From an uncultured Oscillospiraceae bacterium (GTDB taxonomy: Bacteria; Bacillota; Clostridia; Oscillospirales; Oscillospiraceae), in assembly GCA_947626315.1 (NCBI GenBank), contig CANQRQ010000003.1, forward strand, positions 1-64,000: a DNA stretch of 64,000 nucleotides, in the 5' to 3' direction. Below, one piece after another: positions 1 to 64,000 of the stretch. How positions within the stretch are numbered: position 1 is the first letter of the stretch; every line of letters starts with the position of its first letter. Made by a program: the position numbers and the translations under genes. The notes beneath the pieces are model-generated. The model made no database searches and was not told the origin of the DNA. It saw nothing but the letters and a program-made list of their open reading frames with translations.

Positions 1-1
1 G

Positions 2-598
2 TCCGGCGTGAACGGGATCTTTGCCGTCTGCGACGGGTTCCTGGACTTCGTAGGGCACCGGGAGTGCCAGCTGGGCAATCGACTCTCCCCAGATACCAAC
101 CCTCAGCCGGAGTTGACAAGAAATGAATACCTGCGGCTACTCCAAACGGCAAAAATCCTGGGCGACCAGCGGAGCTACCTTCTGGTGAAGGTCTTTGCCA
201 CCATGGGGATCTTCGTGCAGGAGCTGACCGAGCTGACGGTGGAGAATGTGTGCGCAGAGCGTTTCCCAGTGGTCCGGCAGGAGATGCGGCGGATGGTCCG
301 GGTTCCGGGCTGCCTGCGGGAGGAACTGCTGGACTATGCCGATGGTCAGGGAATCTCGACCGGACCTATCTTCGTGAGCCGGGAAGGGAAGCCGCTGCAC
401 CGGAGTCGGGTATCCACGCTAATCACTCAACTGAGCAGCGAAGCGAGGATCCCGGAGGAAAAGGGCAACCCCCGGTGCCTGCAGAAGCTCTACAGAAGCG
501 CGCTTTCAGCGGCAGAGGTCAACGTCTCTCTGCTGGTGGAGCAGATCATGGACCGGCAGCTGGAGCAGGAGCAGCTCACCACAGGCTGGAAGGTGTGA
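2..598 (+). CDS. Degenerate tyrosine recombinase-like protein (5' end outside window)
   Basis: The reading frame is open from base 2, so the N-terminus lies outside the window. The visible part resembles the end of the core-binding domain and the catalytic domain of phage-type integrases (segments such as LTRNEYLRLLQ and VFATMGIFVQELTELTVENV). The box-I arginine expected after 'TG-I/L' is a phenylalanine here (GIFVQEL). The HxLRH box is replaced by a CLQKLY segment, and no C-terminal nucleophilic tyrosine context is visible. The frame is intact, so it is either a recently dead recombinase or a repurposed DNA-binding protein. It sits directly upstream of the polysaccharide locus. Family assignment is likely; lack of strand-exchange activity is inferred from the missing residues. 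Confidence 0.6.
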   Translation, partial: SGVNGIFAVCDGFLDFVGHRECQLGNRLSPDTNPQPELTRNEYLRLLQTAKILGDQRSYLLVKVFATMGIFVQELTELTVENVCAERFPVVRQEMRRMVRVPGCLREELLDYADGQGISTGPIFVSREGKPLHRSRVSTLITQLSSEARIPEEKGNPRCLQKLYRSALSAAEVNVSLLVEQIMDRQLEQEQLTTGWKV

Positions 599-709
599 GC
601 GTAAAAGCTGCCTGCCGGGGCCTGATCGCCGGCCTGAGCTTTCTTATACCCTGCTTGGTTCAGTGAACGGGGAAGAAAAGTCAAGAATTGTAAAACGCGG
701 ATAAGGTCT

Positions 710-1549
710 GTGAAGCCTATGGAAGGTAGAAAAACACCGATGATCTCGGTGATTATGGGCGTGTTGTACCGGCGGAGCGATCTATCTCTGCTGGCGAGAG
801 CAGTGAGCTCCATTTTGGGTCAAAGCCTGGGCGACTTCGAGCTATTGATCTGTGATGACGGCTCCACGGCAGAGGCACAGCGGTATCTGGAGAAGCAGGC
901 CCGGAACGACGGGCGCATCCGCCTTTTGCGTGGCTGTGCCAGGACAGAATTAGCTGCCAAGTTGAACTTCTGCCTGGGGGCCGCCAAAGGGGGCTTCATC
1001 GCACGGATGGATGACGATGACTGCTCCCTGCCGGAGCGTTTTGAAAAGCAGGTTCTTTATTTAAACGGCCACACGGAGATTTCCTTCGTCGGAAGCTCCG
1101 CGCTCCTTGAGCAGGACGGGCGGACGGCAGGCCGCAGGCAGTTTCCGGCGCTGCCGCAGGTCAGCGATTTTATGCTGGTTCAGCCCTATATCCACCCAAC
1201 GTTGCTCTTTCGGCGCGAGGCTTTGGAGGCGGTAGGCGGATACTGCGAAGCAAAGCGCTGCTTTGGATGCGAGGACTATGACCTGCTGCTGCGGCTGTAT
1301 GAGGCCGGGTTCACGGGCGCAAACCTGCCGGAAGCGCTGCTGCAGTACACGCTTCCGCCGAAGGGACAGAGCACACGCACGATGAAAATGCGGGTGAACG
1401 AGGTGCGGACGCGGCTGGTCCGGTACAAGGCCTTGGGCTTGCTGCCCGGAAAGCTGCTCTACGCGGTCAAGCCGGTGGCTGCCGGACTTGTCCCCCGGCC
1501 CGCCTTGGAGAAAATGAAAAGAAAGCGGTGGGAGCGTGCCGGATATTAA
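710..1549 (+). CDS. Family 2 glycosyltransferase (GT-A fold)
   Basis: A 279-residue protein with a classic GT2 start (ISVIMGVLY, residues 12-20), a nucleotide-binding CDDGS at 48-52 and the metal-binding acidic stretch MDDDD at 100-104. These are hallmarks of inverting GT-A transferases that move a sugar from a nucleotide donor to a growing surface glycan at the cytoplasmic face. A later CEDYDLLLR segment matches the ED motif that supplies the catalytic base. The start is GTG at 710 or ATG at 719. The gene overlaps the next one by 14 bases, which suggests translational coupling. It is the only recognisable classical glycosyltransferase of the locus. Donor and acceptor are unknown. Confidence 0.88.
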   Translation: MKPMEGRKTPMISVIMGVLYRRSDLSLLARAVSSILGQSLGDFELLICDDGSTAEAQRYLEKQARNDGRIRLLRGCARTELAAKLNFCLGAAKGGFIARMDDDDCSLPERFEKQVLYLNGHTEISFVGSSALLEQDGRTAGRRQFPALPQVSDFMLVQPYIHPTLLFRREALEAVGGYCEAKRCFGCEDYDLLLRLYEAGFTGANLPEALLQYTLPPKGQSTRTMKMRVNEVRTRLVRYKALGLLPGKLLYAVKPVAAGLVPRPALEKMKRKRWERAGY

Positions 1550-2531
1550 GATCTTTGTCTCGCACAGGATCGATATAGACAGCGAGCTGATCAGCAATCC
1601 GCTGTATATCCCCATGCGCTGCGGGGCGGTGTTTGACCGGGAAAACCCCATGGGCATCGCGGGGGACGACACGGGAGACAACATTTCTGAACGCCGCATG
1701 AGCTTCTGCGAGTTCACGGTGCAGTATTGGGCCTGGAAGAACGCTAAGGCGGATTATATTGGCCTGTGCCATTACCGGCGGTATCTGAGCTTTGTGGAAA
1801 AGCAATATAAGACCTATGCCTACAACATGATCCACGAGCCGGAGATGCTGCCCTCCGGAAAGCGCCGTTACGGCCTGCTGGATCGGGAGCATATGGAGAA
1901 GCTGATCAGCCGGTATGACATTGTGACCTCAGAAAGCGCGGAGGTCTCGGAGATCCACCTGCCGCAGGGGACCTTCCGCACGGTATGGGAGCTGTGGGAG
2001 GCCCATGAGGGCCTGTTTTTTGAAAAGCTGGCCCTGCCGATGCTCCTGGAGCTGATCGACGAGACGGCCCCGGCGTACAGCCGCTCAGCGCGGGAGTATC
2101 TGGCTGGGACAAAGCACCGGGGCTTCAACTGCTATGTGCTGCGGCGGGAGCTGTTTGAGCGGCTGTGCCAGCTCCAGTTTCCCATTATGTTTGAGATCGA
2201 GCGGCGGCTGGACACGAGCGGCTATACCCAGACCATGCTCCGGACACCGGCCTTTATGGGGGAGATCCTGTACGGCATTTTTATATACCATGTGAGCACA
2301 TACGAGAGCTGGCGGATCAAGGAATTACAGCTGGTCTATTTCCAGAACACGGAGCGGCTGAAAGGCCCCCTTGACCTGTTGAAGCGAAGATTCTTCTATT
2401 GGTCTGACTGGCTCCTCCGGGCTGTGGTAGACCCCTTCTTCCCCAAGGGGACGGCGCGGCGGGAGCGGCTGAAGGACTTGTTTTACGGCATAACCGGGAT
2501 CAAACGCCGGGGACCGGCGAAAATAAAATAA
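1536..2531 (+). CDS. DUF4422 domain protein, putative glycosyltransferase
   Basis: A 331-residue protein starting at GTG 1536 inside the end of the GT2 gene. The N-terminal block (IKIFVSHRIDID, GDDTGDNIS, QYWAWKN, GLCHYRRYLS at about 77-85) is typical of DUF4422, a family found in capsule and O-antigen clusters and presumed to be glycosyltransferases. The ending (FMGEILYGIF) also fits the family. No signal peptide or membrane segment is seen, so it should act in the cytoplasm. Its paralogue follows 14 bases downstream with a closely similar first 80 residues. Exact activity is not known for this protein. Confidence 0.8.
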   Translation: MPDIKIFVSHRIDIDSELISNPLYIPMRCGAVFDRENPMGIAGDDTGDNISERRMSFCEFTVQYWAWKNAKADYIGLCHYRRYLSFVEKQYKTYAYNMIHEPEMLPSGKRRYGLLDREHMEKLISRYDIVTSESAEVSEIHLPQGTFRTVWELWEAHEGLFFEKLALPMLLELIDETAPAYSRSAREYLAGTKHRGFNCYVLRRELFERLCQLQFPIMFEIERRLDTSGYTQTMLRTPAFMGEILYGIFIYHVSTYESWRIKELQLVYFQNTERLKGPLDLLKRRFFYWSDWLLRAVVDPFFPKGTARRERLKDLFYGITGIKRRGPAKIK

Positions 2532-2545
2532 GAGAAGGAAGCATT

Positions 2546-4483
2546 ATGATGAAAATAGCGATTTTCGTTTCCCATCGCATTGATATGGAGAGTAAATGCA
2601 TCAGAAACCCGCTGTATCACCACATGCGCTGCGGGGCGGTGGATGACAGGAGAGAAAATATAAAAATTGCCGGCGACGACACTGGGGACAACATCTCCGA
2701 TAAACACGATTATTTAAGCGAATTTACAGTCCAGTATTGGGCCTGGAAAAACTACGATGCGGATTATTACGGTCTGTGTCATTATAGACGGTATTTGTCA
2801 TTTGCCGATCAGGAGTTCCCAATTAAGTTTTTCCAAGGCTTTATTGAAGAGAAAAAGATTACACATTGGGCAGCAAGAAAGTATAATCTTTGCTCTCCAA
2901 AAAAAATGAGAAAAGAAATCAAAAAATATGATGTCATTTATGGCATGCCATATAGTGTAACAAAAACTCCTACTCGCGGATCTGTATTTGATACTATGCG
3001 AAAAGTTTTGATTTGGCATTTGAACGTTGGCTTTACTGATGAGATTTTAGATACAGTCATTGCTCTCGTAAAGGAGAGGTTTCCTCAATACTATCCCGCG
3101 ATAATAAAGCGCATGGCCTCCGATGAAGTAATAGGTTTCAACTTGTTTGTTATGAAAAAGGAACTCTTTTTCAAAATGTGCGAATTCCAATTCGACATTA
3201 TGGAACAGGTTGCCTCGCACATTGATATGACACAATTTGAAGGGAATAATAGAAGAATTATTGCATATATCGGGGAAATATTATATGGCACTTTCATCCA
3301 ATGGCTGCGTGATGAGCAAAAATATAAGATGGCTGAAAAGCAGATGGTGCTTTTTTGGACACCACAGACAGATCGAATAGCAGATAAATCTGAATTAAAA
3401 AGAAAAGTAAAAAACTTTCTAAAAAAAGTGTTACTCAAGGTTTCCCCAACATACCGGGTGTTATGTAGAGTTGAGGATCGTCAGACACAAGAATTTGCCA
3501 CAATCAAGGAATTGCAAAATGTTAATGAAAAGTTCAATCAAATCCTAAACAGGTTAGAACTGATGATTTGGCTGGAAAAACCGGTTTTCCCAGAAAATAT
3601 GCCACAGGTAAAAGAATCCTTTTGGCGCAGTTATCCATCTGCAGATGGAAAACTTCGTACTGTTCAGATTGCAAATATGTGGATGCTTCACAGAATGAAG
3701 GAACTCTGTGATTCAGTTGGTATCCGTTTTTGGTTACATGGTGGTTCTTTAGTAGGAGGACTACGCCATAGCGGCTATATACCGTGGGATGATGACATTG
3801 ATGTTGGCATGATGCGCAATGACTTTAGCAAGTTAAAGGAATTGCTAAACGATAATGCAATTTACAAAATTCAAGAGGTCTACTATACATCTGCGTCCTG
3901 CCGTTCATATCGGTTCATGAGGCGTGACATTGTCACTAATGCTTTCGTGGATATATTTATTTATGATTACTATAATCCAACGGAAGAAGATATTCAACAT
4001 GACTGGGGAAAACTGCTTGATTTGAAAATGGGATTGGCACGTCAGTATATCACCATGATGAAAGTCCATGGAATCCAGCCCCGAAATGAAACGCTGGATG
4101 ATAAGCCGAGTATAAAGCTACATTTGGACAAACTGATAGATATGTGGTGCAAGAGAATAAGTAGTAAGGAGCCTACAGATTGGATTGCATGGGGCTTGGA
4201 TAATAATTTTGAGAATCGGACCAGACCCGCCTGGTGGCTTGGACGTATTTTTCAAGCATCAGATATTTTCCCCCTTCAGGAATGTACTTTTGAAGGTGAA
4301 ACAATGTATATTCCTAATAACTTTAAAAAGTATGTTTTTACTGAATATGGGATTGACTATTTAGATATGCCAAATGACATAAACATTAGCAAGCATTTAT
4401 CAATTTATTTTTCTAAGCAGAAAGATTTGGATGCTATTGAGGCGCTTATTTTGGATGAAAAGGGGCGGGGCGAATGGCTATGA
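2546..4483 (+). CDS. DUF4422-LicD fusion protein
   Basis: A 645-residue two-domain protein. Residues 1 to about 280 form a second DUF4422 domain (CHYRRYLS motif near 76-85, YIGEILYGTF near its end). After a short linker, residues from about 375 onward form a LicD domain with WLHGGSLVGG at 396-405 and WDDDIDVG at 414-421. LicD proteins transfer phosphocholine or similar phospho-groups from CDP-linked donors to glycans. The first roughly 250 bases are GC-rich and very close to the upstream paralogue, whereas the rest is clearly AT-richer than every neighbour, indicating mosaic origin. The substrate is unknown; a bifunctional transferase plus phosphodiester decorator is the simplest reading. Confidence 0.82.
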   Translation: MMKIAIFVSHRIDMESKCIRNPLYHHMRCGAVDDRRENIKIAGDDTGDNISDKHDYLSEFTVQYWAWKNYDADYYGLCHYRRYLSFADQEFPIKFFQGFIEEKKITHWAARKYNLCSPKKMRKEIKKYDVIYGMPYSVTKTPTRGSVFDTMRKVLIWHLNVGFTDEILDTVIALVKERFPQYYPAIIKRMASDEVIGFNLFVMKKELFFKMCEFQFDIMEQVASHIDMTQFEGNNRRIIAYIGEILYGTFIQWLRDEQKYKMAEKQMVLFWTPQTDRIADKSELKRKVKNFLKKVLLKVSPTYRVLCRVEDRQTQEFATIKELQNVNEKFNQILNRLELMIWLEKPVFPENMPQVKESFWRSYPSADGKLRTVQIANMWMLHRMKELCDSVGIRFWLHGGSLVGGLRHSGYIPWDDDIDVGMMRNDFSKLKELLNDNAIYKIQEVYYTSASCRSYRFMRRDIVTNAFVDIFIYDYYNPTEEDIQHDWGKLLDLKMGLARQYITMMKVHGIQPRNETLDDKPSIKLHLDKLIDMWCKRISSKEPTDWIAWGLDNNFENRTRPAWWLGRIFQASDIFPLQECTFEGETMYIPNNFKKYVFTEYGIDYLDMPNDINISKHLSIYFSKQKDLDAIEALILDEKGRGEWL

Positions 4484-5259
4484 AAGTCGTCATCTTAGCC
4501 GGAGGCTTCGGCACCCGAATCAGCGAAGAATCCCAATTCAAGCCCAAGCCCATGGTGGAGCTGGGCGGGATGCCCATTTTATGGCACATTATGAAGCTCT
4601 ACAGCCACTACGGCTACAACGAGTTCATCATCTGCGCGGGCTACAAGCAACACGTCATTAAAGAATATTTTGCGGATTACTTCCTGCACACCTCGGACGT
4701 GACCTATGACTTTACCCACGGAAAAAGTGAAATGACCGTCCACCGAACGGCCTCAGAGCCCTGGAAAGTGACGGTGGTGGACACGGGCCTGAATACCATG
4801 ACCGGCGGCCGGGTCAAGCGGGTAAAGGAATACATCGGGGACAAACCCTTTATGCTGACTTATGGCGACGGAGTCTCCGACGTGAATATCGGTGAGTTGG
4901 TGAAGTTTCATCAATCACACGGCAAACTCGTCACCATGTCGGCCTACAACGCCGGGCAGCGCTTCGGCGTGCTGGACATCGGCCCGGAGGGGCAGGTGGA
5001 GGCTTTCCGGGAGAAGACCCAGGGGGACGGCAATCAGATCAACATCGGCTTCATGGTCTGCCAGCCGGCGTTTCTGGACTACATAGAGGGCGACAACACC
5101 ACCCTGGAAAAAGAGCCGCTGGAAAACGCCGCCCGGGACGGCCAGCTAATGGCGTATAAGCACGCTGGCTTCTGGCAGTGCATGGACACCGTGCGGGAAA
5201 AGGAACAGCTGGAAAAGCTCTGGGCCACGGGACAGGCTCCATGGAAGGTGTGGGAATGA
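4474..5259 (+). CDS. rfbF: Glucose-1-phosphate cytidylyltransferase
   Basis: A 261-residue enzyme making CDP-glucose from CTP and glucose-1-phosphate. It has the nucleotidyltransferase signature GGFGTR at 10-15, the KPKPM lysine motif at 23-27, and a YGDGVSDVN metal-binding aspartate segment. Length and motif spacing match RfbF proteins rather than RmlA (dTDP-glucose). It overlaps the end of the DUF4422-LicD gene by 10 bases, and its stop codon overlaps the start of rfbG (ATGATGA). RfbF immediately followed by RfbG commits the pathway to CDP-4-keto-6-deoxyglucose. Confidence 0.92.
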   Translation: MAMKVVILAGGFGTRISEESQFKPKPMVELGGMPILWHIMKLYSHYGYNEFIICAGYKQHVIKEYFADYFLHTSDVTYDFTHGKSEMTVHRTASEPWKVTVVDTGLNTMTGGRVKRVKEYIGDKPFMLTYGDGVSDVNIGELVKFHQSHGKLVTMSAYNAGQRFGVLDIGPEGQVEAFREKTQGDGNQINIGFMVCQPAFLDYIEGDNTTLEKEPLENAARDGQLMAYKHAGFWQCMDTVREKEQLEKLWATGQAPWKVWE

Positions 5260-6320
5260 TGAGCGATCTGGACTTTTTTAAGGGAAAACGGGTCCTGCTG
5301 ACCGGCCACACAGGCTTTAAGGGCGCCTGGATGAGCCGGGTGCTGGTGAACGCCGGGGCGGAGCTGGTGGGCTATTCCCGCTGTACGAAGAAAGACCCCA
5401 GTTTATTTAAACTGTCGGGCGTGCTGGACAAGATGGTGAGCATCGCCGGGGATGTGCGGGACCTGGAGCATCTCAAACAGGTGTTCAGCGAGTACAGGCC
5501 GGAAGTGGTGCTCCATATGGCGGCCCAGCCCATTGTTCGAGAAAGTTATGTAAACCCAGTCTGCACCTATGAGACAAATGTCTTAGGGACGGTGAACGTT
5601 CTGGAGTGTATCCGGCTGACGGACAGCGTAAAGAGCGTCCTCAACGTGACTACAGACAAGGTCTATCAAAACAACGAGTGGGCCTGGGGTTATCGGGAGA
5701 ACGAGCCCCTGGACGGCTACGACCCTTACTCCAATTCTAAGAGCTGCTCAGAGCTTGTCACCCACAGCTATGTCAGCAGCTTTTTCCGGGACAGGGATAT
5801 CGCCGTATCCACGGCCCGGGCGGGCAACGTGATTGGCGGCGGGGACTTTGCCCAGGACCGGATCATCCCGGACTGCGTCCGGGCGGTGCAGAATGGGACA
5901 ACCATCGGCGTGCGAAACCCCTACTCTACCCGGCCTTATCAGCATGTGCTGGAGCCGGTGCTGGCCTATCTGATGATCGCGGCCCGGCAGGCTGAGGATC
6001 ACGCTCTGGCGGGCTGGTACAACGTAGGCCCGGACGACTGCGACTGTGTGAGCACTGGGGAGATGGTGAGTCTGTTCTGTAAAAAATGGGGCCAGGGGCT
6101 AACCTGGGAGAATCGGGCGGAGGCCAACGCCCCCCATGAGGCCAATTTCCTGAAGCTGGACTGCTCCAAGATCAAGAGCGTGTTCGGCTGGCGGCCCAGG
6201 TGGCACATGGAGGAGACGGTGGAGCAGACCTGCGCTTGGACCCGGGTATGGCTCAATGGCGGGGACGTCCCGGCGGAGATGGACCGGGAGATCAATGTGT
6301 TTTTGGAGGAAGAAGCATGA
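5256..6320 (+). CDS. rfbG: CDP-glucose 4,6-dehydratase
   Basis: A 354-residue extended short-chain dehydrogenase/reductase. The Rossmann motif GHTGFKG is at 17-23 and the catalytic YxxxK is at Tyr158/Lys162 (YSNSK), with VTTDKVYQN just before it, all typical of RfbG. It converts CDP-glucose to CDP-4-dehydro-6-deoxyglucose using bound NAD. Start at ATG 5256 or 5259 is chosen because it directly overlaps the rfbF stop and the Rossmann fold begins right after; an open frame further upstream lies inside rfbF. Its stop overlaps the next gene (ATGA). Confidence 0.92.
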   Translation: MMSDLDFFKGKRVLLTGHTGFKGAWMSRVLVNAGAELVGYSRCTKKDPSLFKLSGVLDKMVSIAGDVRDLEHLKQVFSEYRPEVVLHMAAQPIVRESYVNPVCTYETNVLGTVNVLECIRLTDSVKSVLNVTTDKVYQNNEWAWGYRENEPLDGYDPYSNSKSCSELVTHSYVSSFFRDRDIAVSTARAGNVIGGGDFAQDRIIPDCVRAVQNGTTIGVRNPYSTRPYQHVLEPVLAYLMIAARQAEDHALAGWYNVGPDDCDCVSTGEMVSLFCKKWGQGLTWENRAEANAPHEANFLKLDCSKIKSVFGWRPRWHMEETVEQTCAWTRVWLNGGDVPAEMDREINVFLEEEA

Positions 6321-7234
6321 AAAGTGCGATCGTGACCGGGGCCAACGGCTTTGTGGGCAGCGCGGTAGTGCGGGAGCTGCTGGATAACGGCGTCAGGGTC
6401 TGCGCGGTGGTGCATCGGGATCACCGGGATAACCTGCCGGAGCGGGAGGGCCTGACGGTCGTTTCCTGCGGCCTGGAGCAGATGCCCCGTCTTCCGGAGC
6501 TGATCGAAAAAGATACATACGATACGTTTTATCATTTTGCCTGGGCAGGGTCCGCGGGCCCGGCCCGGGCGGACACGCGGTTGCAGCTGGATAACGCCCA
6601 ATGGACGGTGGAGGCTCTGCGCTCTGCCAAGGCGCTGGGCTGTTCCCGCTTTCTCTGCGCCGGGACCATCATGGAGCACGAGACCACGGCGGCGGCCTAT
6701 GCCCAGGGGAACAGGCCGGGCCTGGGCTATATCTACGGCGGCGGGAAGCTGATCGCCCATGTGATGTGCATGTCTGTGGCGGCGCAGATCGGGATAGACT
6801 TGGTCTGGCCGGAAATCACCAACGCCTACGGCCCCGGAGAGCGAAGCCCCCGTTTGGTGAACACGACAATACAGAAGTGCATCCGGGGCGAGGCACCCCA
6901 GTTTACGGCGGGGACGCAGAATTACGACTTTGTGTACATAGACGATGTAGCCCGGGCCTTCCGGCTGATCGGGGAGAAGGGCAAGCCCTTCCACGAGTAC
7001 CTGATCGGCAGTTCCACTGCCCGGCCCCTGAAGGAGTTCCTGCTGGAGATGCAGGCGGCTGTCGCGCCAGAGCTGGCGTTTCAGTTCGGGGACATTCCCT
7101 TTACGGGCATAGACCTGCCGCTTACGAAGTTCGACTGCTCCCAGACGGAGGCGGACACGGGCTTTAAGGCGGAAATCAGCTTTGCCGAGGGCTGCCGGCG
7201 AACCTTCGACTGGTGGAAGGAGCTGGCGGAATGA
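6317..7234 (+). CDS. NAD-dependent epimerase/reductase, probable CDP-4-keto-6-deoxyhexose reductase
   Basis: A 305-residue extended SDR with TGANGFVG at 7-14 and Tyr140/Lys144 (YGGGK) as the catalytic pair. It follows rfbG with an ATGA overlap and is itself overlapped by an RfbC-type epimerase, so it most likely reduces the 4-keto group of a CDP-4-keto-6-deoxyhexose, as paratose or abequose synthases do in other clusters. The sequence alone does not say which epimer is made. The start at 6317 is preferred over an upstream in-frame position that falls within rfbG, since the Rossmann fold starts at residue 4. Confidence 0.75.
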   Translation: MKSAIVTGANGFVGSAVVRELLDNGVRVCAVVHRDHRDNLPEREGLTVVSCGLEQMPRLPELIEKDTYDTFYHFAWAGSAGPARADTRLQLDNAQWTVEALRSAKALGCSRFLCAGTIMEHETTAAAYAQGNRPGLGYIYGGGKLIAHVMCMSVAAQIGIDLVWPEITNAYGPGERSPRLVNTTIQKCIRGEAPQFTAGTQNYDFVYIDDVARAFRLIGEKGKPFHEYLIGSSTARPLKEFLLEMQAAVAPELAFQFGDIPFTGIDLPLTKFDCSQTEADTGFKAEISFAEGCRRTFDWWKELAE

Positions 7235-7806
7235 ACACAAAATGGAATTTTCAGGGGACTGAGATTCCCGGTCTTTATGAAATAACCCCCTTCAACGCGG
7301 AGGACGTGCGTGGCTGCTTTACCAAGGATTATTCCAAAGAAGTCTTTGAGGCCAACGGAATCACCCACGATCTGGCGGAGGTATTTTACACCACCAGCCA
7401 CAAGGGGGTCATCCGGGCGCTGCATTTTCAGAGGGTAAAGCAGCAGCCAAAATTAGTGCGCTGTATCTGGGGCCATGTGTGGGATGTGGTGGTGGACCTG
7501 CGGAAAGACAGTCCCAGCTTCAAAAGGTGGTTAGCCTTCGACCTGATCGGCAAGAAGCACAACGAGATCCTGGTGCCAGCAGGCTGTGCTCACGGTTATC
7601 TGGTGCTGGAGCCCAGCATCGTCAGCTATAAGTGCGGCGAGAAATTCTACGGCGAATATGATGACGGCATCTTATGGGACGATCCGGACATCAGCGTGGC
7701 ATGGCCCCTGGAGCTGGTCGGCGGCCGGGAGCAGGTGATCCTGGCGGAGAAGGACAAGAATTTGCAGAGTTTCCGGCAGTTTATGGACACCTATGGCGGG
7801 TTTTGA
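7231..7806 (+). CDS. RfbC-like nucleotide-sugar 3,5-epimerase (cupin fold)
   Basis: A 191-residue protein of the dTDP-4-dehydrorhamnose 3,5-epimerase family. The catalytic histidine motif appears as IRALHFQ and is followed by KLVRCIWGHVWDVVVDLRKDS and VPAGCAHGYLV, all family hallmarks. There are no dTDP-glucose genes nearby; its neighbours are rfbF, rfbG and a reductase, so the likely substrate is CDP-4-keto-6-deoxyglucose. It may epimerise C3, C5 or both. Start ATG 7231 overlaps the previous stop. Family is certain, substrate is inferred from context. Confidence 0.82.
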   Translation: MNTKWNFQGTEIPGLYEITPFNAEDVRGCFTKDYSKEVFEANGITHDLAEVFYTTSHKGVIRALHFQRVKQQPKLVRCIWGHVWDVVVDLRKDSPSFKRWLAFDLIGKKHNEILVPAGCAHGYLVLEPSIVSYKCGEKFYGEYDDGILWDDPDISVAWPLELVGGREQVILAEKDKNLQSFRQFMDTYGGF

Positions 7807-7807
7807 G

Positions 7808-8941
7808 ATGGATGTTTTAGTAGTAGGCTGCGGGCTGTGCGGGGCGGTGATTGCCCGGCACATGGCGGAGCCGGGAAAAAAGGTGGTCATCTGGGAACGC
7901 CGGGACCACATCGGCGGGAACATGTACGATTACACGGATGAACACGGCTTTCTGGTGCAAAAGTACGGCCCCCACACCTTTCACACGAAGAAGAAAGAGC
8001 TGTATGAATATATGTGCCGCTATGAGGAGTGGCGGCTCTATAAACTGAACTGCGGCGCGGTGTGGGACGGAAAGTACACCCCCACGCCCTTCAACTTCAC
8101 CACAGTGGACACGTTTTATCCCCCGGAGCAGGCGGAGAAACTGAAAAAGAAGCTGTCTACCGCCTTTGCAGGGCGGCCCAGCGCCACAGTGGTGGAGGTG
8201 CTGGAGCATCCGGACCCGGATATCCGGGGCTATGCAGCGTTTCTGTTTCAAAACGACTACGCACCCTACACGGCCAAGCAGTGGGGTGTGAGCCCAGCGG
8301 AGATCGACCCCAGTGTCCTGAAGCGTGTGCCCCTGCGCTTCTCATACGAAGAGGGGTATTTTGACGATGCCTATGAGGTCATGCCGGAGCACTCCTTCAC
8401 GCGCTTCTTCGAGAACCTGCTGGAGCACCCCAACATCAAGGTGGAGCTAAGGGTGGAGGCGCTGGAACGGCTGACCGTGCGGGAGGACAGGCTGTACCTG
8501 GACGGCGCAGCCATAAGCATCCCGGTGGTGTACACCGGGGCGCTGGACGAGCTGTTCGGCGGCGTCTACGGGCAGTTGCCATACCGGAGCCTGCGTTTCG
8601 AGTGGAAGTACCAGGAGAAGGACTGTCTCCAGCCGGCAGCGGTGGTAGCCTATCCCCAGGAGGCAGGCTATACCCGCATCACGGAATATAAAAAGCTCCC
8701 GGCACAGAACAGGCCGGGTACCAGCTACGCCGTGGAATATCCGCTGCCCTATGAGGAGGGCCAAGCGGCAGAGCCGTATTATCCGGTGCTGACGGCGGAG
8801 AGTCAGGAGCAGTACGCCCAATACAAGACCCTGGCGGATAAAATACCGAACCTGATCCCCTGCGGCCGTTTGGCGGATTTTAAATATTATAACATGGATC
8901 AGGCCCTGGAGAGAGCTTTGCAAATTTGCGATAGACTGTAG
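7808..8941 (+). CDS. glf: UDP-galactopyranose mutase
   Basis: About 377 residues, full length for Glf, which interconverts UDP-galactopyranose and UDP-galactofuranose using reduced FAD. An N-terminal dinucleotide-binding motif (VVGCGLCGA), RRDHIGGNMYD, and YGPHTFHT are present. The middle substrate-binding region is intact (TPFNFTTVDTFY, YTAKQWGVSP, VPLRFSYEEGYFDD), as is the C-terminal FAD segment (GRLADFKYYNMDQAL). The start is probably ATG 7808 just after the epimerase stop; ATG 7793 in frame would overlap it by 14 bases. It implies galactofuranose in the polymer. A second, shortened Glf is fused to the downstream ABC ATPase. Confidence 0.93.
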   Translation: MDVLVVGCGLCGAVIARHMAEPGKKVVIWERRDHIGGNMYDYTDEHGFLVQKYGPHTFHTKKKELYEYMCRYEEWRLYKLNCGAVWDGKYTPTPFNFTTVDTFYPPEQAEKLKKKLSTAFAGRPSATVVEVLEHPDPDIRGYAAFLFQNDYAPYTAKQWGVSPAEIDPSVLKRVPLRFSYEEGYFDDAYEVMPEHSFTRFFENLLEHPNIKVELRVEALERLTVREDRLYLDGAAISIPVVYTGALDELFGGVYGQLPYRSLRFEWKYQEKDCLQPAAVVAYPQEAGYTRITEYKKLPAQNRPGTSYAVEYPLPYEEGQAAEPYYPVLTAESQEQYAQYKTLADKIPNLIPCGRLADFKYYNMDQALERALQICDRL

Positions 8942-8948
8942 GAAAATT

Positions 8949-9719
8949 ATGATGTTACAAAAACTTATTCAGCACCGCTTCCTCTTTGAAGAGCTGGTAA
9001 AACGGGATTTCAAAAAGAAATATAAACGCACTATTTTGGGTATGGCCTGGAGCATTCTTGCGCCTTTGCTTCAGCTCTTGGTCATGGCCCTGGTGTTTAC
9101 AAAATTTTTTGGGAAAAACACGCCCCATTATGTGATCTACATTTTCTGCGGCAACCTCATTTTTACTTTCTTCTCTGACGCCACCAAAGGAGGCATGAGC
9201 ACCATTATGGGCAACGCGGGCATTTTCACCAAGGTCAACGTGCCCAAGTATCTGTTCCTGCTCAGCCGGAATGTCCAGGCTCTCATCAACTTCGGGCTCA
9301 TCTTAATCGTCTTTTTCATCTTTGTGGCTTTTGACAGTCTTCCGTTCACCTGGAAGTTCCTCTGCCTGCTCTATCCCATTGGCTGTCTCATCCTGTTCAA
9401 TATCGGCATCGGCATGGTCCTGTCAGCGCTGTTCGTCTTCTTCCGGGATATCCAGTATCTCTACGACGTGTTCACCATGCTGCTAATGTACATGTCCGCT
9501 ATCTTTTACACCATCGACCGTTACAGTCCCATGGGACAGAACCTGTTCCTCCTGAACCCGGTGTATCTGTTCATCCGCTATTTCCGAAAGATCGTCATTG
9601 AGGCCACGATACCAACGATATGGTTTCACCTGCTCATGGCGGCAGACGTGGCTATCGCCCTGGGATTGGGCTGTTTCATGTATAAGAAGTACAATACCCG
9701 GTTTCTGTACTATGTGTGA
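8949..9719 (+). CDS. wzm: ABC-2 type polysaccharide exporter, membrane subunit (Wzm-like)
   Basis: A 256-residue integral membrane protein with about six hydrophobic segments and the N-terminal amphipathic entry typical of ABC-2 polysaccharide export permeases (RDFKKKYKRTILGMAWSILAPLL). It should form the channel that moves an undecaprenyl-linked glycan, or a teichoic-acid-like polymer, across the membrane. It starts 7 bases after glf at ATG 8949 (a second ATG at 8952) and is followed directly by its ATPase. Wzm-type and TagG-type permeases cannot be separated by eye; the sugar genes around it favour polysaccharide export. Confidence 0.85.
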   Translation: MMLQKLIQHRFLFEELVKRDFKKKYKRTILGMAWSILAPLLQLLVMALVFTKFFGKNTPHYVIYIFCGNLIFTFFSDATKGGMSTIMGNAGIFTKVNVPKYLFLLSRNVQALINFGLILIVFFIFVAFDSLPFTWKFLCLLYPIGCLILFNIGIGMVLSALFVFFRDIQYLYDVFTMLLMYMSAIFYTIDRYSPMGQNLFLLNPVYLFIRYFRKIVIEATIPTIWFHLLMAADVAIALGLGCFMYKKYNTRFLYYV

Positions 9720-9728
9720 GGGCGGCCT

Positions 9729-11315
9729 ATGAGTATTCTGGAAGTACATAACGTCTCCATCAAGTACATGACCGGGGACTTTAAAGAGATTGGCTTAAAA
9801 GAATATGTGATGAGGCGGCTGACCCATAATTACAAGGTCAACGAGTTTTGGGCGGATAAGAACATCTCCTTCACTCTGGAGGAGGGGGAAATGCTGGGCA
9901 TCATTGGCAGCAACGGGGCTGGGAAGTCCACCCTGCTGAAGGTGGTCTCCGGCATTATGGAGCCCTCCGAGGGCTGGGTGAAGCGGGAGGGAAACATTGC
10001 CGCCCTGCTGGAGCTGGGCAGCGGCTTTGACGGGGACCTGACCGTAAAAGAGAACACCTATCTCCGTGGAGCCATGCTGGGCTATACCCGGAAGTTCATG
10101 GACGAAACTTATGATGAGATCATCGATTTCGCCGAACTCAAGGACTTCCAGGACCGGCCCTTTAAGCAGCTGTCCAGCGGCATGAAAAGCCGGCTGGCCT
10201 TCGCCATCGCCTCCCTGGTAAAACCGGACATCCTCATCTTAGACGAGGTACTGTCCGTAGGCGACGGGGCTTTCCGGAAAAAGAGTGAAGCCAAGATGCG
10301 GGAGATCATCTCCGGCGGGGCCACCACGATTTTAGTGTCCCATTCTCTGGAACAGGTCAAAGAGCTGTGTACTAAGGTGCTGTGGCTGGAGAAGGGAAAA
10401 CAGATCGCCTTTGGGGACACGGCCGTCATCTGCGGGCTGTACCAGCAGTATCTGGATAAGGAGCTGACGCTGGCCCAGGCCCGGGAGAAGTGGGCAGCCC
10501 TGAACCGGCATTACGACTGGCTGATCGTAGGCTCCGGGCTGTTTGGTTCCGTGTTTGCCCGGGAGGCGGCGAACCGGGGGAAGAAGTGCCTAGTCATTGA
10601 CGGCCGGCGGAAGCCGGGGGGCAATATCGCTTGTGAGGACATGGACGGCATCACGGTACACAGCTATGGCCCTCACATCTTTCACACCGACGACAGGGAT
10701 ATGTGGAATTATGTAAACCGACTGGTGAAGTTCAAAGCCTTTGACGGTGGCTTTGGGGAGGCCTTCCAGGGCCTGCCGGAAAAGGGCTGGAACAGCTTGA
10801 TTGAGAAGCTGCTGGAGAACATCCCCACGGTGACAGGGCTGAGCTATGTCCGGCTGACAGAGGCATTCCCGGAGATTGCGGACCGGGTGTTATATACGGG
10901 ACCCATAGACGGCTTCTTTGAGTATAGTCTGGGGCATCTGGAGTATGACAGCCTGAAGATAGAACTGGAGGAGTTGGAGCTGGAGTATTTCCAGGACAGG
11001 GCCATCGTGATTCCCGAGGAAAACGATGAGGAGCATGAGGGCTGCACCCGGATCATCGAGTATAAGCATTTTCTCGGCGAGGAGAGTGAAAAAACCGTCG
11101 TCGCTTGGGAATACCCCCAGGAGTGGCTGCCTGGGCGTCTGGCCTGCTGCCCGGTAGGTGGGGAGAAAAACGAGAATCTCCTGGAGCAGTATCGGGAGAT
11201 GGCAAAGGAAGTGCCGGAGGTGATCTTTGCCGGGCGCTTGGGAGAGTATAAGTACCGCACCATGGCGGAGACCGTTGCCGCCGCTTTAAAATCAGCGGCT
11301 ACTGAATTGGCATAG
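9729..11315 (+). CDS. Fusion of ABC exporter ATPase (Wzt-like) with a shortened UDP-galactopyranose mutase
   Basis: A 528-residue fusion. Residues 1 to about 245 are a polysaccharide/teichoic-acid ABC ATPase: Walker A GSNGAGKST at 60-68, signature LSSGMKSRLAF, Walker B LILDEVLSVGD. The usual Wzt C-terminal glycan-binding module is absent. In its place, from about residue 261, is a Glf-type FAD protein (LIVGSGLFGSVFAREA, KPGGNIACE, SYGPHIFHT). Near residue 335 the sequence jumps from NYVNRLVKF to a segment equivalent to the end of the substrate-binding domain (FQGLPEKGW), so roughly 120 residues are missing compared with intact Glf. The C-terminal FAD motif (GRLGEYKYRTMAE) is kept. The ATPase looks functional; the Glf part is probably inactive as a mutase. 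Confidence 0.85.
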   Translation: MSILEVHNVSIKYMTGDFKEIGLKEYVMRRLTHNYKVNEFWADKNISFTLEEGEMLGIIGSNGAGKSTLLKVVSGIMEPSEGWVKREGNIAALLELGSGFDGDLTVKENTYLRGAMLGYTRKFMDETYDEIIDFAELKDFQDRPFKQLSSGMKSRLAFAIASLVKPDILILDEVLSVGDGAFRKKSEAKMREIISGGATTILVSHSLEQVKELCTKVLWLEKGKQIAFGDTAVICGLYQQYLDKELTLAQAREKWAALNRHYDWLIVGSGLFGSVFAREAANRGKKCLVIDGRRKPGGNIACEDMDGITVHSYGPHIFHTDDRDMWNYVNRLVKFKAFDGGFGEAFQGLPEKGWNSLIEKLLENIPTVTGLSYVRLTEAFPEIADRVLYTGPIDGFFEYSLGHLEYDSLKIELEELELEYFQDRAIVIPEENDEEHEGCTRIIEYKHFLGEESEKTVVAWEYPQEWLPGRLACCPVGGEKNENLLEQYREMAKEVPEVIFAGRLGEYKYRTMAETVAAALKSAATELA

Positions 11316-11360
11316 TTATAAACCCCATAGGAAAGACGGCCGCGGGAAGGAGGGACAGCA

Positions 11361-12594
11361 GTGAGCATCAGTCTATATGAACACAACGAGCGTGCCTATC
11401 GCTCTGCCCTCTCCATGCTTCAGGAGAACGGCAAGGCCGCTGTGATCCATCCCACCGGGACGGGCAAATCCTTCATCGGATTCAAGATCTGTGAGGACTT
11501 CCCGGAAAAAGCCATCTGCTGGCTCTCCCCTTCCGAGTACATATTTCAGATCCAACAGGAGAATTTGGCCGCGGCCGGCGGGACCGTGCCGGAGAACATT
11601 AATTTTATCACCTATGCCCGGCTCATGGTCATGGACGAACAGGCCATCGCCGGCATCAAGCCCGACCTTATCATTTTGGACGAATTTCACCGCTGCGGCG
11701 CGGAACAGTGGGGCCGGGGTGTCCGGGCGCTGCTCAACGCCTATCCCAAGGTCCCCATCCTGGGCCTGTCCGCCACCAACATCCGCTATCTGGACAACCA
11801 GCGGGATATGGCGGAGGAGCTGTTCGACGGCCATGTTGCCTCAGAGATGACCCTGGGAGAGGCTATCGCCCGGGGCATCCTGCGCTCACCCAACTATGTG
11901 CTCTCCGTCTACTCTCTCCAGAAGGACCTGGAGAAAATGAAGGACCGGGTGGACAGGCTGCGGGACCCGGTGCGCCGGGACCGGGCTGTGACGCTGCTGA
12001 AAACTCTCCGCCGGAACCTGGAGGAAGCAGACGGACTGGACGCGGTGTTTGCCCGCCATATGCCGGACCGGCAGGGACGGTACATTGTGTTCTGCTCCAA
12101 TATGGCCCACATGAAGCGTATGATTGCCCTGGCCCCGGGCTGGTTTTCCCTGATCGACAACGAAGCGCATATCTACCGCGCCTATTCCCCGGGCCCTGCC
12201 ACCCGGGAGGAGCTCGAGCGGTTTCGGTCAGACAGGAGCGGCCATCTGAAGCTGCTGTTTACCATCGACATGCTCAACGAGGGCATCCATGTGAAGGATG
12301 TGGACGGGGTGATCCTGTTTCGCCCCACCGTCTCGCCCATTATTTACAAGCAGCAGATCGGCCGGGCGCTCCGAGGAGGAGCGGCAGGCGCTGCGGCAGA
12401 GATTTCAGGTCATAGACGAGGTACAAAACTGTCGGGAGCTGTTCAAGCGTCTGAACGACACCCTGACCGCCTCTTGGGACGATATGTATGCCTATGCCAA
12501 GGCGTATTACGAGGAAAAGGGAGATCTGAACGTCCCCGGCCTCTATAAAACGGAGGACGGGCACTCCCTGGGTTCAATGATACAGAGCCGATGA
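11361..12594 (+). pseudogene. Superfamily 2 DEAD/DEAH helicase remnant with internal deletion and frameshift
   Basis: The first 334 or so residues form a proper SF2 helicase: Walker A HPTGTGKS, DEFH box (IILDEFHRCG), GLSATN motif III and QQIGRALR motif VI. Immediately after motif VI (about base 12372) the reading frame is lost. The +1 frame from 12373 to the stop at 12592-12594 encodes the typical helicase-associated tail (ASWDDMYAYAKAYYEEKG, then DLNVPGLYKTEDGHSLGS). The segment normally between these parts is missing, so a deletion fused them out of frame. Translation in the original frame runs to 12548. Such helicases often sit among mobile or defence genes; here it is a decayed boundary gene of the polysaccharide locus. 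Confidence 0.75.
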
Positions 12595-12629
12595 CTCTGT
12601 GGGTAAGCTCACAAGCCATCGGCTTTTTT
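12586..12629 (+). terminator. Intrinsic terminator after helicase remnant
   Basis: The inverted repeat AGCCGATG / CATCGGCT encloses an inner GTGGG..CTCAC pairing and is followed by six T. It overlaps the remnant's stop codon and closes the polysaccharide operon. A diverged copy of the same hairpin lies at 13044-13086. Confidence 0.75.
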
Positions 12630-12737
12630 GCAAGCCTGGTTACAAAACAGAAACAAATGAAGGCAAAAAATTACGCCTTGATCATGCTGATATTCCCCCA
12701 GCCGCATGAACAGATCACTTTTTTAGTTATCTGTCTG

Positions 12738-13030
12738 TCCTGTAGCGGTCACCGGCAGCGGCCTTTGGGGGCTTGACCACGATATCCTCCCGGCTGACCT
12801 TGACCACGTTGCGGCAGACGTGAATGCCGTGATCCGCATATCGGCATAGAATTTGCGGAAGTGTTCCGGCCTCAGCTCAGACAGCTTGTAGTGGCCCAGG
12901 TGCGGGAGGATACGGACAATGTCCTGCTTCTCTCTGGTGAGGGTAGACACGGCCAGCTTGTTTGGGGCCACCTCTTTGAGCCGGATGTCGATGTACTTTT
13001 GTGGGGATAAAATATCCTCAAAGAGCCAGA
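12738..13030 (-). pseudogene. Tyrosine integrase remnant (N-terminal SAM-like domain)
   Basis: On the minus strand the translation from about 13015 down to 12835 (SPQKYIDIRLKEVAPNKLA, then STLTREKQDIVRILPHLGHY and KLSELRPEHFRKFYADM) is a recognisable core-binding domain of a Tn916/ICE-type integrase. After YADMR the frame shifts. Another frame (HGIHVCRNVVKVSREDIVVK) continues to a stop near 12738. The catalytic domain is absent, so this is a fragment. Together with the degenerate recombinase at the window start it brackets the polysaccharide locus with dead recombination genes. Confidence 0.6.
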
Positions 13031-13043
13031 CGCACAGACGCAG

Positions 13044-13086
13044 AGCCGATGATTTTGTGAGATACCCTCACGAATCGTCGGTTTTC
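13044..13086 (+). terminator. Terminator-like hairpin, diverged duplicate of the one at 12586
   Basis: AGCCGATGATT pairs with AATCGTCGGTT (with wobbles) around an inner GTGAG/CTCAC stem, followed by TTTTCTT. Sequence and layout repeat the 12586-12629 hairpin, which suggests a duplication that flanks the integrase remnant. Confidence 0.5.
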
Positions 13087-13093
13087 TTGCCTC

Positions 13094-13142
13094 TTGACAT
13101 GTACAAAAAAGTGTGTATAATAAGCAACAAAGGTTGCGCAAC
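13094..13142 (+). promoter_or_regulatory. Promoter and probable autorepressor operator of the TetR gene
   Basis: TTGACA at 13094-13099 and TATAAT at 13116-13121 with a 16-base spacer form a near-consensus housekeeping promoter. Just downstream, GCAAC..GTTGCGCAAC contains the perfect 10-base palindrome GTTGCGCAAC (13133-13142), a plausible operator for the adjacent TetR protein. Confidence 0.7.
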
Positions 13143-13168
13143 GATTGATGCTTTATCGCGGGAGGAAC

Positions 13169-13738
13169 ATGAGTATGCCGCCAAAATTCAAATTCACACG
13201 GGACGAGATCACAAGCGCCGCGCTGGACCTGACGCGGAGGGCCGGCCCCGATGGGCTCACTGCCCGGGCGCTGGCGGAGGAGCTGGGCTGTTCGGTCAAG
13301 CCGATCTTCGGGCTGTTCAAAAACATGGAGGAGGTGCAGGACGCGGTTCTGTCTGCCGCGCAGGACTTGTACCAGAGCTATCTTGCCGAGGATATGGCCG
13401 CAGGGAAATATCCGACCTACAAGGCCAGCGGCATGGGCTATATCCGTTTTGCCAGAGAGGAAAAAGAGCTGTTCAAGCTGCTTTTCATGTGTGACCGTAA
13501 AGGGGAGCCGCCCAAGCCGGGCAAGGAAATGGATGTGATTATTCCTCTTATCATGAAGAACACAGGACTTACCAGAGAAAAAGCGGAGCTGTTTCATCTG
13601 GAAATGTGGATCTTCGTGCATGGCGTCGCGTCCATGATCGCCACCTCGTATCTGGATTGGGAGATGGAAACCGTCAGCGAGGTACTGACCGACGCCTACA
13701 TGGGTCTGAGAACACGTTTCCGCGCAGCGGAGGAATAA
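13169..13738 (+). CDS. TetR/AcrR family regulator
   Basis: About 189 residues. The N-terminal helix-turn-helix reads FTRDEITSAALDLTRRAGPDGLTARALAEELG in two continuous helices, then CSVKPIFGLFKNMEEV, as in TetR proteins; the remaining two thirds is an all-helical ligand-binding domain. SD GGAGG (13161-13165) suits ATG 13175 slightly better than ATG 13169; both are possible. It is followed after 4 bases by an ABC exporter, so it probably represses its own promoter and the exporter until a toxic ligand binds. Confidence 0.85.
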   Translation: MSMPPKFKFTRDEITSAALDLTRRAGPDGLTARALAEELGCSVKPIFGLFKNMEEVQDAVLSAAQDLYQSYLAEDMAAGKYPTYKASGMGYIRFAREEKELFKLLFMCDRKGEPPKPGKEMDVIIPLIMKNTGLTREKAELFHLEMWIFVHGVASMIATSYLDWEMETVSEVLTDAYMGLRTRFRAAEE

Positions 13739-13742
13739 GAGC

Positions 13743-14471
13743 ATGGACGCCATTAAAACGATCGATCTTACAAAAAAATACAAAGATTTGACCGCTGTGG
13801 ATGGGCTGAATCTCACTGTCCGGCAGGGCGAGCTGCTGTCCCTGCTGGGGGTCAACGGCGCAGGCAAAACCACGACTATCAAGATGCTGACGGGCCTCAC
13901 ACGGCCCAGCTCCGGCGATGCTTTTCTGAACGGGAAAAGCATCTTGACGGACAGCGCGGCGGTCAAGGCTATGATCGCGGTATCGCCCCAGGAGACGGCG
14001 GTAGCCCCGAATCTGACAGTCTGGGAGAACCTGGAGCTGATGGCTGGCGTTCACGGATCTTCCAAAGACGAGGCCAAAAACAAGGTTGCAGAATTGAGCA
14101 GCCGTTTCGGTTTGGGGGCGGTCGCAAGTAAAAGAGCCGGAAAGCTGTCCGGCGGTTGGCAGCGGCGGCTCAGCATCGCCATGGCGCTCATCAGCGATCC
14201 GCAGATCCTGTTTCTGGACGAGCCCACCCTGGGGCTGGACGTGCTGGCCAGAAGCGATCTATGGGACATGATCCGCACCCTTAAAGGGAGCATGACCGTG
14301 ATCCTGACGACCCATTACATGGAGGAAGCCGAGGCGCTTTCCGACCGGGTGGCCATTATGAAAAACGGACGGCTTCTGCTCACCGGCACCCCTGCCCAGA
14401 TCAAGCGCCGGGCGGGTACGGACAAATTCGACGAGGCGTTCGTGCGCATCGTAAAGGAGGCGGCCCAATGA
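13743..14471 (+). CDS. ABC transporter ATP-binding protein (drug/peptide exporter type)
   Basis: A 242-residue ATPase of the ABC-2 exporter class. Walker A is NGAGKTTT, the signature is LSGGWQRRLSIA and Walker B is ILFLDEPTLGLD, followed by the H-loop ILTTHYMEEAE. It lies 4 bases after the TetR gene, and its stop overlaps the permease start (ATGA), so all three form one operon. The likely role is efflux of an antimicrobial or toxic compound; the substrate is unknown. Confidence 0.9.
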   Translation: MDAIKTIDLTKKYKDLTAVDGLNLTVRQGELLSLLGVNGAGKTTTIKMLTGLTRPSSGDAFLNGKSILTDSAAVKAMIAVSPQETAVAPNLTVWENLELMAGVHGSSKDEAKNKVAELSSRFGLGAVASKRAGKLSGGWQRRLSIAMALISDPQILFLDEPTLGLDVLARSDLWDMIRTLKGSMTVILTTHYMEEAEALSDRVAIMKNGRLLLTGTPAQIKRRAGTDKFDEAFVRIVKEAAQ

Positions 14472-15199
14472 GAGTATTTGCTTTTTCCAAGCGGAACGAT
14501 CTGGAGCTTTTGCGTGACCCGCTGAACCTGTTTTTCGGAGTGGGTTTTCCCATTGTCCTGCTGCTCCTTTTGACCGTCATCCAGAGGAATATCCCGGCGG
14601 CGCTGTTTGAGATAGAGCATCTGGCGCCGGGGATCGTCGTATTCGGGCTGTCGTTTATGACGCTGTTCTCCGCTACGCTGATCGCAAAGGACAGGGGCAG
14701 TTCCTTTCTGCAAAGGCTGTACACCACGCCCCTGACGGCGGGAAACTTTATTTTAGGTTATCTCCTGCCGATTTTGCCCATCTGTATTGCGCAGTCGGTC
14801 ATCTGCTTTGCGATGGCTGTGCTTTTAGGGCTTCATGTGACAATTCATATTTTGACTTCGGTTTTGTTCACCCTCCCCGTTGCGCTGCTGTTCGTATCGC
14901 TGGGGCTCTTGTGCGGCAGCATTTTCACGGATAAACAGGTAGGCGGCATCTGCGGGGCTTTACTCACAAACCTGACGGCGTGGCTCTCCGGCACCTGGTT
15001 TGACCTGGGGCTGGTGGGCGGCGCGTTCCAGAAAATCGCAAATCTGCTGCCATTCGTTCACGCCGTGGAGATGGAGCGGGCCGTCCTTCAGGGCGATTAT
15101 GCGGGGGTGTTCCCTCACATCTGGTGGGTAATCGGCTACGCCGCCGTCGTGACCGCCATAGCGGTGTTCGCCTTTTTGCGGCAGATGAAAAGACAGTGA
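14468..15199 (+). CDS. ABC-2 type transporter permease
   Basis: A 243-residue membrane protein with six hydrophobic segments in the ABC-2 layout and a central FMTLFSATLIAKDRGSSFLQRLYTTPL segment in two parts, which is characteristic of drug-export permeases. Start ATG 14468 overlaps the ATPase stop. It partners the preceding ATPase under TetR control. Confidence 0.85.
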   Translation: MRVFAFSKRNDLELLRDPLNLFFGVGFPIVLLLLLTVIQRNIPAALFEIEHLAPGIVVFGLSFMTLFSATLIAKDRGSSFLQRLYTTPLTAGNFILGYLLPILPICIAQSVICFAMAVLLGLHVTIHILTSVLFTLPVALLFVSLGLLCGSIFTDKQVGGICGALLTNLTAWLSGTWFDLGLVGGAFQKIANLLPFVHAVEMERAVLQGDYAGVFPHIWWVIGYAAVVTAIAVFAFLRQMKRQ

Positions 15200-15252
15200 G
15201 GCAACAATATATGGATCGGAGCGGCAAATCGGCATTTGCCGGGGAGGAAGCC

Positions 15253-15561
15253 ATGGGAACATTTGAAGAGATATGGGATATCGTGCGCCGGATACCGCCG
15301 GGAAAGGTGGCTACCTACGGGCAGATCGCCCGGCTGACGGGGCGGCCCCGGGGCGCCCGGCTGGTTGGCTGGGCCATGGCTGCCTGCCCGGCGGAGAGCG
15401 ACGTGCCCTGTCACCGGGTGGTGGACCGGTCCGGCGGTACGAAAAAAGCCTTTGACGAGCACATGCCCGGCAGTCAGCGCTTTTTGCTGGAGGTGGAGGG
15501 CGTGTTGTTCCGCCCGGACGGCACGGTGGACATGGACTGCTGCGCATGGCGGCCGGAGTGA
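15253..15561 (+). CDS. MGMT-type DNA alkyltransferase domain protein
   Basis: A 102-residue single-domain protein matching the DNA-binding/active-site domain of O6-alkylguanine-DNA alkyltransferase. It shows IPPGKVATYGQIA, the RLVGWAM helix and the active-site PCHRVV with Cys53. Alkyltransferase-like (ATL) proteins replace this cysteine, usually with tryptophan; here it is kept, so repair by methyl transfer is possible despite the missing N-terminal domain. GGGGAGGAAGCC precedes ATG 15253, which sets the start; an earlier in-frame ATG at 15211 has no SD. Confidence 0.82.
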   Translation: MGTFEEIWDIVRRIPPGKVATYGQIARLTGRPRGARLVGWAMAACPAESDVPCHRVVDRSGGTKKAFDEHMPGSQRFLLEVEGVLFRPDGTVDMDCCAWRPE

Positions 15562-15654
15562 GGACGAGAATATGAACCCCCTTTACTATTTCAGCTCAGG
15601 GTGGAACACAATTCCTTGCTGCTCATTACAGACAGAGATTTGCCTAAATTCAGC

Positions 15655-15684
15655 GCCGCCGCAAATGAGAGCATTTGCGGCGGC
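15655..15684. terminator. Perfect hairpin downstream of the MGMT-type gene
   Basis: GCCGCCGCAAATG pairs perfectly over 13 bases with CATTTGCGGCGGC around an AGAG loop. No T-run follows, so it may be a transcript-end stabiliser rather than a true intrinsic terminator. It occupies the gap 15562-15825, where no gene is seen. Confidence 0.5.
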
Positions 15685-15825
15685 ACCGGATGAACGACTC
15701 ACTTTCACCGCATGGATCTCCCGCCCCTCCTGCGGGGCTTTGCTGGCGGCTTTTGCGTACGGGACTTTCCTTCCCGGAAAAAATGTGTTATGATCTGCTT
15801 GCTGAAAAACCAGGAGGACACAGAT

Positions 15826-16818
15826 ATGAAGGCTCTCATCATAGGCAACAGGGACAGATTTGAGAAATATATGCCGGAGGACATCGGCATAACGAAGGAA
15901 CTGGAGCTGGTATACTGCAAAAGAGGCTCGTCCGATAGGGAGCTCCTGGCCGCCGGGCGGGACGCGGACTTTATCGCGGCGGACCCGATGAGCGCCGTGA
16001 GCGGGGAAGTGATCCGGCAGATGCCGAACCTGAAGCTCATCCACTCCGAGGGCGTGGGCTTCAACGGCTTTGATCTCGATGCCGCCCGGGAGCGGGGCGT
16101 GTACGTGTGCAACTGCCGGGGCGTGAACGCCGGGGCGGTGGCGGAGCAGGCGGTGCTGCTCATGCTTGCGCTGCTGCGCGGTCTTGTGACCGGGGACAGG
16201 GCCGAGCGCCAGGGCAGACAGATCGCCGTGAAGGAGCAGACGATGCTGCAGGGGATGCGGGAGCTGTCCGACTGTCGCGTGGGCCTTGTGGGCTTTGGGG
16301 ACATAGCCCGGGCCACGGCCCAGCGGCTGCGCCCCTTCGGCTGCCAGCTGGTCTACTACGCGCCGCACCGGCGGGACCCGGAGACAGAGGCAAAATACGG
16401 CGTCCGCTACAGCGCGCTGGAGGACCTGGTAAAGACCTGCGACATCGTGAGCCTCCACCTGCCGGTGACGGAGGAGACGAGGGGCATGGTGGACGAAGGC
16501 TTTCTCTCGCTCATGCGGCCGGACGCGTATCTGGTCAACACCGCCAGGGGCGATCTGGTGGACAACGGGGCGCTGCGCAGGGCGCTGATCGAGGACAGGA
16601 TCGCCGGGGCCGGCCTGGATACGGTGTACCCGGAGCCCACAGAGGCGGACAACCCGGTGGTCGACCTCCCGGCCGGCGCTGCCGACCGGGTCATCTTCTC
16701 CCCCCACATAGGCGGGATCACTACAAGCTCCTTTAAACGAGCCCACAGGCTGATTTGGCAGAGTTTTGACGACGTGAGCAAGGGAAAACGGCCGCAAAAC
16801 ATCGTAAACGGCCTGTGA
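15826..16818 (+). CDS. D-2-hydroxyacid dehydrogenase (NAD-dependent)
   Basis: A 330-residue protein of the D-isomer-specific 2-hydroxyacid dehydrogenase family. Visible are HSEGVGFNGFDLDAARERG, the Rossmann VGLVGFGDIARATAQRL, LHLPVTEETRGMVDEG, VNTARGDLVDNGALRRAL with the substrate arginine, DTVYPEP (acid), and FSPHIGGIT carrying the catalytic histidine. The core motifs are intact. It reduces a 2-ketoacid or oxidises the D-hydroxyacid. SD CAGGAGG lies 8 bases before ATG 15826. It is monocistronic and ends at a clear terminator; the substrate cannot be read from sequence. Confidence 0.87.
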   Translation: MKALIIGNRDRFEKYMPEDIGITKELELVYCKRGSSDRELLAAGRDADFIAADPMSAVSGEVIRQMPNLKLIHSEGVGFNGFDLDAARERGVYVCNCRGVNAGAVAEQAVLLMLALLRGLVTGDRAERQGRQIAVKEQTMLQGMRELSDCRVGLVGFGDIARATAQRLRPFGCQLVYYAPHRRDPETEAKYGVRYSALEDLVKTCDIVSLHLPVTEETRGMVDEGFLSLMRPDAYLVNTARGDLVDNGALRRALIEDRIAGAGLDTVYPEPTEADNPVVDLPAGAADRVIFSPHIGGITTSSFKRAHRLIWQSFDDVSKGKRPQNIVNGL

Positions 16819-16839
16819 TAGAGTTTACATAACACATTA

Positions 16840-16880
16840 AAAAGCTGTGGCAAAAAGACGTTTTGCCGCAGCTTTTTTAT
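16840..16880 (+). terminator. Intrinsic terminator of the hydroxyacid dehydrogenase gene
   Basis: AAAAGCTGTGGCAAAA pairs with TTTTGCCGCAGCTTTT (one wobble) around AGACG, followed by a T-run. The MITE-like element begins right behind it. Confidence 0.85.
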
Positions 16881-16881
16881 T

Positions 16882-17247
16882 TGCAAAAAAATGCATTAGA
16901 AGATAAACGAAAGTTTATCGCAGGAAAGATACCGTTCTCGGCTCTTCTCCTTCGGTCACCAGCGGGAACAGAGTTTGGTCTCTTGGTGGCTTTGTTCGCT
17001 TTCTTTGCCTTGCCGCAAAGAAAGCGAACCGAAAGAAAAGGCACCCGGGGAAGTTTCCCCGGGGCCCCTCTGGGAGCGGGGTACAGCAGACCCGTTCTTA
17101 GGTCGCCCTTGGTCTTTCCTACCGGTTTACCCCGATGCAGACACTGGCAGAAATCGCTCCTGCGGTCGCACGCACATACCGACAAGGCTCGCCGGGCACT
17201 TATTCCCATAAACTTTCGTTTACCTTCAAGAGCACCCTTTTTTTGCA
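16882..17247. mobile_element. MITE-like element with about 40-base terminal inverted repeats
   Basis: The left end (16882-16920) and the reverse complement of the right end (17206-17247) share TGCAAAAAAA, then GAAG, then TAAACGAAAGTTTAT, with few differences. Inside are strong hairpins: GTTCGCTTTCTTTGC pairs with GCAAAGAAAGCGAAC (about 16993-17029), and CCCGGGGAA with TTTCCCCGGG (about 17046-17065). No convincing protein is encoded, and no clear target-site duplication is visible. An 18-base stretch (17179-17196) recurs exactly at 52383-52400. It fills the otherwise gene-free stretch between the dehydrogenase and the Fe-S protein. Confidence 0.6.
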
Positions 17248-17405
17248 GAGCAAAAACCACCGGTTGGACCGGTTTTGATTTATGAGTCATTCTTCACAAA
17301 AATCGCCTTGCCTGTTTTGCTGCCCCCTCCGGGGACGACAGAGAAAAGAAATATACAAAAGCCCACGCTTTGTGCTATACTGAATAAAAAAAGGAGGCGG
17401 CAAGG

Positions 17406-18221
17406 ATGCTTACCAAAGAGACCTTTCAAGAGCTTTGCCAGGCGTTGTTTGACCAGTGCCCCGGCAACCGGGTGGAGATACCGGGCCTGGGGGAGGTCAC
17501 CCTGTTCGACCGGCCGCTGATCGGCCTTGCCGCGGCAGGAGACGAACTGTTTGAACGGTACAGAGAAAAGAAGGTCATAGGCCCGGCCTTCATGGGCCCG
17601 GAGGAATGGCTGCCGGGGGCGAAGACCGTGGCCGCCTTCTTTTTCCCTTTTACAGAGGCTGTCCGCCGCAGCAACCGGGAGAGCCAGGACCGGCCCTCCG
17701 CACCCTGGCTGTACGGACGCATCGAGGGGCAGCAGTTCATAGGGGCCTATATGGGAGCTCTGCGGAGCAGCTTGGCGGAAGAGGGGAGCCGGGCCTGTGT
17801 CCCCAGCCTGGACGAACGCTTTCAGGTGCGGTTCGAGCCGGACGGAGTGGATTTCCGGGCGGACAGCCGCTGGTCGGAACGCCACGCGGCCTATGCCTGC
17901 GGACTGGGGACCTTCGGCCTGTCCCGGGGGCTGATCACCAAAAAGGGCATGGCCGGCCGGATCGCCAGCATCATCCTGGACGTGGAGCTGGAGCCGGACC
18001 AGAGGCCTTACGCCGGCGTATATGACTACTGCATCCGCTGCGGGGCCTGCGCCAGGCGCTGCCCGGCCGGGGCCATCTCCCTAAAGAGAGGGAAGAACAA
18101 TCTGAAGTGCAACGCTTTCCTGGACCGGATGAAGAAGGAATATGCGCCGCGGTACGGATGCGGCAAATGCCAGGTGGGCGTCCCCTGCGAGGCCTGCCGC
18201 CCGGCCAATGGGAAGACCTAA
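17406..18221 (+). CDS. QueG-like iron-sulfur protein
   Basis: A 271-residue protein related to epoxyqueuosine reductase by its overall plan: an N-terminal region, a GLGTFGLSRGLITKKG segment, then a ferredoxin-type cluster motif C209-x2-C212-x2-C215-x3-C219 (CIRCGACARRCP) and a second cysteine group (CGKCQVGVPCEAC) at the C-terminus. Genuine QueG is longer and carries HEAT-like repeats and a cobalamin site, so this shorter form may be a different reductase or a reductive-dehalogenase-like protein. GGAGG lies a few bases before ATG 17406, with an extended -10 (TGTGCTATACT) upstream at about 17371. Biochemical role unknown. Confidence 0.7.
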   Translation: MLTKETFQELCQALFDQCPGNRVEIPGLGEVTLFDRPLIGLAAAGDELFERYREKKVIGPAFMGPEEWLPGAKTVAAFFFPFTEAVRRSNRESQDRPSAPWLYGRIEGQQFIGAYMGALRSSLAEEGSRACVPSLDERFQVRFEPDGVDFRADSRWSERHAAYACGLGTFGLSRGLITKKGMAGRIASIILDVELEPDQRPYAGVYDYCIRCGACARRCPAGAISLKRGKNNLKCNAFLDRMKKEYAPRYGCGKCQVGVPCEACRPANGKT

Positions 18222-18228
18222 TGCCCCC

Positions 18229-19653
18229 TTATTTTGCCGTCAGGACTTCCACCGCTTCCTTCAGCGTCGCGGCCTCGCCCACGTTGCCCGGAAAGATTAC
18301 GTACGGCGTCAGCGGGAATTTACTCTCAGCGCCGGTCTGCCACACCGGGATGCCCGGCCTGATCTGACCGAGGACGATCGCCTTCTTCACCGCCAGGGCT
18401 TTCGTCCCCACGTCGCTGGAGGTGATACCGCCCTTTGCAATGACAAAGCTGGGTGTCACGCGCAGGCGCCCCACCAGCGACTGCACCGCGTCAGAGATCC
18501 TGACGGAGAGCCGGAGCTCGTCCTCCTTATCTCCCGTGTCCGCTGTGATCAGCGCGCGGGTGGTGTAGCAGCAAACGGTCCTGCCGGCCTTGATGCACGC
18601 CTCCTCCTTCGCGAGGCATCTCTGCACCTCGGCCTCAAAGGCCGCGTCATCCCTCACCAGCGTGGCGTCCAGCTCGATAAACTCGATATCCTTCCGTTCC
18701 TTCAGGCATTCCAGCTGTTTCGTCGTCTTGTCCGTGTGGGAGCCCACGACGATGATCCCGCCGTTTGCTGTCTCCTTCACCACCATCTGCGCTCTTGTAA
18801 GGAGCGGCCGGTCCGTCACGCCGCCCATCACCTTGACGAAGGCCGCCGCGGTCCGGAACAGAAACAGCTTGCCCTTTGCCATCGCGCGGTAGAGAGCTAC
18901 GCAGAATACTTTGAGGTCCGCGTAGTCGACGGCATTCACGACCACCTTGTTGAAATCCTTTACCGCCAGCAGCTGCGCCTCGATCCGGTCGATGTCCATC
19001 TTATGGAGGTCCTCGAGGCTGATGCAGGTCACGTCTGCCGCCTTATAGGCGCCCTTCGTCTTCTCCTCCACATATGCCGGCAGCGTCGCCGCGCTGTAGC
19101 CGAAGGTCCTGTCCTTCGCAAACTCCGTCTCGTTGGCCGGGACCAGCTCATTGCCATATTTTACATAGTGTACGTTGCCGATGGTGAAGCGGCCGCCCTC
19201 CTTGAAGAAGGGGCAAAGGATCTCGCCATCGACGGGCCTGCCGGTGCTCTTCTCGCAGCTCTCTCTGAGAAGCTCGGTCTCCAGCGGATAGTGCCCGCGG
19301 AGGGTGCTGTCGCTTCTGCTGATAAAAAGGTATTCCTTGCCCGTCTCCTTCGCAGCCGCGTCCACGGCCGCCGCGATCTCCTCGTGGGCTTTCGCCGTCT
19401 GCTCCGCGGGTAAGCCCCTGGAATTTGTCAGCACATAGAAGAGCTTGTTCTCCTCCTCAAAACCCTGGAGGATGCTGTCCTTCTCCCAGTTGGTGTATAC
19501 GGAGACGCCGTGCACGGTCTGCACACCCGTCGGGTCATCGTCGAGCACGACGATCTTCTTGTGGTTCGCCGCGATCTCCTTTGCCAGCAGGCCGTCAATA
19601 TACGCCTCGTCGATCTTTTTATAGGAAGTCAATACGTCTGCGTGCAGCGCCAT
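18229..19653 (-). CDS. Four-carbon acid sugar kinase family protein (DUF1537)
   Basis: A 474-residue protein with the N-terminal DUF1537 signature VVLDDDPTGVQTVHG, the FISRSDSTLRGHYPLE motif that binds the sugar acid, and a C-terminal nucleotide-binding region (VIAKGGITSSDVGTKAL, then RPGIPVWQTG). This family phosphorylates threonate, erythronate and similar C4 acids in catabolic routes. No aldolase or dehydrogenase partner of those pathways is adjacent, so the physiological substrate is open. It is transcribed alone toward the Fe-S protein; the two genes converge with only 7 bases between them and no terminator is visible in the gap. Confidence 0.85.
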   Translation of the reverse strand: MALHADVLTSYKKIDEAYIDGLLAKEIAANHKKIVVLDDDPTGVQTVHGVSVYTNWEKDSILQGFEEENKLFYVLTNSRGLPAEQTAKAHEEIAAAVDAAAKETGKEYLFISRSDSTLRGHYPLETELLRESCEKSTGRPVDGEILCPFFKEGGRFTIGNVHYVKYGNELVPANETEFAKDRTFGYSAATLPAYVEEKTKGAYKAADVTCISLEDLHKMDIDRIEAQLLAVKDFNKVVVNAVDYADLKVFCVALYRAMAKGKLFLFRTAAAFVKVMGGVTDRPLLTRAQMVVKETANGGIIVVGSHTDKTTKQLECLKERKDIEFIELDATLVRDDAAFEAEVQRCLAKEEACIKAGRTVCCYTTRALITADTGDKEDELRLSVRISDAVQSLVGRLRVTPSFVIAKGGITSSDVGTKALAVKKAIVLGQIRPGIPVWQTGAESKFPLTPYVIFPGNVGEAATLKEAVEVLTAK

Positions 19654-19701
19654 TTTGTGGTCCTCCTTGTCTGGCTTGTTGAAGCTGTCCGTACTTTCTT
19701 T

Positions 19702-19730
19702 ACTATATCACAGGCCGGAATACCGATCAA
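19702..19730 (-). promoter_or_regulatory. Promoter of the DUF1537 kinase gene
   Basis: On the minus strand TTGATC (19725-19730) and TATAGT (19702-19707) are separated by 17 bases, giving a good housekeeping promoter about 50 bases upstream of the start codon. Confidence 0.6.
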
Positions 19731-19872
19731 GCGCTTGTTTTTTTAGCAAAATAAGCGCAGGCAACCGGCAGTTGACAGATTTCCAGCCGCCGCTTGGTGG
19801 ACGGCAACCGCAAAAAACGCTATGATCTTCTCACGGCAGGCAAGGCCGGAAACCACTGCGGAGGGACGAAAC

Positions 19873-20844
19873 ATGATCTTAGCGGACAAAATAATGAATT
19901 TAAGGAAAAAGAACGGCTGGTCCCAGGAGGAGCTGGCGGAGAAAATGCAGGTATCCCGGCAGGCGGTCTCCAAATGGGAGGGCGCGCAGACCGTGCCGGA
20001 TCTGGAGAAGATCCTGGCGTTGAGCAGGCTCTTTGGGGTCACGACGGATTATCTGCTCAAGGACGAGATCGAGGACGAGGAACTGACGGACGAACCGGAC
20101 CGCGTACCCGTCAAGCGGGTCTCTCTCACCCTCGCCAACGAGTTCCTGGAGTGGAGAAAGCAGGCGGCCAAACGCATTGCCGCCGCCACGCTGCTGTGCA
20201 TCGTCGCCGTGATCCCGCTGCTTCTCCTGGCCGCCGCAACGGAAACGCTCCCCGAAAATGTGGCCGCGGGAGCGGGACTGGTCATTCTGCTGGTCCTGGT
20301 CGCCGCCGCCGTTGCGGTCTTTGTCTCCTGCGGGTTCAAAAACGCCCCCTTCGAGTTCATCGACAGGGAGCCCTTTGAAACGGAGTACGGCGTGGACGGC
20401 ATGGTAAAGGAAAAGCAGAAGGCGTACCGGCCCGCCTACGCGAAAACCAATATCCTCGCCGCCTGCCTGTGCGTGCTCTCTCCGATTCCGCTTTTCGCAG
20501 GCTTAGTCACGGAAAAAGAGCCTTTCATAGTGGTCATGCTGACGCTCACGCTGCTTCTGGCAGGGATCGGCGCGGCTCTCTTTGTCCTGGCCGGCGTCCG
20601 CTGGGCCAGTATGCAGAAGCTCCTCAAGGAGGGAGACTATGAGCGGCGGAAACAGAGAAGGAACCGTATCAAGGAGACGGTCTCCACGGTCTATTGGCTG
20701 AGCGCCGCCGCCGTGTATCTGGGCTGGAGCTTTTGGACCAGGGCCTGGGAGAGCACCTGGATCCTCTGGCCGGTGGCGGGGATCCTGTTCGCCGTTGTCA
20801 TGTGCCTGTGCAATCTGCTCGTGAAGGAAAAGCAGGACCGGTAA
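19873..20844 (+). CDS. Xre-family regulator with membrane domain
   Basis: A 323-residue protein. Residues 1-70 are a Cro/C1-type helix-turn-helix (NLRKKNGWSQEELAEKMQVS, then RQAVSKWEGAQTVPD and LFGVTTDYLL). From about residue 95 on there are paired hydrophobic segments typical of membrane helices, in three groups. Such HTH-plus-membrane proteins in Firmicutes regulate nearby genes in response to envelope signals, but no obvious partner lies here. Start ATG 19873 is chosen because SD GAGGGA precedes it and the HTH begins at once. Confidence 0.82.
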   Translation: MILADKIMNLRKKNGWSQEELAEKMQVSRQAVSKWEGAQTVPDLEKILALSRLFGVTTDYLLKDEIEDEELTDEPDRVPVKRVSLTLANEFLEWRKQAAKRIAAATLLCIVAVIPLLLLAAATETLPENVAAGAGLVILLVLVAAAVAVFVSCGFKNAPFEFIDREPFETEYGVDGMVKEKQKAYRPAYAKTNILAACLCVLSPIPLFAGLVTEKEPFIVVMLTLTLLLAGIGAALFVLAGVRWASMQKLLKEGDYERRKQRRNRIKETVSTVYWLSAAAVYLGWSFWTRAWESTWILWPVAGILFAVVMCLCNLLVKEKQDR

Positions 20845-20945
20845 AGCGTTCCGGTTTTGCGGCAAAAGGGCGCAAAAAAAGCGGGCTTTTTTGGCACGCC
20901 GGCCGGTTTTCTTAAAGATTATAGGGGGTAAACAAGCTCAAATTC

Positions 20946-21051
20946 TTCAAGTTAAAGACAAAGTGTCTTCAACTTGAAAACTTATCCAGGAGCATTCAAA
21001 ATGCTCCTGGATAAGAGCAGATTGAACGCTGAAAGGGGGCTCCCGCCCCCT
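20946..21051. repeat. Array of three hairpins in the Xre/amt intergenic region
   Basis: Three stem-loops follow each other: 20946-20978 (15-base arms, one mismatch, AAG loop), 20981-21015 (perfect 16-base arms CTTATCCAGGAGCATT, CAA loop) and 21034-21051 (AGGGGGC / GCCCCCT, TCCC loop). They lie in the gap between the convergent Xre and amt genes. No coding sequence is seen there. They could serve as terminators without long T-runs or as a dispersed palindromic element. Confidence 0.6.
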
Positions 21052-21107
21052 CTCTGCGCTCTCCCCCTGCATGTTATTACATGGTTCTTCTGTTCGTCTA
21101 CAGTCTG

Positions 21108-21133
21108 ACACCGGGGAATGGATTCCCCGGTGT
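21108..21133. terminator. Hairpin downstream of the Amt-PII gene
   Basis: ACACCGGGGAA pairs perfectly with TTCCCCGGTGT around a TGGA loop, 20 bases past the amt stop. No strong T-run follows on the minus strand. Confidence 0.5.
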
Positions 21134-21153
21134 TGTGTCGTGTAAAGCTGTAC

Positions 21154-22908
21154 TTACGCGTTGTCCTGCAGGGCGTCGTAGCCGGTCTCGCCGGTGCGGA
21201 CCCGGAACACGTCCTCCACGTCGTAGACGAAGAACTTGCCGTCGCCCATCTCGCCGGTGTGGAGCACCTTCTGGGCCGTCTCGATGACCGTCTGCACCGG
21301 CACCTTGCTGACCACGATCTCCACTTTCACCTGGGGCAGGAGCTTGACGCTGTCCAGTTTGACGCCCCGGTAGTAGTCGTCGTGCCCCTTCTGGACGCCG
21401 TAGCCCATCACCTGGGTCACGGTCATGCCGCTGACGCCGATGGCGTTCATGGCGGTTTTCAGGGCGTCCAGCCGCTCCTGCTTGAAGACCATGGACACCT
21501 TGGTCAGCTTCGGGGTCTCCGGGCTCCTGACCGCCGGGGCGGCAGCGCTGCGGAGGACCGGGGGCTCAGCCGGCACGGGGACGGGGACCGGCTCCGCCCC
21601 GGCACTCTCGGCGTGGACTGTATCGATGATGCTGAAGCCGGCATAGGCGGAGGCCAGGCCGTGCTCCGTGGGGTCCAGGCCCTCCAGCTCCTCCTCCCGG
21701 CTCACCCGCAGGCCCACCGTGGCCCGGACCAGCAGGAAAAACAGGGTGATGGTGACGGCGGCCCAGGCCGCCACCGTGACGAAGCCCAGCAGCTGCAGGC
21801 CCAGCAGCTCAAAGCCGCCGCCGTAAAACAGGCCGGTGAGCTTCTCCCCGGCGGCGTTGGCGATGGAATAGCCCGGGGCGCTGTCCGTGGCGAAAAGGCC
21901 CACAGCCAGGGTGCCCCAGACGCCGTTGCAGCAGTGGACCGCCACGGCGCCCACCGGGTCGTCAATACGGAGCTTGTAGTCCAGCAGCCACACGGCGAAG
22001 ACCACCAGCAGCCCGGCCACGGCCCCGATGACGGCGGCGCCCAGGGCGTCGGTCACGTCGCAGGGGGCGGTGATAGCCACCAGGCCCGCCAGGGAGGCGT
22101 TGAGGCACATGCTCACGTCCGGCTTGCCGTATTTGAGCCAGGTGAACACCATGCACACCACGGTAGCCACCGAGGGGGCCACGGTAGTGGTCAGGAAGAT
22201 GGAGCCCAGCTGGTCCACGCTCTTGGCGGCGGCGCCGTTAAAGCCGTACCAGCCCAGCCAGAGGATGAACACGCCCAGGCAGCCCAGGGGCAGGCTGTGC
22301 CCGGGGAAGGCGTTGACCTTCACCACCTTGCCGGAGGCGTCCCGCTGGTACTTGCCCAGCCGGGGCCCCAGCAGCTTGGCGCCGATCAGGGCGCAGATGC
22401 CGCCCACCATATGGATGGCGCAGGAGCCGGCGAAATCGTGGAAACCCAGCTGGGCCAGCCAGCCGCCGCCCCAGATCCAGTGGGCCTCGATGGGGTAGAT
22501 CAGCGCCGAAATCACGGCGGAGTAGATGCAGTAGGACAAAAACTTGGTCCGCTCGGCCATGGCGCCGGAGACAATAGTGGCGGTGGTGGCGCAGAAGACC
22601 AGGTTGAACACGAAGTTGGACCAGTCAAAGCTCTCATAGGCGGTGAAGATGTCCAGGCCGGGCCTGCCGATGAAGCCGGCCAGATCCTCTCCCAGCAGCA
22701 GGCTGAAGCCGATGAGAATAAACACGATGGTGCCGATGCAGAAATCCATCAGGTTTTTCATCAGGATGTTGCCGGCGTTCTTGGCCCGGGTAAAGCCGGT
22801 CTCCACCATGGCGAAGCCCGCCTGCATCCAGAACACCAGCGCCGCGCCGATCAGAAACCAGACGGCGAAGATCTCGCCGCTGACCGCGCCCATAATTTCC
22901 TCTGTCAT
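21154..22908 (-). CDS. amt: Ammonium transporter fused to a PII signalling domain
   Basis: A 584-residue protein. Residues 1 to about 420 are an Amt channel with 11 expected membrane helices; the pore twin histidines are visible in CAIHMVGG and AVHCCNGVWGTL. After a proline/alanine-rich linker (about 440-465), a complete PII domain follows: KVSMVFKQERLDALKTAMNA, the T-loop GYGVQKGHDDYYRG with a tyrosine at the usual modification position, KVEIVV, TGEMGDGKFFVYDVEDV and RTGE. In most bacteria GlnK is a separate protein that plugs Amt; here it is tethered. It presumably controls ammonium entry according to ATP/ADP and 2-oxoglutarate. The start is set by SD AAAGGAGAG before ATG 22908. Confidence 0.93.
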   Translation of the reverse strand: MTEEIMGAVSGEIFAVWFLIGAALVFWMQAGFAMVETGFTRAKNAGNILMKNLMDFCIGTIVFILIGFSLLLGEDLAGFIGRPGLDIFTAYESFDWSNFVFNLVFCATTATIVSGAMAERTKFLSYCIYSAVISALIYPIEAHWIWGGGWLAQLGFHDFAGSCAIHMVGGICALIGAKLLGPRLGKYQRDASGKVVKVNAFPGHSLPLGCLGVFILWLGWYGFNGAAAKSVDQLGSIFLTTTVAPSVATVVCMVFTWLKYGKPDVSMCLNASLAGLVAITAPCDVTDALGAAVIGAVAGLLVVFAVWLLDYKLRIDDPVGAVAVHCCNGVWGTLAVGLFATDSAPGYSIANAAGEKLTGLFYGGGFELLGLQLLGFVTVAAWAAVTITLFFLLVRATVGLRVSREEELEGLDPTEHGLASAYAGFSIIDTVHAESAGAEPVPVPVPAEPPVLRSAAAPAVRSPETPKLTKVSMVFKQERLDALKTAMNAIGVSGMTVTQVMGYGVQKGHDDYYRGVKLDSVKLLPQVKVEIVVSKVPVQTVIETAQKVLHTGEMGDGKFFVYDVEDVFRVRTGETGYDALQDNA

Positions 22909-22929
22909 AGAAATTGCTCTCCTTTCAGC

Positions 22930-22968
22930 GCAAAGGCGTCCGGGACCTTTTGTCCCGGACGCCTTTGC
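22930..22968 (-). promoter_or_regulatory. Large hairpin in the amt leader
   Basis: GCAAAGGCGTCCGGGAC pairs perfectly over 17 bases with its complement around CTTTT, just upstream of the amt ribosome-binding site. On the minus strand no T-run follows, so it may affect translation or mRNA stability; a regulatory role is inferred from position only. A second, imperfect GC-rich hairpin lies at about 22989-23021. The rest of the 22909-23150 gap holds nothing coding. Confidence 0.5.
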
Positions 22969-23154
22969 CCGCTTCTCCCAAGAAAAAGAGAGCGCCGGAG
23001 CCTTCGCCCCGGCGCCTTTGCCTTGGATGGGCACAGTATAGTCTCTTGGCCGGAAAAACGCAAGGGGAAATCGCCCGGTTTCGAGCAATTTCTCCGAAAT
23101 TAACGAAAAAAGCTTTTGATTCAAAGCAAACTTTGAAAAAGTTGACGTGAAGCG

Positions 23155-23194
23155 CTTAAAAAACGGCTGCCGGTATAAGTTCCCGGCAGCCGTG
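23155..23194 (-). terminator. Terminator of the ene-reductase operon
   Basis: On the minus strand CACGGCTGCCGG and CCGGCAGCCG form a stem followed by TTTTTT, directly after the ene-reductase stop. Confidence 0.85.
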
Positions 23195-23211
23195 CTTTTC
23201 TTGGGATAAGT

Positions 23212-25215
23212 TCAGATGTTCTTGCCTACGAAGAAGCCGCCGCGGACGGCCTCCATCACGTTTGCAGGCTCCTTGCTGTCGCCGATGTTCCACACGGGGA
23301 CGGCGGCGTTGGCCTCCAGCTCCTTGTAGAGAGCGTTGTTGGGGGCAAAGCCCACGGCCTGGACCACGGTCTCGGCCTCCACCTTCTGCTCCTTGCCCTC
23401 GGCGTCGATGACGGTGGCCACGCCGTCCTTCCAGCCGGCGAACCTGGCAGAGGTGTACATGGTGACGCCCGCGCCGGGGATCATGTCCAGCATCATCAGG
23501 AAGTTGGGAGTGGGGACGGGCGCGCCCGCCATCATGGGCATGGGCAGGGCCTCCACCAGGGTGACCTTCACGCCCTTCCGGGCCAGCCACACGGCGGTCT
23601 CGCAGCCCACCAGACCGGCGCCTACGATCACGCAGCTCTTGCCCACGTCCTTACCGGCCAGTACGTCGGAGGCGGTGACGGTCTCCGCGCCCTCGATCTT
23701 GAAGCTCTTGGGGGTAGCGCCGGTGGCGACGATAATCTCGTCGGCGTCCAGCTTCTCCACGTCCGCCGCGGTGAGCTCGGTGTTCAGGTGAACCTTGACG
23801 CCGGCGCGCTCCACCATGCGGGGGAACCAGGCCAGGAGCCGGTGGTCGCCGGTCTTGAATTCGGGGACAGCCGCCAGGTTGAACAGGCCGCCCAGCTTGT
23901 CGCTCTTCTCGTACAGGTCCACGTTGTGGCCCCGCTGAGCGGCGATCATAGCGGCCTCCATGCCGCCCACGCCGCCGCCGATGACGACCACGTGCTTTTT
24001 CTCCATGGCGGGGGTGACCGGGTCGCTCTTTTCATAGAACAGCTGGGGGTTCACCGCGCAGGTGACCTGGCCGCCGTTGAAGACGCGGGCCATGCAGCCG
24101 TTCTGGCAGCCGATGCAGGGGCGGATGTCCTCGCTCTTGCCGGCGCGGGCCTTGTTGGCCCACTCGGCGTCGGCCAGGGAGGCCTTGCCCAGAGCCACGG
24201 CGTCCACGTAGCCCTCCTCGATGGCCTTCTCGGCCATCTCCGGGGTCAGGATCTTGCCCGGGCAGATGACGGGGATATTGACCACTTCCTTGACCCGTTT
24301 GGCGTCCTCCAGCCAGAGGCCCTCGGCCTGGTAGGTGGGGGGATAGAGCCAGTAGAAGCTGTCATAGCTGCCGCCGCCCACGAGGATAGCGTCCGCGCCG
24401 GCCTCCTCCAGGGCCTTGGCCAGGGCCAGGCTGTCCTCCACGTCCCGGCCGTGCTCGGTGAATGCCTCGCCGGGCAGGGGGGCTACGCCGATATCCTTCA
24501 TGTAGTGCCGCACGCACAGACGCACCATGACGGGGTAGTCGGGGCCCATCTGCTCCTTGATGCCCTTGATGACGTCGGTGACCACCCGGTACTGGCCGCC
24601 CTGGGCAAAGCCGAACTCATCGTCCCGCTTGTTGAAGGCGGGAATGGCGAACTGGTCGGCAAAGTAGCCGCCGTAAGCGCCGCCGAGACAGATGCCGTCA
24701 GCCCCGGCCCGGGCGGCGGTGACCGCCGCGATGAGCTGGTTATCGATCAGGCCCTGGCACTCCTCGGTGGTAAGGGCCCGGCACATGACGCTGGGGTCCC
24801 AGCGGCTGGGCACAGCGGAGGGGGCCACGGGCTGGCCGTTCATCTCCGGGGCCAGGGTCTCCAGGAAGGCCACGCGCCCGAAGGGAGCGCCCACTTCCAC
24901 AAAGAGCTTGGTGTCATAGGAATTGATCTTTTCCGTCGCCTTGCTGATGGTGGAGTTGAAGGCGGCGGGGTTGTCCATGGCGTTGAGAGCGGCGGTGGTG
25001 ATTTCCGCGCCGCCGGCGCAGGCGTAGCCGCCGGTAATGATCAGGCCGAAGCCGCCCTTGGCCCGGGCCTCATAGTAGTCGATGACCTCTTCGGTCATGT
25101 TGCCGGTGTCGTCGTTGCGTCCGCCCAGGTGCATGGGGGCCATGGAGACACGGTTCTTGATGCGGAGCTTGCCGATGTTGTAGGGCTTGAAAAGCTCAGG
25201 ATATTTCAGAGCCAT
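23212..25215 (-). CDS. Old-yellow-enzyme-type ene/enoate reductase with FMN, 4Fe-4S and FAD domains
   Basis: A 667-residue flavoprotein of the 2,4-dienoyl-CoA reductase / 2-enoate reductase family. Residues 1 to about 350 form the FMN TIM barrel (ELFKPYNIGKLRIKNRVSMA, ending in VDAVALGKASLADAEWANKA). It is followed by the cluster motif C-x2-C-x3-C-x11-C (CIGCQNGCMARVF, then TCAVNP) and an FAD/NAD(P)-binding half (VVVIGGGVGGMEAA, LGGLFNLAA, VIVGAGLVGCETAVWLARKG). It should reduce an activated C=C bond with NAD(P)H. It is co-transcribed with the cysteine-rich protein upstream and controlled by a divergent TetR with a palindromic operator, which suggests an inducible system for an environmental unsaturated compound (for example a plant phenolic). 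The substrate is inferred, not read. Confidence 0.85.
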   Translation of the reverse strand: MALKYPELFKPYNIGKLRIKNRVSMAPMHLGGRNDDTGNMTEEVIDYYEARAKGGFGLIITGGYACAGGAEITTAALNAMDNPAAFNSTISKATEKINSYDTKLFVEVGAPFGRVAFLETLAPEMNGQPVAPSAVPSRWDPSVMCRALTTEECQGLIDNQLIAAVTAARAGADGICLGGAYGGYFADQFAIPAFNKRDDEFGFAQGGQYRVVTDVIKGIKEQMGPDYPVMVRLCVRHYMKDIGVAPLPGEAFTEHGRDVEDSLALAKALEEAGADAILVGGGSYDSFYWLYPPTYQAEGLWLEDAKRVKEVVNIPVICPGKILTPEMAEKAIEEGYVDAVALGKASLADAEWANKARAGKSEDIRPCIGCQNGCMARVFNGGQVTCAVNPQLFYEKSDPVTPAMEKKHVVVIGGGVGGMEAAMIAAQRGHNVDLYEKSDKLGGLFNLAAVPEFKTGDHRLLAWFPRMVERAGVKVHLNTELTAADVEKLDADEIIVATGATPKSFKIEGAETVTASDVLAGKDVGKSCVIVGAGLVGCETAVWLARKGVKVTLVEALPMPMMAGAPVPTPNFLMMLDMIPGAGVTMYTSARFAGWKDGVATVIDAEGKEQKVEAETVVQAVGFAPNNALYKELEANAAVPVWNIGDSKEPANVMEAVRGGFFVGKNI

Positions 25216-25249
25216 TTTGCTTCCTCCTTCTCAATGCGCGGCTGCCGTC

Positions 25250-25924
25250 TTATTCCGGACGCTTCCTGTTGATGCGGTCAAAGTAGCTGTCGGGGATGTC
25301 CTCTTTGTGCTTATAGACATTGAAGATGCAGGAGCAAGGGCCCACCTGCTCGGGGTAATCCTGCTGATAGATATAGCAGGTGTTCAGGTCGTTGGCCACG
25401 ATCTCAGCGAGAGGCGCGTGGGTGCAGTACACAGGGAAGTTCTTGCCGCCGGCGGTGATGGGGTGGGGATCGGCGATGCAGCCGCCCTCGCACATACCGG
25501 CCTCCCACAGCTTCTGGCCCGCGCCGCAGGGGTCCATCCGATACCAGAGCTTCTTGTCGTCCTCGCCCAGGATTTTCATCTTGCAGTTGTGGAAGGTCCG
25601 AGTGGCGTTGATGGCGAACAGGACCCGCTCTTTAAAGGGCTTCTCCCAATAGCCGTCCATCATGGGGGCGTTGCCGTTGTAGAAGTTGTTGTACATGTAC
25701 TCCTGATACTTGTCCGGGCCCACCTCTTTGAAGAGGGCGCACTCGGCGGCGTTGGCCTGCATCAGATAGGCGTCGTGGACCATGTTGAAGGTGGCGACAA
25801 AGGAATCATAGGCCGCAAGGGCTTCCTCGTTGCCCAGAGCCGCAATCTTCTCCCGAATGACGTCGCTGGGGCTCATTTCCAGTTCCCGGATCTCCTCCGG
25901 CGTAAGCGTAGTGACTTTACCCAT
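25250..25924 (-). CDS. Cysteine-rich protein of unknown function, partner of the ene-reductase
   Basis: A 224-residue soluble protein that I do not recognise. It is rich in cysteine, with groups HNC, DPCGAGQ, CEGGC, YCTHAP and GPCSC spread along the C-terminal two thirds, suggesting metal or Fe-S binding. No signal peptide or membrane segment is visible. It is the first gene of the operon read from the palindromic operator region, 34 bases ahead of the ene-reductase. A good SD (AAAGGAAAGG) lies before ATG 25924. It may be an auxiliary enzyme for the same substrate; this is inference from linkage only. Confidence 0.6.
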   Translation of the reverse strand: MGKVTTLTPEEIRELEMSPSDVIREKIAALGNEEALAAYDSFVATFNMVHDAYLMQANAAECALFKEVGPDKYQEYMYNNFYNGNAPMMDGYWEKPFKERVLFAINATRTFHNCKMKILGEDDKKLWYRMDPCGAGQKLWEAGMCEGGCIADPHPITAGGKNFPVYCTHAPLAEIVANDLNTCYIYQQDYPEQVGPCSCIFNVYKHKEDIPDSYFDRINRKRPE

Positions 25925-25990
25925 GGTATGTACCTTTCCTTTCCTTAAATTAAATTTTTATTTTTCAGCTGTCTTTTTTTGACAGCCAGC

Positions 25991-26042
25991 TTGACAAAAT
26001 TAGGATACAAGTGTACTATAAATTACACTTGTATCCTATCAA
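25991..26042. promoter_or_regulatory. Face-to-face promoters overlapping a perfect 15-base-arm palindrome (TetR operator)
   Basis: Arms TAGGATACAAGTGTA (26001-26015) and its exact complement (26024-26038) flank an 8-base centre. Forward promoter: TTGACA at 25991-25996, 17-base spacer, TACTAT at 26014-26019. Reverse promoter: TTGATA (26042-26037), 16-base spacer, TATAGT (26020-26015). Both -10 boxes lie in the centre of the dyad, so one bound repressor would shut both directions. Confidence 0.85.
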
Positions 26043-26090
26043 AGCGAACTATACCTGTCAATGGACAGCTTTGGAGAGTTTGTTCGTTAT

Positions 26091-26120
26091 TTGACAAATT
26101 GAGTACAATTGTCCTATATT
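26091..26120 (+). promoter_or_regulatory. Second candidate promoter and half-operator before the TetR gene
   Basis: TTGACA (26091-26096) and TATATT (26115-26120) are 18 bases apart. The spacer contains TACAATTGTCCTAT, which is similar to the right arm of the main operator. The predicted transcript start would fall almost on the SD, so real promoter use is uncertain. Confidence 0.4.
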
Positions 26121-26134
26121 TTATGGGAGGACCT

Positions 26135-26731
26135 ATGAAAAACGAGCAGGACCTGCGGGTGATCAAGACCCGGCGGAACATTATGGAGAGCTTCCTGGCC
26201 CTGCTGAAGGAGAAGCCCCTGGAGGAGATCAGCGTGACGGAGATCTGTGACCGGGCCCAGTGCAGCCGCAATACCTTCTATCTGCACTTCCCCTACAAGG
26301 ATGCGCTGTATGAGAAGGTCGTGGACGGGTTCGTGGATACGATCTGCGGCAGCTTTCAAAACTTTGAGGTGCTGCCGGGAGAGAGCGAGGAGGCCTACGC
26401 CCAGAGGCACATGCATATAGTCGGGGAGGCCCTGCTCAGCCGGCGGGGGCAGCTGACGCCGATTTTGACCGGCGAGCACGCCCATGTCTTTTTTGCCAAG
26501 CTGACGGACAAACTGCGGGACACCCTGCTGGGCCTGACGGAGCAGATGTTTCCCGGCGCCTCTCAGAAGGGAGGCTACCGGCTGGTCTGCTGGTACAGCG
26601 CCTCCGCCATAACCGGCTTCCTCCGGGGCTGCATCTATGACGTGCCCCTGGACACGCCGGAGGCTCTGGACATTCTCTGCATGATCCACGTGCCTGTCTT
26701 TGTGGCCTCCTATAAATATCTGGAGGAATAG
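26135..26731 (+). CDS. TetR/AcrR family regulator of the ene-reductase operon
   Basis: A 198-residue protein. The N-terminal HTH (RRNIMESFLALLKEKPLEEI, then SVTEICDRAQCSRNTFYLHF) is TetR-type; the C-terminal part is helical. It is divergent from the cysteine-rich protein/ene-reductase operon, and the only strong palindrome between them overlaps both promoters, so it very probably represses both itself and the operon. Start ATG 26135 follows SD GGGAGG; earlier in-frame codons lie within the operator region and are rejected. Confidence 0.88.
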   Translation: MKNEQDLRVIKTRRNIMESFLALLKEKPLEEISVTEICDRAQCSRNTFYLHFPYKDALYEKVVDGFVDTICGSFQNFEVLPGESEEAYAQRHMHIVGEALLSRRGQLTPILTGEHAHVFFAKLTDKLRDTLLGLTEQMFPGASQKGGYRLVCWYSASAITGFLRGCIYDVPLDTPEALDILCMIHVPVFVASYKYLEE

Positions 26732-26791
26732 AGCCGCACAGCAAAGGCAGCGATCCTTGTGGTCCGTGTGATCGCTTGAAAACATACAACA

Positions 26792-26834
26792 AACGCCGGA
26801 AACCCTGTGCTTGTAGGCTTCCGGCGTTGCTTTA
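26792..26834 (+). terminator. Terminator of the TetR gene
   Basis: AACGCCGGAA and TTCCGGCGTT flank a 17-base loop and are followed by GCTTTATC, a moderate T-tract. Confidence 0.6.
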
Positions 26835-26915
26835 TCTTCCTTGCCTATGTTATACTGAATAAAAAGAAATGCGCCGCCGGAGCGGGCAGTCCGGCGGCGG
26901 AGGGAGGGCGTTTGC

Positions 26916-27782
26916 GTGTCTGACTTCTCTTTTTCCATCTTTCCCAATGAGAATTTCATTGATCTGCGCCTTTACCAGTACGGCTGGGAGCAGTGCGAAC
27001 CGCTGCACTCCTTCGGCCCCTTCATCCGGAACCACTACCTGTTCCATTACATCCTCTCCGGCCGGGGGAGCCTGGACTCCACGGCGGAGGACGGCGTCAC
27101 TCACCGCTATGCCCTGGAGGCCGGGCAGGGCTTTCTGATCTGCCCCGGCCAAATCAACACCTACAGCGCGGACGCGGAGGAGCCCTGGAAATACGTCTGG
27201 CTGGAGTTTGACGGGCTGCGGGCAGCGGAGTATCTGAGCAGCGCGGGCCTGGGCGTCGCCCAGCCCATCTATAGGCCGGGGGACCCGGCCCTGGCCGGGA
27301 CCATGCGGGACCTGATGCTGTACATCACCGACCACTCCAACGCCTCCGCCCTGCACCTGATCGGTTCCCTCTGTCTGTTCCTGGACGCGCTGATCCGCTC
27401 CTCGGCCTCCCACCGGAACGCCACCGGCACCCGCCTGCGGGACTTCTACGTACAGGAGGCGGTCACCTATATGGAGCAGAACTACCAGCGGGAGCTGACG
27501 GTGGAGGAGATCGCCGACGTGTGCAAGCTCAACCGGAACTACTTCAGCAAAATTTTCAAAGAGAGCATGAGCTGCACGCCCCAGGAGTTTCTGATCCGGA
27601 TGCGCCTGGCGAAGGCCACCGAGCTGATGCGCACAGAGGACCTGCCCATCAAGGAGATCTCGGCGCTGTGCGGCTACCCGAACCAGCTCCACTTCTCCCG
27701 GGCCTTCAAAAAGCGCTACGGCAGCTCGCCCCGGGAGTGGAGGAATCAAAATAAAATACACCATATCAACAAAAAGCGCTGA
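26916..27782 (+). CDS. AraC-family regulator of alpha-galactoside use
   Basis: A 288-residue protein. The N-terminal cupin-like sensor domain (HYLFHYILSGRGSLDSTAED, LEAGQGFLICPGQINTYSAD, WLEFDG) is followed from about residue 185 by two AraC-type helix-turn-helix motifs (LTVEEIADVCKLNRNYFSKI and IKEISALCGYPNQLHFSRAF). The start is GTG 26916 in GGGAGGGCGTTTGC context. It faces the alpha-galactosidase operon tail to tail, and regulators of this type (MsmR/RafR-like) commonly activate adjacent sugar ABC operons. It is therefore the likely activator of the operon ending at 27804. Confidence 0.87.
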   Translation: MSDFSFSIFPNENFIDLRLYQYGWEQCEPLHSFGPFIRNHYLFHYILSGRGSLDSTAEDGVTHRYALEAGQGFLICPGQINTYSADAEEPWKYVWLEFDGLRAAEYLSSAGLGVAQPIYRPGDPALAGTMRDLMLYITDHSNASALHLIGSLCLFLDALIRSSASHRNATGTRLRDFYVQEAVTYMEQNYQRELTVEEIADVCKLNRNYFSKIFKESMSCTPQEFLIRMRLAKATELMRTEDLPIKEISALCGYPNQLHFSRAFKKRYGSSPREWRNQNKIHHINKKR

Positions 27783-27805
27783 TCACACGATCAGCGCCTT
27801 TTCTT
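27771..27805. terminator. Bidirectional terminator between the AraC gene and alpha-galactosidase
   Basis: GCGCTGATC pairs perfectly with GATCAGCGC around ACAC, flanked by AAAAA on the left and CTTTTCTT on the right, so it serves both convergent genes. The AraC stop codon lies in the stem. Confidence 0.8.
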
Positions 27806-29990
27806 ATTCTGCTTTCAGATACAGCTGGAGGGAGCGGTAGTCGCCGGTGAGAAGAGGGAGGGGATAGCCCGCGTACAGCAGCACATCCCCGGGCCAGCTG
27901 CCCTCGCCGTTGACGGTATAGCGCAGGGCCGGGTCCAGGCCCTTGACGCGTAAGCACAGGAGAGGGGGCGCGCCACGGAAGGGGCCCGTCACCAGGCTGA
28001 CCAGGGCCTCCCGCTTATCCGGCGACACCTGCTCCCAGGCGGTGTAGGGCCCGTTCTGGAAGGGGTCCGTGAGGCGGTAGTAGTCCCCGTTCTGGATCAG
28101 GTCATAGTGCTCCTTGAACTGCTCTGTCTGCCGGCGGACAGTCTCTTTTTCCTCGGGCGTACATTTGTTCAGGTCCATCTCGTACCCGAAGGTCCCGGAC
28201 ATGGCCACCACGCCCCGGGTCTCCATAGGCGTGAAGCGGCCCGTGGTCCCGTTGGGCACGGCGGAGACGTGGGCCCCCATGGAGGACACCGGGTAGCAGA
28301 AGGAAGTGCCGTACTGGATGCGCAGCCGGTCGATGGCGTCGGTATTGTCGCTGCACCAGATCGGGGGCGGATAGGAGAGCATGCCCCCGTCAAAGCGCCC
28401 GCCGCCCCCGCTGCAGCCCTCGATGAGCAGCCGGGGAAAATCCCGCCGCAGCCGCTCCGCGAAGTCGTACACGCCCAGGACGTAGCGGTGGTACACCTCC
28501 CCCTGGCGCTCCGGGGGCAGGGCGGCGGACCAGACCTCGGTGAGGCTCCGGTTCATGTCCCACTTGACGTAGGCCACCTCCGTGCCGGAGAGGACGGCGT
28601 GGATCTGCCGGTAGACGTAATCCCGCACCTCCTGCCGGGAGAAGTCCAGCACCAGCTGCTGGCGGCCCCGGGAGGGGGCGCGCCCGGGCACCTTCAACAC
28701 CCAGTCCGGGTGCGCCCGGTACAGGTCGCTGTCCTCGTTGACCATCTCCGGCTCGATCCAGATGCCGAAGGCCAGGCCCAGGGCTTTGAGCCGGGTGACC
28801 AGGGCGTTCAGACCGCCGGGGAGCTTCTTTTCGTTCACCACCCAGTCCCCCAGCCCGGCGTTGTCCTCGTTCCGCGCGCCGAACCAGCCGTCGTCCATGA
28901 CAAAGAGCTCCATCCCCAGCCCGGCGGCCTCCTGGGCGATCTGCACCAGCCGGTCGGCGGTGAAGCGCATCTCCGTGGCCTCCCAGTTGTTAATGAGCAC
29001 CGGGCGGCGCCGGCCCCGGTAGGGGTCGCGGATCAGGTGCTGCCGGATGCTCCGGTGCAGCTGCCGGCTCATCTGGCCGAAGCCGGCGGGGGAGCAGACC
29101 AGGGCCGCCTCCGGAGCGGTGAAGCACGCCCCCGGCTCCAGGACCCAGCCGAACTGATAGGGGTGGATGCCCAGCACCAGCCGGGCGTTTTCAAACTGTG
29201 TCCGCTCCGCCGCGGCCAGGAAGTTGCCGCTGTAGAGGAGCATGGCGCCGTAGCACAGGCCGTGGTCCTCGTCCGCGTCGCGGCCGCAGAGGACGACAAA
29301 GGGGTTGTGCTGGTGACTGGAGGCGCCGCGGACGCTGTCCACGCTCTGGACCCCGGCGTGGAGCGGGAAGCGGCAGGGGCAGCGCTCCATCACGTGGGCG
29401 CCATTGAAGCTGATCATGTCCAGGTCCGAGCGGGTGAAATCCAGGCACAGGGACATGCAGCGGCAGAGCTTGACGGTCTGCGCCCCCCGGTTGGTCACCC
29501 GCACGGAGCGGGTGATCAGATCGTGTTTCTCCAAAACGCCGTAGAGGAGCTCCACGTCCACCTGGGCGGCGGCGTCCGTCAGACGGACCGAGAGGGTCTG
29601 CCAGTCCTCCGCGCCGCCGTAAAAAGCGGGCAGGCCCTCCAGGGCGTACTTGCCCTCCCGCACCTCACAGTCCACATACCGCAGATCGGCGCTCCGGCTC
29701 CCGCTGGGCAGCTCCAGCTCGATAGAGGGCAGGCGGAAGTCCCCCACGCCGCAGGTAGAGTATTCCTGGGGAAAGGTGTCCAGAGAGAAGCCCCGCTCGA
29801 ACCCCGCCTCGTTGGGGTTGGGGGAGAAGCCCCGGTCCCAGGGGCGGAGCAGGCAGGACAGGTCGCCGTCCGCGATCCTGGGTCCGTAGTAGGTATGCAA
29901 AAGGACCCCGTAGTCCCAGACCTTCATCTGGTAGCTGCTGTTCTGGGTGTGCAGGGTGATAAGCTTCCGCTCTTTGTCAAGTACGATCAT
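27804..29990 (-). CDS. Alpha-galactosidase, GH36
   Basis: A 728-residue cytoplasmic glycoside hydrolase releasing alpha-linked galactose from raffinose, melibiose and related sugars. The nucleophile lies in YVKWDMNRS (Asp478) and the acid/base in WCSDNTDAID (Asp548), with the family motif EGCSGGGGRFD between them. An N-terminal beta-sandwich and the DDGWFGARNEDN motif of the barrel are present. Length is normal for tetrameric bacterial GH36 enzymes, and no signal peptide is seen. It is the last gene of the sugar ABC operon, 123 bases after the second permease. Confidence 0.95.
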   Translation of the reverse strand: MIVLDKERKLITLHTQNSSYQMKVWDYGVLLHTYYGPRIADGDLSCLLRPWDRGFSPNPNEAGFERGFSLDTFPQEYSTCGVGDFRLPSIELELPSGSRSADLRYVDCEVREGKYALEGLPAFYGGAEDWQTLSVRLTDAAAQVDVELLYGVLEKHDLITRSVRVTNRGAQTVKLCRCMSLCLDFTRSDLDMISFNGAHVMERCPCRFPLHAGVQSVDSVRGASSHQHNPFVVLCGRDADEDHGLCYGAMLLYSGNFLAAAERTQFENARLVLGIHPYQFGWVLEPGACFTAPEAALVCSPAGFGQMSRQLHRSIRQHLIRDPYRGRRRPVLINNWEATEMRFTADRLVQIAQEAAGLGMELFVMDDGWFGARNEDNAGLGDWVVNEKKLPGGLNALVTRLKALGLAFGIWIEPEMVNEDSDLYRAHPDWVLKVPGRAPSRGRQQLVLDFSRQEVRDYVYRQIHAVLSGTEVAYVKWDMNRSLTEVWSAALPPERQGEVYHRYVLGVYDFAERLRRDFPRLLIEGCSGGGGRFDGGMLSYPPPIWCSDNTDAIDRLRIQYGTSFCYPVSSMGAHVSAVPNGTTGRFTPMETRGVVAMSGTFGYEMDLNKCTPEEKETVRRQTEQFKEHYDLIQNGDYYRLTDPFQNGPYTAWEQVSPDKREALVSLVTGPFRGAPPLLCLRVKGLDPALRYTVNGEGSWPGDVLLYAGYPLPLLTGDYRSLQLYLKAE

Positions 29991-30113
29991 AGGGAACCTC
30001 CCAAGTCGGATGAATGCATAGCGATTATATAGGATTTTTCAACGGAGCGCAAGCGTGCGACAAAATCCCGGAGGACTTTGCCGCACGTTGGACTTTCTTG
30101 AAGCGCAGAGGGA

Positions 30114-30956
30114 TTATTTCCCGCCGGTGCCGGCGATGCCCTCCACAAACTGGCGCTGGAAGATCAGGTAGAGCACGATCATGGGCAGCATGGCCAGCAG
30201 GGAGCCCGCCATCAGCATGGGGAAGTTGGTGGTGTCCAGGCCCCGCAGCGTGGCGAGCCCGGCGGACAGGGTGAACATGTTGATGTCGTTGTTGACGATC
30301 TGGGGCCACATCAGATCGCCGTAGGCGAACACGGCGGTGAAGATCGTCAGGGCGGCCACCGAGGTGCCGGTCAGGGGGAACATGACCTTATAGAAGGTCT
30401 GGAACTGGTTGCAGCCGTCCAAATAGGCGGCCTCGCCGATCTCGTCCGGGATGCTCAGATAGGTCTGCCGCAGGAAGAACACGCCGAAGGCGCTGACAAG
30501 CCCCGGAAAGACCAGGCCGGCAATGGTGTTGACCAGGCCCAGCTTGGCCACCATCTGGTACTGGGGGATGATGAAAATCTGGCTGGGCAGGGACATCTGC
30601 ATCAGCACGATGGTGAACAGCAGGTTCTTGCCGCGGAATTTCAGCTTGGCAAAGGCGTAGCCGGCCATGGAGCTGAAGACCACGGCGCAGACGACCCGGA
30701 AGAACACCAGCAGAATGGTGTTCCAGTAGAGCTTAACGAAGGGCAGATTCTCCAGGACCTTCTTGTAGCCGTCCAGCCGGAAGGCGGAGGGGAAGAAGGT
30801 GGCGGGGATGCTGACGCTCTCGGCCTGGGTCTTGAAGCTGGTGAGCAGCATCCACACAAAGGGAAAGATCATGATCACCGAACCTGCGATCAGGGCAAAA
30901 TAGGTGAGGAATTTGCCGATGGCGTAGGAACGGTGCAGGGAATTGAGATTCTTCAT
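30114..30956 (-). CDS. Carbohydrate ABC transporter permease (MalG type)
   Basis: A 280-residue membrane protein with six hydrophobic segments and the EAA loop EIGEAAYLDGCNQFQTFYKV, which contacts the ATPase. It pairs with the permease 12 bases upstream. Six-segment CUT1 permeases of this kind import oligosaccharides; the adjacent GH36 points to alpha-galactosides. No ATPase gene is in the operon, so a shared MsmK-like ATPase encoded elsewhere is expected. Confidence 0.92.
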   Translation of the reverse strand: MKNLNSLHRSYAIGKFLTYFALIAGSVIMIFPFVWMLLTSFKTQAESVSIPATFFPSAFRLDGYKKVLENLPFVKLYWNTILLVFFRVVCAVVFSSMAGYAFAKLKFRGKNLLFTIVLMQMSLPSQIFIIPQYQMVAKLGLVNTIAGLVFPGLVSAFGVFFLRQTYLSIPDEIGEAAYLDGCNQFQTFYKVMFPLTGTSVAALTIFTAVFAYGDLMWPQIVNNDINMFTLSAGLATLRGLDTTNFPMLMAGSLLAMLPMIVLYLIFQRQFVEGIAGTGGK

Positions 30957-30968
30957 GCCGGACCCTCC

Positions 30969-31856
30969 TTAAATATCGTAAGTGACCCACTTTTTCTGAC
31001 CCCAGAACTGGATCAGGGTGACGAGCAGGATCAGGCTGACCGTCCAGACCACGATGGCGGAGCCGTAGCCCCGGTCGCCGGCCACGAAGGACGAGCGGTA
31101 GAACAGGTACATCAGGCTCTGCATGTCGGCCATGGCGGGGTTGGTGTCGTCGGACATCATGTAGATCAGGTCGTAGACCTTCATGGAGGACATGAGCCGC
31201 ATGATCAGCACGGAGAACATGGTGGGGGAAACCATAGGCAGGGTGATGGAGAAGAACTGCCGGACCTTGCCCGCCCCGTCGATGCTGTTGGCCTCGTAGA
31301 GGGTCTTGGGAATGTTCTGCAGGCCCGCCAGCAGCAGCACCGCGTCATAGCCGATGCTGCTCCAGATGGAGACGATGGCCACGGCCACAATGGCGGTTTT
31401 GGGGTTGGTGATCCACTGAATATGGGCGCCCAGGATCTGGTTGAGGATGCCGCTGTCCCCGTTGAAGATCACCTGCCAGACCATGGCGATGGCCGCGGGG
31501 GCGCACACCAGGGGCAGAAAAAAGATGGTGCGGAAGCCGCCCTTGAATTTCACCTTGGTGTTCAGAAGCATGGCCACGAACAGGGCCAGGATCACGCCCA
31601 CGGGCACCGTGAGGATGCAGAATTTGACGGTGTTCCAGGTGGCCTTCCAGAACTCCGCGTTGCCGAACATGTCGATGTAGTTCTGCAGGCCGATGAATTT
31701 GTAGTGGCCAAAGCCCAGATGCTCGCAGAAGCTGGTGTAGATGGTCTGGATAAAAGGCCAGATGTTCAGCACGAACAGGCCGATGATGGTGGGGGCCACC
31801 ATGAGCCAGCCCCAGTTTTCCTCCCGCCGCTGGGCGACGGTCAATTTCTTGTTCAC
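30969..31856 (-). CDS. Carbohydrate ABC transporter permease (MalF type)
   Basis: A 295-residue membrane protein with six segments and the EAA motif TLYEANSIDGAGKVRQFFSI. The N-terminus (QRREENWGWLMVAPTIIGLF) is typical of UgpA/LacF-like CUT1 permeases. It sits between the binding protein (14-base gap) and the second permease (12-base gap). Confidence 0.92.
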   Translation of the reverse strand: MNKKLTVAQRREENWGWLMVAPTIIGLFVLNIWPFIQTIYTSFCEHLGFGHYKFIGLQNYIDMFGNAEFWKATWNTVKFCILTVPVGVILALFVAMLLNTKVKFKGGFRTIFFLPLVCAPAAIAMVWQVIFNGDSGILNQILGAHIQWITNPKTAIVAVAIVSIWSSIGYDAVLLLAGLQNIPKTLYEANSIDGAGKVRQFFSITLPMVSPTMFSVLIMRLMSSMKVYDLIYMMSDDTNPAMADMQSLMYLFYRSSFVAGDRGYGSAIVVWTVSLILLVTLIQFWGQKKWVTYDI

Positions 31857-31870
31857 AGCGCAGCCTCCTC

Positions 31871-33187
31871 TCAGCCGTCAGCCAGTTTCTTGGCTGTCTC
31901 CGTATTGACGATCCCGGCGATCCTGGCCAGGCCCGCGTCCACGTCCTGGTTGCCGGCGTAGACCTGGGTCAGCACGTCCAGGACCTGGCTCTTCCAGCGG
32001 GGACTGGCGGAGTTATAGGGGACCTGGATCGCGTAATCGAACTGGTCAAAGATGCAGTCCACGTTGATGGGATTGCCGAACTCCTCAAAGGCGGTCCGCC
32101 AGCTCTCCTCGGTGCCCAGGTACGCGGGGATGGCCGCGCCGGAGCGGCCCTGGATCAGCTGGGCCTCCTCGGTGCCGAAGTATTTCAGCACGTCCTTCAC
32201 GATCTCCAGGTTTTTGCCGTGGGCCCCGGTGGAGTAGCACAGGCCGTTGGACATGCAGGCCCGGCCGTCCCGGTCCAGGCTCTCCGGCGTGCTGACCGGA
32301 TCGGGGGCCTTGGGCAGCATGGCGATATCCCACTTGCCCGTCATTTCCGGGTGGTCCCGCAGAGCGCCCAGCAGGCTCCAGGAGCCCTCCATGAACATGG
32401 CGGCCCGCTGGGACCAGAAGGTAGCGCCGGCGCCGTTCTGGGTGAAGAAGTTCTGGTCCGGGCACCAGTCCTCCTGCTGCATGCCGATGTAAAACTCCAT
32501 GGCCTCCTTGCCGCCGGGCTGGTCAAAGCCGCTGGTGGTCCGGTCGGCGCTGAGGATGTAGCCGCCGTTCTGGTAGACATAGGCCCAGTAGCCCAGCTGA
32601 TCGTCCAGATAGGCCAGATAGCCGTAGTTGCCGGTGGCGTCATAGATCTTCTGGGAGGCCTCCGTCAGGTCGTCCCAGGTCCAGTCGGCGTCGGGATAGG
32701 CCACGTCGGCGGCGTCAAACATCTCCTTGTTGTAGACCAGTACGCCGTTGTCCTTGTCCTTGGGCACACCGTAGTAGCGCCCGTCGGAGCCGCTGATGTT
32801 CCCCAGGGAGATCTGGGAAAAGTGCTTTTGGTAGTAGTCCGGCTCCACATCGTTGTACAGATCCGTCACATCGGCCAGCATCCCGAAGTCCGCGTAGTAC
32901 AGCAGCTGGTTGGTGTGCATCCAGAAGATATCCGGCATGGTGTTGGACTCGGCGGCGGCCTCCAGCTTGGTCCAGTACTCGTTCCAGCTGACCACCTGCA
33001 CGTCGATGACCACGTCCGGGTGCTGGGCGGTGTAGGCGTCGCACATGTCCTGCATACCCTGGCGCTGGTTGGTGTCCCAGATCTGGAAGGTCAGGTGCGT
33101 CCTGCCGTCGGACGCGCCGCAGCCGGTCATGGACAGCAGCAGCACGAGCAGCAGGACCGCCGCTGCCGCGGGTCGGATTTTTTTCAT
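31871..33187 (-). CDS. Sugar ABC transporter binding lipoprotein
   Basis: A 438-residue extracellular solute-binding protein of the CUT1 family. The signal sequence (residues 1-22) ends in lipobox SMTGC with the lipidated cysteine at about 22, followed by mature sequence LTFQIWDTNQRQGMQDMCDA and the central VLVYNKEMFDAA hallmark. It is the first gene of the operon. The start is ATG 33187 after SD AGGAGTGGG. Ligand is probably an alpha-galactoside, judging from the GH36 gene in the same operon. Confidence 0.93.
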   Translation of the reverse strand: MKKIRPAAAAVLLLVLLLSMTGCGASDGRTHLTFQIWDTNQRQGMQDMCDAYTAQHPDVVIDVQVVSWNEYWTKLEAAAESNTMPDIFWMHTNQLLYYADFGMLADVTDLYNDVEPDYYQKHFSQISLGNISGSDGRYYGVPKDKDNGVLVYNKEMFDAADVAYPDADWTWDDLTEASQKIYDATGNYGYLAYLDDQLGYWAYVYQNGGYILSADRTTSGFDQPGGKEAMEFYIGMQQEDWCPDQNFFTQNGAGATFWSQRAAMFMEGSWSLLGALRDHPEMTGKWDIAMLPKAPDPVSTPESLDRDGRACMSNGLCYSTGAHGKNLEIVKDVLKYFGTEEAQLIQGRSGAAIPAYLGTEESWRTAFEEFGNPINVDCIFDQFDYAIQVPYNSASPRWKSQVLDVLTQVYAGNQDVDAGLARIAGIVNTETAKKLADG

Positions 33188-33306
33188 GCTCCCACTCCTT
33201 TTCTTGTTTTTCGCGCCGTCTCCGTCCGGAGGCACGCGCGGCCGCGTTTCATTCTTCTGCATGATAGCACAAGGCGCTTTGCCGTGTAAATGAACGGGTG
33301 ACGCCA

Positions 33307-33369
33307 AAATATACCCAAAACACGCACAGCCCTTATTTGATGCAAGTCTGGATACATTTGGGTATATTT
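33307..33369. promoter_or_regulatory. Long inverted repeat upstream of the sugar operon
   Basis: AAATATACCCAAA (33307-33319) and its exact complement (33357-33369) lie 37 bases apart, about 120-180 bases before the binding-protein start. Spacing suggests binding by a dimeric or looping regulator, possibly the AraC-type protein. On the minus strand the left arm itself contains TATATT, a possible -10. The rest of 33188-33534 shows no gene. Confidence 0.5.
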
Positions 33370-33534
33370 ATTCAAAAGATTGTAGAGCTGCACAATTTTT
33401 GCCTGTTTTTATTGGAAATAATGACAAAAGAAGATTCAAAAAGTTTCTTGCCATGGGCCGGTAAAGTGTGATTTTGCCATATGATTTGGCAAATGCATAT
33501 AGCACAATGCGCCACCGACGCCCTGCCCGCTTCC

Positions 33535-33563
33535 TTGACACGCCCGGATCTCTGTGCTATAAG
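33535..33563 (+). promoter_or_regulatory. Promoter of the YesL-like gene
   Basis: TTGACA (33535-33540), a 17-base spacer with an extended TGTGC, and TATAAG (33558-33563) form a strong promoter. Its predicted start lies downstream of several in-frame codons, which supports the GTG start at 33589. Confidence 0.75.
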
Positions 33564-33588
33564 GGGAGAAAGAAAGGAGCGGATCCCA

Positions 33589-34293
33589 GTGCTTTTCCAT
33601 CGCCCGTTCGACCCGCCGGAGGACGCCGGATTCCCGGAGAAAACAGGCGCCGCCCGGTTTGGGGAGATCCTGGAGGATCACTATGCGGCGGTGCTCCTGA
33701 TCAACGCTCTGTTTGTTCTGTGCTGCCTCCCGGTCGTCACGCTCCCGCCGGCGCTCTTCGCCCTGTACCGGATTGCGCGGCTTATGGCCCTGGGGAGGAC
33801 CGTCCGCAGCGGGGACTATCTGCGCGCCTTCCGCCGGGAATGGAAGCGGGGCTACCTGGCCTTTGCCCTGACGGCGCTGCCCCAGGCCCTGGCCGGCGTG
33901 GGGCTGCGGTTTTACCTCCAGCGGGCCGGGGCGCAGCCGCTGTTCCTGCTCCCGTTCCTGTTTTGCTCCACGGTGTTTTTGGCGTCCCTGCTGCTCACTC
34001 CGCACCTGTATGCGCTGCTGGACGCCGGCTGCCCCGTCCGGGAGACTCTGCGGCTCTCCCTGGCGCTGGGGCTGGGAAAACCGACCCGCTCCGCCCTGGC
34101 GGCGCTCTGCTGTTCCGGCCTGCCCCTGGCCGCCGTCCTGCTGCTGCCGCTGAGCCTGGTCTATCTGCTGCTGATCGGCTTCTCCCTGCCCTTTTTGTGG
34201 GGAAGCTTCCTGCTGCGCCTGGTGTGGAAGCAGCACCTGGACCCGGCAATAAAAACGCAAATGGGCTTCCCCCCGGAAAAAACCGAGCCATAA
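33589..34293 (+). CDS. YesL-like (DUF624) membrane protein
   Basis: About 234 residues with five or six hydrophobic segments and the DUF624-like core (INALFVLCCLPVVTLPPALF, then ALYRIARLMALGR with a following YLRAFRREWKRG). These proteins are commonly encoded beside carbohydrate ABC operons, as here, but their function is unknown. GTG 33589 is taken as the start: SD AAAGGAG lies 8 bases before it, and the promoter ends at 33563, so the longer in-frame extension back to 33481 would not be transcribed. The operon on the other strand is divergent. Confidence 0.78.
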   Translation: MLFHRPFDPPEDAGFPEKTGAARFGEILEDHYAAVLLINALFVLCCLPVVTLPPALFALYRIARLMALGRTVRSGDYLRAFRREWKRGYLAFALTALPQALAGVGLRFYLQRAGAQPLFLLPFLFCSTVFLASLLLTPHLYALLDAGCPVRETLRLSLALGLGKPTRSALAALCCSGLPLAAVLLLPLSLVYLLLIGFSLPFLWGSFLLRLVWKQHLDPAIKTQMGFPPEKTEP

Positions 34294-34330
34294 AAAACGC
34301 CTCCGGTTCAAACGAACCGGAGGAATTTTT
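34294..34330. terminator. Bidirectional terminator
   Basis: CCTCCGGTTC / GAACCGGAGG around AAAC, with AAAAAA before and AATTTTT after, closes both the YesL-like gene and the convergent acetyltransferase. Confidence 0.88.
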
Positions 34331-34339
34331 GCCTCATTG

Positions 34340-34822
34340 CTATAGGTCCAGCCGCATATAGATAGAGCTGTCCATGGGGCTGTCGTTATAGCGGCCGGTG
34401 CGGTAAAAGCCCATTTTCTCATAGATGTGGATCGCCGACGCCAGAAAGGGCAGCGTATCCAGGCGGATATAGGCGTAGCCGATCTCCCGGGCGTCCGCTA
34501 TGACCTGCCGGGCCAGCAGTTCCCCGATCTTCTCGCCCCGGAACCGGGGCCGGACGTAGAGGCGCTTCAGCTCGCAGGCCTGGGCGTCGATCTGCTTGAG
34601 GGCGATGCAGCCGGCCGCCTCTTCCCCCCGGAGGGCCAGATACAGGCGCCCGCCCGGGGGGCCGTATTTCTCCGCCGGGTTTTGCAGCTCCAGATCGTAG
34701 TGCTGCTGCTCCAGGTATTGCTGAAAGGTGCTGTCGCCCTCGATCAGCAGCTGGGTGTATTCCGAAAACAGGGCGTTGATCTCCTCGTTGTATCCGTAGA
34801 CCGGGACAAGCTTTATCTCCAT
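34340..34822 (-). CDS. GNAT-family N-acetyltransferase
   Basis: A 160-residue single GNAT domain. The acetyl-CoA binding motif A is LYVRPRFRGEKIGELLARQV; the end (YEKMGFYRTGRYNDSPMDSS) is the usual motif B region. It resembles the PhnO/YsnE-like single-domain acetyltransferases. Substrate cannot be predicted. It is followed upstream by two more small minus-strand genes, possibly one operon. Confidence 0.87.
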   Translation of the reverse strand: MEIKLVPVYGYNEEINALFSEYTQLLIEGDSTFQQYLEQQHYDLELQNPAEKYGPPGGRLYLALRGEEAAGCIALKQIDAQACELKRLYVRPRFRGEKIGELLARQVIADAREIGYAYIRLDTLPFLASAIHIYEKMGFYRTGRYNDSPMDSSIYMRLDL

Positions 34823-34841
34823 GTGCGGTCTCCCTCCCGCG

Positions 34842-35066
34842 TTAATAGACCTTGCGGATCGTCTCCGCCCGGACCTGATAGGTCCGGCAGAAGTCCTCCA
34901 GATCGGAGGGTGTGCGGATCAGCATCAGCTCCCGGAGCTGCCCGGTGCTGCGGTCGCGCATACAGGCCACCTGCTCTCCGGTGCAGATGCTGCACCGGAG
35001 CACCGGCTCATACTGCTCCGGCGGAAAAACCGGCGCCTGCGGCTTCTGCTTTTTGAAAAAGGGCAT
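34842..35066 (-). CDS. Small CxxC protein of unknown function
   Basis: A 74-residue basic/acidic protein with one CSIC motif near residue 25 and a further cysteine (VACMRDRSTG). Similar small proteins are common in related Clostridia, but no function is known to me. SD AGAAGGAGGAAG precedes ATG 35066, and it lies 19 bases ahead of the acetyltransferase, so it is very probably translated. Confidence 0.65.
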   Translation of the reverse strand: MPFFKKQKPQAPVFPPEQYEPVLRCSICTGEQVACMRDRSTGQLRELMLIRTPSDLEDFCRTYQVRAETIRKVY

Positions 35067-35100
35067 GCTTCTTCCTCCTTCTCTTCTGGGGCCGGACGGC

Positions 35101-35601
35101 TTACAGGTCGATGGTGACGATCTTCAGGCCCTGGCGCCGGGCATATAAAAGGGTGCTCATGGTGCCGCCGGGGCTGCCGTTATAACAGGCCAGCACCAGC
35201 GAGGCATGGTCCACCATGTACCGGTTGCGCCGCTGCATACAGCCGGGGGAATAGGCCTCGCTTAAAACCGTCACCCTGTCGCAGGCGTCCAGCAGCTGAA
35301 AGTACCGCTGCCGCTGGGCGGCAGTCCACCGGTCCGCCTGGCTGCGGCAGGGCACCGCCGCCTCCAGGCTCACCTCCGGATGCCGGGCCCGCAGATCCAG
35401 CACCGCCTGGGCAAAATAACTGTCGCAGCCCAGGGCCATGCCGCAGAGGAAGGCCCGGTAGCCTGCCTCATAGATCCCCTCCAGGCGCAGAGCGATCTCC
35501 CTTTGCAGGGCGAGACAGCGCTCGTCCCCCTCCCGGCTGCCCCAGGGGAGCTTCTCCGGCCGGTGGCCTGTAAAGCAGCAGCTTTCTTCCCGGCAAGCCA
35601 T
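35101..35601 (-). CDS. SLOG-family protein (DUF1273/YpsA-like)
   Basis: A 166-residue protein starting CCFTGHRPEKLPWG, the hallmark of the SLOG/DUF1273 family, with a Rossmann-like continuation (FLCGMALGCDSYFAQAVLDL) and a nucleotide-binding end (ACYNGSPGGTMSTLLYARRQ). SLOG domains bind nucleotides or related ligands. The start is ATG 35601 preceded by GGAGGG; an upstream in-frame extension is rejected because it lacks SD and family similarity. It is divergent from the riboswitch-ribU unit. Confidence 0.82.
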   Translation of the reverse strand: MACREESCCFTGHRPEKLPWGSREGDERCLALQREIALRLEGIYEAGYRAFLCGMALGCDSYFAQAVLDLRARHPEVSLEAAVPCRSQADRWTAAQRQRYFQLLDACDRVTVLSEAYSPGCMQRRNRYMVDHASLVLACYNGSPGGTMSTLLYARRQGLKIVTIDL

Positions 35602-35660
35602 GGCGCGCCCTCCGTAAAACCCTAAAAAGAATAAATCTATTGTACACGAAAAAAAGGGAC

Positions 35661-35689
35661 TTGTCAAAACAGAACAGCGGTGCTATAAT
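35661..35689 (+). promoter_or_regulatory. Promoter of the FMN riboswitch-ribU transcript
   Basis: TTGTCA (35661-35666), 17-base spacer, TATAAT (35684-35689). Transcription would begin at the first base of the riboswitch P1 stem. Confidence 0.8.
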
Positions 35690-35694
35690 CAAGG

Positions 35695-35831
35695 CATCTT
35701 CAGGGCAGGGTGAAATTCCCGACCGGCGGTAAGGCAGAGGGGCCGCGCCCCCTTTGTCAAGTCCGCGAGCCGCAAGGCACGATCCGGTGCGATTCCGGAA
35801 CCGACAGTCAGAGTCTGGATGGAAGAAGATG
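35695..35831 (+). ncRNA. FMN riboswitch (RFN element)
   Basis: The conserved core is clear: ATCTTCAGGGCAGGGTGAAA at the 5' side, TTCCCGACCGGCGGT, a variable arm, GTCCGCGAGCC, GATCCGGTGCGATTCCGGAA, CCGACAGTCAGAGTCTGGAT and the closing GGAAGAAGAT that pairs with ATCTTC to form P1. It senses flavin mononucleotide and controls the ribU gene downstream by transcription attenuation through the terminator at 35868. Confidence 0.97.
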
Positions 35832-35867
35832 CGGGGAGCTTTTATTCCCGCCCCTTTTCGTATTTTA

Positions 35868-35900
35868 ACGCCCGAAGAATGATCTTCGGGCGTATTTTTT
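35868..35900 (+). terminator. Riboswitch-controlled attenuator
   Basis: ACGCCCGAAGA pairs with TCTTCGGGCGT over 11 bases around an ATGA loop, followed by ATTTTTT, 18 bases before the ribU start. Position between the FMN aptamer and ribU marks it as the expression platform. Confidence 0.92.
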
Positions 35901-35917
35901 GTTTGGAGGGAAAAAAC

Positions 35918-36580
35918 ATGGAAAAACAGAAAATGTCCACCCGTTATATGGCCGCTATCGCCATGTTCGCGGCGGTGTCCTACGTGGCCGTACTGGTGAG
36001 CAAGGTGATCCCGGATGTGATGGGCTTTTTGAGCTACGAGCCCAAGGACGCGGTGGTGGTCATCGCCGGGTTCATTTACGGGCCGGTGGCCAGCGTGCTG
36101 ATCTCGGTGATAGTCTCCTTTATCGAAATGATCACCATCAGCAGCACCGGCCCTTACGGCATGATCATGAACATCGTCTCCACCTGCGCCTTCTCCGTCC
36201 CCGCCGCCTGCCTGTATAAGCGCTTCCACTCCCAAAAGGGCGCCGTGGCGGGCCTGACCGTGGGCGTGGCGGTGCTGGCGGGGGTCATGGTGCTCTGGAA
36301 CTATATCATCACCCCGCTGTACATGGGCCAGCCCCGGGAGGTGGTGGCCTCCATGCTGGCCACCGTCTTCCTGCCCTTCAACCTGATCAAGGGCGGTATC
36401 AACGCGGGCCTGACCCTGCTGCTGTATAAGCCCGTGGTGGGCGCGCTGCGGAAGGCCAAGCTGGCGGAGCCCAGCAAGAGCGGGAAGAAGGGCGCCTTCA
36501 GCCCCGGCTTCACCATCTTCTCCGTGGCGGTGCTGGTCACCTTTATCCTCCTGTTTTTGGTGATGATCGGCGTGATCTGA
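35918..36580 (+). CDS. ribU: Riboflavin ECF transporter S component
   Basis: About 220 residues with five to six membrane segments and the RibU-type features TRYMAAIAMFAAVSYVAV, LSYEPKDAVVVIAGFIYGP and FNLIKGGINAGLTLLLY. It captures riboflavin and works with the shared EcfA-A'-T module encoded elsewhere. The FMN riboswitch immediately upstream confirms the substrate. Start ATG 35918 follows SD GGAGGG and the attenuator. The 3' end overlaps the convergent flippase gene by 38 bases. Confidence 0.95.
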   Translation: MEKQKMSTRYMAAIAMFAAVSYVAVLVSKVIPDVMGFLSYEPKDAVVVIAGFIYGPVASVLISVIVSFIEMITISSTGPYGMIMNIVSTCAFSVPAACLYKRFHSQKGAVAGLTVGVAVLAGVMVLWNYIITPLYMGQPREVVASMLATVFLPFNLIKGGINAGLTLLLYKPVVGALRKAKLAEPSKSGKKGAFSPGFTIFSVAVLVTFILLFLVMIGVI

Positions 36581-37901
36581 GCGCCGGCAGGAAGCGCAGC
36601 CCCGTGAGCTTTTGCAGCCGCCGCAGGCTCAGCAGGAAGTTGAAGAGCTCCGTGGCGTAGATGAGGGCAATGTAGCCGGCCAGGGCGTAGCGGGGCAGCA
36701 GCTGCCACACCAGCAGCAGGCCCAGCAGCGCGTCCAGAATGTTGATCCCCATGCACCAGACCTGGTCCCCCAGGCCCTTCAGGCAGCCGTCCACGGCCAT
36801 GTCCGTGTACATGACGGGCACCAGAGGGGCCAGGATCCGAATAAACTGGCCCGCCTCGCCGCTTTTGTAGACGGCCAGGCCCAGCATATCCGCGCAGAGG
36901 AAGAGAAAAGCGCCCACGGCGGCGGAGAAGCCCAGGCTCAGCCGGAACAGACCCAGGGCGGAGCGGCGGATGCCCGCCCCGTCCCGGCGGACCTGGGCCT
37001 CCGTCAGTTCCGGGACGATCAGCTCCGCCGCCGCGGACACCACGCAGGAGGGGAAGAACAGAATAGGCAGCACCATGCCCTGGATGGTCCCGTAACCGGA
37101 GAGGGCTCCGTCCGCCGAATACCCGGCGGATTTGAGCCCCCGGGGGACCAGCAGGTGCTGCAGGGTGGTCAGGGCGCTGCGGGCATAGGCCGACACCGCC
37201 AGGGGCAGCGCGATCTTCAGCATCCGCCCGGTGATGCCGCCGGTGGGGACCGCCTCCCCGTAATGCCGCCGCCGGTCGTGGAGATAGGCTGTAACCATAA
37301 GAAAGAGCGAGAGAAAATCCGCCGCGAGCCGCCCCAGGGTGACCGCGGCGCAGCTTTTTTCAATGTCCGCCGCCGGGGCCAGGTCCAGGCACAGAGCCAC
37401 CAGGACAATGCCGGAGAGCTGCTCGATCAGATGCACCAGCGTGGGCTTCCAGACCCGGCCGCAGGCGGTGAAATACCCGGAGATGGAGGCGCACAGGGAG
37501 ACGCAGGGCATGCCCAGGGCGGCGATGCGCAGGGAGAGGACGGTCCGGGCGTCCCCGATCCAGAGAAAGCCGATGGGCTCCGCCAGCGCCCAGAGGATGG
37601 CCGCGGCGGCCAGGCCGAAAAAGGAGCCGTAGGCCGCGCAGCGGCCCATGGCCGCGCCGATGCCGCCGGCGTTGTCCCCGCCCAGCTCCTCGGCCACCAG
37701 CCGGGTGGAGGCAAAGCGGATGCCGGAGATGGCGAAGGTGGCCAGCAGGTTGGTGACCGAGCCCACCAGCTGGTACAGGCCGATCCCCGCCGGGCCGATC
37801 CGCCCCACCAGCCACACCTGAAACGCCATGCCGATGCAGCTCATCAGCAGCGAGGAGCAGGTGAGCAGGGCGGTGTTGTAAATCAGACGTCTGTGCCCCA
37901 T
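36543..37901 (-). CDS. SpoVB/MurJ-like polysaccharide flippase family protein
   Basis: A 452-residue membrane protein with about 12-14 hydrophobic segments in the MOP flippase pattern. The N-terminus IYNTALLTCSSLLMSCIGMA and the segment GRIGPAGIGLYQLVGSV are typical of SpoVB-like proteins that flip lipid-linked sugars or act in spore cortex assembly. It stands alone, divergent from the cytidylate-kinase-like gene and tail-to-tail overlapping ribU. Exact role is not readable. Confidence 0.85.
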   Translation of the reverse strand: MGHRRLIYNTALLTCSSLLMSCIGMAFQVWLVGRIGPAGIGLYQLVGSVTNLLATFAISGIRFASTRLVAEELGGDNAGGIGAAMGRCAAYGSFFGLAAAAILWALAEPIGFLWIGDARTVLSLRIAALGMPCVSLCASISGYFTACGRVWKPTLVHLIEQLSGIVLVALCLDLAPAADIEKSCAAVTLGRLAADFLSLFLMVTAYLHDRRRHYGEAVPTGGITGRMLKIALPLAVSAYARSALTTLQHLLVPRGLKSAGYSADGALSGYGTIQGMVLPILFFPSCVVSAAAELIVPELTEAQVRRDGAGIRRSALGLFRLSLGFSAAVGAFLFLCADMLGLAVYKSGEAGQFIRILAPLVPVMYTDMAVDGCLKGLGDQVWCMGINILDALLGLLLVWQLLPRYALAGYIALIYATELFNFLLSLRRLQKLTGLRFLPALRSRRSSPKTGG

Positions 37902-37992
37902 GGCTTGCCTCCTTCCGTCAGGACATTCTATGCGTGCCCCCGGGCCTGACAGAAGCGCGGCCGGCCCTTCTGGAGAAAAGAACGGCTTCCCC

Positions 37993-38021
37993 TTGCAAGA
38001 TGGGGCGATTGATGCTAAAAT
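37993..38021 (+). promoter_or_regulatory. Promoter of the cytidylate-kinase-like gene
   Basis: TTGCAA (37993-37998), 17-base spacer, TAAAAT (38016-38021), about 50 bases before ATG 38072. Confidence 0.55.
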
Positions 38022-38071
38022 AAAGACAGGGACAGACGTCCGAAAGACAAAGGATACGGAGGGGAAGAGAC

Positions 38072-38665
38072 ATGCTGATCACATTGGGAAGGCAGCACGG
38101 CAGCGGGGGGCACGATATCGCCCGCGCCCTGGCCGACGAGCTGGGCTACGCCTGCTATGACAAGGAAATCGTGGACCACGCGGCGGAGAATTCCGCCTTC
38201 AGCAAGGAAATTTTTGCCTCCTATGACGAGCGGCGGGTGGCCTCCTACGCCATGCCCGCGCCCCATTTCTTCGGCGTGCACGAGGGCTTCCGGCTGAACA
38301 TGCAGGTGGCCGCCGCCCAGTTTGAGGCGATCCGAATGCTGGCCGACCGGGGCAACGGCATTTTCGTGGGCCGCTGCGCGGACTATGTGCTCCGAAACCG
38401 GAGCGGCCTGGTGCGGGTGTTCATCATGGCGGACGAGGAGTTTAGGGTGAAGACCATGATGGGCCGCCGGAACCTGACGGAAGAGCAGGCCAGGAAGCTG
38501 ATCAAAGAGGTGGACAAGGACCGGTCCAGCTACTATAAATACTATACCGACCAGTCCTGGGGCCATATGGAGAACTATGACCTGTGCATCAACAGCAGCC
38601 GCACCGGCGTGGATGGCGCGGTGCAGGTGATCAAGGCCTATCTGAACGCCTGCGGCGAAGGATGA
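38072..38665 (+). CDS. Cytidylate kinase-like family protein
   Basis: A 197-residue P-loop protein starting MLITLGRQHGSGGHDIARAL, in which QHGSGG replaces the standard Walker A of Cmk; this is the signature of the 'cytidylate kinase-like' family common in Firmicutes. VGRCADYVLR and a lid-like REHR-type segment (MGRRNLTEEQARKLIKEVDK) are also present. Its true substrate is unknown. Its stop overlaps the start of yfhO (ATGA). Confidence 0.85.
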   Translation: MLITLGRQHGSGGHDIARALADELGYACYDKEIVDHAAENSAFSKEIFASYDERRVASYAMPAPHFFGVHEGFRLNMQVAAAQFEAIRMLADRGNGIFVGRCADYVLRNRSGLVRVFIMADEEFRVKTMMGRRNLTEEQARKLIKEVDKDRSSYYKYYTDQSWGHMENYDLCINSSRTGVDGAVQVIKAYLNACGEG

Positions 38666-41496
38666 AGGACGGCAAAAGCCGCAAAAGAGGAGTGAGTCTG
38701 TTGGACGGACATAGGGAGCCGGTAATCGAAGGGCGGGAAAAAAACGCCCGCGAAAGACGGCTGCTGTGCGCCGCCTTCGGGCTCACCTTCTTTATGTGGC
38801 TGCTGGTCTGCGCCCTGCGGGGGATCGCTCCGTTTGGGAACCACATTCTGCTCTTTTCCGACAGCTATACCCAGTACATCTGCTTTTGGGCCTACTTCCG
38901 GGACCTGCTTCTGGGGAAGCAGGACCTGTTCTACGCCCTGGAGAAGACCGTGGGCGGCAATGTTATGGGCCTCTTCGCCTATTATGGAGCCAGCCCCTTC
39001 AATCTGCTGTACCTGCTGGCGCCGGTGGAAAAGCTGCCGCTGGTGTTCCACCTGATCGTGCTGCTGAAGCTGAGCTGCTGCAGCCTGACCCTGGGGCTGT
39101 ATTTCAAAAACACCGGAGGGCTCTATGCCCGGGACCTGCTGCTCACTGCGGCCTACGCCTTCTGCGCCTATACCGTCAGCTACTTCTGGTCCGCCATGTG
39201 GCTGGACGCGGTGATCCTTTTGCCCCTGGTGGCGCTGGGCCTGCGGCGGATCTTCAGCGGCGGCCGGGTCTGGCTTTATCTGTGGTCCCTGGCCGGGAGC
39301 ATTGTCTGCAACTATTATACCGGCTATATGCTCTGCCTGTTTTCGGTGCTGTACGCGCTGGTGCTGGCGTTCAACCGGGCGGAGAGCTGGAAAAAGCTCC
39401 CCTGGCGGGAGACAGGCGCTTTCACCCTGGCCTCTCTGGCGGCGGGCGGGCTGTCCGCGGGGATCCTGCTGCCGGCGCTGCTGTCCATGGAGGGCGGAAA
39501 AGCGAAGCCCTTTGGGGCCCTCTTCAGCTGGTACACCTATTCCACTTCCCTGAAAATTTTGGAGCGGATCTGCCCGGAGCGGGCGGCAGAATTTGACGGC
39601 CTGGTAAAATATGTGCTGCTGGTCCTGCTGCTGGCGGCCTTGATCCTGGCTGCGCTGACGGTATGGCTGCTCAGCTCCAGGCGGGTCCGGCCCTGGGTGA
39701 AAGCTGTTTTTTGCGCCGGGCTGGCGGCCCTGGCCCTGGCCTACGCAGGCGCTTTTGAGGAGGAGACCCCCTTCCTGCACAAGCTGCTGGTGGGCTTCTC
39801 CAGCTTTTATGAGATCATGGACGGGCAGCCCAATCTCTGGACAGGGCTTTTGCCGCTGGTGTTGGCCCTGGCCTATTTCCTGAACAAAAAAATTCCGGGC
39901 CGGGAGCGGTGGAGCTCCCTGGCCCTGCTGCTGGTCCTGCTGTTCTCCATGCGGCTGTATGTGCCCAACCTGATCTGGCACGGATTTACAGAGAACAACA
40001 GCTTTAATTACCGTTATTCCTTCCTGCTTTCCTTCTGCCTGCTGACGCTGGCCAAGAGGGAGCTGGACAGCCTGGAGAGCTTCCGGCTCCGGCACGGGGC
40101 ATTCGCCCTGGGCGCGGCGGCGCTGCTGGTCTTTTTGGCGAAGCGGGCGTATCCGCCGCTGGCGGAGGACTGGTACTATGCTCTTGCGCTGGCCGCGGTC
40201 CTGGGGTTCAGCGCCGCGCTGTACGCGCTGCCCAGGCTGGGCAAAAAGGGCAGGACCGCGCTCTGGACGGCTGTGGCCGCTGCGCATCTGCTGAGTTTGG
40301 CCTATCCCCTGTATGTCACCATGTCTAACCTGGAGGACCATTTCCGTGAGCCTTACTCCTCCTATCAGAATATGGTCCTGGATGGAAAGAAAAAGCGGGC
40401 GGCGGTGGAGAACGGCCGGGGAGATTTGTTCAGGGCGCGCCTCGGAGGCGGCATGAACGGTCCTATGCTGATCGGCTACAATGGACTGACCCACTTCAGC
40501 TCTACCGAGAGTAAGGACGCGATCAGTTTCCTGTCCGCTATGGGGATCGATTCCAGCGGCGTCTGGGCCAGCGCGGACGACGGCTCCACCCGGGCATTTG
40601 ACAGTCTGATGGGCCTGCGCTATCTGACCGGCGGCACTTATACGGGAGAGTTTGAAACGCTCGGAGATTCCGGTGTCTATGAGAACCAGTACGCCCTGCC
40701 TCTGGCCTTTCTGAGCACCGGCACCGGGGGCGAGGACTTCTCCCTGGGCTGGGACCCCTTTGAAAACCTGAACCGGGCGTACCGGGCCCTGTGCCCGGAG
40801 CTGGGTCTGGACATCTTTACCCCGGCCCGGTTCCAGCGCCTGGGAGACCAGGGGCTGATCGAGACGGAGCACGGCTATGTCACCGCGCCCGGAGAGAGCG
40901 CCGGCCGGATCGATTACGCGGTCTGGACAGAGAAGGGAGATCCGCTGTATTTCTATTTCCGGGGCGGCGCGTTCCAGGGGGTGGAGGTCTGGCTGAATGA
41001 GACAAGGTATGCCAGCCCCGCTTATGTGTATGACTGGCATACCGCGGCTTTGGGGGCCTATGCGCCTGGGGAGGAGCTGCGGCTGTCTCTCCGCACGTCA
41101 GGGCGAAACCCGGAATTGGCGATTCCGGATTCGCCTCTGCTGTACACGGAGAGCGGGGAGGCTCTGGCCGCCTATCGGACGGCGCTCTGCGCCCGGCCCG
41201 TGACCATGGAGAGCGGGACGGATTCCCACTTCCTCTTCCGTGCTGACGCCGGCCAGGGGCAGAGCCTGATCTTCACTGTGCCCTGGGAGAAAAACTGGCA
41301 TGTGACGGTGGACGGGGCGCCGGCAGAGACGGAGAAGGCGCTGGGTTTCCTGATGGCTGTCCCGCTTGCCCCCGGCGAGCACACGATAGAGCTGCGCTAT
41401 GTCCCGCCTGGGCTCCGGGCCGGGCTCACCGTCAGCGCGCTGGCAGGCGTCGCCCTGGCGGCCGCCTGGGCGCTGGGCAGACGAAAAAGGAAATAA
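38662..41496 (+). CDS. YfhO-family membrane protein
   Basis: A 944-residue protein: cytoplasmic basic start, about 12 membrane segments in the first two thirds (beginning AAFGLTFFMWLLVCALRGIA), then a large extracytoplasmic region and a final helix (LTVSALAGVALAAAWALG). The FSDSYTQYICFWAYFRDLL and ENNSFNYRYSFLLSFCLL segments are typical of YfhO, which supports glycosylation of lipoteichoic or wall polymers with lipid-linked sugars. The start overlaps the preceding stop. It ends at a 34-base perfect palindrome terminator. Confidence 0.87.
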   Translation: MKDGKSRKRGVSLLDGHREPVIEGREKNARERRLLCAAFGLTFFMWLLVCALRGIAPFGNHILLFSDSYTQYICFWAYFRDLLLGKQDLFYALEKTVGGNVMGLFAYYGASPFNLLYLLAPVEKLPLVFHLIVLLKLSCCSLTLGLYFKNTGGLYARDLLLTAAYAFCAYTVSYFWSAMWLDAVILLPLVALGLRRIFSGGRVWLYLWSLAGSIVCNYYTGYMLCLFSVLYALVLAFNRAESWKKLPWRETGAFTLASLAAGGLSAGILLPALLSMEGGKAKPFGALFSWYTYSTSLKILERICPERAAEFDGLVKYVLLVLLLAALILAALTVWLLSSRRVRPWVKAVFCAGLAALALAYAGAFEEETPFLHKLLVGFSSFYEIMDGQPNLWTGLLPLVLALAYFLNKKIPGRERWSSLALLLVLLFSMRLYVPNLIWHGFTENNSFNYRYSFLLSFCLLTLAKRELDSLESFRLRHGAFALGAAALLVFLAKRAYPPLAEDWYYALALAAVLGFSAALYALPRLGKKGRTALWTAVAAAHLLSLAYPLYVTMSNLEDHFREPYSSYQNMVLDGKKKRAAVENGRGDLFRARLGGGMNGPMLIGYNGLTHFSSTESKDAISFLSAMGIDSSGVWASADDGSTRAFDSLMGLRYLTGGTYTGEFETLGDSGVYENQYALPLAFLSTGTGGEDFSLGWDPFENLNRAYRALCPELGLDIFTPARFQRLGDQGLIETEHGYVTAPGESAGRIDYAVWTEKGDPLYFYFRGGAFQGVEVWLNETRYASPAYVYDWHTAALGAYAPGEELRLSLRTSGRNPELAIPDSPLLYTESGEALAAYRTALCARPVTMESGTDSHFLFRADAGQGQSLIFTVPWEKNWHVTVDGAPAETEKALGFLMAVPLAPGEHTIELRYVPPGLRAGLTVSALAGVALAAAWALGRRKRK

Positions 41497-41500
41497 AAAA

Positions 41501-41534
41501 AGCATTGGCCCCGCGGCGCCGCGGGGCCAATGCT
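41501..41534 (+). terminator. Perfect palindromic terminator of yfhO
   Basis: AGCATTGGCCCCGCGGC is followed at once by its exact complement. Minus-strand reading is followed by TTTTTTT; a near copy of the arm (AGCATTGGTCCC / GGGGCCAATGCT) sits at 41741-41771 at the other end of the intergenic element. Confidence 0.7.
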
Positions 41535-41540
41535 GAGACT

Positions 41541-41714
41541 GTCAAAAAAGGGCCTTGGCCCTTTTTTGACAAAGGGGCTGCAGCCCGCTGCAGCGCACGA
41601 CAAAACCCGTCAAAGACGGGTTTTGCGCACGTTTGCGGGCTGAGAAGTGTTTTTTCCGACGTACACGCCGCCGGAAAAAACGATCTGACTGCTTTCGCGC
41701 CTGCGGGCGCGAAA
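41541..41714 (-). repeat. Structured intergenic element, copy 1
   Basis: Read on the minus strand it contains stem A (TTTCGCGCC / GGCGCGAAA, 41693-41714), stem B (TTTTTTCCG / CGGAAAAAA, 41650-41680), stem C (CAGCCCGC / GCGGGCTG, 41581-41642) with inner stem C' (AAAACCCGTC / GACGGGTTTT, 41602-41624), and stem D (GTCAAAAAAGGGCC / GGCCCTTTTTTGAC, 41541-41570). The same order occurs in copy 2 at 52435-52654 with compensatory changes in A, C' and D. No coding capacity is apparent. Confidence 0.75.
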
Positions 41715-41740
41715 CTCTGCGAGGCTGTTTTGTCAAACTG

Positions 41741-41771
41741 AGCATTGGTCCCGCACAGTGGGGCCAATGCT
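41741..41771 (-). terminator. Terminator of the TetR gene at the far end of the element
   Basis: AGCATTGGTCCC pairs with GGGGCCAATGCT around GCACAGT right next to the TetR stop codon. It mirrors the yfhO terminator arms at 41501-41534. Confidence 0.55.
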
Positions 41772-42374
41772 TTATTCCATATCTTTTTGCTGGAAGAAGC
41801 TCTCCAGGATCGCCCGGACGGAGCGGTACAGATAGGGCTTATAGGTCTCCAGATCCGTGGGGTTCTGCTCCAGGATCACGCTGTGGATCGAAGAGCCCAC
41901 CAGCTCGGTGACGGTGTAGATCAGCAGGACCATGTCCTGCCGGCTCAGGTCCGGCCGCCCCAGAAGCTGCTGGAAGACGCCGATGTAATCCGTCTCCGAC
42001 TTGCTCAGGGCCCCCTGGAAAATGCCCCAGCTCAGGTTTTTGCTGATAAAGCGGAGGATGATGGGGTTTTGGGAGATCTGGTCGAGAATGTCTTCAATAA
42101 TGGCGAGGATCCGGTCTGTTGGAGCGTCAAAGCGCTGATAGTCCGAGTGGGCCAGGGCATGGTCAAACAGATGCTCCGCCTTCCGAACGATCAGCCGGTT
42201 CTGAAGGTCGTACTTGTCCCGAAAATAGAGGTAGAAGGTGCCCTTGGCCACGTTGGCCCGCTCCACAATGTCCGCGATGGAGGTCTTGGAGATGCCCTTG
42301 GTGGTGAAGAGCTCATAGGCCGTGTCCAGCAGGTTCTTCTCCTTCTGCAGCTTGTTCGCCTCAACTTTTCCCAT
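41772..42374 (-). CDS. TetR/AcrR family regulator of the MMPL operon
   Basis: A 200-residue TetR protein: HTH with NLLDTAYELFTTKGISKTSI, then ADIVERANVAKGTFYLYFRD, the classic TetR pattern, and a helical C-terminal domain. It is divergent from the MMPL/YhgE-like operon. The intergenic DNA carries four copies of a TGACC-type palindrome, so it is the probable repressor of that operon and of itself. Confidence 0.9.
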   Translation of the reverse strand: MGKVEANKLQKEKNLLDTAYELFTTKGISKTSIADIVERANVAKGTFYLYFRDKYDLQNRLIVRKAEHLFDHALAHSDYQRFDAPTDRILAIIEDILDQISQNPIILRFISKNLSWGIFQGALSKSETDYIGVFQQLLGRPDLSRQDMVLLIYTVTELVGSSIHSVILEQNPTDLETYKPYLYRSVRAILESFFQQKDME

Positions 42375-42459
42375 ATTTTCACCCCTTTTTCCCGCATAAA
42401 AATCCCTTATTTATCATGATAAAAGACTTTTGCCCGCTTGTCAAATCTTTTTTGCACTC

Positions 42460-42600
42460 AAAAATGACCAAAAGTCAATTTCTGCAACCCGGGCCTTTTG
42501 TAAAAATGACCAAAGTTCATTTTTTGAAGCCGCAGGTATTGACTGTTGGTCATTTTTGTGCTATCCTCCTCTTAGAAAATGACGGACGGTCATTTTTGAA
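42460..42600. promoter_or_regulatory. Four TGACC/GGTCA operator sites and MMPL promoter
   Basis: Sites: 42460-42481 (AAAAATGACCAAAAGTCA), 42502-42526 (AAAAATGACCAAAGTTCATT), 42539-42558 (TTGACTGTTGGTCATTTTTG) and 42576-42596 (AAAATGACGGACGGTCATTT). The shared half-site is AAAAATGACC. The promoter TTGACT (42539-42544), 17-base spacer, TATCCT (42562-42567) is embedded in the third site, and the fourth covers the transcript start, so bound repressor would block transcription. Confidence 0.82.
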
Positions 42601-42613
42601 AGGAGGAGCGCTT

Positions 42614-44701
42614 ATGGAGAAGCTGAGCCGGCGGATCGTGAAGGCCCGTGTGCCGATCCTGATCCTGAGCCTGCTGCTGTTGCTACCGGCGGGCTTCGGC
42701 TATCTGCATACGCGGGTGAACTACGACATACTGGATTATCTGCCTGACGACATCGAGACCATGCAGGGGCAGGACATCCTCCTGCGGGACTTCGGCAAGG
42801 GGGCCTACGCCCTGTTCGTGGCCGACGGGCTGAACGAGGCCCAGGAGGTCCGGCTCCAGGAGAAGCTGGAGCAGGTGGAGCACGTGGAACAGGTGCTGTC
42901 CTTCAACACCCTGGCGGGCAGCAGCATCCCCCAGGACATCCTGCCGGATAAAATTTACGATTTCTTCCACTCGGAGACGGGCACCCTGATGGCGATCTTT
43001 TTTGACACCTCCACCTCCGCCGACGAGACCATGGAGGCCATCAAGGAGCTGCGGGCCGTGGCCGGGGAACAGTGCTTTTTGAGCAGCATGTCCGCCATCG
43101 TCACGGACACCAAGCAGCTGGTGGACGACGAGCTGTTCTGGTACGTGCTGATCGCCGTGGTGCTCTCCGCCCTGGTGCTGGCGCTGACCATGGACTCCTG
43201 GATGGCGCCGGTGCTGTTTCTGGTGACGGTGGGCATGGCGGTGATCTACAACCTGGGCACCAACATGCTCAAGGGGGAGATCTCCTTCGTCACCCAGGCC
43301 CTGGCGGCGGTGCTGCAATTGGCCGTCACCATGGACTACTCCATCTTTCTCTGGAACGCCTACCGGGAGCAGCTGAAAGAGACCGCCGGCAAGGAGGAGG
43401 CCATGGCCAAGGCCATCTCCGCCACCATTGTCTCCGTGGCGGGCTCCTCCCTGACCACCGTGGCCGGCTTCATCGCCCTGTGCTTCATGACCTTCACCCT
43501 GGGCATGGATCTGGGCGTGGTGATGGCCAAGGGCGTGCTGCTGGGGGTGCTCTGCTGCGTTACCGTCCTGCCGGCCTTCATCCTTCTGTTCGATAAGGCC
43601 ATCCAGAAAACCGGCCACAGGCCCCTCACCGTCAACGGCGAGAAGGCCGCCGGTTTTATCCTGAAGCACCGGAAGGTCCTGATGGCGCTGCTGCTTCTGC
43701 TGTGGATCCCCGCCATTATCGGCTACAACCAAATCCAGGTCTATTACAAGCTGGACGAGAGCCTCCCTGACGAGCTGCCCTGCATCCAGGCCAATAAAAT
43801 CCTGGAGGAGGACTTTGACACCAGCACCGTGCACCTGGTCCTGGTCAACGAGGAGATGCCCGTCAAGGACGCCAAGGCCATGCTGGACCGCATGGAGCAG
43901 GTGGACGGCGTGAAGGCCGCCCTGGGGATCGACTCCCTGGTGGGCTCCGCCATTCCCAAGGACTTCCTGCCCGAACAGCTGACGGAGGACCTGACCGCCG
44001 GCGGGCGGCAGTTGATCCTCATCACTTCCGAGTACCCCGTCGCCAGCGATGAAGTGAACGCCCAGGTGGATGAGCTGGAGGCCATTTTGAAGCAGTACGC
44101 CCCCGACGGCATGCTCATCGGCGAGGCCCCCTGCACCCGGGACCTGATCACCATCACCGACCGGGACTTCCAGGTGGTCAGCGCCGTGTCCATCGGGGCC
44201 ATCTTCCTGCTGATCTTCTTTGTGCTCCGGTCCGTCTCCCTGCCGGTGATCCTGGTGCTGGTGATCGAGCTGGCCATCTACATCAACCTGGCCATCTCCG
44301 GCTTTGACGGGGCCGTGCTGCCCTTCATCGCCTCCATCGTGGTGGGGACGGTGCAGCTGGGCGCCACGGTGGACTACGCCATCCTGCTCACCAACCGCTA
44401 CCAGACGGAGCGCCGCCTGGGGAAGGACAAAGAGGAGGCGGCCCACACCGCCCTGAGCACGTCCATCCCCTCGGTGCTGACCAGCGCCCTGGGCTTCTTC
44501 GCCGCCACCATCGGCGTGGGCCTCTACTCCGACGTGGACATGATCGGTACGCTGTGCCTGCTGCTGGGCCGGGGGGCCCTGATCAGCATGGCGCTGGTGC
44601 TGTGCCTGCTGCCCGCCCTGCTGATCGCCTGCGACGGGCTTATCGCAAAAACAAGCTGGGGGCGCCGCTCCCGGAAAAAGAACATGGAGGGACTGTCATG
44701 A
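42614..44701 (+). CDS. MMPL-family (RND superfamily) transporter
   Basis: A 695-residue protein with 11-12 membrane segments arranged as two repeats, each with a large extracellular loop after its first helix. Motifs include VTMDYSIFLWNAYREQLK and, in the second half, GATVDYAILLTNRYQTERR, the GxxxD-Y pattern of MMPL proton-relay helices. It exports lipids or hydrophobic compounds. Start ATG 42614 follows SD AGGAGG; upstream in-frame codons lie within the operator region. It overlaps the next gene by ATGA and is under TetR control. Confidence 0.92.
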   Translation: MEKLSRRIVKARVPILILSLLLLLPAGFGYLHTRVNYDILDYLPDDIETMQGQDILLRDFGKGAYALFVADGLNEAQEVRLQEKLEQVEHVEQVLSFNTLAGSSIPQDILPDKIYDFFHSETGTLMAIFFDTSTSADETMEAIKELRAVAGEQCFLSSMSAIVTDTKQLVDDELFWYVLIAVVLSALVLALTMDSWMAPVLFLVTVGMAVIYNLGTNMLKGEISFVTQALAAVLQLAVTMDYSIFLWNAYREQLKETAGKEEAMAKAISATIVSVAGSSLTTVAGFIALCFMTFTLGMDLGVVMAKGVLLGVLCCVTVLPAFILLFDKAIQKTGHRPLTVNGEKAAGFILKHRKVLMALLLLLWIPAIIGYNQIQVYYKLDESLPDELPCIQANKILEEDFDTSTVHLVLVNEEMPVKDAKAMLDRMEQVDGVKAALGIDSLVGSAIPKDFLPEQLTEDLTAGGRQLILITSEYPVASDEVNAQVDELEAILKQYAPDGMLIGEAPCTRDLITITDRDFQVVSAVSIGAIFLLIFFVLRSVSLPVILVLVIELAIYINLAISGFDGAVLPFIASIVVGTVQLGATVDYAILLTNRYQTERRLGKDKEEAAHTALSTSIPSVLTSALGFFAATIGVGLYSDVDMIGTLCLLLGRGALISMALVLCLLPALLIACDGLIAKTSWGRRSRKKNMEGLS

Positions 44702-46767
44702 ACGGAAAAACGAAAAAGCTTCTGGCCCTGCTCCTGGTCCTGTGCCTGTCCGCTGGCTGCCTGGCCGCCTGCGGCAAGAGCCCTGACCCGGTGGAACCGG
44801 CCGCCGATCTGGTAGATCAGACCATCCTCCAGGCCGCCTCCGACCTGCTGCCCACCCACGGCAGCACCGAGGGCAAGGAGGAGACCGTCTATGTGATCGC
44901 CGACGCCCAGGGTCAGCCGGAGCGCACCATCGTCAGCGCCTGGCTGAAAAACCCGGACGAGACGGACACCATCACCGACCGCTCGGACCTGAACGGCATC
45001 GAGAATGTGAAGGGCGACGAGAGCTTCACTAAGGACGCCGACGGCAGCCTGGTCTGGGATGCACACGGGAACGATATCTATTACCAGGGCGATTCCGACC
45101 GGGAGCTGCCTCTGGCGGTCCGCGTCAGCTACAAGCTGGACGGAAAGCTGGTGTCCCCCGAGGAGCTGGCCGGGGCCAGCGGGCACCTGGAGATGACCTT
45201 CCGCTACGAGAACAAGACCGGCCGTGAAGAGGAGATCGACGGCAAGACCGTGACCATCTATCAGCCCTTTGTGGCCGTGTCCTGCCTGGTGCTGGACGCC
45301 TCCAAGGCCAGCGCCGTGGAGGTGACCAACGGCACCACCATCAATTCCGGCGAACAGCTGATCGTGGCCGGCCTGGCCATGCCGGGGCTCAAGGAGAGCC
45401 TGGGCCTGGACGAGCTGGAGGACGCGGACGGCGAGGCGCTGGATGCGGACCTGCCCGAGACCGTCACCATCAACGCCGATGTACACGATTTCTCCCTGCT
45501 CACCACCGTGACCTTGGTGGAGAACGCCCTTTTGAACGATGTGGACCTGGAGAATGTGGAGAGCTTTGACGACCTGAAGGACTCCGTCAGCAAGCTGGCG
45601 AACGCCTCTGCCAGCCTGGTGGACGGGGCAGGCGACCTCTACAACGGCACCAAGGCCCTCTCCGGCGGTATGACGGAGGTGGTAAACGGCGCGGCGTCTG
45701 TGGCGGCCAACCTGGCCACCGTGCAGGAGGGCGTCGGGAAGCTGGCAGTTGGCTCCGCGCAGCTCCTGGCGGGGGTGGATCAGGCCAGTACCTTGTTCAG
45801 CAACAAGGCCACGGAAGACATAGCGGCTGCTCAGAAACAGGTGCAGGGCAGCTCGAAAGACATGATAACGGAAATTTTTGCCCTGAATCAGAGCTTTACC
45901 GGCGTAAAGACCGCCCTCGGAAACATCCAAACAACCGTGAGCAATCTGACTCTGGGCGACGACACGGAGGGCAAGCTCACAGCCATCGGAGAAAGCTCCG
46001 GAACTATCACCGCTACCGCCAGCGCGGAAAAGGACGCGCTTACCCAGGCGAAGACAGATATCGACGCCATCATCGACGGCCTTTCAGATGCCGGCCTGCC
46101 TGAGGAAAATGAGACTGCGCTTAGAACGGCTTTTGACCATGCTATCGATGCCGCGTTGGCTCAAACCAAGGCTATAAGTACAGAGAGCACGAGCATAACC
46201 GAAAATGTTGGTTTAGTCGGTACCGGTCTGGAGACGGCCAAGTCGGAGCTCTCAGGAAAGCTCCAGACCAATATTGATGAGCTCACATCAGCTATGACCG
46301 GATTCAGCACCAACATGCTGGCTATCGAGGATCTTTCCACCCAGTTGGGCACCCTGGAAACAAATCTTGAAACTCTGAAGGATCTGGATCTTGCGAAATC
46401 CTTTGGTGATCTGCAGCAAGGCGCCGCGGCGGTGAACGAAGGCGCGAAGGAGCTCAACGACCCGAAGGCGGGTGTTCCCGCCTTGGCCGCCGGCGCGGCG
46501 GCGCTGAAGGACGGCACCCAGAGCCTTGCCGCCGGGGTCAACCAGGTGGCCGACGGCGCCAACGCCCTGCTGAGCGGCCTGCGGACCTTTGACGGCGACG
46601 GGGTCAAGGTCCTGTCCCGGCTCTTCGAGGAGGACGCCCAGGGCTTCATGGACCGGCTGCGGGCCGTCCAGGCCTACGGCGAGGAGTATGACAACTTCTC
46701 CGGCCTGGCCGACGGCATGCCCGGCACAGTGCGCTTCGTGATCCGCACGGACTCCATCGGCGAATAA
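44698..46767 (+). CDS. YhgE-like lipoprotein with heptad-rich repeats
   Basis: A 689-residue secreted protein. The signal sequence ends in LSAGCLAACGK, with two candidate lipidation cysteines. After a folded part of roughly 290 residues comes a long helical region full of repeats such as GAGDLYNGTKALSGGM, GVGKLAVGSAQLLAGV and GAAALKDGTQSLAAGV, like the 'X-X-X-Leu-X-X-Gly' repeats of YhgE/Pip proteins. It lacks the C-terminal membrane helices of YhgE. It is coupled to the MMPL transporter, so it probably forms an extracellular adaptor for it. The repeat part around 45790-46420 is somewhat less GC-rich than the ends. Confidence 0.8.
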   Translation: MNGKTKKLLALLLVLCLSAGCLAACGKSPDPVEPAADLVDQTILQAASDLLPTHGSTEGKEETVYVIADAQGQPERTIVSAWLKNPDETDTITDRSDLNGIENVKGDESFTKDADGSLVWDAHGNDIYYQGDSDRELPLAVRVSYKLDGKLVSPEELAGASGHLEMTFRYENKTGREEEIDGKTVTIYQPFVAVSCLVLDASKASAVEVTNGTTINSGEQLIVAGLAMPGLKESLGLDELEDADGEALDADLPETVTINADVHDFSLLTTVTLVENALLNDVDLENVESFDDLKDSVSKLANASASLVDGAGDLYNGTKALSGGMTEVVNGAASVAANLATVQEGVGKLAVGSAQLLAGVDQASTLFSNKATEDIAAAQKQVQGSSKDMITEIFALNQSFTGVKTALGNIQTTVSNLTLGDDTEGKLTAIGESSGTITATASAEKDALTQAKTDIDAIIDGLSDAGLPEENETALRTAFDHAIDAALAQTKAISTESTSITENVGLVGTGLETAKSELSGKLQTNIDELTSAMTGFSTNMLAIEDLSTQLGTLETNLETLKDLDLAKSFGDLQQGAAAVNEGAKELNDPKAGVPALAAGAAALKDGTQSLAAGVNQVADGANALLSGLRTFDGDGVKVLSRLFEEDAQGFMDRLRAVQAYGEEYDNFSGLADGMPGTVRFVIRTDSIGE

Positions 46768-46781
46768 CAATAATACAGCAA

Positions 46782-46830
46782 AAGCCCCTCGGATTTGGCC
46801 TGTTCACCAAACCCGAGGGGCTTATTTTAT
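46782..46830. terminator. Bidirectional terminator after the YhgE-like gene
   Basis: AAGCCCCTCGG and CCGAGGGGCTT pair, with inner TTTGG/CCAAA, followed by ATTTTAT and preceded by A-rich sequence. It serves both convergent genes. Confidence 0.85.
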
Positions 46831-46837
46831 ACTTAAA

Positions 46838-47329
46838 TCACAGATGAACGTCGATGCGCCGGATCAGCACGGCGGCCAGGATGCCCACCGCGATGCCCGC
46901 GATGGTGCCGCTCAGGATCAGGAAAGGCAGGTAATACACGATGACGTTCGTCTCCAGCAGCAGGCAGGCCATGCCGATCTGCCCCACATTATGCAGCACC
47001 CCGCCCAGGACGCTGACCGCCACGTAGGAAAAGGCGGGGATCCTTTTCAGCAGCAGCATCCCGCCCAGGCTCAGCACCGCGCCGGCCAGGCTGTACAGAA
47101 AGCTGGCGCCGGAGCCGAAGAGCAGGGAGACCAGCGCCACCCGCAGCAGGGAGATGACCGCCGCCTCCTTTGTGCCCAGCTTGTACAGGGCAAAGACCAC
47201 GATGATGTTGGCCAGGCCCACCTTCACGCCGGGAATGGCCACAAAGGAGGGGAGCATGCTCTCCAGATAGGACAGGACCATCGCCAGCGAGATCAGCAGG
47301 GCCATGGTCGTCAGTTTCTTCGTTTTCAT
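46838..47329 (-). CDS. Gx transporter family protein
   Basis: A 163-residue membrane protein with five segments starting KLTTMALLISLAMVLSYLES, with FVAIPGVKVGLANI and VLHNVGQIGMACLL, the standard features of the Gx (heptaprenyl diphosphate synthase component I-like) family, which resembles ECF S components. It is probably a transporter for an isoprenoid or small cofactor. It lies next to a NusG-domain-II protein, a pairing seen repeatedly in Firmicutes. Confidence 0.87.
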   Translation of the reverse strand: MKTKKLTTMALLISLAMVLSYLESMLPSFVAIPGVKVGLANIIVVFALYKLGTKEAAVISLLRVALVSLLFGSGASFLYSLAGAVLSLGGMLLLKRIPAFSYVAVSVLGGVLHNVGQIGMACLLLETNVIVYYLPFLILSGTIAGIAVGILAAVLIRRIDVHL

Positions 47330-47341
47330 AGGCTGCTTCCT

Positions 47342-47737
47342 TTATCCCACGACTACGTCCACCGTCTGCTCGCCGCCTACCACCGTCACCGTCAGCTTGT
47401 TGGGCAGGCAGGTGATGGTCTGGCCGCTGAGATGGATCTTCCCCTGACGGACGCAGAGCTTGTCCGGGCAGTTGGCCTCCCGGAGCCAGGCCTCGCCGCC
47501 GCTTATGACCAGAATGTTGCTGCCGCCGTTGAGGGCGTATTCCCCCTCCTCCGCCAGGGAGTAACGGGCCGTCTCCTGGCCGTTCACCCGCACCAGCACC
47601 TCCGCGCCTGCCGTCTGCCCCTGCCGGAGCAGGAAGTACAGAGCGGCGGAGAGCAGCAGGAAAAAGGCGACCAGGAGCAGGTCCCAGCGTTTGCTTTTAT
47701 GGGCAGAGCCTTTCATGTAAAAGACCGGCAGGATCAA
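47342..47737 (-). CDS. NusG domain II-containing protein
   Basis: About 131 residues: a membrane anchor (LLLVAFFLLLSAALYFLL) and an extracytoplasmic NusG-II fold with EANCPDKLCVRQGKIHLSGQ and TITCLPNKLTVTV, the typical double-cysteine pattern. Function is unknown, but linkage to the Gx transporter is conserved in this lineage. The start is either TTG 47737 (SD GGAG 8 bases upstream) or ATG 47716 (no SD). Confidence 0.8.
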   Translation of the reverse strand: MILPVFYMKGSAHKSKRWDLLLVAFFLLLSAALYFLLRQGQTAGAEVLVRVNGQETARYSLAEEGEYALNGGSNILVISGGEAWLREANCPDKLCVRQGKIHLSGQTITCLPNKLTVTVVGGEQTVDVVVG

Positions 47738-47888
47738 GAGAGGAGCTCCGGGCGGGCGGCGATACCGCCGGGCCCGGAGAGAGCGGGACCGTAAACTCCT
47801 CTCCCCGCGCTTCCTTTCCGCATTATCTCGTCTCCTCTTATTTTATAACACGGCCCGGCCGGAAGCAAGCCTTTTTCCGATTTTGCGA

Positions 47889-47917
47889 TTTACAAAGCGA
47901 AAGCTTTGTACTATAAT
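47889..47917 (+). promoter_or_regulatory. Promoter of the methionine synthase operon
   Basis: TTTACA (47889-47894), a 17-base spacer, and TATAAT (47912-47917). The -35 and spacer include the hairpin ACAAAGC-GAA-AGCTTTGT, which may be an operator. No S-box or cobalamin riboswitch is visible between it and ATG 47943. Confidence 0.75.
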
Positions 47918-47942
47918 CGTTAAAAAATGCGGAGGGGCGCTT

Positions 47943-48611
47943 ATGGAGCCGAGGCTGACAGGCATCAACCGAAGAGAGGCGCTTATATACCTGGGCTACA
48001 GGGGCGGCGCCCTGGAGGGCGTGGAGGAGGAGCTGGAGCGCTGCGAGGAGCTGGTGCTGAAGACCGCCCGGCCCCGGGCGGTGTGGCGGCGATTTGCCTT
48101 ACTGCCGGACGGCTCCCTGGAGGGGGCGGATTTCCGCCCGGAGGGGGAGGACGTGCAGGCGCTGCTGGCGGAGAGCCGGGAGGCGGTGCTGCTGGCCGCC
48201 ACCCTGGGCGCGGAGATCGAGGCCCTGGTCCGGCGGACCCAGGTGCGGGACATGGGCCGGGCCATGCTGTTGGACGCCTGCGCCAGCGCCGCCATCGAGA
48301 ACGTGTGCGACAATCTCTGCGCCGACCTGGCCGCGGAGCTGGCCCCCCTGCATCTGACGGACCGGTTCAGCCCCGGCTACGGGGACCTGCCGCTGAGCTG
48401 CCAGGCGGATTTCTTCCGCCTGCTGGACATCCCCCGGCGGATCGGGGTGAGCCTGTCGCCGGGGGGACTGATGCTGCCGCAGAAGTCGGTCACGGCCCTG
48501 CTGGGCCTGGCGGACCGGCCCCAGCCCCGGCGGAGCGGCGACTGCGCCGTCTGCGGCCGCTTTGAGGACTGCTCCCTGAGAAAGGAAGGGATACGCTGTG
48601 GGAGAAACTGA
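47943..48611 (+). CDS. Methionine synthase activation-domain protein
   Basis: A 222-residue protein corresponding to the C-terminal reactivation domain of cobalamin-dependent MetH, here as a separate polypeptide. It shows LLAATLGAEIEALVRR, ENVCDNLCADLA, the RFSPGYGDLPLSCQ signature that binds S-adenosylmethionine, and GLMLPQKSVTALLGL, then a C-terminal CxxC group (CAVCGRFEDC). It rescues oxidised cobalamin by reductive methylation. ATG 47943 follows SD GGAGGGG. It overlaps the next gene (MetH core) by 14 bases. Confidence 0.92.
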   Translation: MEPRLTGINRREALIYLGYRGGALEGVEEELERCEELVLKTARPRAVWRRFALLPDGSLEGADFRPEGEDVQALLAESREAVLLAATLGAEIEALVRRTQVRDMGRAMLLDACASAAIENVCDNLCADLAAELAPLHLTDRFSPGYGDLPLSCQADFFRLLDIPRRIGVSLSPGGLMLPQKSVTALLGLADRPQPRRSGDCAVCGRFEDCSLRKEGIRCGRN

Positions 48612-50949
48612 ATTTACCCTTCTGGACGGGGCCATGGGCACCATGCTCCAGGCCGCGGGCCTGCCCGCGGGGACCCTGCCGGAGACCTGGAACATCACCC
48701 GGCCGGAGGAGGTCACCGCCGTCCACCGGCGCTATGTGGAGGCGGGGAGCCGGGTGCTCTACGCCAACACCTTCGGGGTCAACCGGTTGAAAACCGCCGG
48801 CTGCGGCTACTCCGTGGAGGAGCTGGTGGCCGCGGGCATCCGGGCCGCCCGGGCGGCGGACCGGGGCGAGGGCGTCCGGGTGGCGCTGGACGTGGGGCCG
48901 CTGGGCCAGCTGCTGGAGCCCCTGGGCTCTCTGCGCTTTGAAGAGGCCTATGACATTTTTAAAGAGCTTGTGCTGGCCGGGGAGGCCGCCGGGGCCGACC
49001 TGGTGGTGTTCGAGACCATGAGCGACCTGTACGAGATGAAGGCCGCCGTGCTGGCCGCCAAGGAGAACAGCCGTCTCCCGATCTGGAGCACCATGACCTT
49101 TGAACAGAGCGGCCGGACTTTTCTGGGGACGACGGTGCCCTCCATGGCCCTGACCCTTACGGGCCTGGGGGTGGACGCCCTGGGCTTCAACTGCAGTCTG
49201 GGGCCGGCGGAGCTGCTGCCCCTGGCGGAGGAGCTCCGGCGCTGGACGGATCTGCCGCTGATTTTAAAGCCCAACGCGGGCCTGCCGGACCCGGCCACCG
49301 GGGCCTATGCCCTCCAGGCGGAGGACTTTGCCCGGCAGCTGGTCCGGGGGGCTGAGCTGGGCGTGACGGTTTTGGGCGGCTGCTGCGGCACCGGGCCGGA
49401 CTATATCCGGGCCCTGGGCCGGGAGCTGGCCGGCCGGAAGCCGGGGGAGCGCCCGGCCCCGGACCGGCGGGGCCTCTGCTCCGCCTCCCGAACGGTGCCC
49501 CTGGACGGGCGCGTGCGGGTCGTGGGGGAGCGGATCAACCCCACCGGGAAGAAGCGCTTTCAGCAGGCCCTGCGGGAGCGGGACATGGACTATATCCTCC
49601 AGCGGGGCGTGGAGCAGCAGGACGCGGGGGCGGACATCCTGGACGTGAACGTGGGTCTGCCCGGCCTGGACGAGCCGGCGCTGATGCGGGAGACGGTAAA
49701 GGCCCTGCAGGCGGTGGTGGACCTGCCGCTGCAGATCGACAGCTCAAACCCCGCCGCCATCGAGGCGGGGCTCCGGGCGGTGAACGGCCGGGCGGTGGTG
49801 AACTCCGTCAACGGGGACCGGGAGACCCTGGAGGCCGTGCTGCCCCTGTGCAAAAAGTACGGCGCGGCGGTGGTGGGCCTGTGCCTGGACAAGAACGGCG
49901 TGCCCCGGACGGCGGAGGAGCGCCTGGCCATCGCCCGGCGGATTTTGGCCGCGGCGGAGGCCTATGGCATCCCCCGGGAGGACGTGCTGATCGACTGCCT
50001 GACCCTCACCGTCTCCGCCCAGCAGGAGCAGGCGGCGGAGACGCTGAAGGCCCTGAGAACCGTATCCGGGGAGCTGGGGCTGCATACGGTGCTGGGGGTC
50101 AGCAACATCTCCTTCGGCCTGCCCGCCCGGGAGCAGATCACCGTGAGCTTTTTGACCCAGGCCCTGGCCGCGGGGATGGACCTGCCCATTGTCAACCCCA
50201 ACCAGGCCGCCGTGATGGACGCGGTGGCCGCGTTCCGGGTTCTCTCCGGCCAGGACCCAAACAGCGCCGCCTATATCGAGCGCTTCGCCGCCGCCCCCGC
50301 CGGGGAGCCAAAGCCCCGGACCGGGGAGCCCATGAGCCTGGAGACGGCTGTCGCCAAGGGCCTGGGGGCGGAGGCCAGGGCCCTGACGGAGCAGGCCCTG
50401 GAGAGCATGGAGGAGCTGGAGGTGGTCAACCGCCTGCTGATCCCGGCGCTGGACCGGGTGGGGGAGCGCTATGAGCGGCAGGAGATCTTCCTGCCCCAGC
50501 TTATGAGCGCGGCCAGCGCCGCCTGCGAGGGCTTCGAGGCGGTAAAGGCCCGGATGGCCCGGCGGGGGGCCGGAACGGTCTCCAAGGGGAAGATTTTGCT
50601 GGCCACCGTCAAGGGGGACATCCACGATATCGGCAAGAACATCGTCCGGGTGGTGCTGGAAAACTACGGCTACACGGTGCTGGACCTGGGGCGGGACGTG
50701 CCGGCGGAGGAGATCGTCCGCACGGCGATTCAGGAGGATGTGAAGCTGGTGGGCCTCTCGGCCCTGATGACCACCACGGTCCCCAGCATGGAGGAGACGA
50801 TCAAGGCCCTCCGGGCCAGCGGCCACGCCTGCAAGGTCCTGGTGGGCGGCGCGGTGCTGACGCCGGAGTACGCCCGGCAGATCGGCGCGGACTTCTACGC
50901 GAAGGACGCCAAGCAGAGCGCGGATATCGCCCGGCAGGTGCTGGGCTGA
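48598..50949 (+). CDS. metH: Cobalamin-dependent methionine synthase without activation domain
   Basis: A 783-residue enzyme that methylates homocysteine from methyltetrahydrofolate through methylcobalamin. Domains in order: homocysteine-binding barrel (1 to about 285, zinc ligands in NCSLGP and GGCCGTGPDYI), methyltetrahydrofolate barrel (about 300-560, VGERINPTGKKRF and DVNVGLPG), and cobalamin cap and binding domains (about 570-783) with the base-off motif DIHDIGK at 674-680, His676 being the axial ligand. It stops there: the activation domain is the separate gene upstream. The start is GTG 48598. It is followed by metF, completing methyl supply. Confidence 0.94.
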   Translation: MGETEFTLLDGAMGTMLQAAGLPAGTLPETWNITRPEEVTAVHRRYVEAGSRVLYANTFGVNRLKTAGCGYSVEELVAAGIRAARAADRGEGVRVALDVGPLGQLLEPLGSLRFEEAYDIFKELVLAGEAAGADLVVFETMSDLYEMKAAVLAAKENSRLPIWSTMTFEQSGRTFLGTTVPSMALTLTGLGVDALGFNCSLGPAELLPLAEELRRWTDLPLILKPNAGLPDPATGAYALQAEDFARQLVRGAELGVTVLGGCCGTGPDYIRALGRELAGRKPGERPAPDRRGLCSASRTVPLDGRVRVVGERINPTGKKRFQQALRERDMDYILQRGVEQQDAGADILDVNVGLPGLDEPALMRETVKALQAVVDLPLQIDSSNPAAIEAGLRAVNGRAVVNSVNGDRETLEAVLPLCKKYGAAVVGLCLDKNGVPRTAEERLAIARRILAAAEAYGIPREDVLIDCLTLTVSAQQEQAAETLKALRTVSGELGLHTVLGVSNISFGLPAREQITVSFLTQALAAGMDLPIVNPNQAAVMDAVAAFRVLSGQDPNSAAYIERFAAAPAGEPKPRTGEPMSLETAVAKGLGAEARALTEQALESMEELEVVNRLLIPALDRVGERYERQEIFLPQLMSAASAACEGFEAVKARMARRGAGTVSKGKILLATVKGDIHDIGKNIVRVVLENYGYTVLDLGRDVPAEEIVRTAIQEDVKLVGLSALMTTTVPSMEETIKALRASGHACKVLVGGAVLTPEYARQIGADFYAKDAKQSADIARQVLG

Positions 50950-50966
50950 AGAGAGAGGGAGAAGCT

Positions 50967-51851
50967 ATGAGCGGAGAGAACAGATTTTACGAGGCGCTGA
51001 CGGGCGGAGGGCGGAAGCCCTTTGCCGTGGAGCTGGATTCCCCGGAGGGGCCGGACGCGGAGAAGTTCATGGCCGGGGCGGCCCAGCTCCAGGCCGGGGG
51101 CGCGGACCTGATCACCGTGGCAGACTGCCCGGTGGCCCGGCCCCGGATGGATTCCAGCCTGATGGCCTGCAAGCTCCGGCGGGAGCTGGGCATGGACGCC
51201 ATGCCCCACATGACCTGCCGGGACCGGAACCGGAACGCCAGCCAGGCCCTGCTGCTGGGCCTCTACGCGGAGGGAGTGCGCAACCTGCTGCTGGTGATGG
51301 GGGACCCGGTGCCGCCGGAGGAGCGGCAGGCGGTGAAGGGCGTGTATAACTTCAACTCCGTGGACTTTATCGCCTTTGCGGACCGGTTCGGCCGGGAGCG
51401 GCTGCCGGAGCCCTTCCGCATCTACGGCGCGCTGGACCTGAACGCCCGGAATTTCGCCCCGGAGCTGGAGCGGGCCAAGGCCAAGGAGGCCGCCGGGGCC
51501 CTGGGCTTCTTCACCCAGCCGGTGCTGACGGAGCGGGCCCTGGAAAATCTGAAGCTGGCCCGCCGGGCGCTGAAGGGCCGCCTGGCCGGCGGCATCATCC
51601 CCGTGGTCAGCCAGCGCAACGGCCTGTTTATGGACCAGAACATCCCCGGCATCTCGGTGGATCCCCGGATCATCGACCTGTACGAGGGAGCGGACAAGGA
51701 GCGAGGAGAGGAGCTGGCCCTGGAGGTCTCCGCCGCCGCGGCCGGGGCCATCGCCCCCTATGTGGACGGCTACTATCTGATGACCCCCTTCTCCCGCACG
51801 GCGCTGATGGTGCGGATCATGGAGCGGATCAGGCAAGAGGGTTTAACATAA
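50967..51851 (+). CDS. metF: Methylenetetrahydrofolate reductase
   Basis: A 294-residue TIM-barrel flavoprotein that reduces methylene- to methyltetrahydrofolate. It shows FAVELDSPEGPDAEKFMAGA, MPHMTCRDRNRNASQALLLG, LLLVMGDPVPPEE, FFTQPVLTERALENL, GGIIPVVSQRN and GYYLMTPFSRTALM, consistent with MetF. It lies 17 bases after metH, so the operon makes the methyl donor and uses it. SD GAGAGGGAG precedes ATG 50967. Confidence 0.92.
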   Translation: MSGENRFYEALTGGGRKPFAVELDSPEGPDAEKFMAGAAQLQAGGADLITVADCPVARPRMDSSLMACKLRRELGMDAMPHMTCRDRNRNASQALLLGLYAEGVRNLLLVMGDPVPPEERQAVKGVYNFNSVDFIAFADRFGRERLPEPFRIYGALDLNARNFAPELERAKAKEAAGALGFFTQPVLTERALENLKLARRALKGRLAGGIIPVVSQRNGLFMDQNIPGISVDPRIIDLYEGADKERGEELALEVSAAAAGAIAPYVDGYYLMTPFSRTALMVRIMERIRQEGLT

Positions 51852-51900
51852 TAAACGAGCCAGTCCCGCGGCTTTTTCGCCGCGGGACTGGCTCGTTTAT
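51851..51900. terminator. 22-base perfect bidirectional terminator
   Basis: ATAAACGAGCCAGTCCCGCG and two more bases pair perfectly with the complement around TTTTTC. It separates metF from the convergent cupin gene and includes the end of the metF stop codon. Confidence 0.85.
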
Positions 51901-51907
51901 TGTGGCC

Positions 51908-52255
51908 TTACTTGTAGAGGATCAGGGCGATGGCCTCCAGAGTCTCCGGACCTCTGTTGAGCAGGGCGTGGCCCTCCCCGTCGTCCACAAAGGTCACGTC
52001 TCCGGGGCCAACGGTCACGGTCTGGCCGTTGTCGTTATACTCCCCCTGGCCCTTGAGAATGTAATAGATCTCGCCGTCCCCCTTGTGGATATGCCAGCCA
52101 ACCTCACAGCCGGGCTCCAGAAACAGGTGGCTGAACACCCGGCCCTTGCCGTACAGCTCCTCGGGGTTTTCCCGGATGCGGACCAGCCTGGCCTGCCCCG
52201 CCCCGTCAAACATCTTCTTCACGTCCACTGTCCGCTCGCCGCTGCGTCTGACCAT
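51908..52255 (-). CDS. Cupin domain protein
   Basis: A 115-residue single cupin. Motif 1 is EVGWHIHKGDGEIYYILKGQ and motif 2 is VGPGDVTFVDDGEGHALLNR, with the metal ligands (two His, Glu, His) in place. Small cupins of this kind bind a metal and may act as isomerases or sensors; the substrate is unknown. The start is ATG 52255 (SD AAGGGG); the earlier in-frame extension lacks SD and similarity. Confidence 0.85.
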   Translation of the reverse strand: MVRRSGERTVDVKKMFDGAGQARLVRIRENPEELYGKGRVFSHLFLEPGCEVGWHIHKGDGEIYYILKGQGEYNDNGQTVTVGPGDVTFVDDGEGHALLNRGPETLEAIALILYK

Positions 52256-52434
52256 AAAAAAGCACCCCTTATCTGAATATTTTCGCGGGATCCCCGCCTT
52301 TACCGGTATTATACAGCATGGGGGACAATGCTGCAAGTCTTGCATTTTAACGAAAATCTTTATAAAAATGGTGTTTTCCCTTCCGACAAGGCTCGCCGGG
52401 TGGTCGACGAACTGCGCACCTTGGCCTCGCAGAG

Positions 52435-52654
52435 TTTCGCCGCCGGAGCGGCGAAATCATTCAAATCGTTTTTTCCGGGGACACACCCCAGGGTGGCTTC
52501 TCTTGCCCCTTCGGGGCAATTCACCTGCTGTGCCTCGGAAAAAACTCTTCTCAGCCCGCAAACGTGCGCGAACCCCGTCTCTGACGGGGTTCGTCGTGCG
52601 CTGCAGCGGGCTGTAATCCCTTTGCTCAAGAAGGCCCGAAGGGCCTTCTTGAGC
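52435..52654 (+). repeat. Structured intergenic element, copy 2
   Basis: Stem A (TTTCGCCGC / GCGGCGAAA, 52435-52456), stem B (TTTTTTCCG / CGGAAAAAA, 52469-52544) with an inserted inner hairpin TTGCCCC-TTC-GGGGCAA, stem C (CAGCCCGC / GCGGGCTG, 52552-52613) with inner C' (GAACCCCGTC / GACGGGGTTC, 52570-52592), and stem D (14-base arms, 52624-52654). Stem D contains the stop codon of the minus-strand nucleotidyltransferase. Sequence between the stems is nearly the same as in copy 1, while stems differ by compensated changes. The stretch 52256-52434 holds no gene; it includes an 18-mer shared with the MITE-like element. Confidence 0.75.
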
Positions 52655-53678
52655 AGTTATCCAGCGCTTCGGCCAGCTCCTTGGCGGAGAGGGCCAGCTC
52701 CCGGGCAAATTCCGTATCCTCGGAGGATACGGCGATGCGCAGGGCCGAGCGGGCGGCCAGCGGGGCGATGTGCAGGTCAAAGCGCTGTCCGTGGAGGCGG
52801 AGACCGTCAGAGTAGTCCGCGCCCAGGTCCAGCATCGCGGCGGACAGGGCCCCCATCAGCTCCGCCCGGCTCCGGCAGGCGCAGTCCAGGCAGACGGCGC
52901 CCTCCTCCGGCGGCTCCTCTTCCTCGGCTGCCGGGGCAGTCTGAAAGGCCCCGCCCGGCTCCAGCTTCAGCCGGCCCTCCAGGGCGTCCACACAGCAGCG
53001 GTAGTAGGACAGGGGTGTGCCCACATCGCACCAGTAGCCCTCCATAGGGACGCCCAGCAGCAGCTCGCCCCGCCCCAGGAGCAGGGGGAACAGGTCCTTG
53101 GCAAAGTCGAAGGCCCGGCCGGCGGGCACCGGCTCCATGGCCCAGGGGGAGACGATATAAATGCCGGTGTTCACCAGGTCCGTGACCACCCGGCCCCAGC
53201 GGGGCTTTTCGATAAAGGCCCGCACCAGACCCGCCTGGTCCGTCACCGCCAGGCCGTAGCTCAGAGGCTCCGGGTTCCGGCAGAGGGCCAGCGTCACGGC
53301 GGCCCGGCTCTCCCGGTGCCGCCGCATGAGCTCGGCCAGGTCAAAGTCACAGGCCGCGTCTCCGCTGATCACCAGAAAGTCCTCCCCGTCCCAGAAGTCG
53401 GCGCAGTTTTTCACGCCGCCGGCGGTGCCCAGCGGCGCGTCCTCTACCCGGTACTGGAGCTGTACGCCCAGGGCGCTGCCGTCCCCGAAGCGGGACATGA
53501 TCTCCTCCGCCCGGTATTTGACCGTGGCGCAGATCTCCGTAAAGCCCTGCTTTTTCAACAGCAGGAGGATGTGCTCCATCATGGGCCGGCCCAGCAGGGG
53601 AGCCATCGGCTTCGGCGTGTCGCCGGTAACGGCCTTCAGGCGCGTACCCTGGCCGCCCGCCATAATCACGGCTTTCAC
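52626..53678 (-). CDS. Sugar-phosphate nucleotidyltransferase with residual phosphomannomutase tail
   Basis: A 350-residue protein. Residues 1 to about 235 form a GT-A nucleotidyltransferase (VIMAGGQGTRLKAVTGDTPK, VISGDAACDFDLAELM, FIEKPRWGRVV, GYWCDVGTPLSYY). In related proteins this domain continues into a full phosphomannomutase; here, after an acidic linker, only a stretch resembling the final subdomain is left (LGADYSDGLRLHGQRFDLHI and onward). The middle mutase domains are missing, implying an internal deletion. The last residues (DNCSRRPFGPS) are encoded by stem D of the structured element. The start is GTG 53678 with SD GGGAGG. Substrate (mannose-1-P or glucose-1-P) is uncertain. Confidence 0.78.
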   Translation of the reverse strand: MKAVIMAGGQGTRLKAVTGDTPKPMAPLLGRPMMEHILLLLKKQGFTEICATVKYRAEEIMSRFGDGSALGVQLQYRVEDAPLGTAGGVKNCADFWDGEDFLVISGDAACDFDLAELMRRHRESRAAVTLALCRNPEPLSYGLAVTDQAGLVRAFIEKPRWGRVVTDLVNTGIYIVSPWAMEPVPAGRAFDFAKDLFPLLLGRGELLLGVPMEGYWCDVGTPLSYYRCCVDALEGRLKLEPGGAFQTAPAAEEEEPPEEGAVCLDCACRSRAELMGALSAAMLDLGADYSDGLRLHGQRFDLHIAPLAARSALRIAVSSEDTEFARELALSAKELAEALDNCSRRPFGPS

Positions 53679-53767
53679 GGCCGCCTCCCTTCCGCCCGGC
53701 GGAAACGGCTTTTCCCCGGGCATCCATTCGCTGCTTTTATTATTCTCCGGCGCGGTGAAATTATTTG

Positions 53768-53796
53768 TTGTAAACACAGAGCAGATTTGCTATAAT
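53768..53796 (+). promoter_or_regulatory. Promoter of the gdpP-rplI-dnaB operon
   Basis: TTGTAA (53768-53773), 17-base spacer, TATAAT (53791-53796), about 90 bases ahead of gdpP. Confidence 0.75.
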
Positions 53797-53886
53797 ATTT
53801 AATTAATTGGTAGAATAGCCAAAGTTTTGAAACGGCGGGGGCCTAAACCGGGGCAGAACCGGCCCGCGGCCGCCGGATGGGGAGGC

Positions 53887-55890
53887 ATGCCTGTGAAAAA
53901 GAACAGAAAGAAGAGCCTGCAGCGGCTCTCCGAGCCTGCGGTGGGCGTGTATTTCATTGTGCTGCTGCTCTTCGCCGCGGCCTCCCTGTTTTTCAGGCAG
54001 TACTATCTGGCCGCCGCGGAGGCGGGCGTCACCCTGCTGCTGCTGATCTACGCGCTGATCATCCGCCGCGTCCGGGAGAGGCAGCTGACGGCCTATATCG
54101 AGTCCGTCACCTACGACACGGAAAACGCCAAGAACAACACCCTGATGAATTTTCCCCTGCCTATCGCGGTGTTCCGCCTGGACGACAGCCGGATCATCTG
54201 GGGCAACGAGATGTTTTTCGCCATGTGCGGCGCCACCGGCACCCGGCTGGACGCCAGCATCGCGGACATGGTGCCGGGCTTCTCCGGCAAATGGCTCTTC
54301 GAGGGGAAGACCCTGTACCCCTCTCTGCTGGAGGTCAACGGGCGGAAATACCAGCTCCACGGGAACATCATCCGCTCCCAGCGGGAGGAGGACAGCGCCT
54401 TCATGGGGATCACCTACTGGGTGGACCTTACAGAATATGACAACATCCGCCTGAAATATGAGCAGTCCCGCCCGGTGCCCGGCGTGATCATCATCGACAA
54501 TCTGGACGAGCTCTTCCGGGGCCAGACGGAGCGGATCCGCAACGACATCCGGGACGCGGTGGAAGATAAGCTCAACCAGTGGTGCGACGAGTACCGGGGC
54601 ATTCTCCGCCGCTACGACCGGGACCGGTATATCGCCGTCTTTGAAAAGCAGGATCTGGACCGGATGAAGGAGGACAAATTCCGCATCGTCCAGGAGATGC
54701 ACCAGGTGGAGAGCCCCTCCGGGGTGGACGCCTCCATCAGCATCGGCCTGGGGGAGGACGCGGAGACCATGGGCGAGGGGCTCCAGTTCGCGGACATGAG
54801 CGTGGAGCTGGCTCTCTCCCGGGGCGGCGATCAGACCGTCATCAAAAACCGGCTGAACTTTGAGTTCTTCGGCGGCCGGGGCCTGGAGGTGGAGCGGCGC
54901 AACAAGGTCCGCTCCCGGGTCATGGCCAACACCCTGGCCGAGCTGATCCGGGATTCCTCCAAGGTCTTCGTCATGGGGCACCGCTTTGCGGACCTGGACA
55001 GCGTGGGCGCCTGCGCGGGCGTCTGCTGCCTGGCCAGAAAATACGGCGTCAAGGCCAACATCGTGCTGGATATGAATCAAAACGCCGCCCACCTGCTGCT
55101 GGAGCGGCTGCGCCGGGAGCCGGAGTATAAGGACGTCTTTATAAGCCCCCAGGAGGCCATGGTCCGGGCCGACGGGCACACGCTGCTCCTGGTGGTGGAC
55201 ACCAACCGGCCGGAGCAGGTGGAGGACGCGGACCTGCTGGCCGCCTGCAACCGGGTGGCGGTGGTGGACCACCACCGGGTCGGCAACACCTATATCCAGA
55301 ACTCCGCCCTGAGCTTTATCGAGCCCTACGCCTCCTCCGCCTGCGAGCTGATCACCGAGATCATCCAGGAGGTGGCGGACCAGACGGACATCAGCCGCTG
55401 CGAGGCAGAGGCCCTGCTGGCGGGCATCGTGCTGGACACCAAGAGCTTCTCTCTGCGCACCGGCGAGCGGACCTTTGACGCGGCCGCCTTTCTGCGCCGG
55501 GCGGGGGCGGACACGGTGGACGTGAAGAAGCTGTTCAAGATGGATATGGAGGCCACAGTGGCCCGGTACCGGATCATGCAGAGCGCCCAGCTCTACCGGA
55601 ACGTGGCGGTCGCCGCGCCGAAGGAGCCCCAGGACCGGGTGACCGCCGCCCAGGCGGCGGACGAGCTGCTGAACATCTCCGGGGTGGAGGCCTCCGTGGT
55701 GGTGGCGCCGGACGGAAAGGGCGGCGTGTTCGCCTCCGCCCGGTCCATCGGGGAGCTGAACGTGCAGATCGTCATGGAGAAGCTGGGCGGCGGCGGCAAC
55801 CGCAGCGCCGCGGCGGTCCAGTTTACCGGGATCAGCCTGGAGGAGGCGGTGGAGAAGGTCCATGCCGCCATAGACGACTATTACAAATAA
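53887..55890 (+). CDS. gdpP: Cyclic-di-AMP phosphodiesterase GdpP
   Basis: About 667 residues: two N-terminal membrane helices (VGVYFIVLLLFAAASLFF and AAAEAGVTLLLLIYALII), a PAS-like domain, a degenerate GGDEF domain (RYDRDRYIAVFEKQDLDRMK region), then DHH/DHHA1 phosphoesterase domains (VMGHRFADLDSVGACAG, VVDHHR, and GGGGNRSAAAVQ). It degrades c-di-AMP and so affects potassium and wall homeostasis. The start is ATG 53887 or GTG 53893; SD GGGGAGG suits GTG better. Followed by rplI and dnaB, a conserved Firmicute order. Confidence 0.93.
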   Translation: MPVKKNRKKSLQRLSEPAVGVYFIVLLLFAAASLFFRQYYLAAAEAGVTLLLLIYALIIRRVRERQLTAYIESVTYDTENAKNNTLMNFPLPIAVFRLDDSRIIWGNEMFFAMCGATGTRLDASIADMVPGFSGKWLFEGKTLYPSLLEVNGRKYQLHGNIIRSQREEDSAFMGITYWVDLTEYDNIRLKYEQSRPVPGVIIIDNLDELFRGQTERIRNDIRDAVEDKLNQWCDEYRGILRRYDRDRYIAVFEKQDLDRMKEDKFRIVQEMHQVESPSGVDASISIGLGEDAETMGEGLQFADMSVELALSRGGDQTVIKNRLNFEFFGGRGLEVERRNKVRSRVMANTLAELIRDSSKVFVMGHRFADLDSVGACAGVCCLARKYGVKANIVLDMNQNAAHLLLERLRREPEYKDVFISPQEAMVRADGHTLLLVVDTNRPEQVEDADLLAACNRVAVVDHHRVGNTYIQNSALSFIEPYASSACELITEIIQEVADQTDISRCEAEALLAGIVLDTKSFSLRTGERTFDAAAFLRRAGADTVDVKKLFKMDMEATVARYRIMQSAQLYRNVAVAAPKEPQDRVTAAQAADELLNISGVEASVVVAPDGKGGVFASARSIGELNVQIVMEKLGGGGNRSAAAVQFTGISLEEAVEKVHAAIDDYYK

Positions 55891-55947
55891 ACCGCGGTCC
55901 ACGGCCCGCGGGCCGCGGACGGATCAAACAGAAGGAGCGACAAAGAG

Positions 55948-56397
55948 ATGAAAGTGATTTTTACCGTCGACGTGAAGGGACAGGGCAAAAAGGGCGAGAT
56001 GAAGGAGGTCTCCTCCGGCTACGCCCGGAACTATCTGATCCCCCGGGGCCTGGCTGCCGAGGCCACGGCCGACACCCTCAACGCCCTGAAGCTGAAGGAG
56101 AAGGCCAAGGCCGCCCAGGCCGCCCGGGAGAAGGCCCAGGCGGAGGAGTACGCCAAGAAGCTCTCCGCCGTGCAGGTCACGGTCCGGGCCAAGGCCGGCA
56201 GCGCCGGAAAGCTCTTCGGCGCCGTCACCTCCCAGGAGATCAGCCGGGCGCTGAAGGAGCAGTTCGATCTGGACATCGAAAAGAATAAGATCGTACAGGC
56301 CGAGCCCATCAAGACCTTTGGCAGCTTTACCGTCAAGGCCAAGCTGGGCTATGAGATCAGCGGGAACATCAACGTTCTCGTAGTGGAAGACAAGTAA
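55948..56397 (+). CDS. rplI: 50S ribosomal protein L9
   Basis: A 149-residue protein with the N-terminal L9 signature [30 protein letters not shown], a long connecting helix rich in K/E/A, and the C-terminal domain [12 protein letters not shown]. Length is normal. SD AGAAGGAG precedes ATG 55948. Confidence 0.97.
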
Positions 56398-56426
56398 TCC
56401 GACAGGCGGAAAGGACGTTTCGGGGA

Positions 56427-57773
56427 ATGGACGAGCTACTGGGCAGAAAAATACCTCACTCCGCGGCCGCGGAGCAGGCGGTGGTGGGCTCCATGCTCAT
56501 TGACCCGGCCTGTGTGCCCGCGGTGCTGGAAAAGCTGCGGGCGGACGAGTTTTACGTCAAACTCAACCGGGATCTGTACGAGACCATGTACGCCATGTTC
56601 TCCTACGGCCAGACCATTGACCCGGTGACGGTGCTGGACCAGATGAAGGTCCGGGGCGTGTACCAGGACAACTGCGAAAGCTATCTGGCCGAGGTCATGC
56701 GGGTGACGCCCACCGCCGCCAACGTGCTGGAATACGCCGCCATTGTGCGGGACCAGGCGCTGCTGCGCCGGCTGGGGGAGACCGCCGACGAGATCAACAG
56801 CCTGATCTATGAGGGCTCCGGCGAGGCGGAGAGCCTGCTGGAGGCCGCCGAGCGGAAGATCTACGCCCTGCGCCAGGGCCGGAATGTGGGCGGGCTGATC
56901 CCCGTCTCCTCCGTGGTGCAGAACGTGTTTGACAACCTGTCCGAGGCCGCCGCCTCCGGCAGCAGCATTCCGGGGCTCTCCACCGGCCTGCCGGATCTGG
57001 ACAGCCGCATCCTGGGCCTGAACCGGTCCGACCTGATCCTGGTGGCCGCCCGGCCCGGCATGGGCAAGACCAGCATCGCGCTGAACCTGGCCCTCCACGT
57101 GGCCATGGCCCAGAAGAAGACCGTGGCGATCTTCTCCCTGGAAATGTCCCGGGAGCAGCTGGTCACCCGTCTTTTGTCCAGGGCCTCGCTGGTCCCGCTG
57201 CAGAATCTGCTCACCGGCCAGCTCAGCGAGCAGCAGTGGCAGAGCGTCACCGAGGCGGCCCAGGCCCTCAGCGCCACGGATATCCGCATTGACGACAACC
57301 CCACCCTCACCGTCTCCGACATGAACGCCCAGTGCCGCCGGGTGCCGGAGCTGGGCCTGGTGGTGATCGACTATCTGCAGCTGCTCCAGTCCGCCGGAAG
57401 CGGGCACAGCTGGTCCAACGAGAGCCGCACCCAGGCCGTCAGCGATATCAGCCGCATGATGAAGATCATGGCCAAGGAGCTGAACGTCCCGGTGCTCTGC
57501 GCCTCCCAGCTCTCCCGCGCCAACGAGTCCCGCCAGGACAAGCGGCCCATGCTGTCCGACCTGCGGGAGTCCGGCGCCATCGAGCAGGACGCGGACGTGG
57601 TCATCGGCCTGTACCGGGACGGGTATTACAATAAAGAGTGCGAAAACCCCAACCTGGCCGAGGCCATTGTGCTGAAAAACCGGAAGGGCTCCACGGGCAC
57701 CGTGGAGTTGACCTGGCTGCCGGAGTACACCTCCTTCGGCTCTGTGGAGAGACGGCGGGAAGATGACTATTGA
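56427..57773 (+). CDS. dnaB: Replicative DNA helicase DnaB
   Basis: A 448-residue hexameric helicase. The N-terminal domain starts with RKIPHSAAAEQAVVGSMLID. The C-terminal RecA-like domain has Walker A ARPGMGKTS, EMSREQLVTRLLS, Walker B VVIDYLQLL, and SQLSRANESRQDKRPMLSDL with RESGAIEQDADVV. It unwinds DNA at the fork. Its end overlaps tilS by 11 bases. Confidence 0.97.
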   Translation: MDELLGRKIPHSAAAEQAVVGSMLIDPACVPAVLEKLRADEFYVKLNRDLYETMYAMFSYGQTIDPVTVLDQMKVRGVYQDNCESYLAEVMRVTPTAANVLEYAAIVRDQALLRRLGETADEINSLIYEGSGEAESLLEAAERKIYALRQGRNVGGLIPVSSVVQNVFDNLSEAAASGSSIPGLSTGLPDLDSRILGLNRSDLILVAARPGMGKTSIALNLALHVAMAQKKTVAIFSLEMSREQLVTRLLSRASLVPLQNLLTGQLSEQQWQSVTEAAQALSATDIRIDDNPTLTVSDMNAQCRRVPELGLVVIDYLQLLQSAGSGHSWSNESRTQAVSDISRMMKIMAKELNVPVLCASQLSRANESRQDKRPMLSDLRESGAIEQDADVVIGLYRDGYYNKECENPNLAEAIVLKNRKGSTGTVELTWLPEYTSFGSVERRREDDY

Positions 57774-59103
57774 CCGGACGCGGCTGAGCGGCCTGCTGCC
57801 GCCGGGCAGCCGGGTCCTCTGCGCGGTCTCCGGCGGGGCGGACAGCATGTGCCTGCTGCACCTGCTGTGGAGCCGGCGGGAGGAGCTGGGCCTGGAGGTG
57901 CTGGCTGCCCACTATGAGCACGGCCTGCGGGGGGAGGAAGCCCTCCGGGACGCGGCCTTTGTGGAAGGCTGGTGCCGGGAGCGGGGCATCCCGTGCGCGG
58001 TAGAGCACGGGGACGTGGCGGCCCAGGCCGCCCGGACCCGCCGGGGCCTGGAGGAGACGGCCCGGGAGCTGCGCTACGCCTTCCTGGAGCGGACGGCGGA
58101 CCGGCTGGGCTGCGATAAGATCGCCACCGCCCACAACGCCGACGACAACGCGGAGACCCTGCTGCTGCATCTGGTCCGGGGCAGCGGCGCCGCCGGCCTG
58201 GGGGGCATCCCCCCGGCGCGGGGGCGGATCGTCCGCCCGCTGCTGGAGCTGAGCCGCGAAGAGATCGAGGCGTACCTGGCGGAAAACGGCGTAGCCCATG
58301 TGGAGGACAGCAGCAACGCTTCCGACGCCTACAGCCGGAACCTGCTCCGCCACCAGGTGCTGCCGGTGCTGCGGCAGCTGAACCCCCGCTTTGCCGCCGC
58401 CGCGCTTCGCACGGCGGAGCTGCTGCGGCAGGACGAGGCCTGCCTCAGCGCTCTGGCGGAGGATTTTATCCGCTCCCGCTTTGACGGGGAGAGCCTGCCG
58501 GCCCCGACCCTGGGGGCGCTGCCCTTCAGCGTCGCCTCCCGGGCGGTGCGGAAGCTCTGTCCCCGGAGCCTGAGCCGGGAGCAGGTGGACGCGGTTCTGG
58601 CCCTGACGGAGGGCACGGAGCCGGCCTGGGCGGATCTGCCGGGGCTCCGGGTCCGGCGGGAGCGGGGCCGGCTGTACTTCGTTCCCGAGGCGCCGCTTCC
58701 GGTTCTGCCGGAGCGGACGCTGACGCCGGGGGAGAGCCTGGAGCTGCCGGAGCTGGGGCTGCGGCTGCGGGCGGAGCCGGCCGTGTACCGGGAAGAAATT
58801 AACGACTTGTTCAAAACTTATTGCTTTAAAATTGATACCATCTATGGTAAAATAATCTGCGCTGCCCGCCGCCCTGGGGACAGCCTGCGCCCCCAGGGGC
58901 GCGGCTGCACCAAGAGCCTGAAAAAGCTCTTTGCCGAGGCGGGGCTGACGCGGGAGCAGCGGGCGTCCAGGCTGGTGTTTCGGGATGAAAAAGGCGTTCT
59001 GGCCGTGCAGGGCCTGGCAATAGACGAGAGAGCGGCACCGTCCCTGGGGGACAGGGTGCTGAGGATCACAGCGGAGAAAATTGAGGGAGAAAGAGAAACA
59101 TGA
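57763..59103 (+). CDS. tilS: tRNA(Ile)-lysidine synthetase
   Basis: A 446-residue enzyme that modifies C34 of tRNA-Ile(CAU) to lysidine. The PP-loop is VSGGADSMCLLHLL (about 22-35), followed by AAHYEHGLRGEEALRDAAFV, TAHNADDNAETLLLHLVRGS and the RPLLELSREEIEAYL segment. The C-terminal TilS domain has TKSLKKLFAEAGL. Coupling to dnaB and hpt is by short overlaps. A small AT-rich island lies near 58795-58855 within the C-terminal linker. Confidence 0.95.
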   Translation: MTIDRTRLSGLLPPGSRVLCAVSGGADSMCLLHLLWSRREELGLEVLAAHYEHGLRGEEALRDAAFVEGWCRERGIPCAVEHGDVAAQAARTRRGLEETARELRYAFLERTADRLGCDKIATAHNADDNAETLLLHLVRGSGAAGLGGIPPARGRIVRPLLELSREEIEAYLAENGVAHVEDSSNASDAYSRNLLRHQVLPVLRQLNPRFAAAALRTAELLRQDEACLSALAEDFIRSRFDGESLPAPTLGALPFSVASRAVRKLCPRSLSREQVDAVLALTEGTEPAWADLPGLRVRRERGRLYFVPEAPLPVLPERTLTPGESLELPELGLRLRAEPAVYREEINDLFKTYCFKIDTIYGKIICAARRPGDSLRPQGRGCTKSLKKLFAEAGLTREQRASRLVFRDEKGVLAVQGLAIDERAAPSLGDRVLRITAEKIEGERET

Positions 59104-59636
59104 TGGAAGACGATATTCAGCGAATTCTGGTCTCTGAGGAGGAGATCCACGCCAAGGTCTCGGCCATAGGCGCGCAGATCTCCCGGGACTTTGAGGGGAA
59201 GGACCCGTTTTTCGTGGGCGTTTTGAAGGGCTGCTTCATTTTCATGGCGGACCTGATGCGCACGGTGAACATCCACTGCTCCATGGATTTCATGGCCGTC
59301 TCCTCCTACAGCGGCACCAATTCCACCGGCGCCGTGAAGATCAACAAGGACCTGCGGGAGGACATTGCCGACCGCCACTTGATCCTGGTGGAGGACATTC
59401 TGGATTCCGGCATCACCCTCAACTATCTGAAGAGCTATCTGATGATCCGGCAGCCCGCCTCCATCTCGGTGGCGACGCTGCTGGATAAGCCGGCCCGGCG
59501 CAAGGCGGATATCAAGGCGGACTACTCCTGCTTTGAGATCCCCGACGCTTTCGTGGTGGGCTACGGGCTGGACTATAACGAGCGCTACCGCAATCTGCCG
59601 TATATCGGCGTGCTGAAACCGGAAATATATTCTTGA
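59100..59636 (+). CDS. hpt: Hypoxanthine phosphoribosyltransferase
   Basis: A 178-residue purine salvage enzyme. The PRPP-binding motif is LVEDILDSGITL; GVLKGCFIFMADLMR and FVVGYGLDYNERYRNLPYIG complete the active site. The tilS-hpt-ftsH order is conserved in Firmicutes. ATG 59100 overlaps the tilS stop. Confidence 0.96.
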   Translation: MMEDDIQRILVSEEEIHAKVSAIGAQISRDFEGKDPFFVGVLKGCFIFMADLMRTVNIHCSMDFMAVSSYSGTNSTGAVKINKDLREDIADRHLILVEDILDSGITLNYLKSYLMIRQPASISVATLLDKPARRKADIKADYSCFEIPDAFVVGYGLDYNERYRNLPYIGVLKPEIYS

Positions 59637-59675
59637 TGCGAGACAGCGATACCCTGAGAAGGAAGTGACCGTTTT

Positions 59676-61748
59676 TTGAACAAACCGAACCGCAACCGCA
59701 CCCGCGATCTGGGCTTCTACGTGCTGCTGATGGTGATCCTCCTGGCCGTTATCTTTACCATGACCCGGGATACCGACAGCAACCGGGTGGAGAGCTACTC
59801 TCAGCTGATCGACCTTTTCCAGCAGGAGAAGGTCCAGTCCTTTGAGACCAAGGGCAATGAGATCCTCCTCACCGTCCGGACGGATGACCCCCTCGCGCCG
59901 ACGGAAGAGATGACTTACGACCTGTACAGCTTCTCTGTCTTTTATGAGGACTTTCATGACATCATCTGGCAGCAGAAGCAGGACGGCATCCTTGAGGACT
60001 ACGACTATGGCGAGGGAACGGTTATCCCCTGGTGGGTGCAGTTCCTGCCCTATGTGATCATCATGGGCGGGGCGATGGCCCTGTGGTATGTGATGATGAG
60101 CCGCGCCGGCGGCGGCGCGGGGGGCGTGGCCCGCTTCAGCAAGGCCCGCACCCGGCTGGGCAGCGAGGAGAAGAACAAGAAGACCTTTGCCGATGTGGCC
60201 GGCTGCGAGGAAGAGAAAGAAGAGCTGGCCGAGATCGTGGACTTTCTCAAGGACCCCAAGGCCTATACCGCCATGGGCGCCCGGATCCCCAAGGGCGTGC
60301 TGCTGGTGGGCCCTCCGGGCACCGGCAAGACCCTGCTGGCCAAGGCCGTGGCGGGGGAGGCGGACGTGCAGTTTCTGTCCATCTCCGGCTCCGACTTTGT
60401 GGAGCTCTATGTGGGCGTAGGCGCGGGCCGTGTCCGCGACCTGTTTGAGCAGGCCAAGAAGGTGGCCCCGGCCATCATCTTTATCGACGAGATCGACGCC
60501 GTGGGCCGCCAGAGAGGCAGCGGCCTTGGCGGCGGGCACGACGAGCGGGAGCAGACCCTGAACCAGCTGCTGGTGGAGATGGATGGCTTTGGCAGCAACG
60601 AGGGCGTCATTGTCATGGCGGCCACCAACCGGGCCGACATTCTGGACAACGCCCTGCTCCGGCCCGGCCGCTTTGACCGGCAGGTGTATGTGGGCCTGCC
60701 GGATATCCGGGGCCGCGAGGCCATTCTGCGGGTCCATTCCCGGGACAAGCAGCTGGCGGACGACGTGGACCTGAACAGCATCGCCAAGGGCACGCCGGGC
60801 TTCGCCGGAGCGGACCTGGAGAACCTGATGAACGAGGCGGCCCTGCTGGCCGTCCGGCGCAAGCACCGCTTTATCACCATGGAGGACGTGGACGAGGCCA
60901 TTCTGAAGGTCCAGATGGGCCCGGAGAAGAAGAGCCGCAAGATGAGCGAGAAGGCCCGGCGGCTCACCGCCTATCACGAGTCCGGCCATGCGGTGGCGGC
61001 CCGGTTCCTGCCCCATGTGGACCCAGTGCACTATATCACCATCATCCCCCGGGGCCCTGCCGGCGGCTTCACCCTGTTCCGGCCCCAGGAGGATCTGGAG
61101 AACTTCCGCTCCCGGGAGGAGATGTTTGAGAACATCGTGGTGTCCCTGGGCGGACGGATCGCGGAAAAGCTGTTTTTGGACGATATCTCCACCGGCGCTT
61201 CCGGGGATATCCAGCAGGCCTCCAAGATCGCCCGGGCCATGGTCATGCAGTACGGCATGTCCGAGCGGCTGGGGCCCATCAGCTATGACGACTCCGGCCA
61301 CAGCATCTTCATCGGCCGGGACTTCGGCACCACCAAGAGCTATTCCGAGGAGACCGCGGCCATCATTGATGAGGAGGTCAAGAACCTCTTTGACGAGGCC
61401 GCCCGGCGCTGCGAGGCCATCCTCTCCGCCCACGCGGAGCAGCTGAAGGCCGTGGCCGAATACCTGCTGGCGCACGAGACCATGGAGGCCGAGGAGTTCA
61501 ACTGGTACTTTGAGCACGGGGAGTTCATGCCCGAGAGTGAGAAGACGGCGGCCAAGCTGGCCCGGCGGGACAGCAGCATCGAGCGCCCGGCCCGGAAAAT
61601 CTCCATGACGGACGGCTATGCGGAGGAGAAGGCGGCCCAGGAGAGCGCCCCCGCGCCCCAGCCGGAGGCCGCGCCCCCAGCGGAGAGCGTTCCTCAGCCG
61701 GAACCGGCTCCCCAGCCCCCGGCGGACGGAGACAAAAAAGAAGAATAA
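59676..61748 (+). CDS. ftsH: ATP-dependent zinc metalloprotease FtsH
   Basis: A 690-residue membrane protease. Two membrane helices (about 13-33 and 122-142) flank an external domain. The AAA+ domain has Walker A GPPGTGKT at 212-219, [15 protein letters not shown] (Walker B) and the arginine-rich second region. The zinc site HESGH begins at His434. It degrades unassembled or damaged membrane proteins. The start is TTG 59676 with SD GAAGGAAG. The proline/alanine/glutamate-rich tail of about 40 residues is variable in the family. Confidence 0.96.
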
Positions 61749-61753
61749 GACAA

Positions 61754-61787
61754 GCAAAAAAAGGGCCAAACGGCCCTTTTTTTGCTG
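61754..61787 (+). terminator. Intrinsic terminator of the gdpP-ftsH block
   Basis: AGCAAAAAAAGGGCC pairs over 15 bases with GGCCCTTTTTTTGCT around AAAC; the stem contains its own T-run. Confidence 0.92.
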
Positions 61788-61811
61788 CCTTTTTTTGCGG
61801 CATGGGATCGA

Positions 61812-61840
61812 TTGACAGGAGTGCTGTTTTCTGATATCAT
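61812..61840 (+). promoter_or_regulatory. Promoter of the sensor kinase gene
   Basis: TTGACA (61812-61817), 17-base spacer, TATCAT (61835-61840). The roughly 100-base leader contains a GCCCCGC / GCGGGGC hairpin (about 61890-61920) shortly before the SD GGGAGGAAA. Confidence 0.75.
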
Positions 61841-61943
61841 GAAGCAGTTATTTATGCCAGGACAGCCCGTTTTCGGGATTCGTAAAAGGCCCCGCTCCTT
61901 AGATCCGTGACGCGGGGCGGCGCCGTATGGGAGGAAAAATTTG

Positions 61944-64000
61944 ATGAGAAAAATGCGCCTGCTCTGCCTCGTGCTGGCCGCTGCGCTGTTGGCCGCGGCC
62001 TGCCCCGCCGCATACGCCGCGGAGCCGGCAGAGGAACAGCCGGAGGTCCTCCGGGTAGGCTATTTTGCCTTCCCCGGCTATCACATCATCGAGGAGGACG
62101 GCCGCCGGAGCGGCTACGGCTATGAGTTCCTCCAGCGGCTCGCCATCCATGCCGGCTGGACCTACGAATATGTAGGCTACGACGGCTCCTACGCGGAGGC
62201 GCTGGACCTGCTGCGCGACGGCCAGGTGGACATTGTCACCTCCGTCTCCAAGACCCCGGCCCGGGAGGAGGAGGAGTTCCTGTTCTCCGACCAGTCCATC
62301 GGCGTCAACTCCACCATTTTCACCGTGAAATCCGGGAACCAGAACATTGTGGAGGGGGATTACGCCACCTACGACGGGATCACCGTGGGCATGCTGGAGG
62401 GCAACTCCAAAAACGAGAACTTTGAGCGCTTCGCGGCGGAGCGGGGCTTCACATTCCGGCCGGTATATTTTGCCGAGCAGGAAGAGCTCTCCGCCGCCCT
62501 TCAGGAGGGCCGGGTGGACGGCGCGGTCACCGGCAGCCTGCGGCTGCTGGAGGGGGAGTGGGTGCTTGACTCCTTTGACGCCAGCCCCTTCTATATCTGC
62601 ACCCGGAAGGACCGGACCGAGCTGATGGCCCGGATCAACGAGGCCATCAACGAGATGGACTTCCACGACCCCAACTGGCGGGACAGCCTCCATGAGACCT
62701 ACTATGCCACCGACCAGGACGGCTCCATCATCATGAACGCCGGGGAGCGGGCCTTCCTGGAGGAGCACCGGGCTTCCGGCGTCCCCCTGCGGCTGCTGAT
62801 GAACCCGGACCGGCTTCCCTACGCCTATTTCCAGGACGGCCAGGCCAAGGGCATCCTCCCCGCCGTCTTTGACGTTCTGGCCCAGCGCCTGGGCCTGCAG
62901 TACGAGTTTGTCCCGGTGGCGGACCGGGATGCATATTATGCCCTCCGCGCCTCCGGCGCGGCGGATGTGGTGCTGGACTTCATCGGGGACTACTATCTGG
63001 CCGAGGAAGAGGGCTACAAGATCACAGTCCCGTACTTCCGCACGAACTTTGCCCGCCTGACCCTGGACAGCTTCACCGGCTCCGTTGACCGCCTGGCGGT
63101 GGTGGACCGGGCGGAGGCGCTGGAGGACCTGCTGGCCCGCCGCTACGCCCAGGATACGGTGATCCGCTATCCCACCATGGAGGACTGCGTTCAGGCGGTG
63201 CTGGACGGCGAGGCGGACGCCACCATCCTCTATTCCTACACCGCTGAAAGCTGCGTCCAGCAGGACGTCCGCAACCAGCTGAGCTACACCGTTTTCGGGG
63301 AAACCACCCTGTCCTACGCGGTGGGCAGCAACGTCCCCGGGGGACGCTACCTGCTCTCCCTGCTGGACAAGGCTGCGGACAGCCTGACCGACGCGGAGCT
63401 GGACGCCATTTTGAACCGGGAGCTGGAGGCCGGGCGGAACGACAAGCTCAGCCTGCTCTCCTTCCTGTACCAGAACCCGGTCTACAGCGTGGCGGGAGTC
63501 GCCCTGCTGCTTCTGCTGCTCTTCGCGCTGACGATGCTGGCCGTGCGGACCCGCAGCCAGCGCCGATTGGAGGAAAAGGTGGCCCAGGCCACAAGCGAGC
63601 TGCAGGACAAGGCCCGGGAGCTGACCCAGGCCCTCCAGGCGGCGGACGCCGCCAACCGGGCCAAGACCACCTTCCTCAACAGCATGTCCCACGATATCCG
63701 CACACCCATGAACGCCATCATCGGCTATACCGCGCTGACCAGCGCCCATCTGGACAACCGGGAGCGGGCCCAGGATTATCTGGGCAAGATCGCCCAGGCC
63801 TCCAACCACCTGCTCTCCCTGATCAACGATGTGCTGGACATGAGCCGCATCGAGTCGGGCCAGGTCACCATCACTGAGCGCCCGGAGAACCTGGCGGAGA
63901 TCCTGCAGGGCCTGCGGAACATCATCCAGTCCGACATCCACGCCAAGCAGATGGAGCTGTTCATCGACACCGTGGACGTGACGGACGAGGAGGTTTTCTG
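61944..64000 (+). CDS. Sensor histidine kinase with two substrate-binding-type domains (3' end outside window)
   Basis: Open from ATG 61944 to the window end (685 codons, no stop). A signal peptide (1 to about 25) is followed by two SBP_bac_3-like domains: about 35-250 (LRVGYFAFPGYHIIEEDGRR, GQVDIVTSVSKT) and about 280-500 (RLLMNPDRLPYAYFQDGQA). A membrane helix lies at about 512-535, then a coiled coil and the histidine kinase phosphoacceptor box SHDIRTPMNAIIGY with His583. This is the EvgS/BvgS-like layout. ATPase and possible receiver domains lie beyond the window. It probably senses an amino acid or similar ligand outside the cell. Protein identity is clear; ligand and partner are unknown. 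Confidence 0.9.
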   Translation, partial: MRKMRLLCLVLAAALLAAACPAAYAAEPAEEQPEVLRVGYFAFPGYHIIEEDGRRSGYGYEFLQRLAIHAGWTYEYVGYDGSYAEALDLLRDGQVDIVTSVSKTPAREEEEFLFSDQSIGVNSTIFTVKSGNQNIVEGDYATYDGITVGMLEGNSKNENFERFAAERGFTFRPVYFAEQEELSAALQEGRVDGAVTGSLRLLEGEWVLDSFDASPFYICTRKDRTELMARINEAINEMDFHDPNWRDSLHETYYATDQDGSIIMNAGERAFLEEHRASGVPLRLLMNPDRLPYAYFQDGQAKGILPAVFDVLAQRLGLQYEFVPVADRDAYYALRASGAADVVLDFIGDYYLAEEEGYKITVPYFRTNFARLTLDSFTGSVDRLAVVDRAEALEDLLARRYAQDTVIRYPTMEDCVQAVLDGEADATILYSYTAESCVQQDVRNQLSYTVFGETTLSYAVGSNVPGGRYLLSLLDKAADSLTDAELDAILNRELEAGRNDKLSLLSFLYQNPVYSVAGVALLLLLLFALTMLAVRTRSQRRLEEKVAQATSELQDKARELTQALQAADAANRAKTTFLNSMSHDIRTPMNAIIGYTALTSAHLDNRERAQDYLGKIAQASNHLLSLINDVLDMSRIESGQVTITERPENLAEILQGLRNIIQSDIHAKQMELFIDTVDVTDEEVF

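Follow-up and report, generated by a model that had tools for sequence, protein, structure and literature searches.

A MITE-like element family in Oscillospiraceae, probably mobilised by IS1182-type transposases at terminator-like hairpins, with a conserved folded core

A structured intergenic element occurs twice in the 64,000-nucleotide stretch of Oscillospiraceae DNA analysed here (the window), which comes from a 68-contig assembly that is 97.75% complete (G000). The element behaves as a mobile element rather than as a fixed 3'-UTR RNA. The family that it represents is very probably a MITE, for which IS1182-family transposases are the likely source of mobilisation in trans and intrinsic terminators the likely insertion sites. 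The assignment follows from terminal repeats shared with insertion sequences, four of which lie between two copies of one hairpin; IS1182-type transposase genes with those ends exist, and the element is short and without a transposase gene. Among the three guesses of the original prediction, the mobile palindromic unit is the best supported, by terminal repeats, hairpin duplications and empty sites. Homology of the copies, compensated pairs and mobility stood; the 3'-UTR RNA became unlikely.

Both window copies were confirmed at their predicted positions, copy 1 on the minus strand and copy 2 on the plus strand; their homology was borne out, as were the compensated differences between them in stems A, C and D. 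Copy 1 had been given the extent 41541-41714, which becomes 41535-41740 once the terminal repeats are counted, with a similar hairpin on each side. Read on the minus strand, it follows a left target hairpin, T (41741-41771; AGCATTGGCCCC...), located 3' of a TetR-like gene, and consists of the left terminal repeat (41725-41740; CAGTTTGACAAAACAG, the usual form in the element being CAGCTTGTCAAAAAAG), a conserved box (41715-41724; CCTCGCAGAG), stem-loop A (41693-41714), stem-loop A' with a conserved G.U pair and loop (41649-41681), the B/C region (41581-41642), comprising stem B, a conserved internal loop that holds tandem wobble pairs, and hairpin C, and finally hairpin D (41540-41571). Hairpin D is terminator-like in both directions, which suggests a role as terminator, and overlaps the right terminal repeat (41535-41549; ...TTTTTTGACAGTCTC), whose inner part it includes. 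The right target hairpin, T' (41501-41534), adjoins the 3' end of a yfhO-like gene; T and T' are alike, with a direct score of 32 and an inverted score of 38.

On the plus strand, copy 2 contains the same conserved box (52425-52434; CCTCGCAGAG), before which no left terminal repeat is recognisable, followed by stem-loop A (52435-52456), stem-loop A' (52468-52545) with a long apical extension that is also present in L002-L005, the B/C region with stem B, internal loop and hairpin C (52552-52613), and hairpin D (52623-52655). This copy was described as lying just past a nucleotidyltransferase-like ORF, which proved incorrect: the ORF (52626-53777, minus strand) reads into hairpin D and ends inside it, D providing its last codons and stop. 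In two relatives without the element at this place, G018 and G268, the nucleotidyltransferase-like gene has its own stop at about the same point. Both window copies are too short to hold a transposase gene.

Within the window, the 18-mer CAGCCCGCAAACGTGCGC occurs with up to three mismatches only at these two places; with up to two mismatches it occurs 17 times in the genome, versus 0 times for a reversed control pattern. A covariance-model search of the source genome returned 19 strong copies (E <= 6e-13). At E <= 0.01 it returned 35 matches altogether; the 16 weaker ones include shadows of strong copies on the opposite strand as well as a second type of element. The search of related genomes that the original prediction had proposed as a check uncovered a repeated family and confirmed the covariation with more copies. 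Of 200 genomes sampled from the taxonomic family, 103 had the element (68 of 106 genera). A survey of 295 genomes across the order found it in 30, among them 11 from outside the family, and four families of the order contain it. Copies confirmed by the model also occur in Flavonifractor sp. An82, Pseudoflavonifractor sp. An85 and Sporobacter termitidis, which are hosts in culture. The element is approximately 200 bp long, the repeated hairpins lying about 175-215 bp apart in most cases, and its neighbouring genes vary from copy to copy.

A repeated hairpin was found on both flanks of 51 of 136 distinct copies versus 2 of 2,689 mismatched flank pairs (score >= 28), the copies not being independent, as several share one genome or come from related species. 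No duplicated hairpin at this score was found in the other 85 copies, copy 2 included; the evidence for a palindromic target comes from the 51. When either orientation was allowed, the count was again 51 of 136, the direct match being the better one in 44, the inverted in 6 and neither in 1, with 7 of 2,697 in the control. A first count, set aside after some right-hand hairpins proved to have been mistaken for D, gave 24 of 105 copies at score >= 28 and 3 of 2,086 in the control. The duplicated hairpins were identical in 22 of the 51 cases, and they measured 19-43 bp, a length that correlated with palindrome length (r = 0.80). Their inner edges lay no more than 1 nt from the end of the palindrome in 40 of 51 cases on the left and in 34 of 51 on the right. 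The target hairpins are terminator-like, with A at 0.45 on the outer left and T at 0.43 on the outer right.

Empty sites were also found. A single hairpin separates ylqC- and rimM-like genes in G018, and at that place G000 has the element between two hairpins. Next to the gene that adjoins copy 2, G018 and G268 lack the element, and orthologous flanks of L052 and L061 lack the element, but without a clean junction. When the other G000 copies were sought in G268 (against 17 G268 loci), both flanks were found only for L010. The predicted element had been described as not mere duplication; spread by insertion did occur, as the 51 copies and the empty sites indicate, and conservation of structure is additional to it.

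The terminal repeats of the element, CAGNNTGTC(A/G)AAAAA, have near-identical counterparts in IS1182-family insertion sequences of related genomes (L362, L364, L365 and L391-L395), which differ by single-base variants and by C for G as the last base, so that the insertion sequence repeats end ...AAC and the element repeats ...AAG. Among these loci, L364, L365, L391 and L394 are autonomous relatives of the element: they contain transposase genes and end repeats (CAGACTGTCGAAAAAC, CAGTTTGTCAAAAAA, CAGCCTGTCAAAGAAC and CAGCTTGTCAAAAAAC) and are flanked on each side by the same hairpin; the two hairpins of L364 are reverse complements, and the L391 transposase match has one in-frame TAA. The two sides of L366 and of L396 have different hairpins, and L378, with one such repeat, sits in G115, not an element-positive genome. 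The transposases of L362, L364, L365 and L366 scored 377-389 bits on the model NF033551 (transpos_IS1182; cut-off, 270), the L391 and L394 proteins are 76% identical to the L364 transposase, and a relative of the latter was found in 15 of 102 genus genomes (E <= 1e-30).

An IS1182 transposase search of G000 gave 0 matches, which counts against the proposed mobilisation within that genome. MITEs can outlive their partner transposase, and a partner in the same genome is not one of their defining traits. The broad IS1182 family was not enriched with the element, which was present in 17 of 37 genomes with a match and in 86 of 163 without. A scan of 400 kb of G185 and a set of loci for elements between repeated hairpins yielded other element types, none autonomous.

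These ends and targets bear on two other sources of mobility. Another transposase with long duplications, for example one from the IS1202 family (its long-TSD group), was considered since IS1202-group elements are described with 16-28 bp duplications and the related ISAjo2 group with 5'-TGT ends (PMC10132070). The duplication here ranges from 19 to 43 bp and tracks the palindrome, and the matching terminal repeats belong to IS1182-type transposase genes; the IS1202 partner was dropped because the IS1182 ends matched, and it now appears very improbable. REP/BIME-like palindromes spread by a Y1 (REP-associated tyrosine) transposase are likewise intergenic, palindromic and present in many copies, but the element is set apart by its terminal inverted repeats and target duplications, and a DDE-type family with nearly identical ends exists. 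By eye, neither GTAG nor CGTC marks the foot of a hairpin in the window copies, CGTC occurring inside A' and C, and no ORF looked transposase-like in the intervals separating six pairs of neighbouring copies; these ORFs resembled era, mgtE, asnA, TetR and yidC/jag/rnpA genes, with nothing recognised at L190. The probability of a REP-like origin is very low.

The direction of neighbouring genes bears on a further explanation, that of a fixed 3'-UTR or intergenic regulatory RNA, rarely duplicated, immobile and kept for regulation of its neighbours. A codon-score gene caller applied to 113 copies gave the arrangements << (41), >< (38), >> (11) and <> (5), with 18 uncalled; the D-side gene pointed toward D in 79 of the 95 called copies, that is, against the core. 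A longest-ORF count on 113 copies (>> 36, <> 32, << 19, >< 18 and 8 uncalled) conflicts with this one and was replaced because antisense ORFs seemed to have been taken as genes; the conclusions use the codon-score caller exclusively. The regular direction of the D-side gene, the strong covariation and the conserved wobble motif would suit a regulatory RNA. Against it, the D-side neighbour in those 79 copies runs counter to the core, the neighbours differ between copies, the element ends in inverted repeats and its targets are duplicated, and it is present or absent between species, the empty sites already counting against immobility. We regard a fixed regulatory RNA as highly improbable. A 3'-UTR RNA of the D-side gene is unlikely both from this transcription against the core and from the wobble pairs, which favour the other strand.

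Mobility leaves the conserved interior of the proposed MITE to be considered. In an alignment of 48 sequences made without reference to structure, compensated double changes occurred at 33 of 41 predicted pairs, indicating that stems A, A', B and C are real. Paired cells amounted to 97.3%, versus 81.5% in shuffled and 39.3-51.5% in slid alignments, and double-change cells to 301, versus a shuffled mean of 74.9; on each of five measures, 0 of 500 shuffles were as high. The earlier, first alignment was less extreme, its further pair types being reached by 16 of 500 shuffles. Adjacent wobble pairs are kept in the core (U.G in 48 of 48 sequences and G.U in 44 of 48), and outside the four wobble columns G.U was counted 37 times versus 8 for A.C; a previous count of 241 G.U and 29 A.C was superseded, as that alignment had been fitted to the model. 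The core loops are conserved.

Complementarity of the stems could also arise by a mutational process alone, such as template switching in palindromes or conversion between copies, in which case covariation would be uninformative on RNA function. The flanking hairpins of L010 and L011 also differ in compensated ways, and stem A takes either of two forms, switching from copy to copy and from orthologue to orthologue, as such a process might produce. Correction should yield Watson-Crick pairs, however, rather than retain adjacent wobbles, and the excess of G.U over A.C is a strand asymmetry unexpected from correction of double-stranded DNA; the conserved loops argue in the same direction. This reading is unlikely, though it retains some weight. 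The folded core (A, A' and B/C) appears instead to be maintained by plus-strand selection, most probably as RNA, and its tandem G.U wobbles across families may reflect an RNA. Rfam searches of the window at gathering score gave only an FMN riboswitch elsewhere and nothing on the element; searched at lax E-values, the two copies drew 21 and 4 matches, none of which reached that score, and ten related loci gave one malK-I match, away from the element. The earlier statement that no named family matches therefore holds for Rfam gathering scores but not for the ends and targets, which fit IS1182-type transposable elements. The core was sought in 30 insertion sequence loci without a match at E <= 1, so mobilisation via the ends alone does not account for it.

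In the proposed mechanism, an IS1182-type transposase encoded in other genomes would act in trans on the element ends, and the element would insert at a terminator-like hairpin with duplication of the whole hairpin. Insertion would part the old hairpin from its T-tract, and hairpin D at the right end would probably restore termination for the neighbouring gene, so that insertions would be nearly harmless. The closest precedent is IS1272 of staphylococci, a member of the IS1182 family, the transposase family of the proposed partner (NF033551); its targets are described as hairpins, including terminators, without a sequence consensus (PMC4923244, PMC5678879). In these accounts IS1272 deletes or replaces its target hairpin without duplication, in contrast to the element, whose whole target hairpin is duplicated (one in the G018 empty site, two in G000). 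Unlike IS1182-family insertion sequences, the element has a folded core and no transposase gene.

With bacterial MITEs, as the review consulted outlines them, it shares short length, lack of autonomy, terminal inverted repeats, target duplication, many copies and stable folds (PMC10969869); it differs in duplicating a palindrome of variable length and in an interior made of a conserved multi-stem core, without a match in the transposase loci examined. The main text of that review has 0 occurrences of the term IS1182. The SPRITE, BOX and RUP elements of Streptococcus pneumoniae are given there as intergenic and structured, SPRITE as terminator-like (PMC10969869). Their hosts are other than those of the element. 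We know of no terminator duplication by these elements. REP/BIME sequences with their RAYT share the many-copy intergenic palindromes and differ in the respects given above.

The family offers many natural cases of structure-directed insertion, in which the palindrome, rather than a fixed length, determines where the duplication ends; the IS1272 authors, in the work cited, drew duplication of a whole hairpin only as a possible pathway. It also raises the question of why a protein-less transposon core with an RNA-like fold is kept across families. Tentatively, and with somewhat less than even confidence, we suggest that the core is a new structured RNA class, found in at least four families, with a tandem U.G/G.U motif and riding a self-healing IS1182-type mini-transposon, which would copy the host terminator, bring a second terminator of its own, land harmlessly and install a copy of the RNA gene. 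Insertion of this kind would account for the matching hairpins found at the ends of genes in this family of bacteria, and it bears on terminator prediction and on the calling of "covarying" intergenic RNAs.

The two copies of the original prediction, with their shared stem order and compensated differences, were both confirmed in the window sequence; including terminal repeats, copy 1 occupies positions 41535-41740 (minus strand), and copy 2, in which no left terminal repeat was recognizable, covers positions 52425-52655 (plus strand) from the box to hairpin D. A search of the source genome (2.68 Mb, 68 contigs) using copy 2 as a DNA query, an 18-base pattern, and a covariance model yielded 19 strong copies (E ≤ 6e-13). 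The usual order starts with the left terminal repeat, the box CCTCGCAGAG, and stem-loops A and A', each followed by a linker; stem B, which surrounds a conserved internal loop and hairpin C, comes next, and after another linker, hairpin D and the right terminal repeat complete the element. A' was extended in five copies (L001 to L005), L005 had an insertion at C, and L019 and L027 lacked C or B/C. No Rfam family matched the element at its gathering score in the window, in either copy, or in ten related loci; elsewhere in the window, an FMN riboswitch (Rfam RF00050, 108.2 bits) was located at positions 35692-35834. Gene names (yfhO, TetR, nucleotidyltransferase, ylqC, rimM, and others) are putative, coming from the original prediction or assigned by eye.

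Covariation in the core was evaluated with two alignments. The first comprised 21 sequences aligned with MAFFT, and one member supplied the structure against which they were scored; in it, 94.7% of the cells were paired, versus 85.9% after shuffling and 42 to 54% after sliding; double changes, which are not independent events in such related sequences, occurred in 21 of 46 pairs, and further pair types, one of five measures, were equaled by 16 of 500 shuffles. The second comprised 48 more diverse, high-scoring sequences hand-chosen among the copies, from which RNAalifold, with no structure imposed, recovered helices identical to the earlier ones. The predicted covariation was borne out in this set, with double changes (again among related sequences) in 33 of 41 pairs and paired cells at 97.3%, versus 81.5% shuffled and 39.3 to 51.5% slid; none of 500 shuffles equaled any of the five measures. 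Helix 4, a conserved motif, had zero double changes, and its adjacent U.G and G.U pairs were present in 48 and 44 of the 48 sequences, respectively. Because these wobbles are kept and G.U exceeds A.C outside the four wobble columns (37 versus 8), the data favor plus-strand folding, as RNA or single-stranded DNA, over a double-stranded cruciform.

The covariance-model search of related genomes that the original prediction had called for found matches in 103 of 200 Oscillospiraceae genomes and 68 of 106 genera (E ≤ 1e-4). The element was also detected by DNA search in 36 of 61 genomes of the host genus (E ≤ 1e-5) and by model in 30 of the 295 Oscillospirales genomes searched (E ≤ 1e-6), 11 of them from three other families. 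A pattern scan of named genomes gave at least 120 stretches; among the 80 listed, the model confirmed 68 (75 matches), with hosts including Flavonifractor sp. An82, Pseudoflavonifractor sp. An85, an uncultured Oscillibacter, Sporobacter termitidis DSM 10068, and Candidatus Faecousia. Papillibacter cinnamivorans had the pattern and no model match. The flanks were studied in 144 copies. One model search contributed 76 of its 87 matches, after removal of ten weak matches (for the most part overlaps on the reverse strand) and of L074, which duplicates L123; the named genomes contributed 68 of their 75 matches, after removal of three truncated at a contig end and the four lowest.

A direct repeat between the flanks (score ≥ 28) was present in 51 of the 136 distinct copies with both flanks, versus 2 of 2,689 mismatched control pairs. 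These repeats are hairpin sequences of 19 to 43 bp, 22 of the 51 being identical, and their inner edges adjoin the element ends at a nearly constant distance from the core. The inner edge lay within 1 nt of the palindrome end in 40 of 51 cases on the left and 34 of 51 on the right, and repeat length tracked palindrome length (r = 0.80). When both orientations were scored, 44 copies were better as direct repeats, 6 were better as inverted repeats, and 1 was tied, with 7 of 2,697 controls reaching the threshold. As is typical of intrinsic terminators, the left outer flank was enriched in A and the right outer flank in T.

Empty sites were found in relatives. In the gap between the ylqC-like and rimM-like genes, the element of the source genome is flanked by CAAATAGCCGAGGCGGAAGTCTCGGCTATTTG and CAAGTAGCCGGGGCAGGTGACCCGGCTACTTG, and the relative G018 has a single hairpin, AAATAGCCGAGGCGGGAGTCTCGGCTATTT, and no element. 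A second relative, G268, has this insertion too (89% over 821 bases). There, two A-stem pairs are swapped with pairing kept, the A' wobble is A-U rather than G.U, and the right-hand hairpin has mismatches. At the copy 2 site, the neighboring matches are 97 bases apart in G018 versus 405, and the element is absent; G268 has no element beside its nucleotidyltransferase-like gene, whose other neighbor is on a different contig. Copy 2 had been placed just past the 3' end of this gene, but the open reading frame instead terminates within D (positions 52623-52655), which supplies its C-terminal codons and stop; it ends in ...LEALDNCSRRPFGPS inside D here and in ...EALDL plus stop in G018. The surroundings of copy 1 showed no synteny with G018 or G268.

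Several further repeats were observed. L242 and L266 are orthologous insertions with ~95% identical flanks, in which the flanking hairpin pair agrees within species and differs between them, as if both hairpin copies evolve in concert. The source genome has a second multi-hairpin element type, with left end CAGACTGTAGACAAAG, right end (reverse complement) GAGCGTGTCGCAAAAG, and variants, at L098, L100, and L101 (C11:67211, C5:115887, and C25:24312) and at L104, L105, and L106 (C5:63469, C3:133634, and C52:9206); L098 has the same hairpin on each side. A third type occurs at L138 (C31:2133) and L151 (C12:2942). At L138, the 38-bp sequence ACACGAAAAAAACCGCCTTCGGGCGGTTTTTTTCCTGG stands unchanged on both sides of the element, and this duplication extends past each end of the palindrome by a few nucleotides. 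Another genome (G185, contig C1, ~156147-156560) has a tandem array of another structured unit, with the hairpin GAAACCGC(C/T)GCAGGAGATGCGGCGGTTTC three times around two units. Two opposite-orientation elements at L220 flank an rnpA-yidC-jag-like gene group (named by eye), and another repeat-like stretch, CGGATTGCCACGGCTCC...TCGCAATGACA, adjoins the element copy L061.

IS1272, an IS1182-family element, is reported to target hairpins and replace them without duplication, and the authors also sketch a pathway that would duplicate the entire stem-loop through joining at its 5' feet (PMC5678879); a second paper describes hairpin targets, several of them confirmed terminators, that were partly deleted (PMC4923244). 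In view of this hairpin targeting, the 200 family genomes were searched with the profile NF033551 (transpos_IS1182; cut-off, 270 bits), and 37 had a match at E ≤ 1e-20, 18 of them over the cut-off. Element-like terminal repeats lay on both sides of 4 of 30 insertion sequence loci, L362, L364, L365, and L366, all with IS1182-type transposases and in genomes carrying 7, at least 16, at least 16, and 1 element copies, respectively. L364 and L365 have a matching hairpin on each side, the second of L364 being a reverse complement; the left and right hairpins of L366 and L396 differ. A search of the genus with the L364 protein found a relative of it in 15 of 102 genomes (E ≤ 1e-30). Among ten genus loci with ends read, L391 (whose transposase match contains one TAA) and L394 likewise carried element-like repeats at both ends and were bordered left and right by one and the same hairpin. 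L397 has a variant repeat, CAGCCTGTAGACAAAG, fitting the second element type of the source genome. At L378 the element-like repeat is one-sided, and its host, G115, is outside the 103 element-positive genomes. The element was present in 17 of the 37 genomes with an IS1182 match versus 86 of the 163 without; since the source genome had no NF033551 match in this search and there was no family-wide association, partner and element are currently unlinked genome by genome. The core was not found in any of the 30 loci (E ≤ 1) and therefore does not resemble a leftover of a transposase gene; nor does recognition of the ends account for its conservation.

No IS1182-derived MITE, terminator-duplicating MITE, or description of this element appeared among the titles and abstract openings listed from the open-licence PubMed Central literature; the element may be included, unnamed, in a catalogue of 3,161 candidate human-microbiome RNAs (PMC8040213).

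Under a loose score, D was a hairpin in 130 of 140 copies; of these, 70 carried an A-tract on the 5' arm and a T-tract on the 3' arm. Among the 95 cases in which the D-side gene could be called (18 of 113 could not), 79 had it transcribed toward D. D may restore termination for that gene; equally, this orientation may reflect an insertion bias. The data show fixed ends, duplications the size of a hairpin, empty sites, and relatives that carry a transposase. In the proposed mechanism, a terminator would extrude, a trans-acting transposase of the IS1182 type would cut or join at its feet, and the palindrome would be duplicated during repair. The one-sided repeat in an element-free genome and the mismatch in the final base between the element and insertion sequence repeats weigh slightly on the best explanation, which we regard as quite probable, namely, that the element is a MITE mobilized in trans by IS1182-family transposases.
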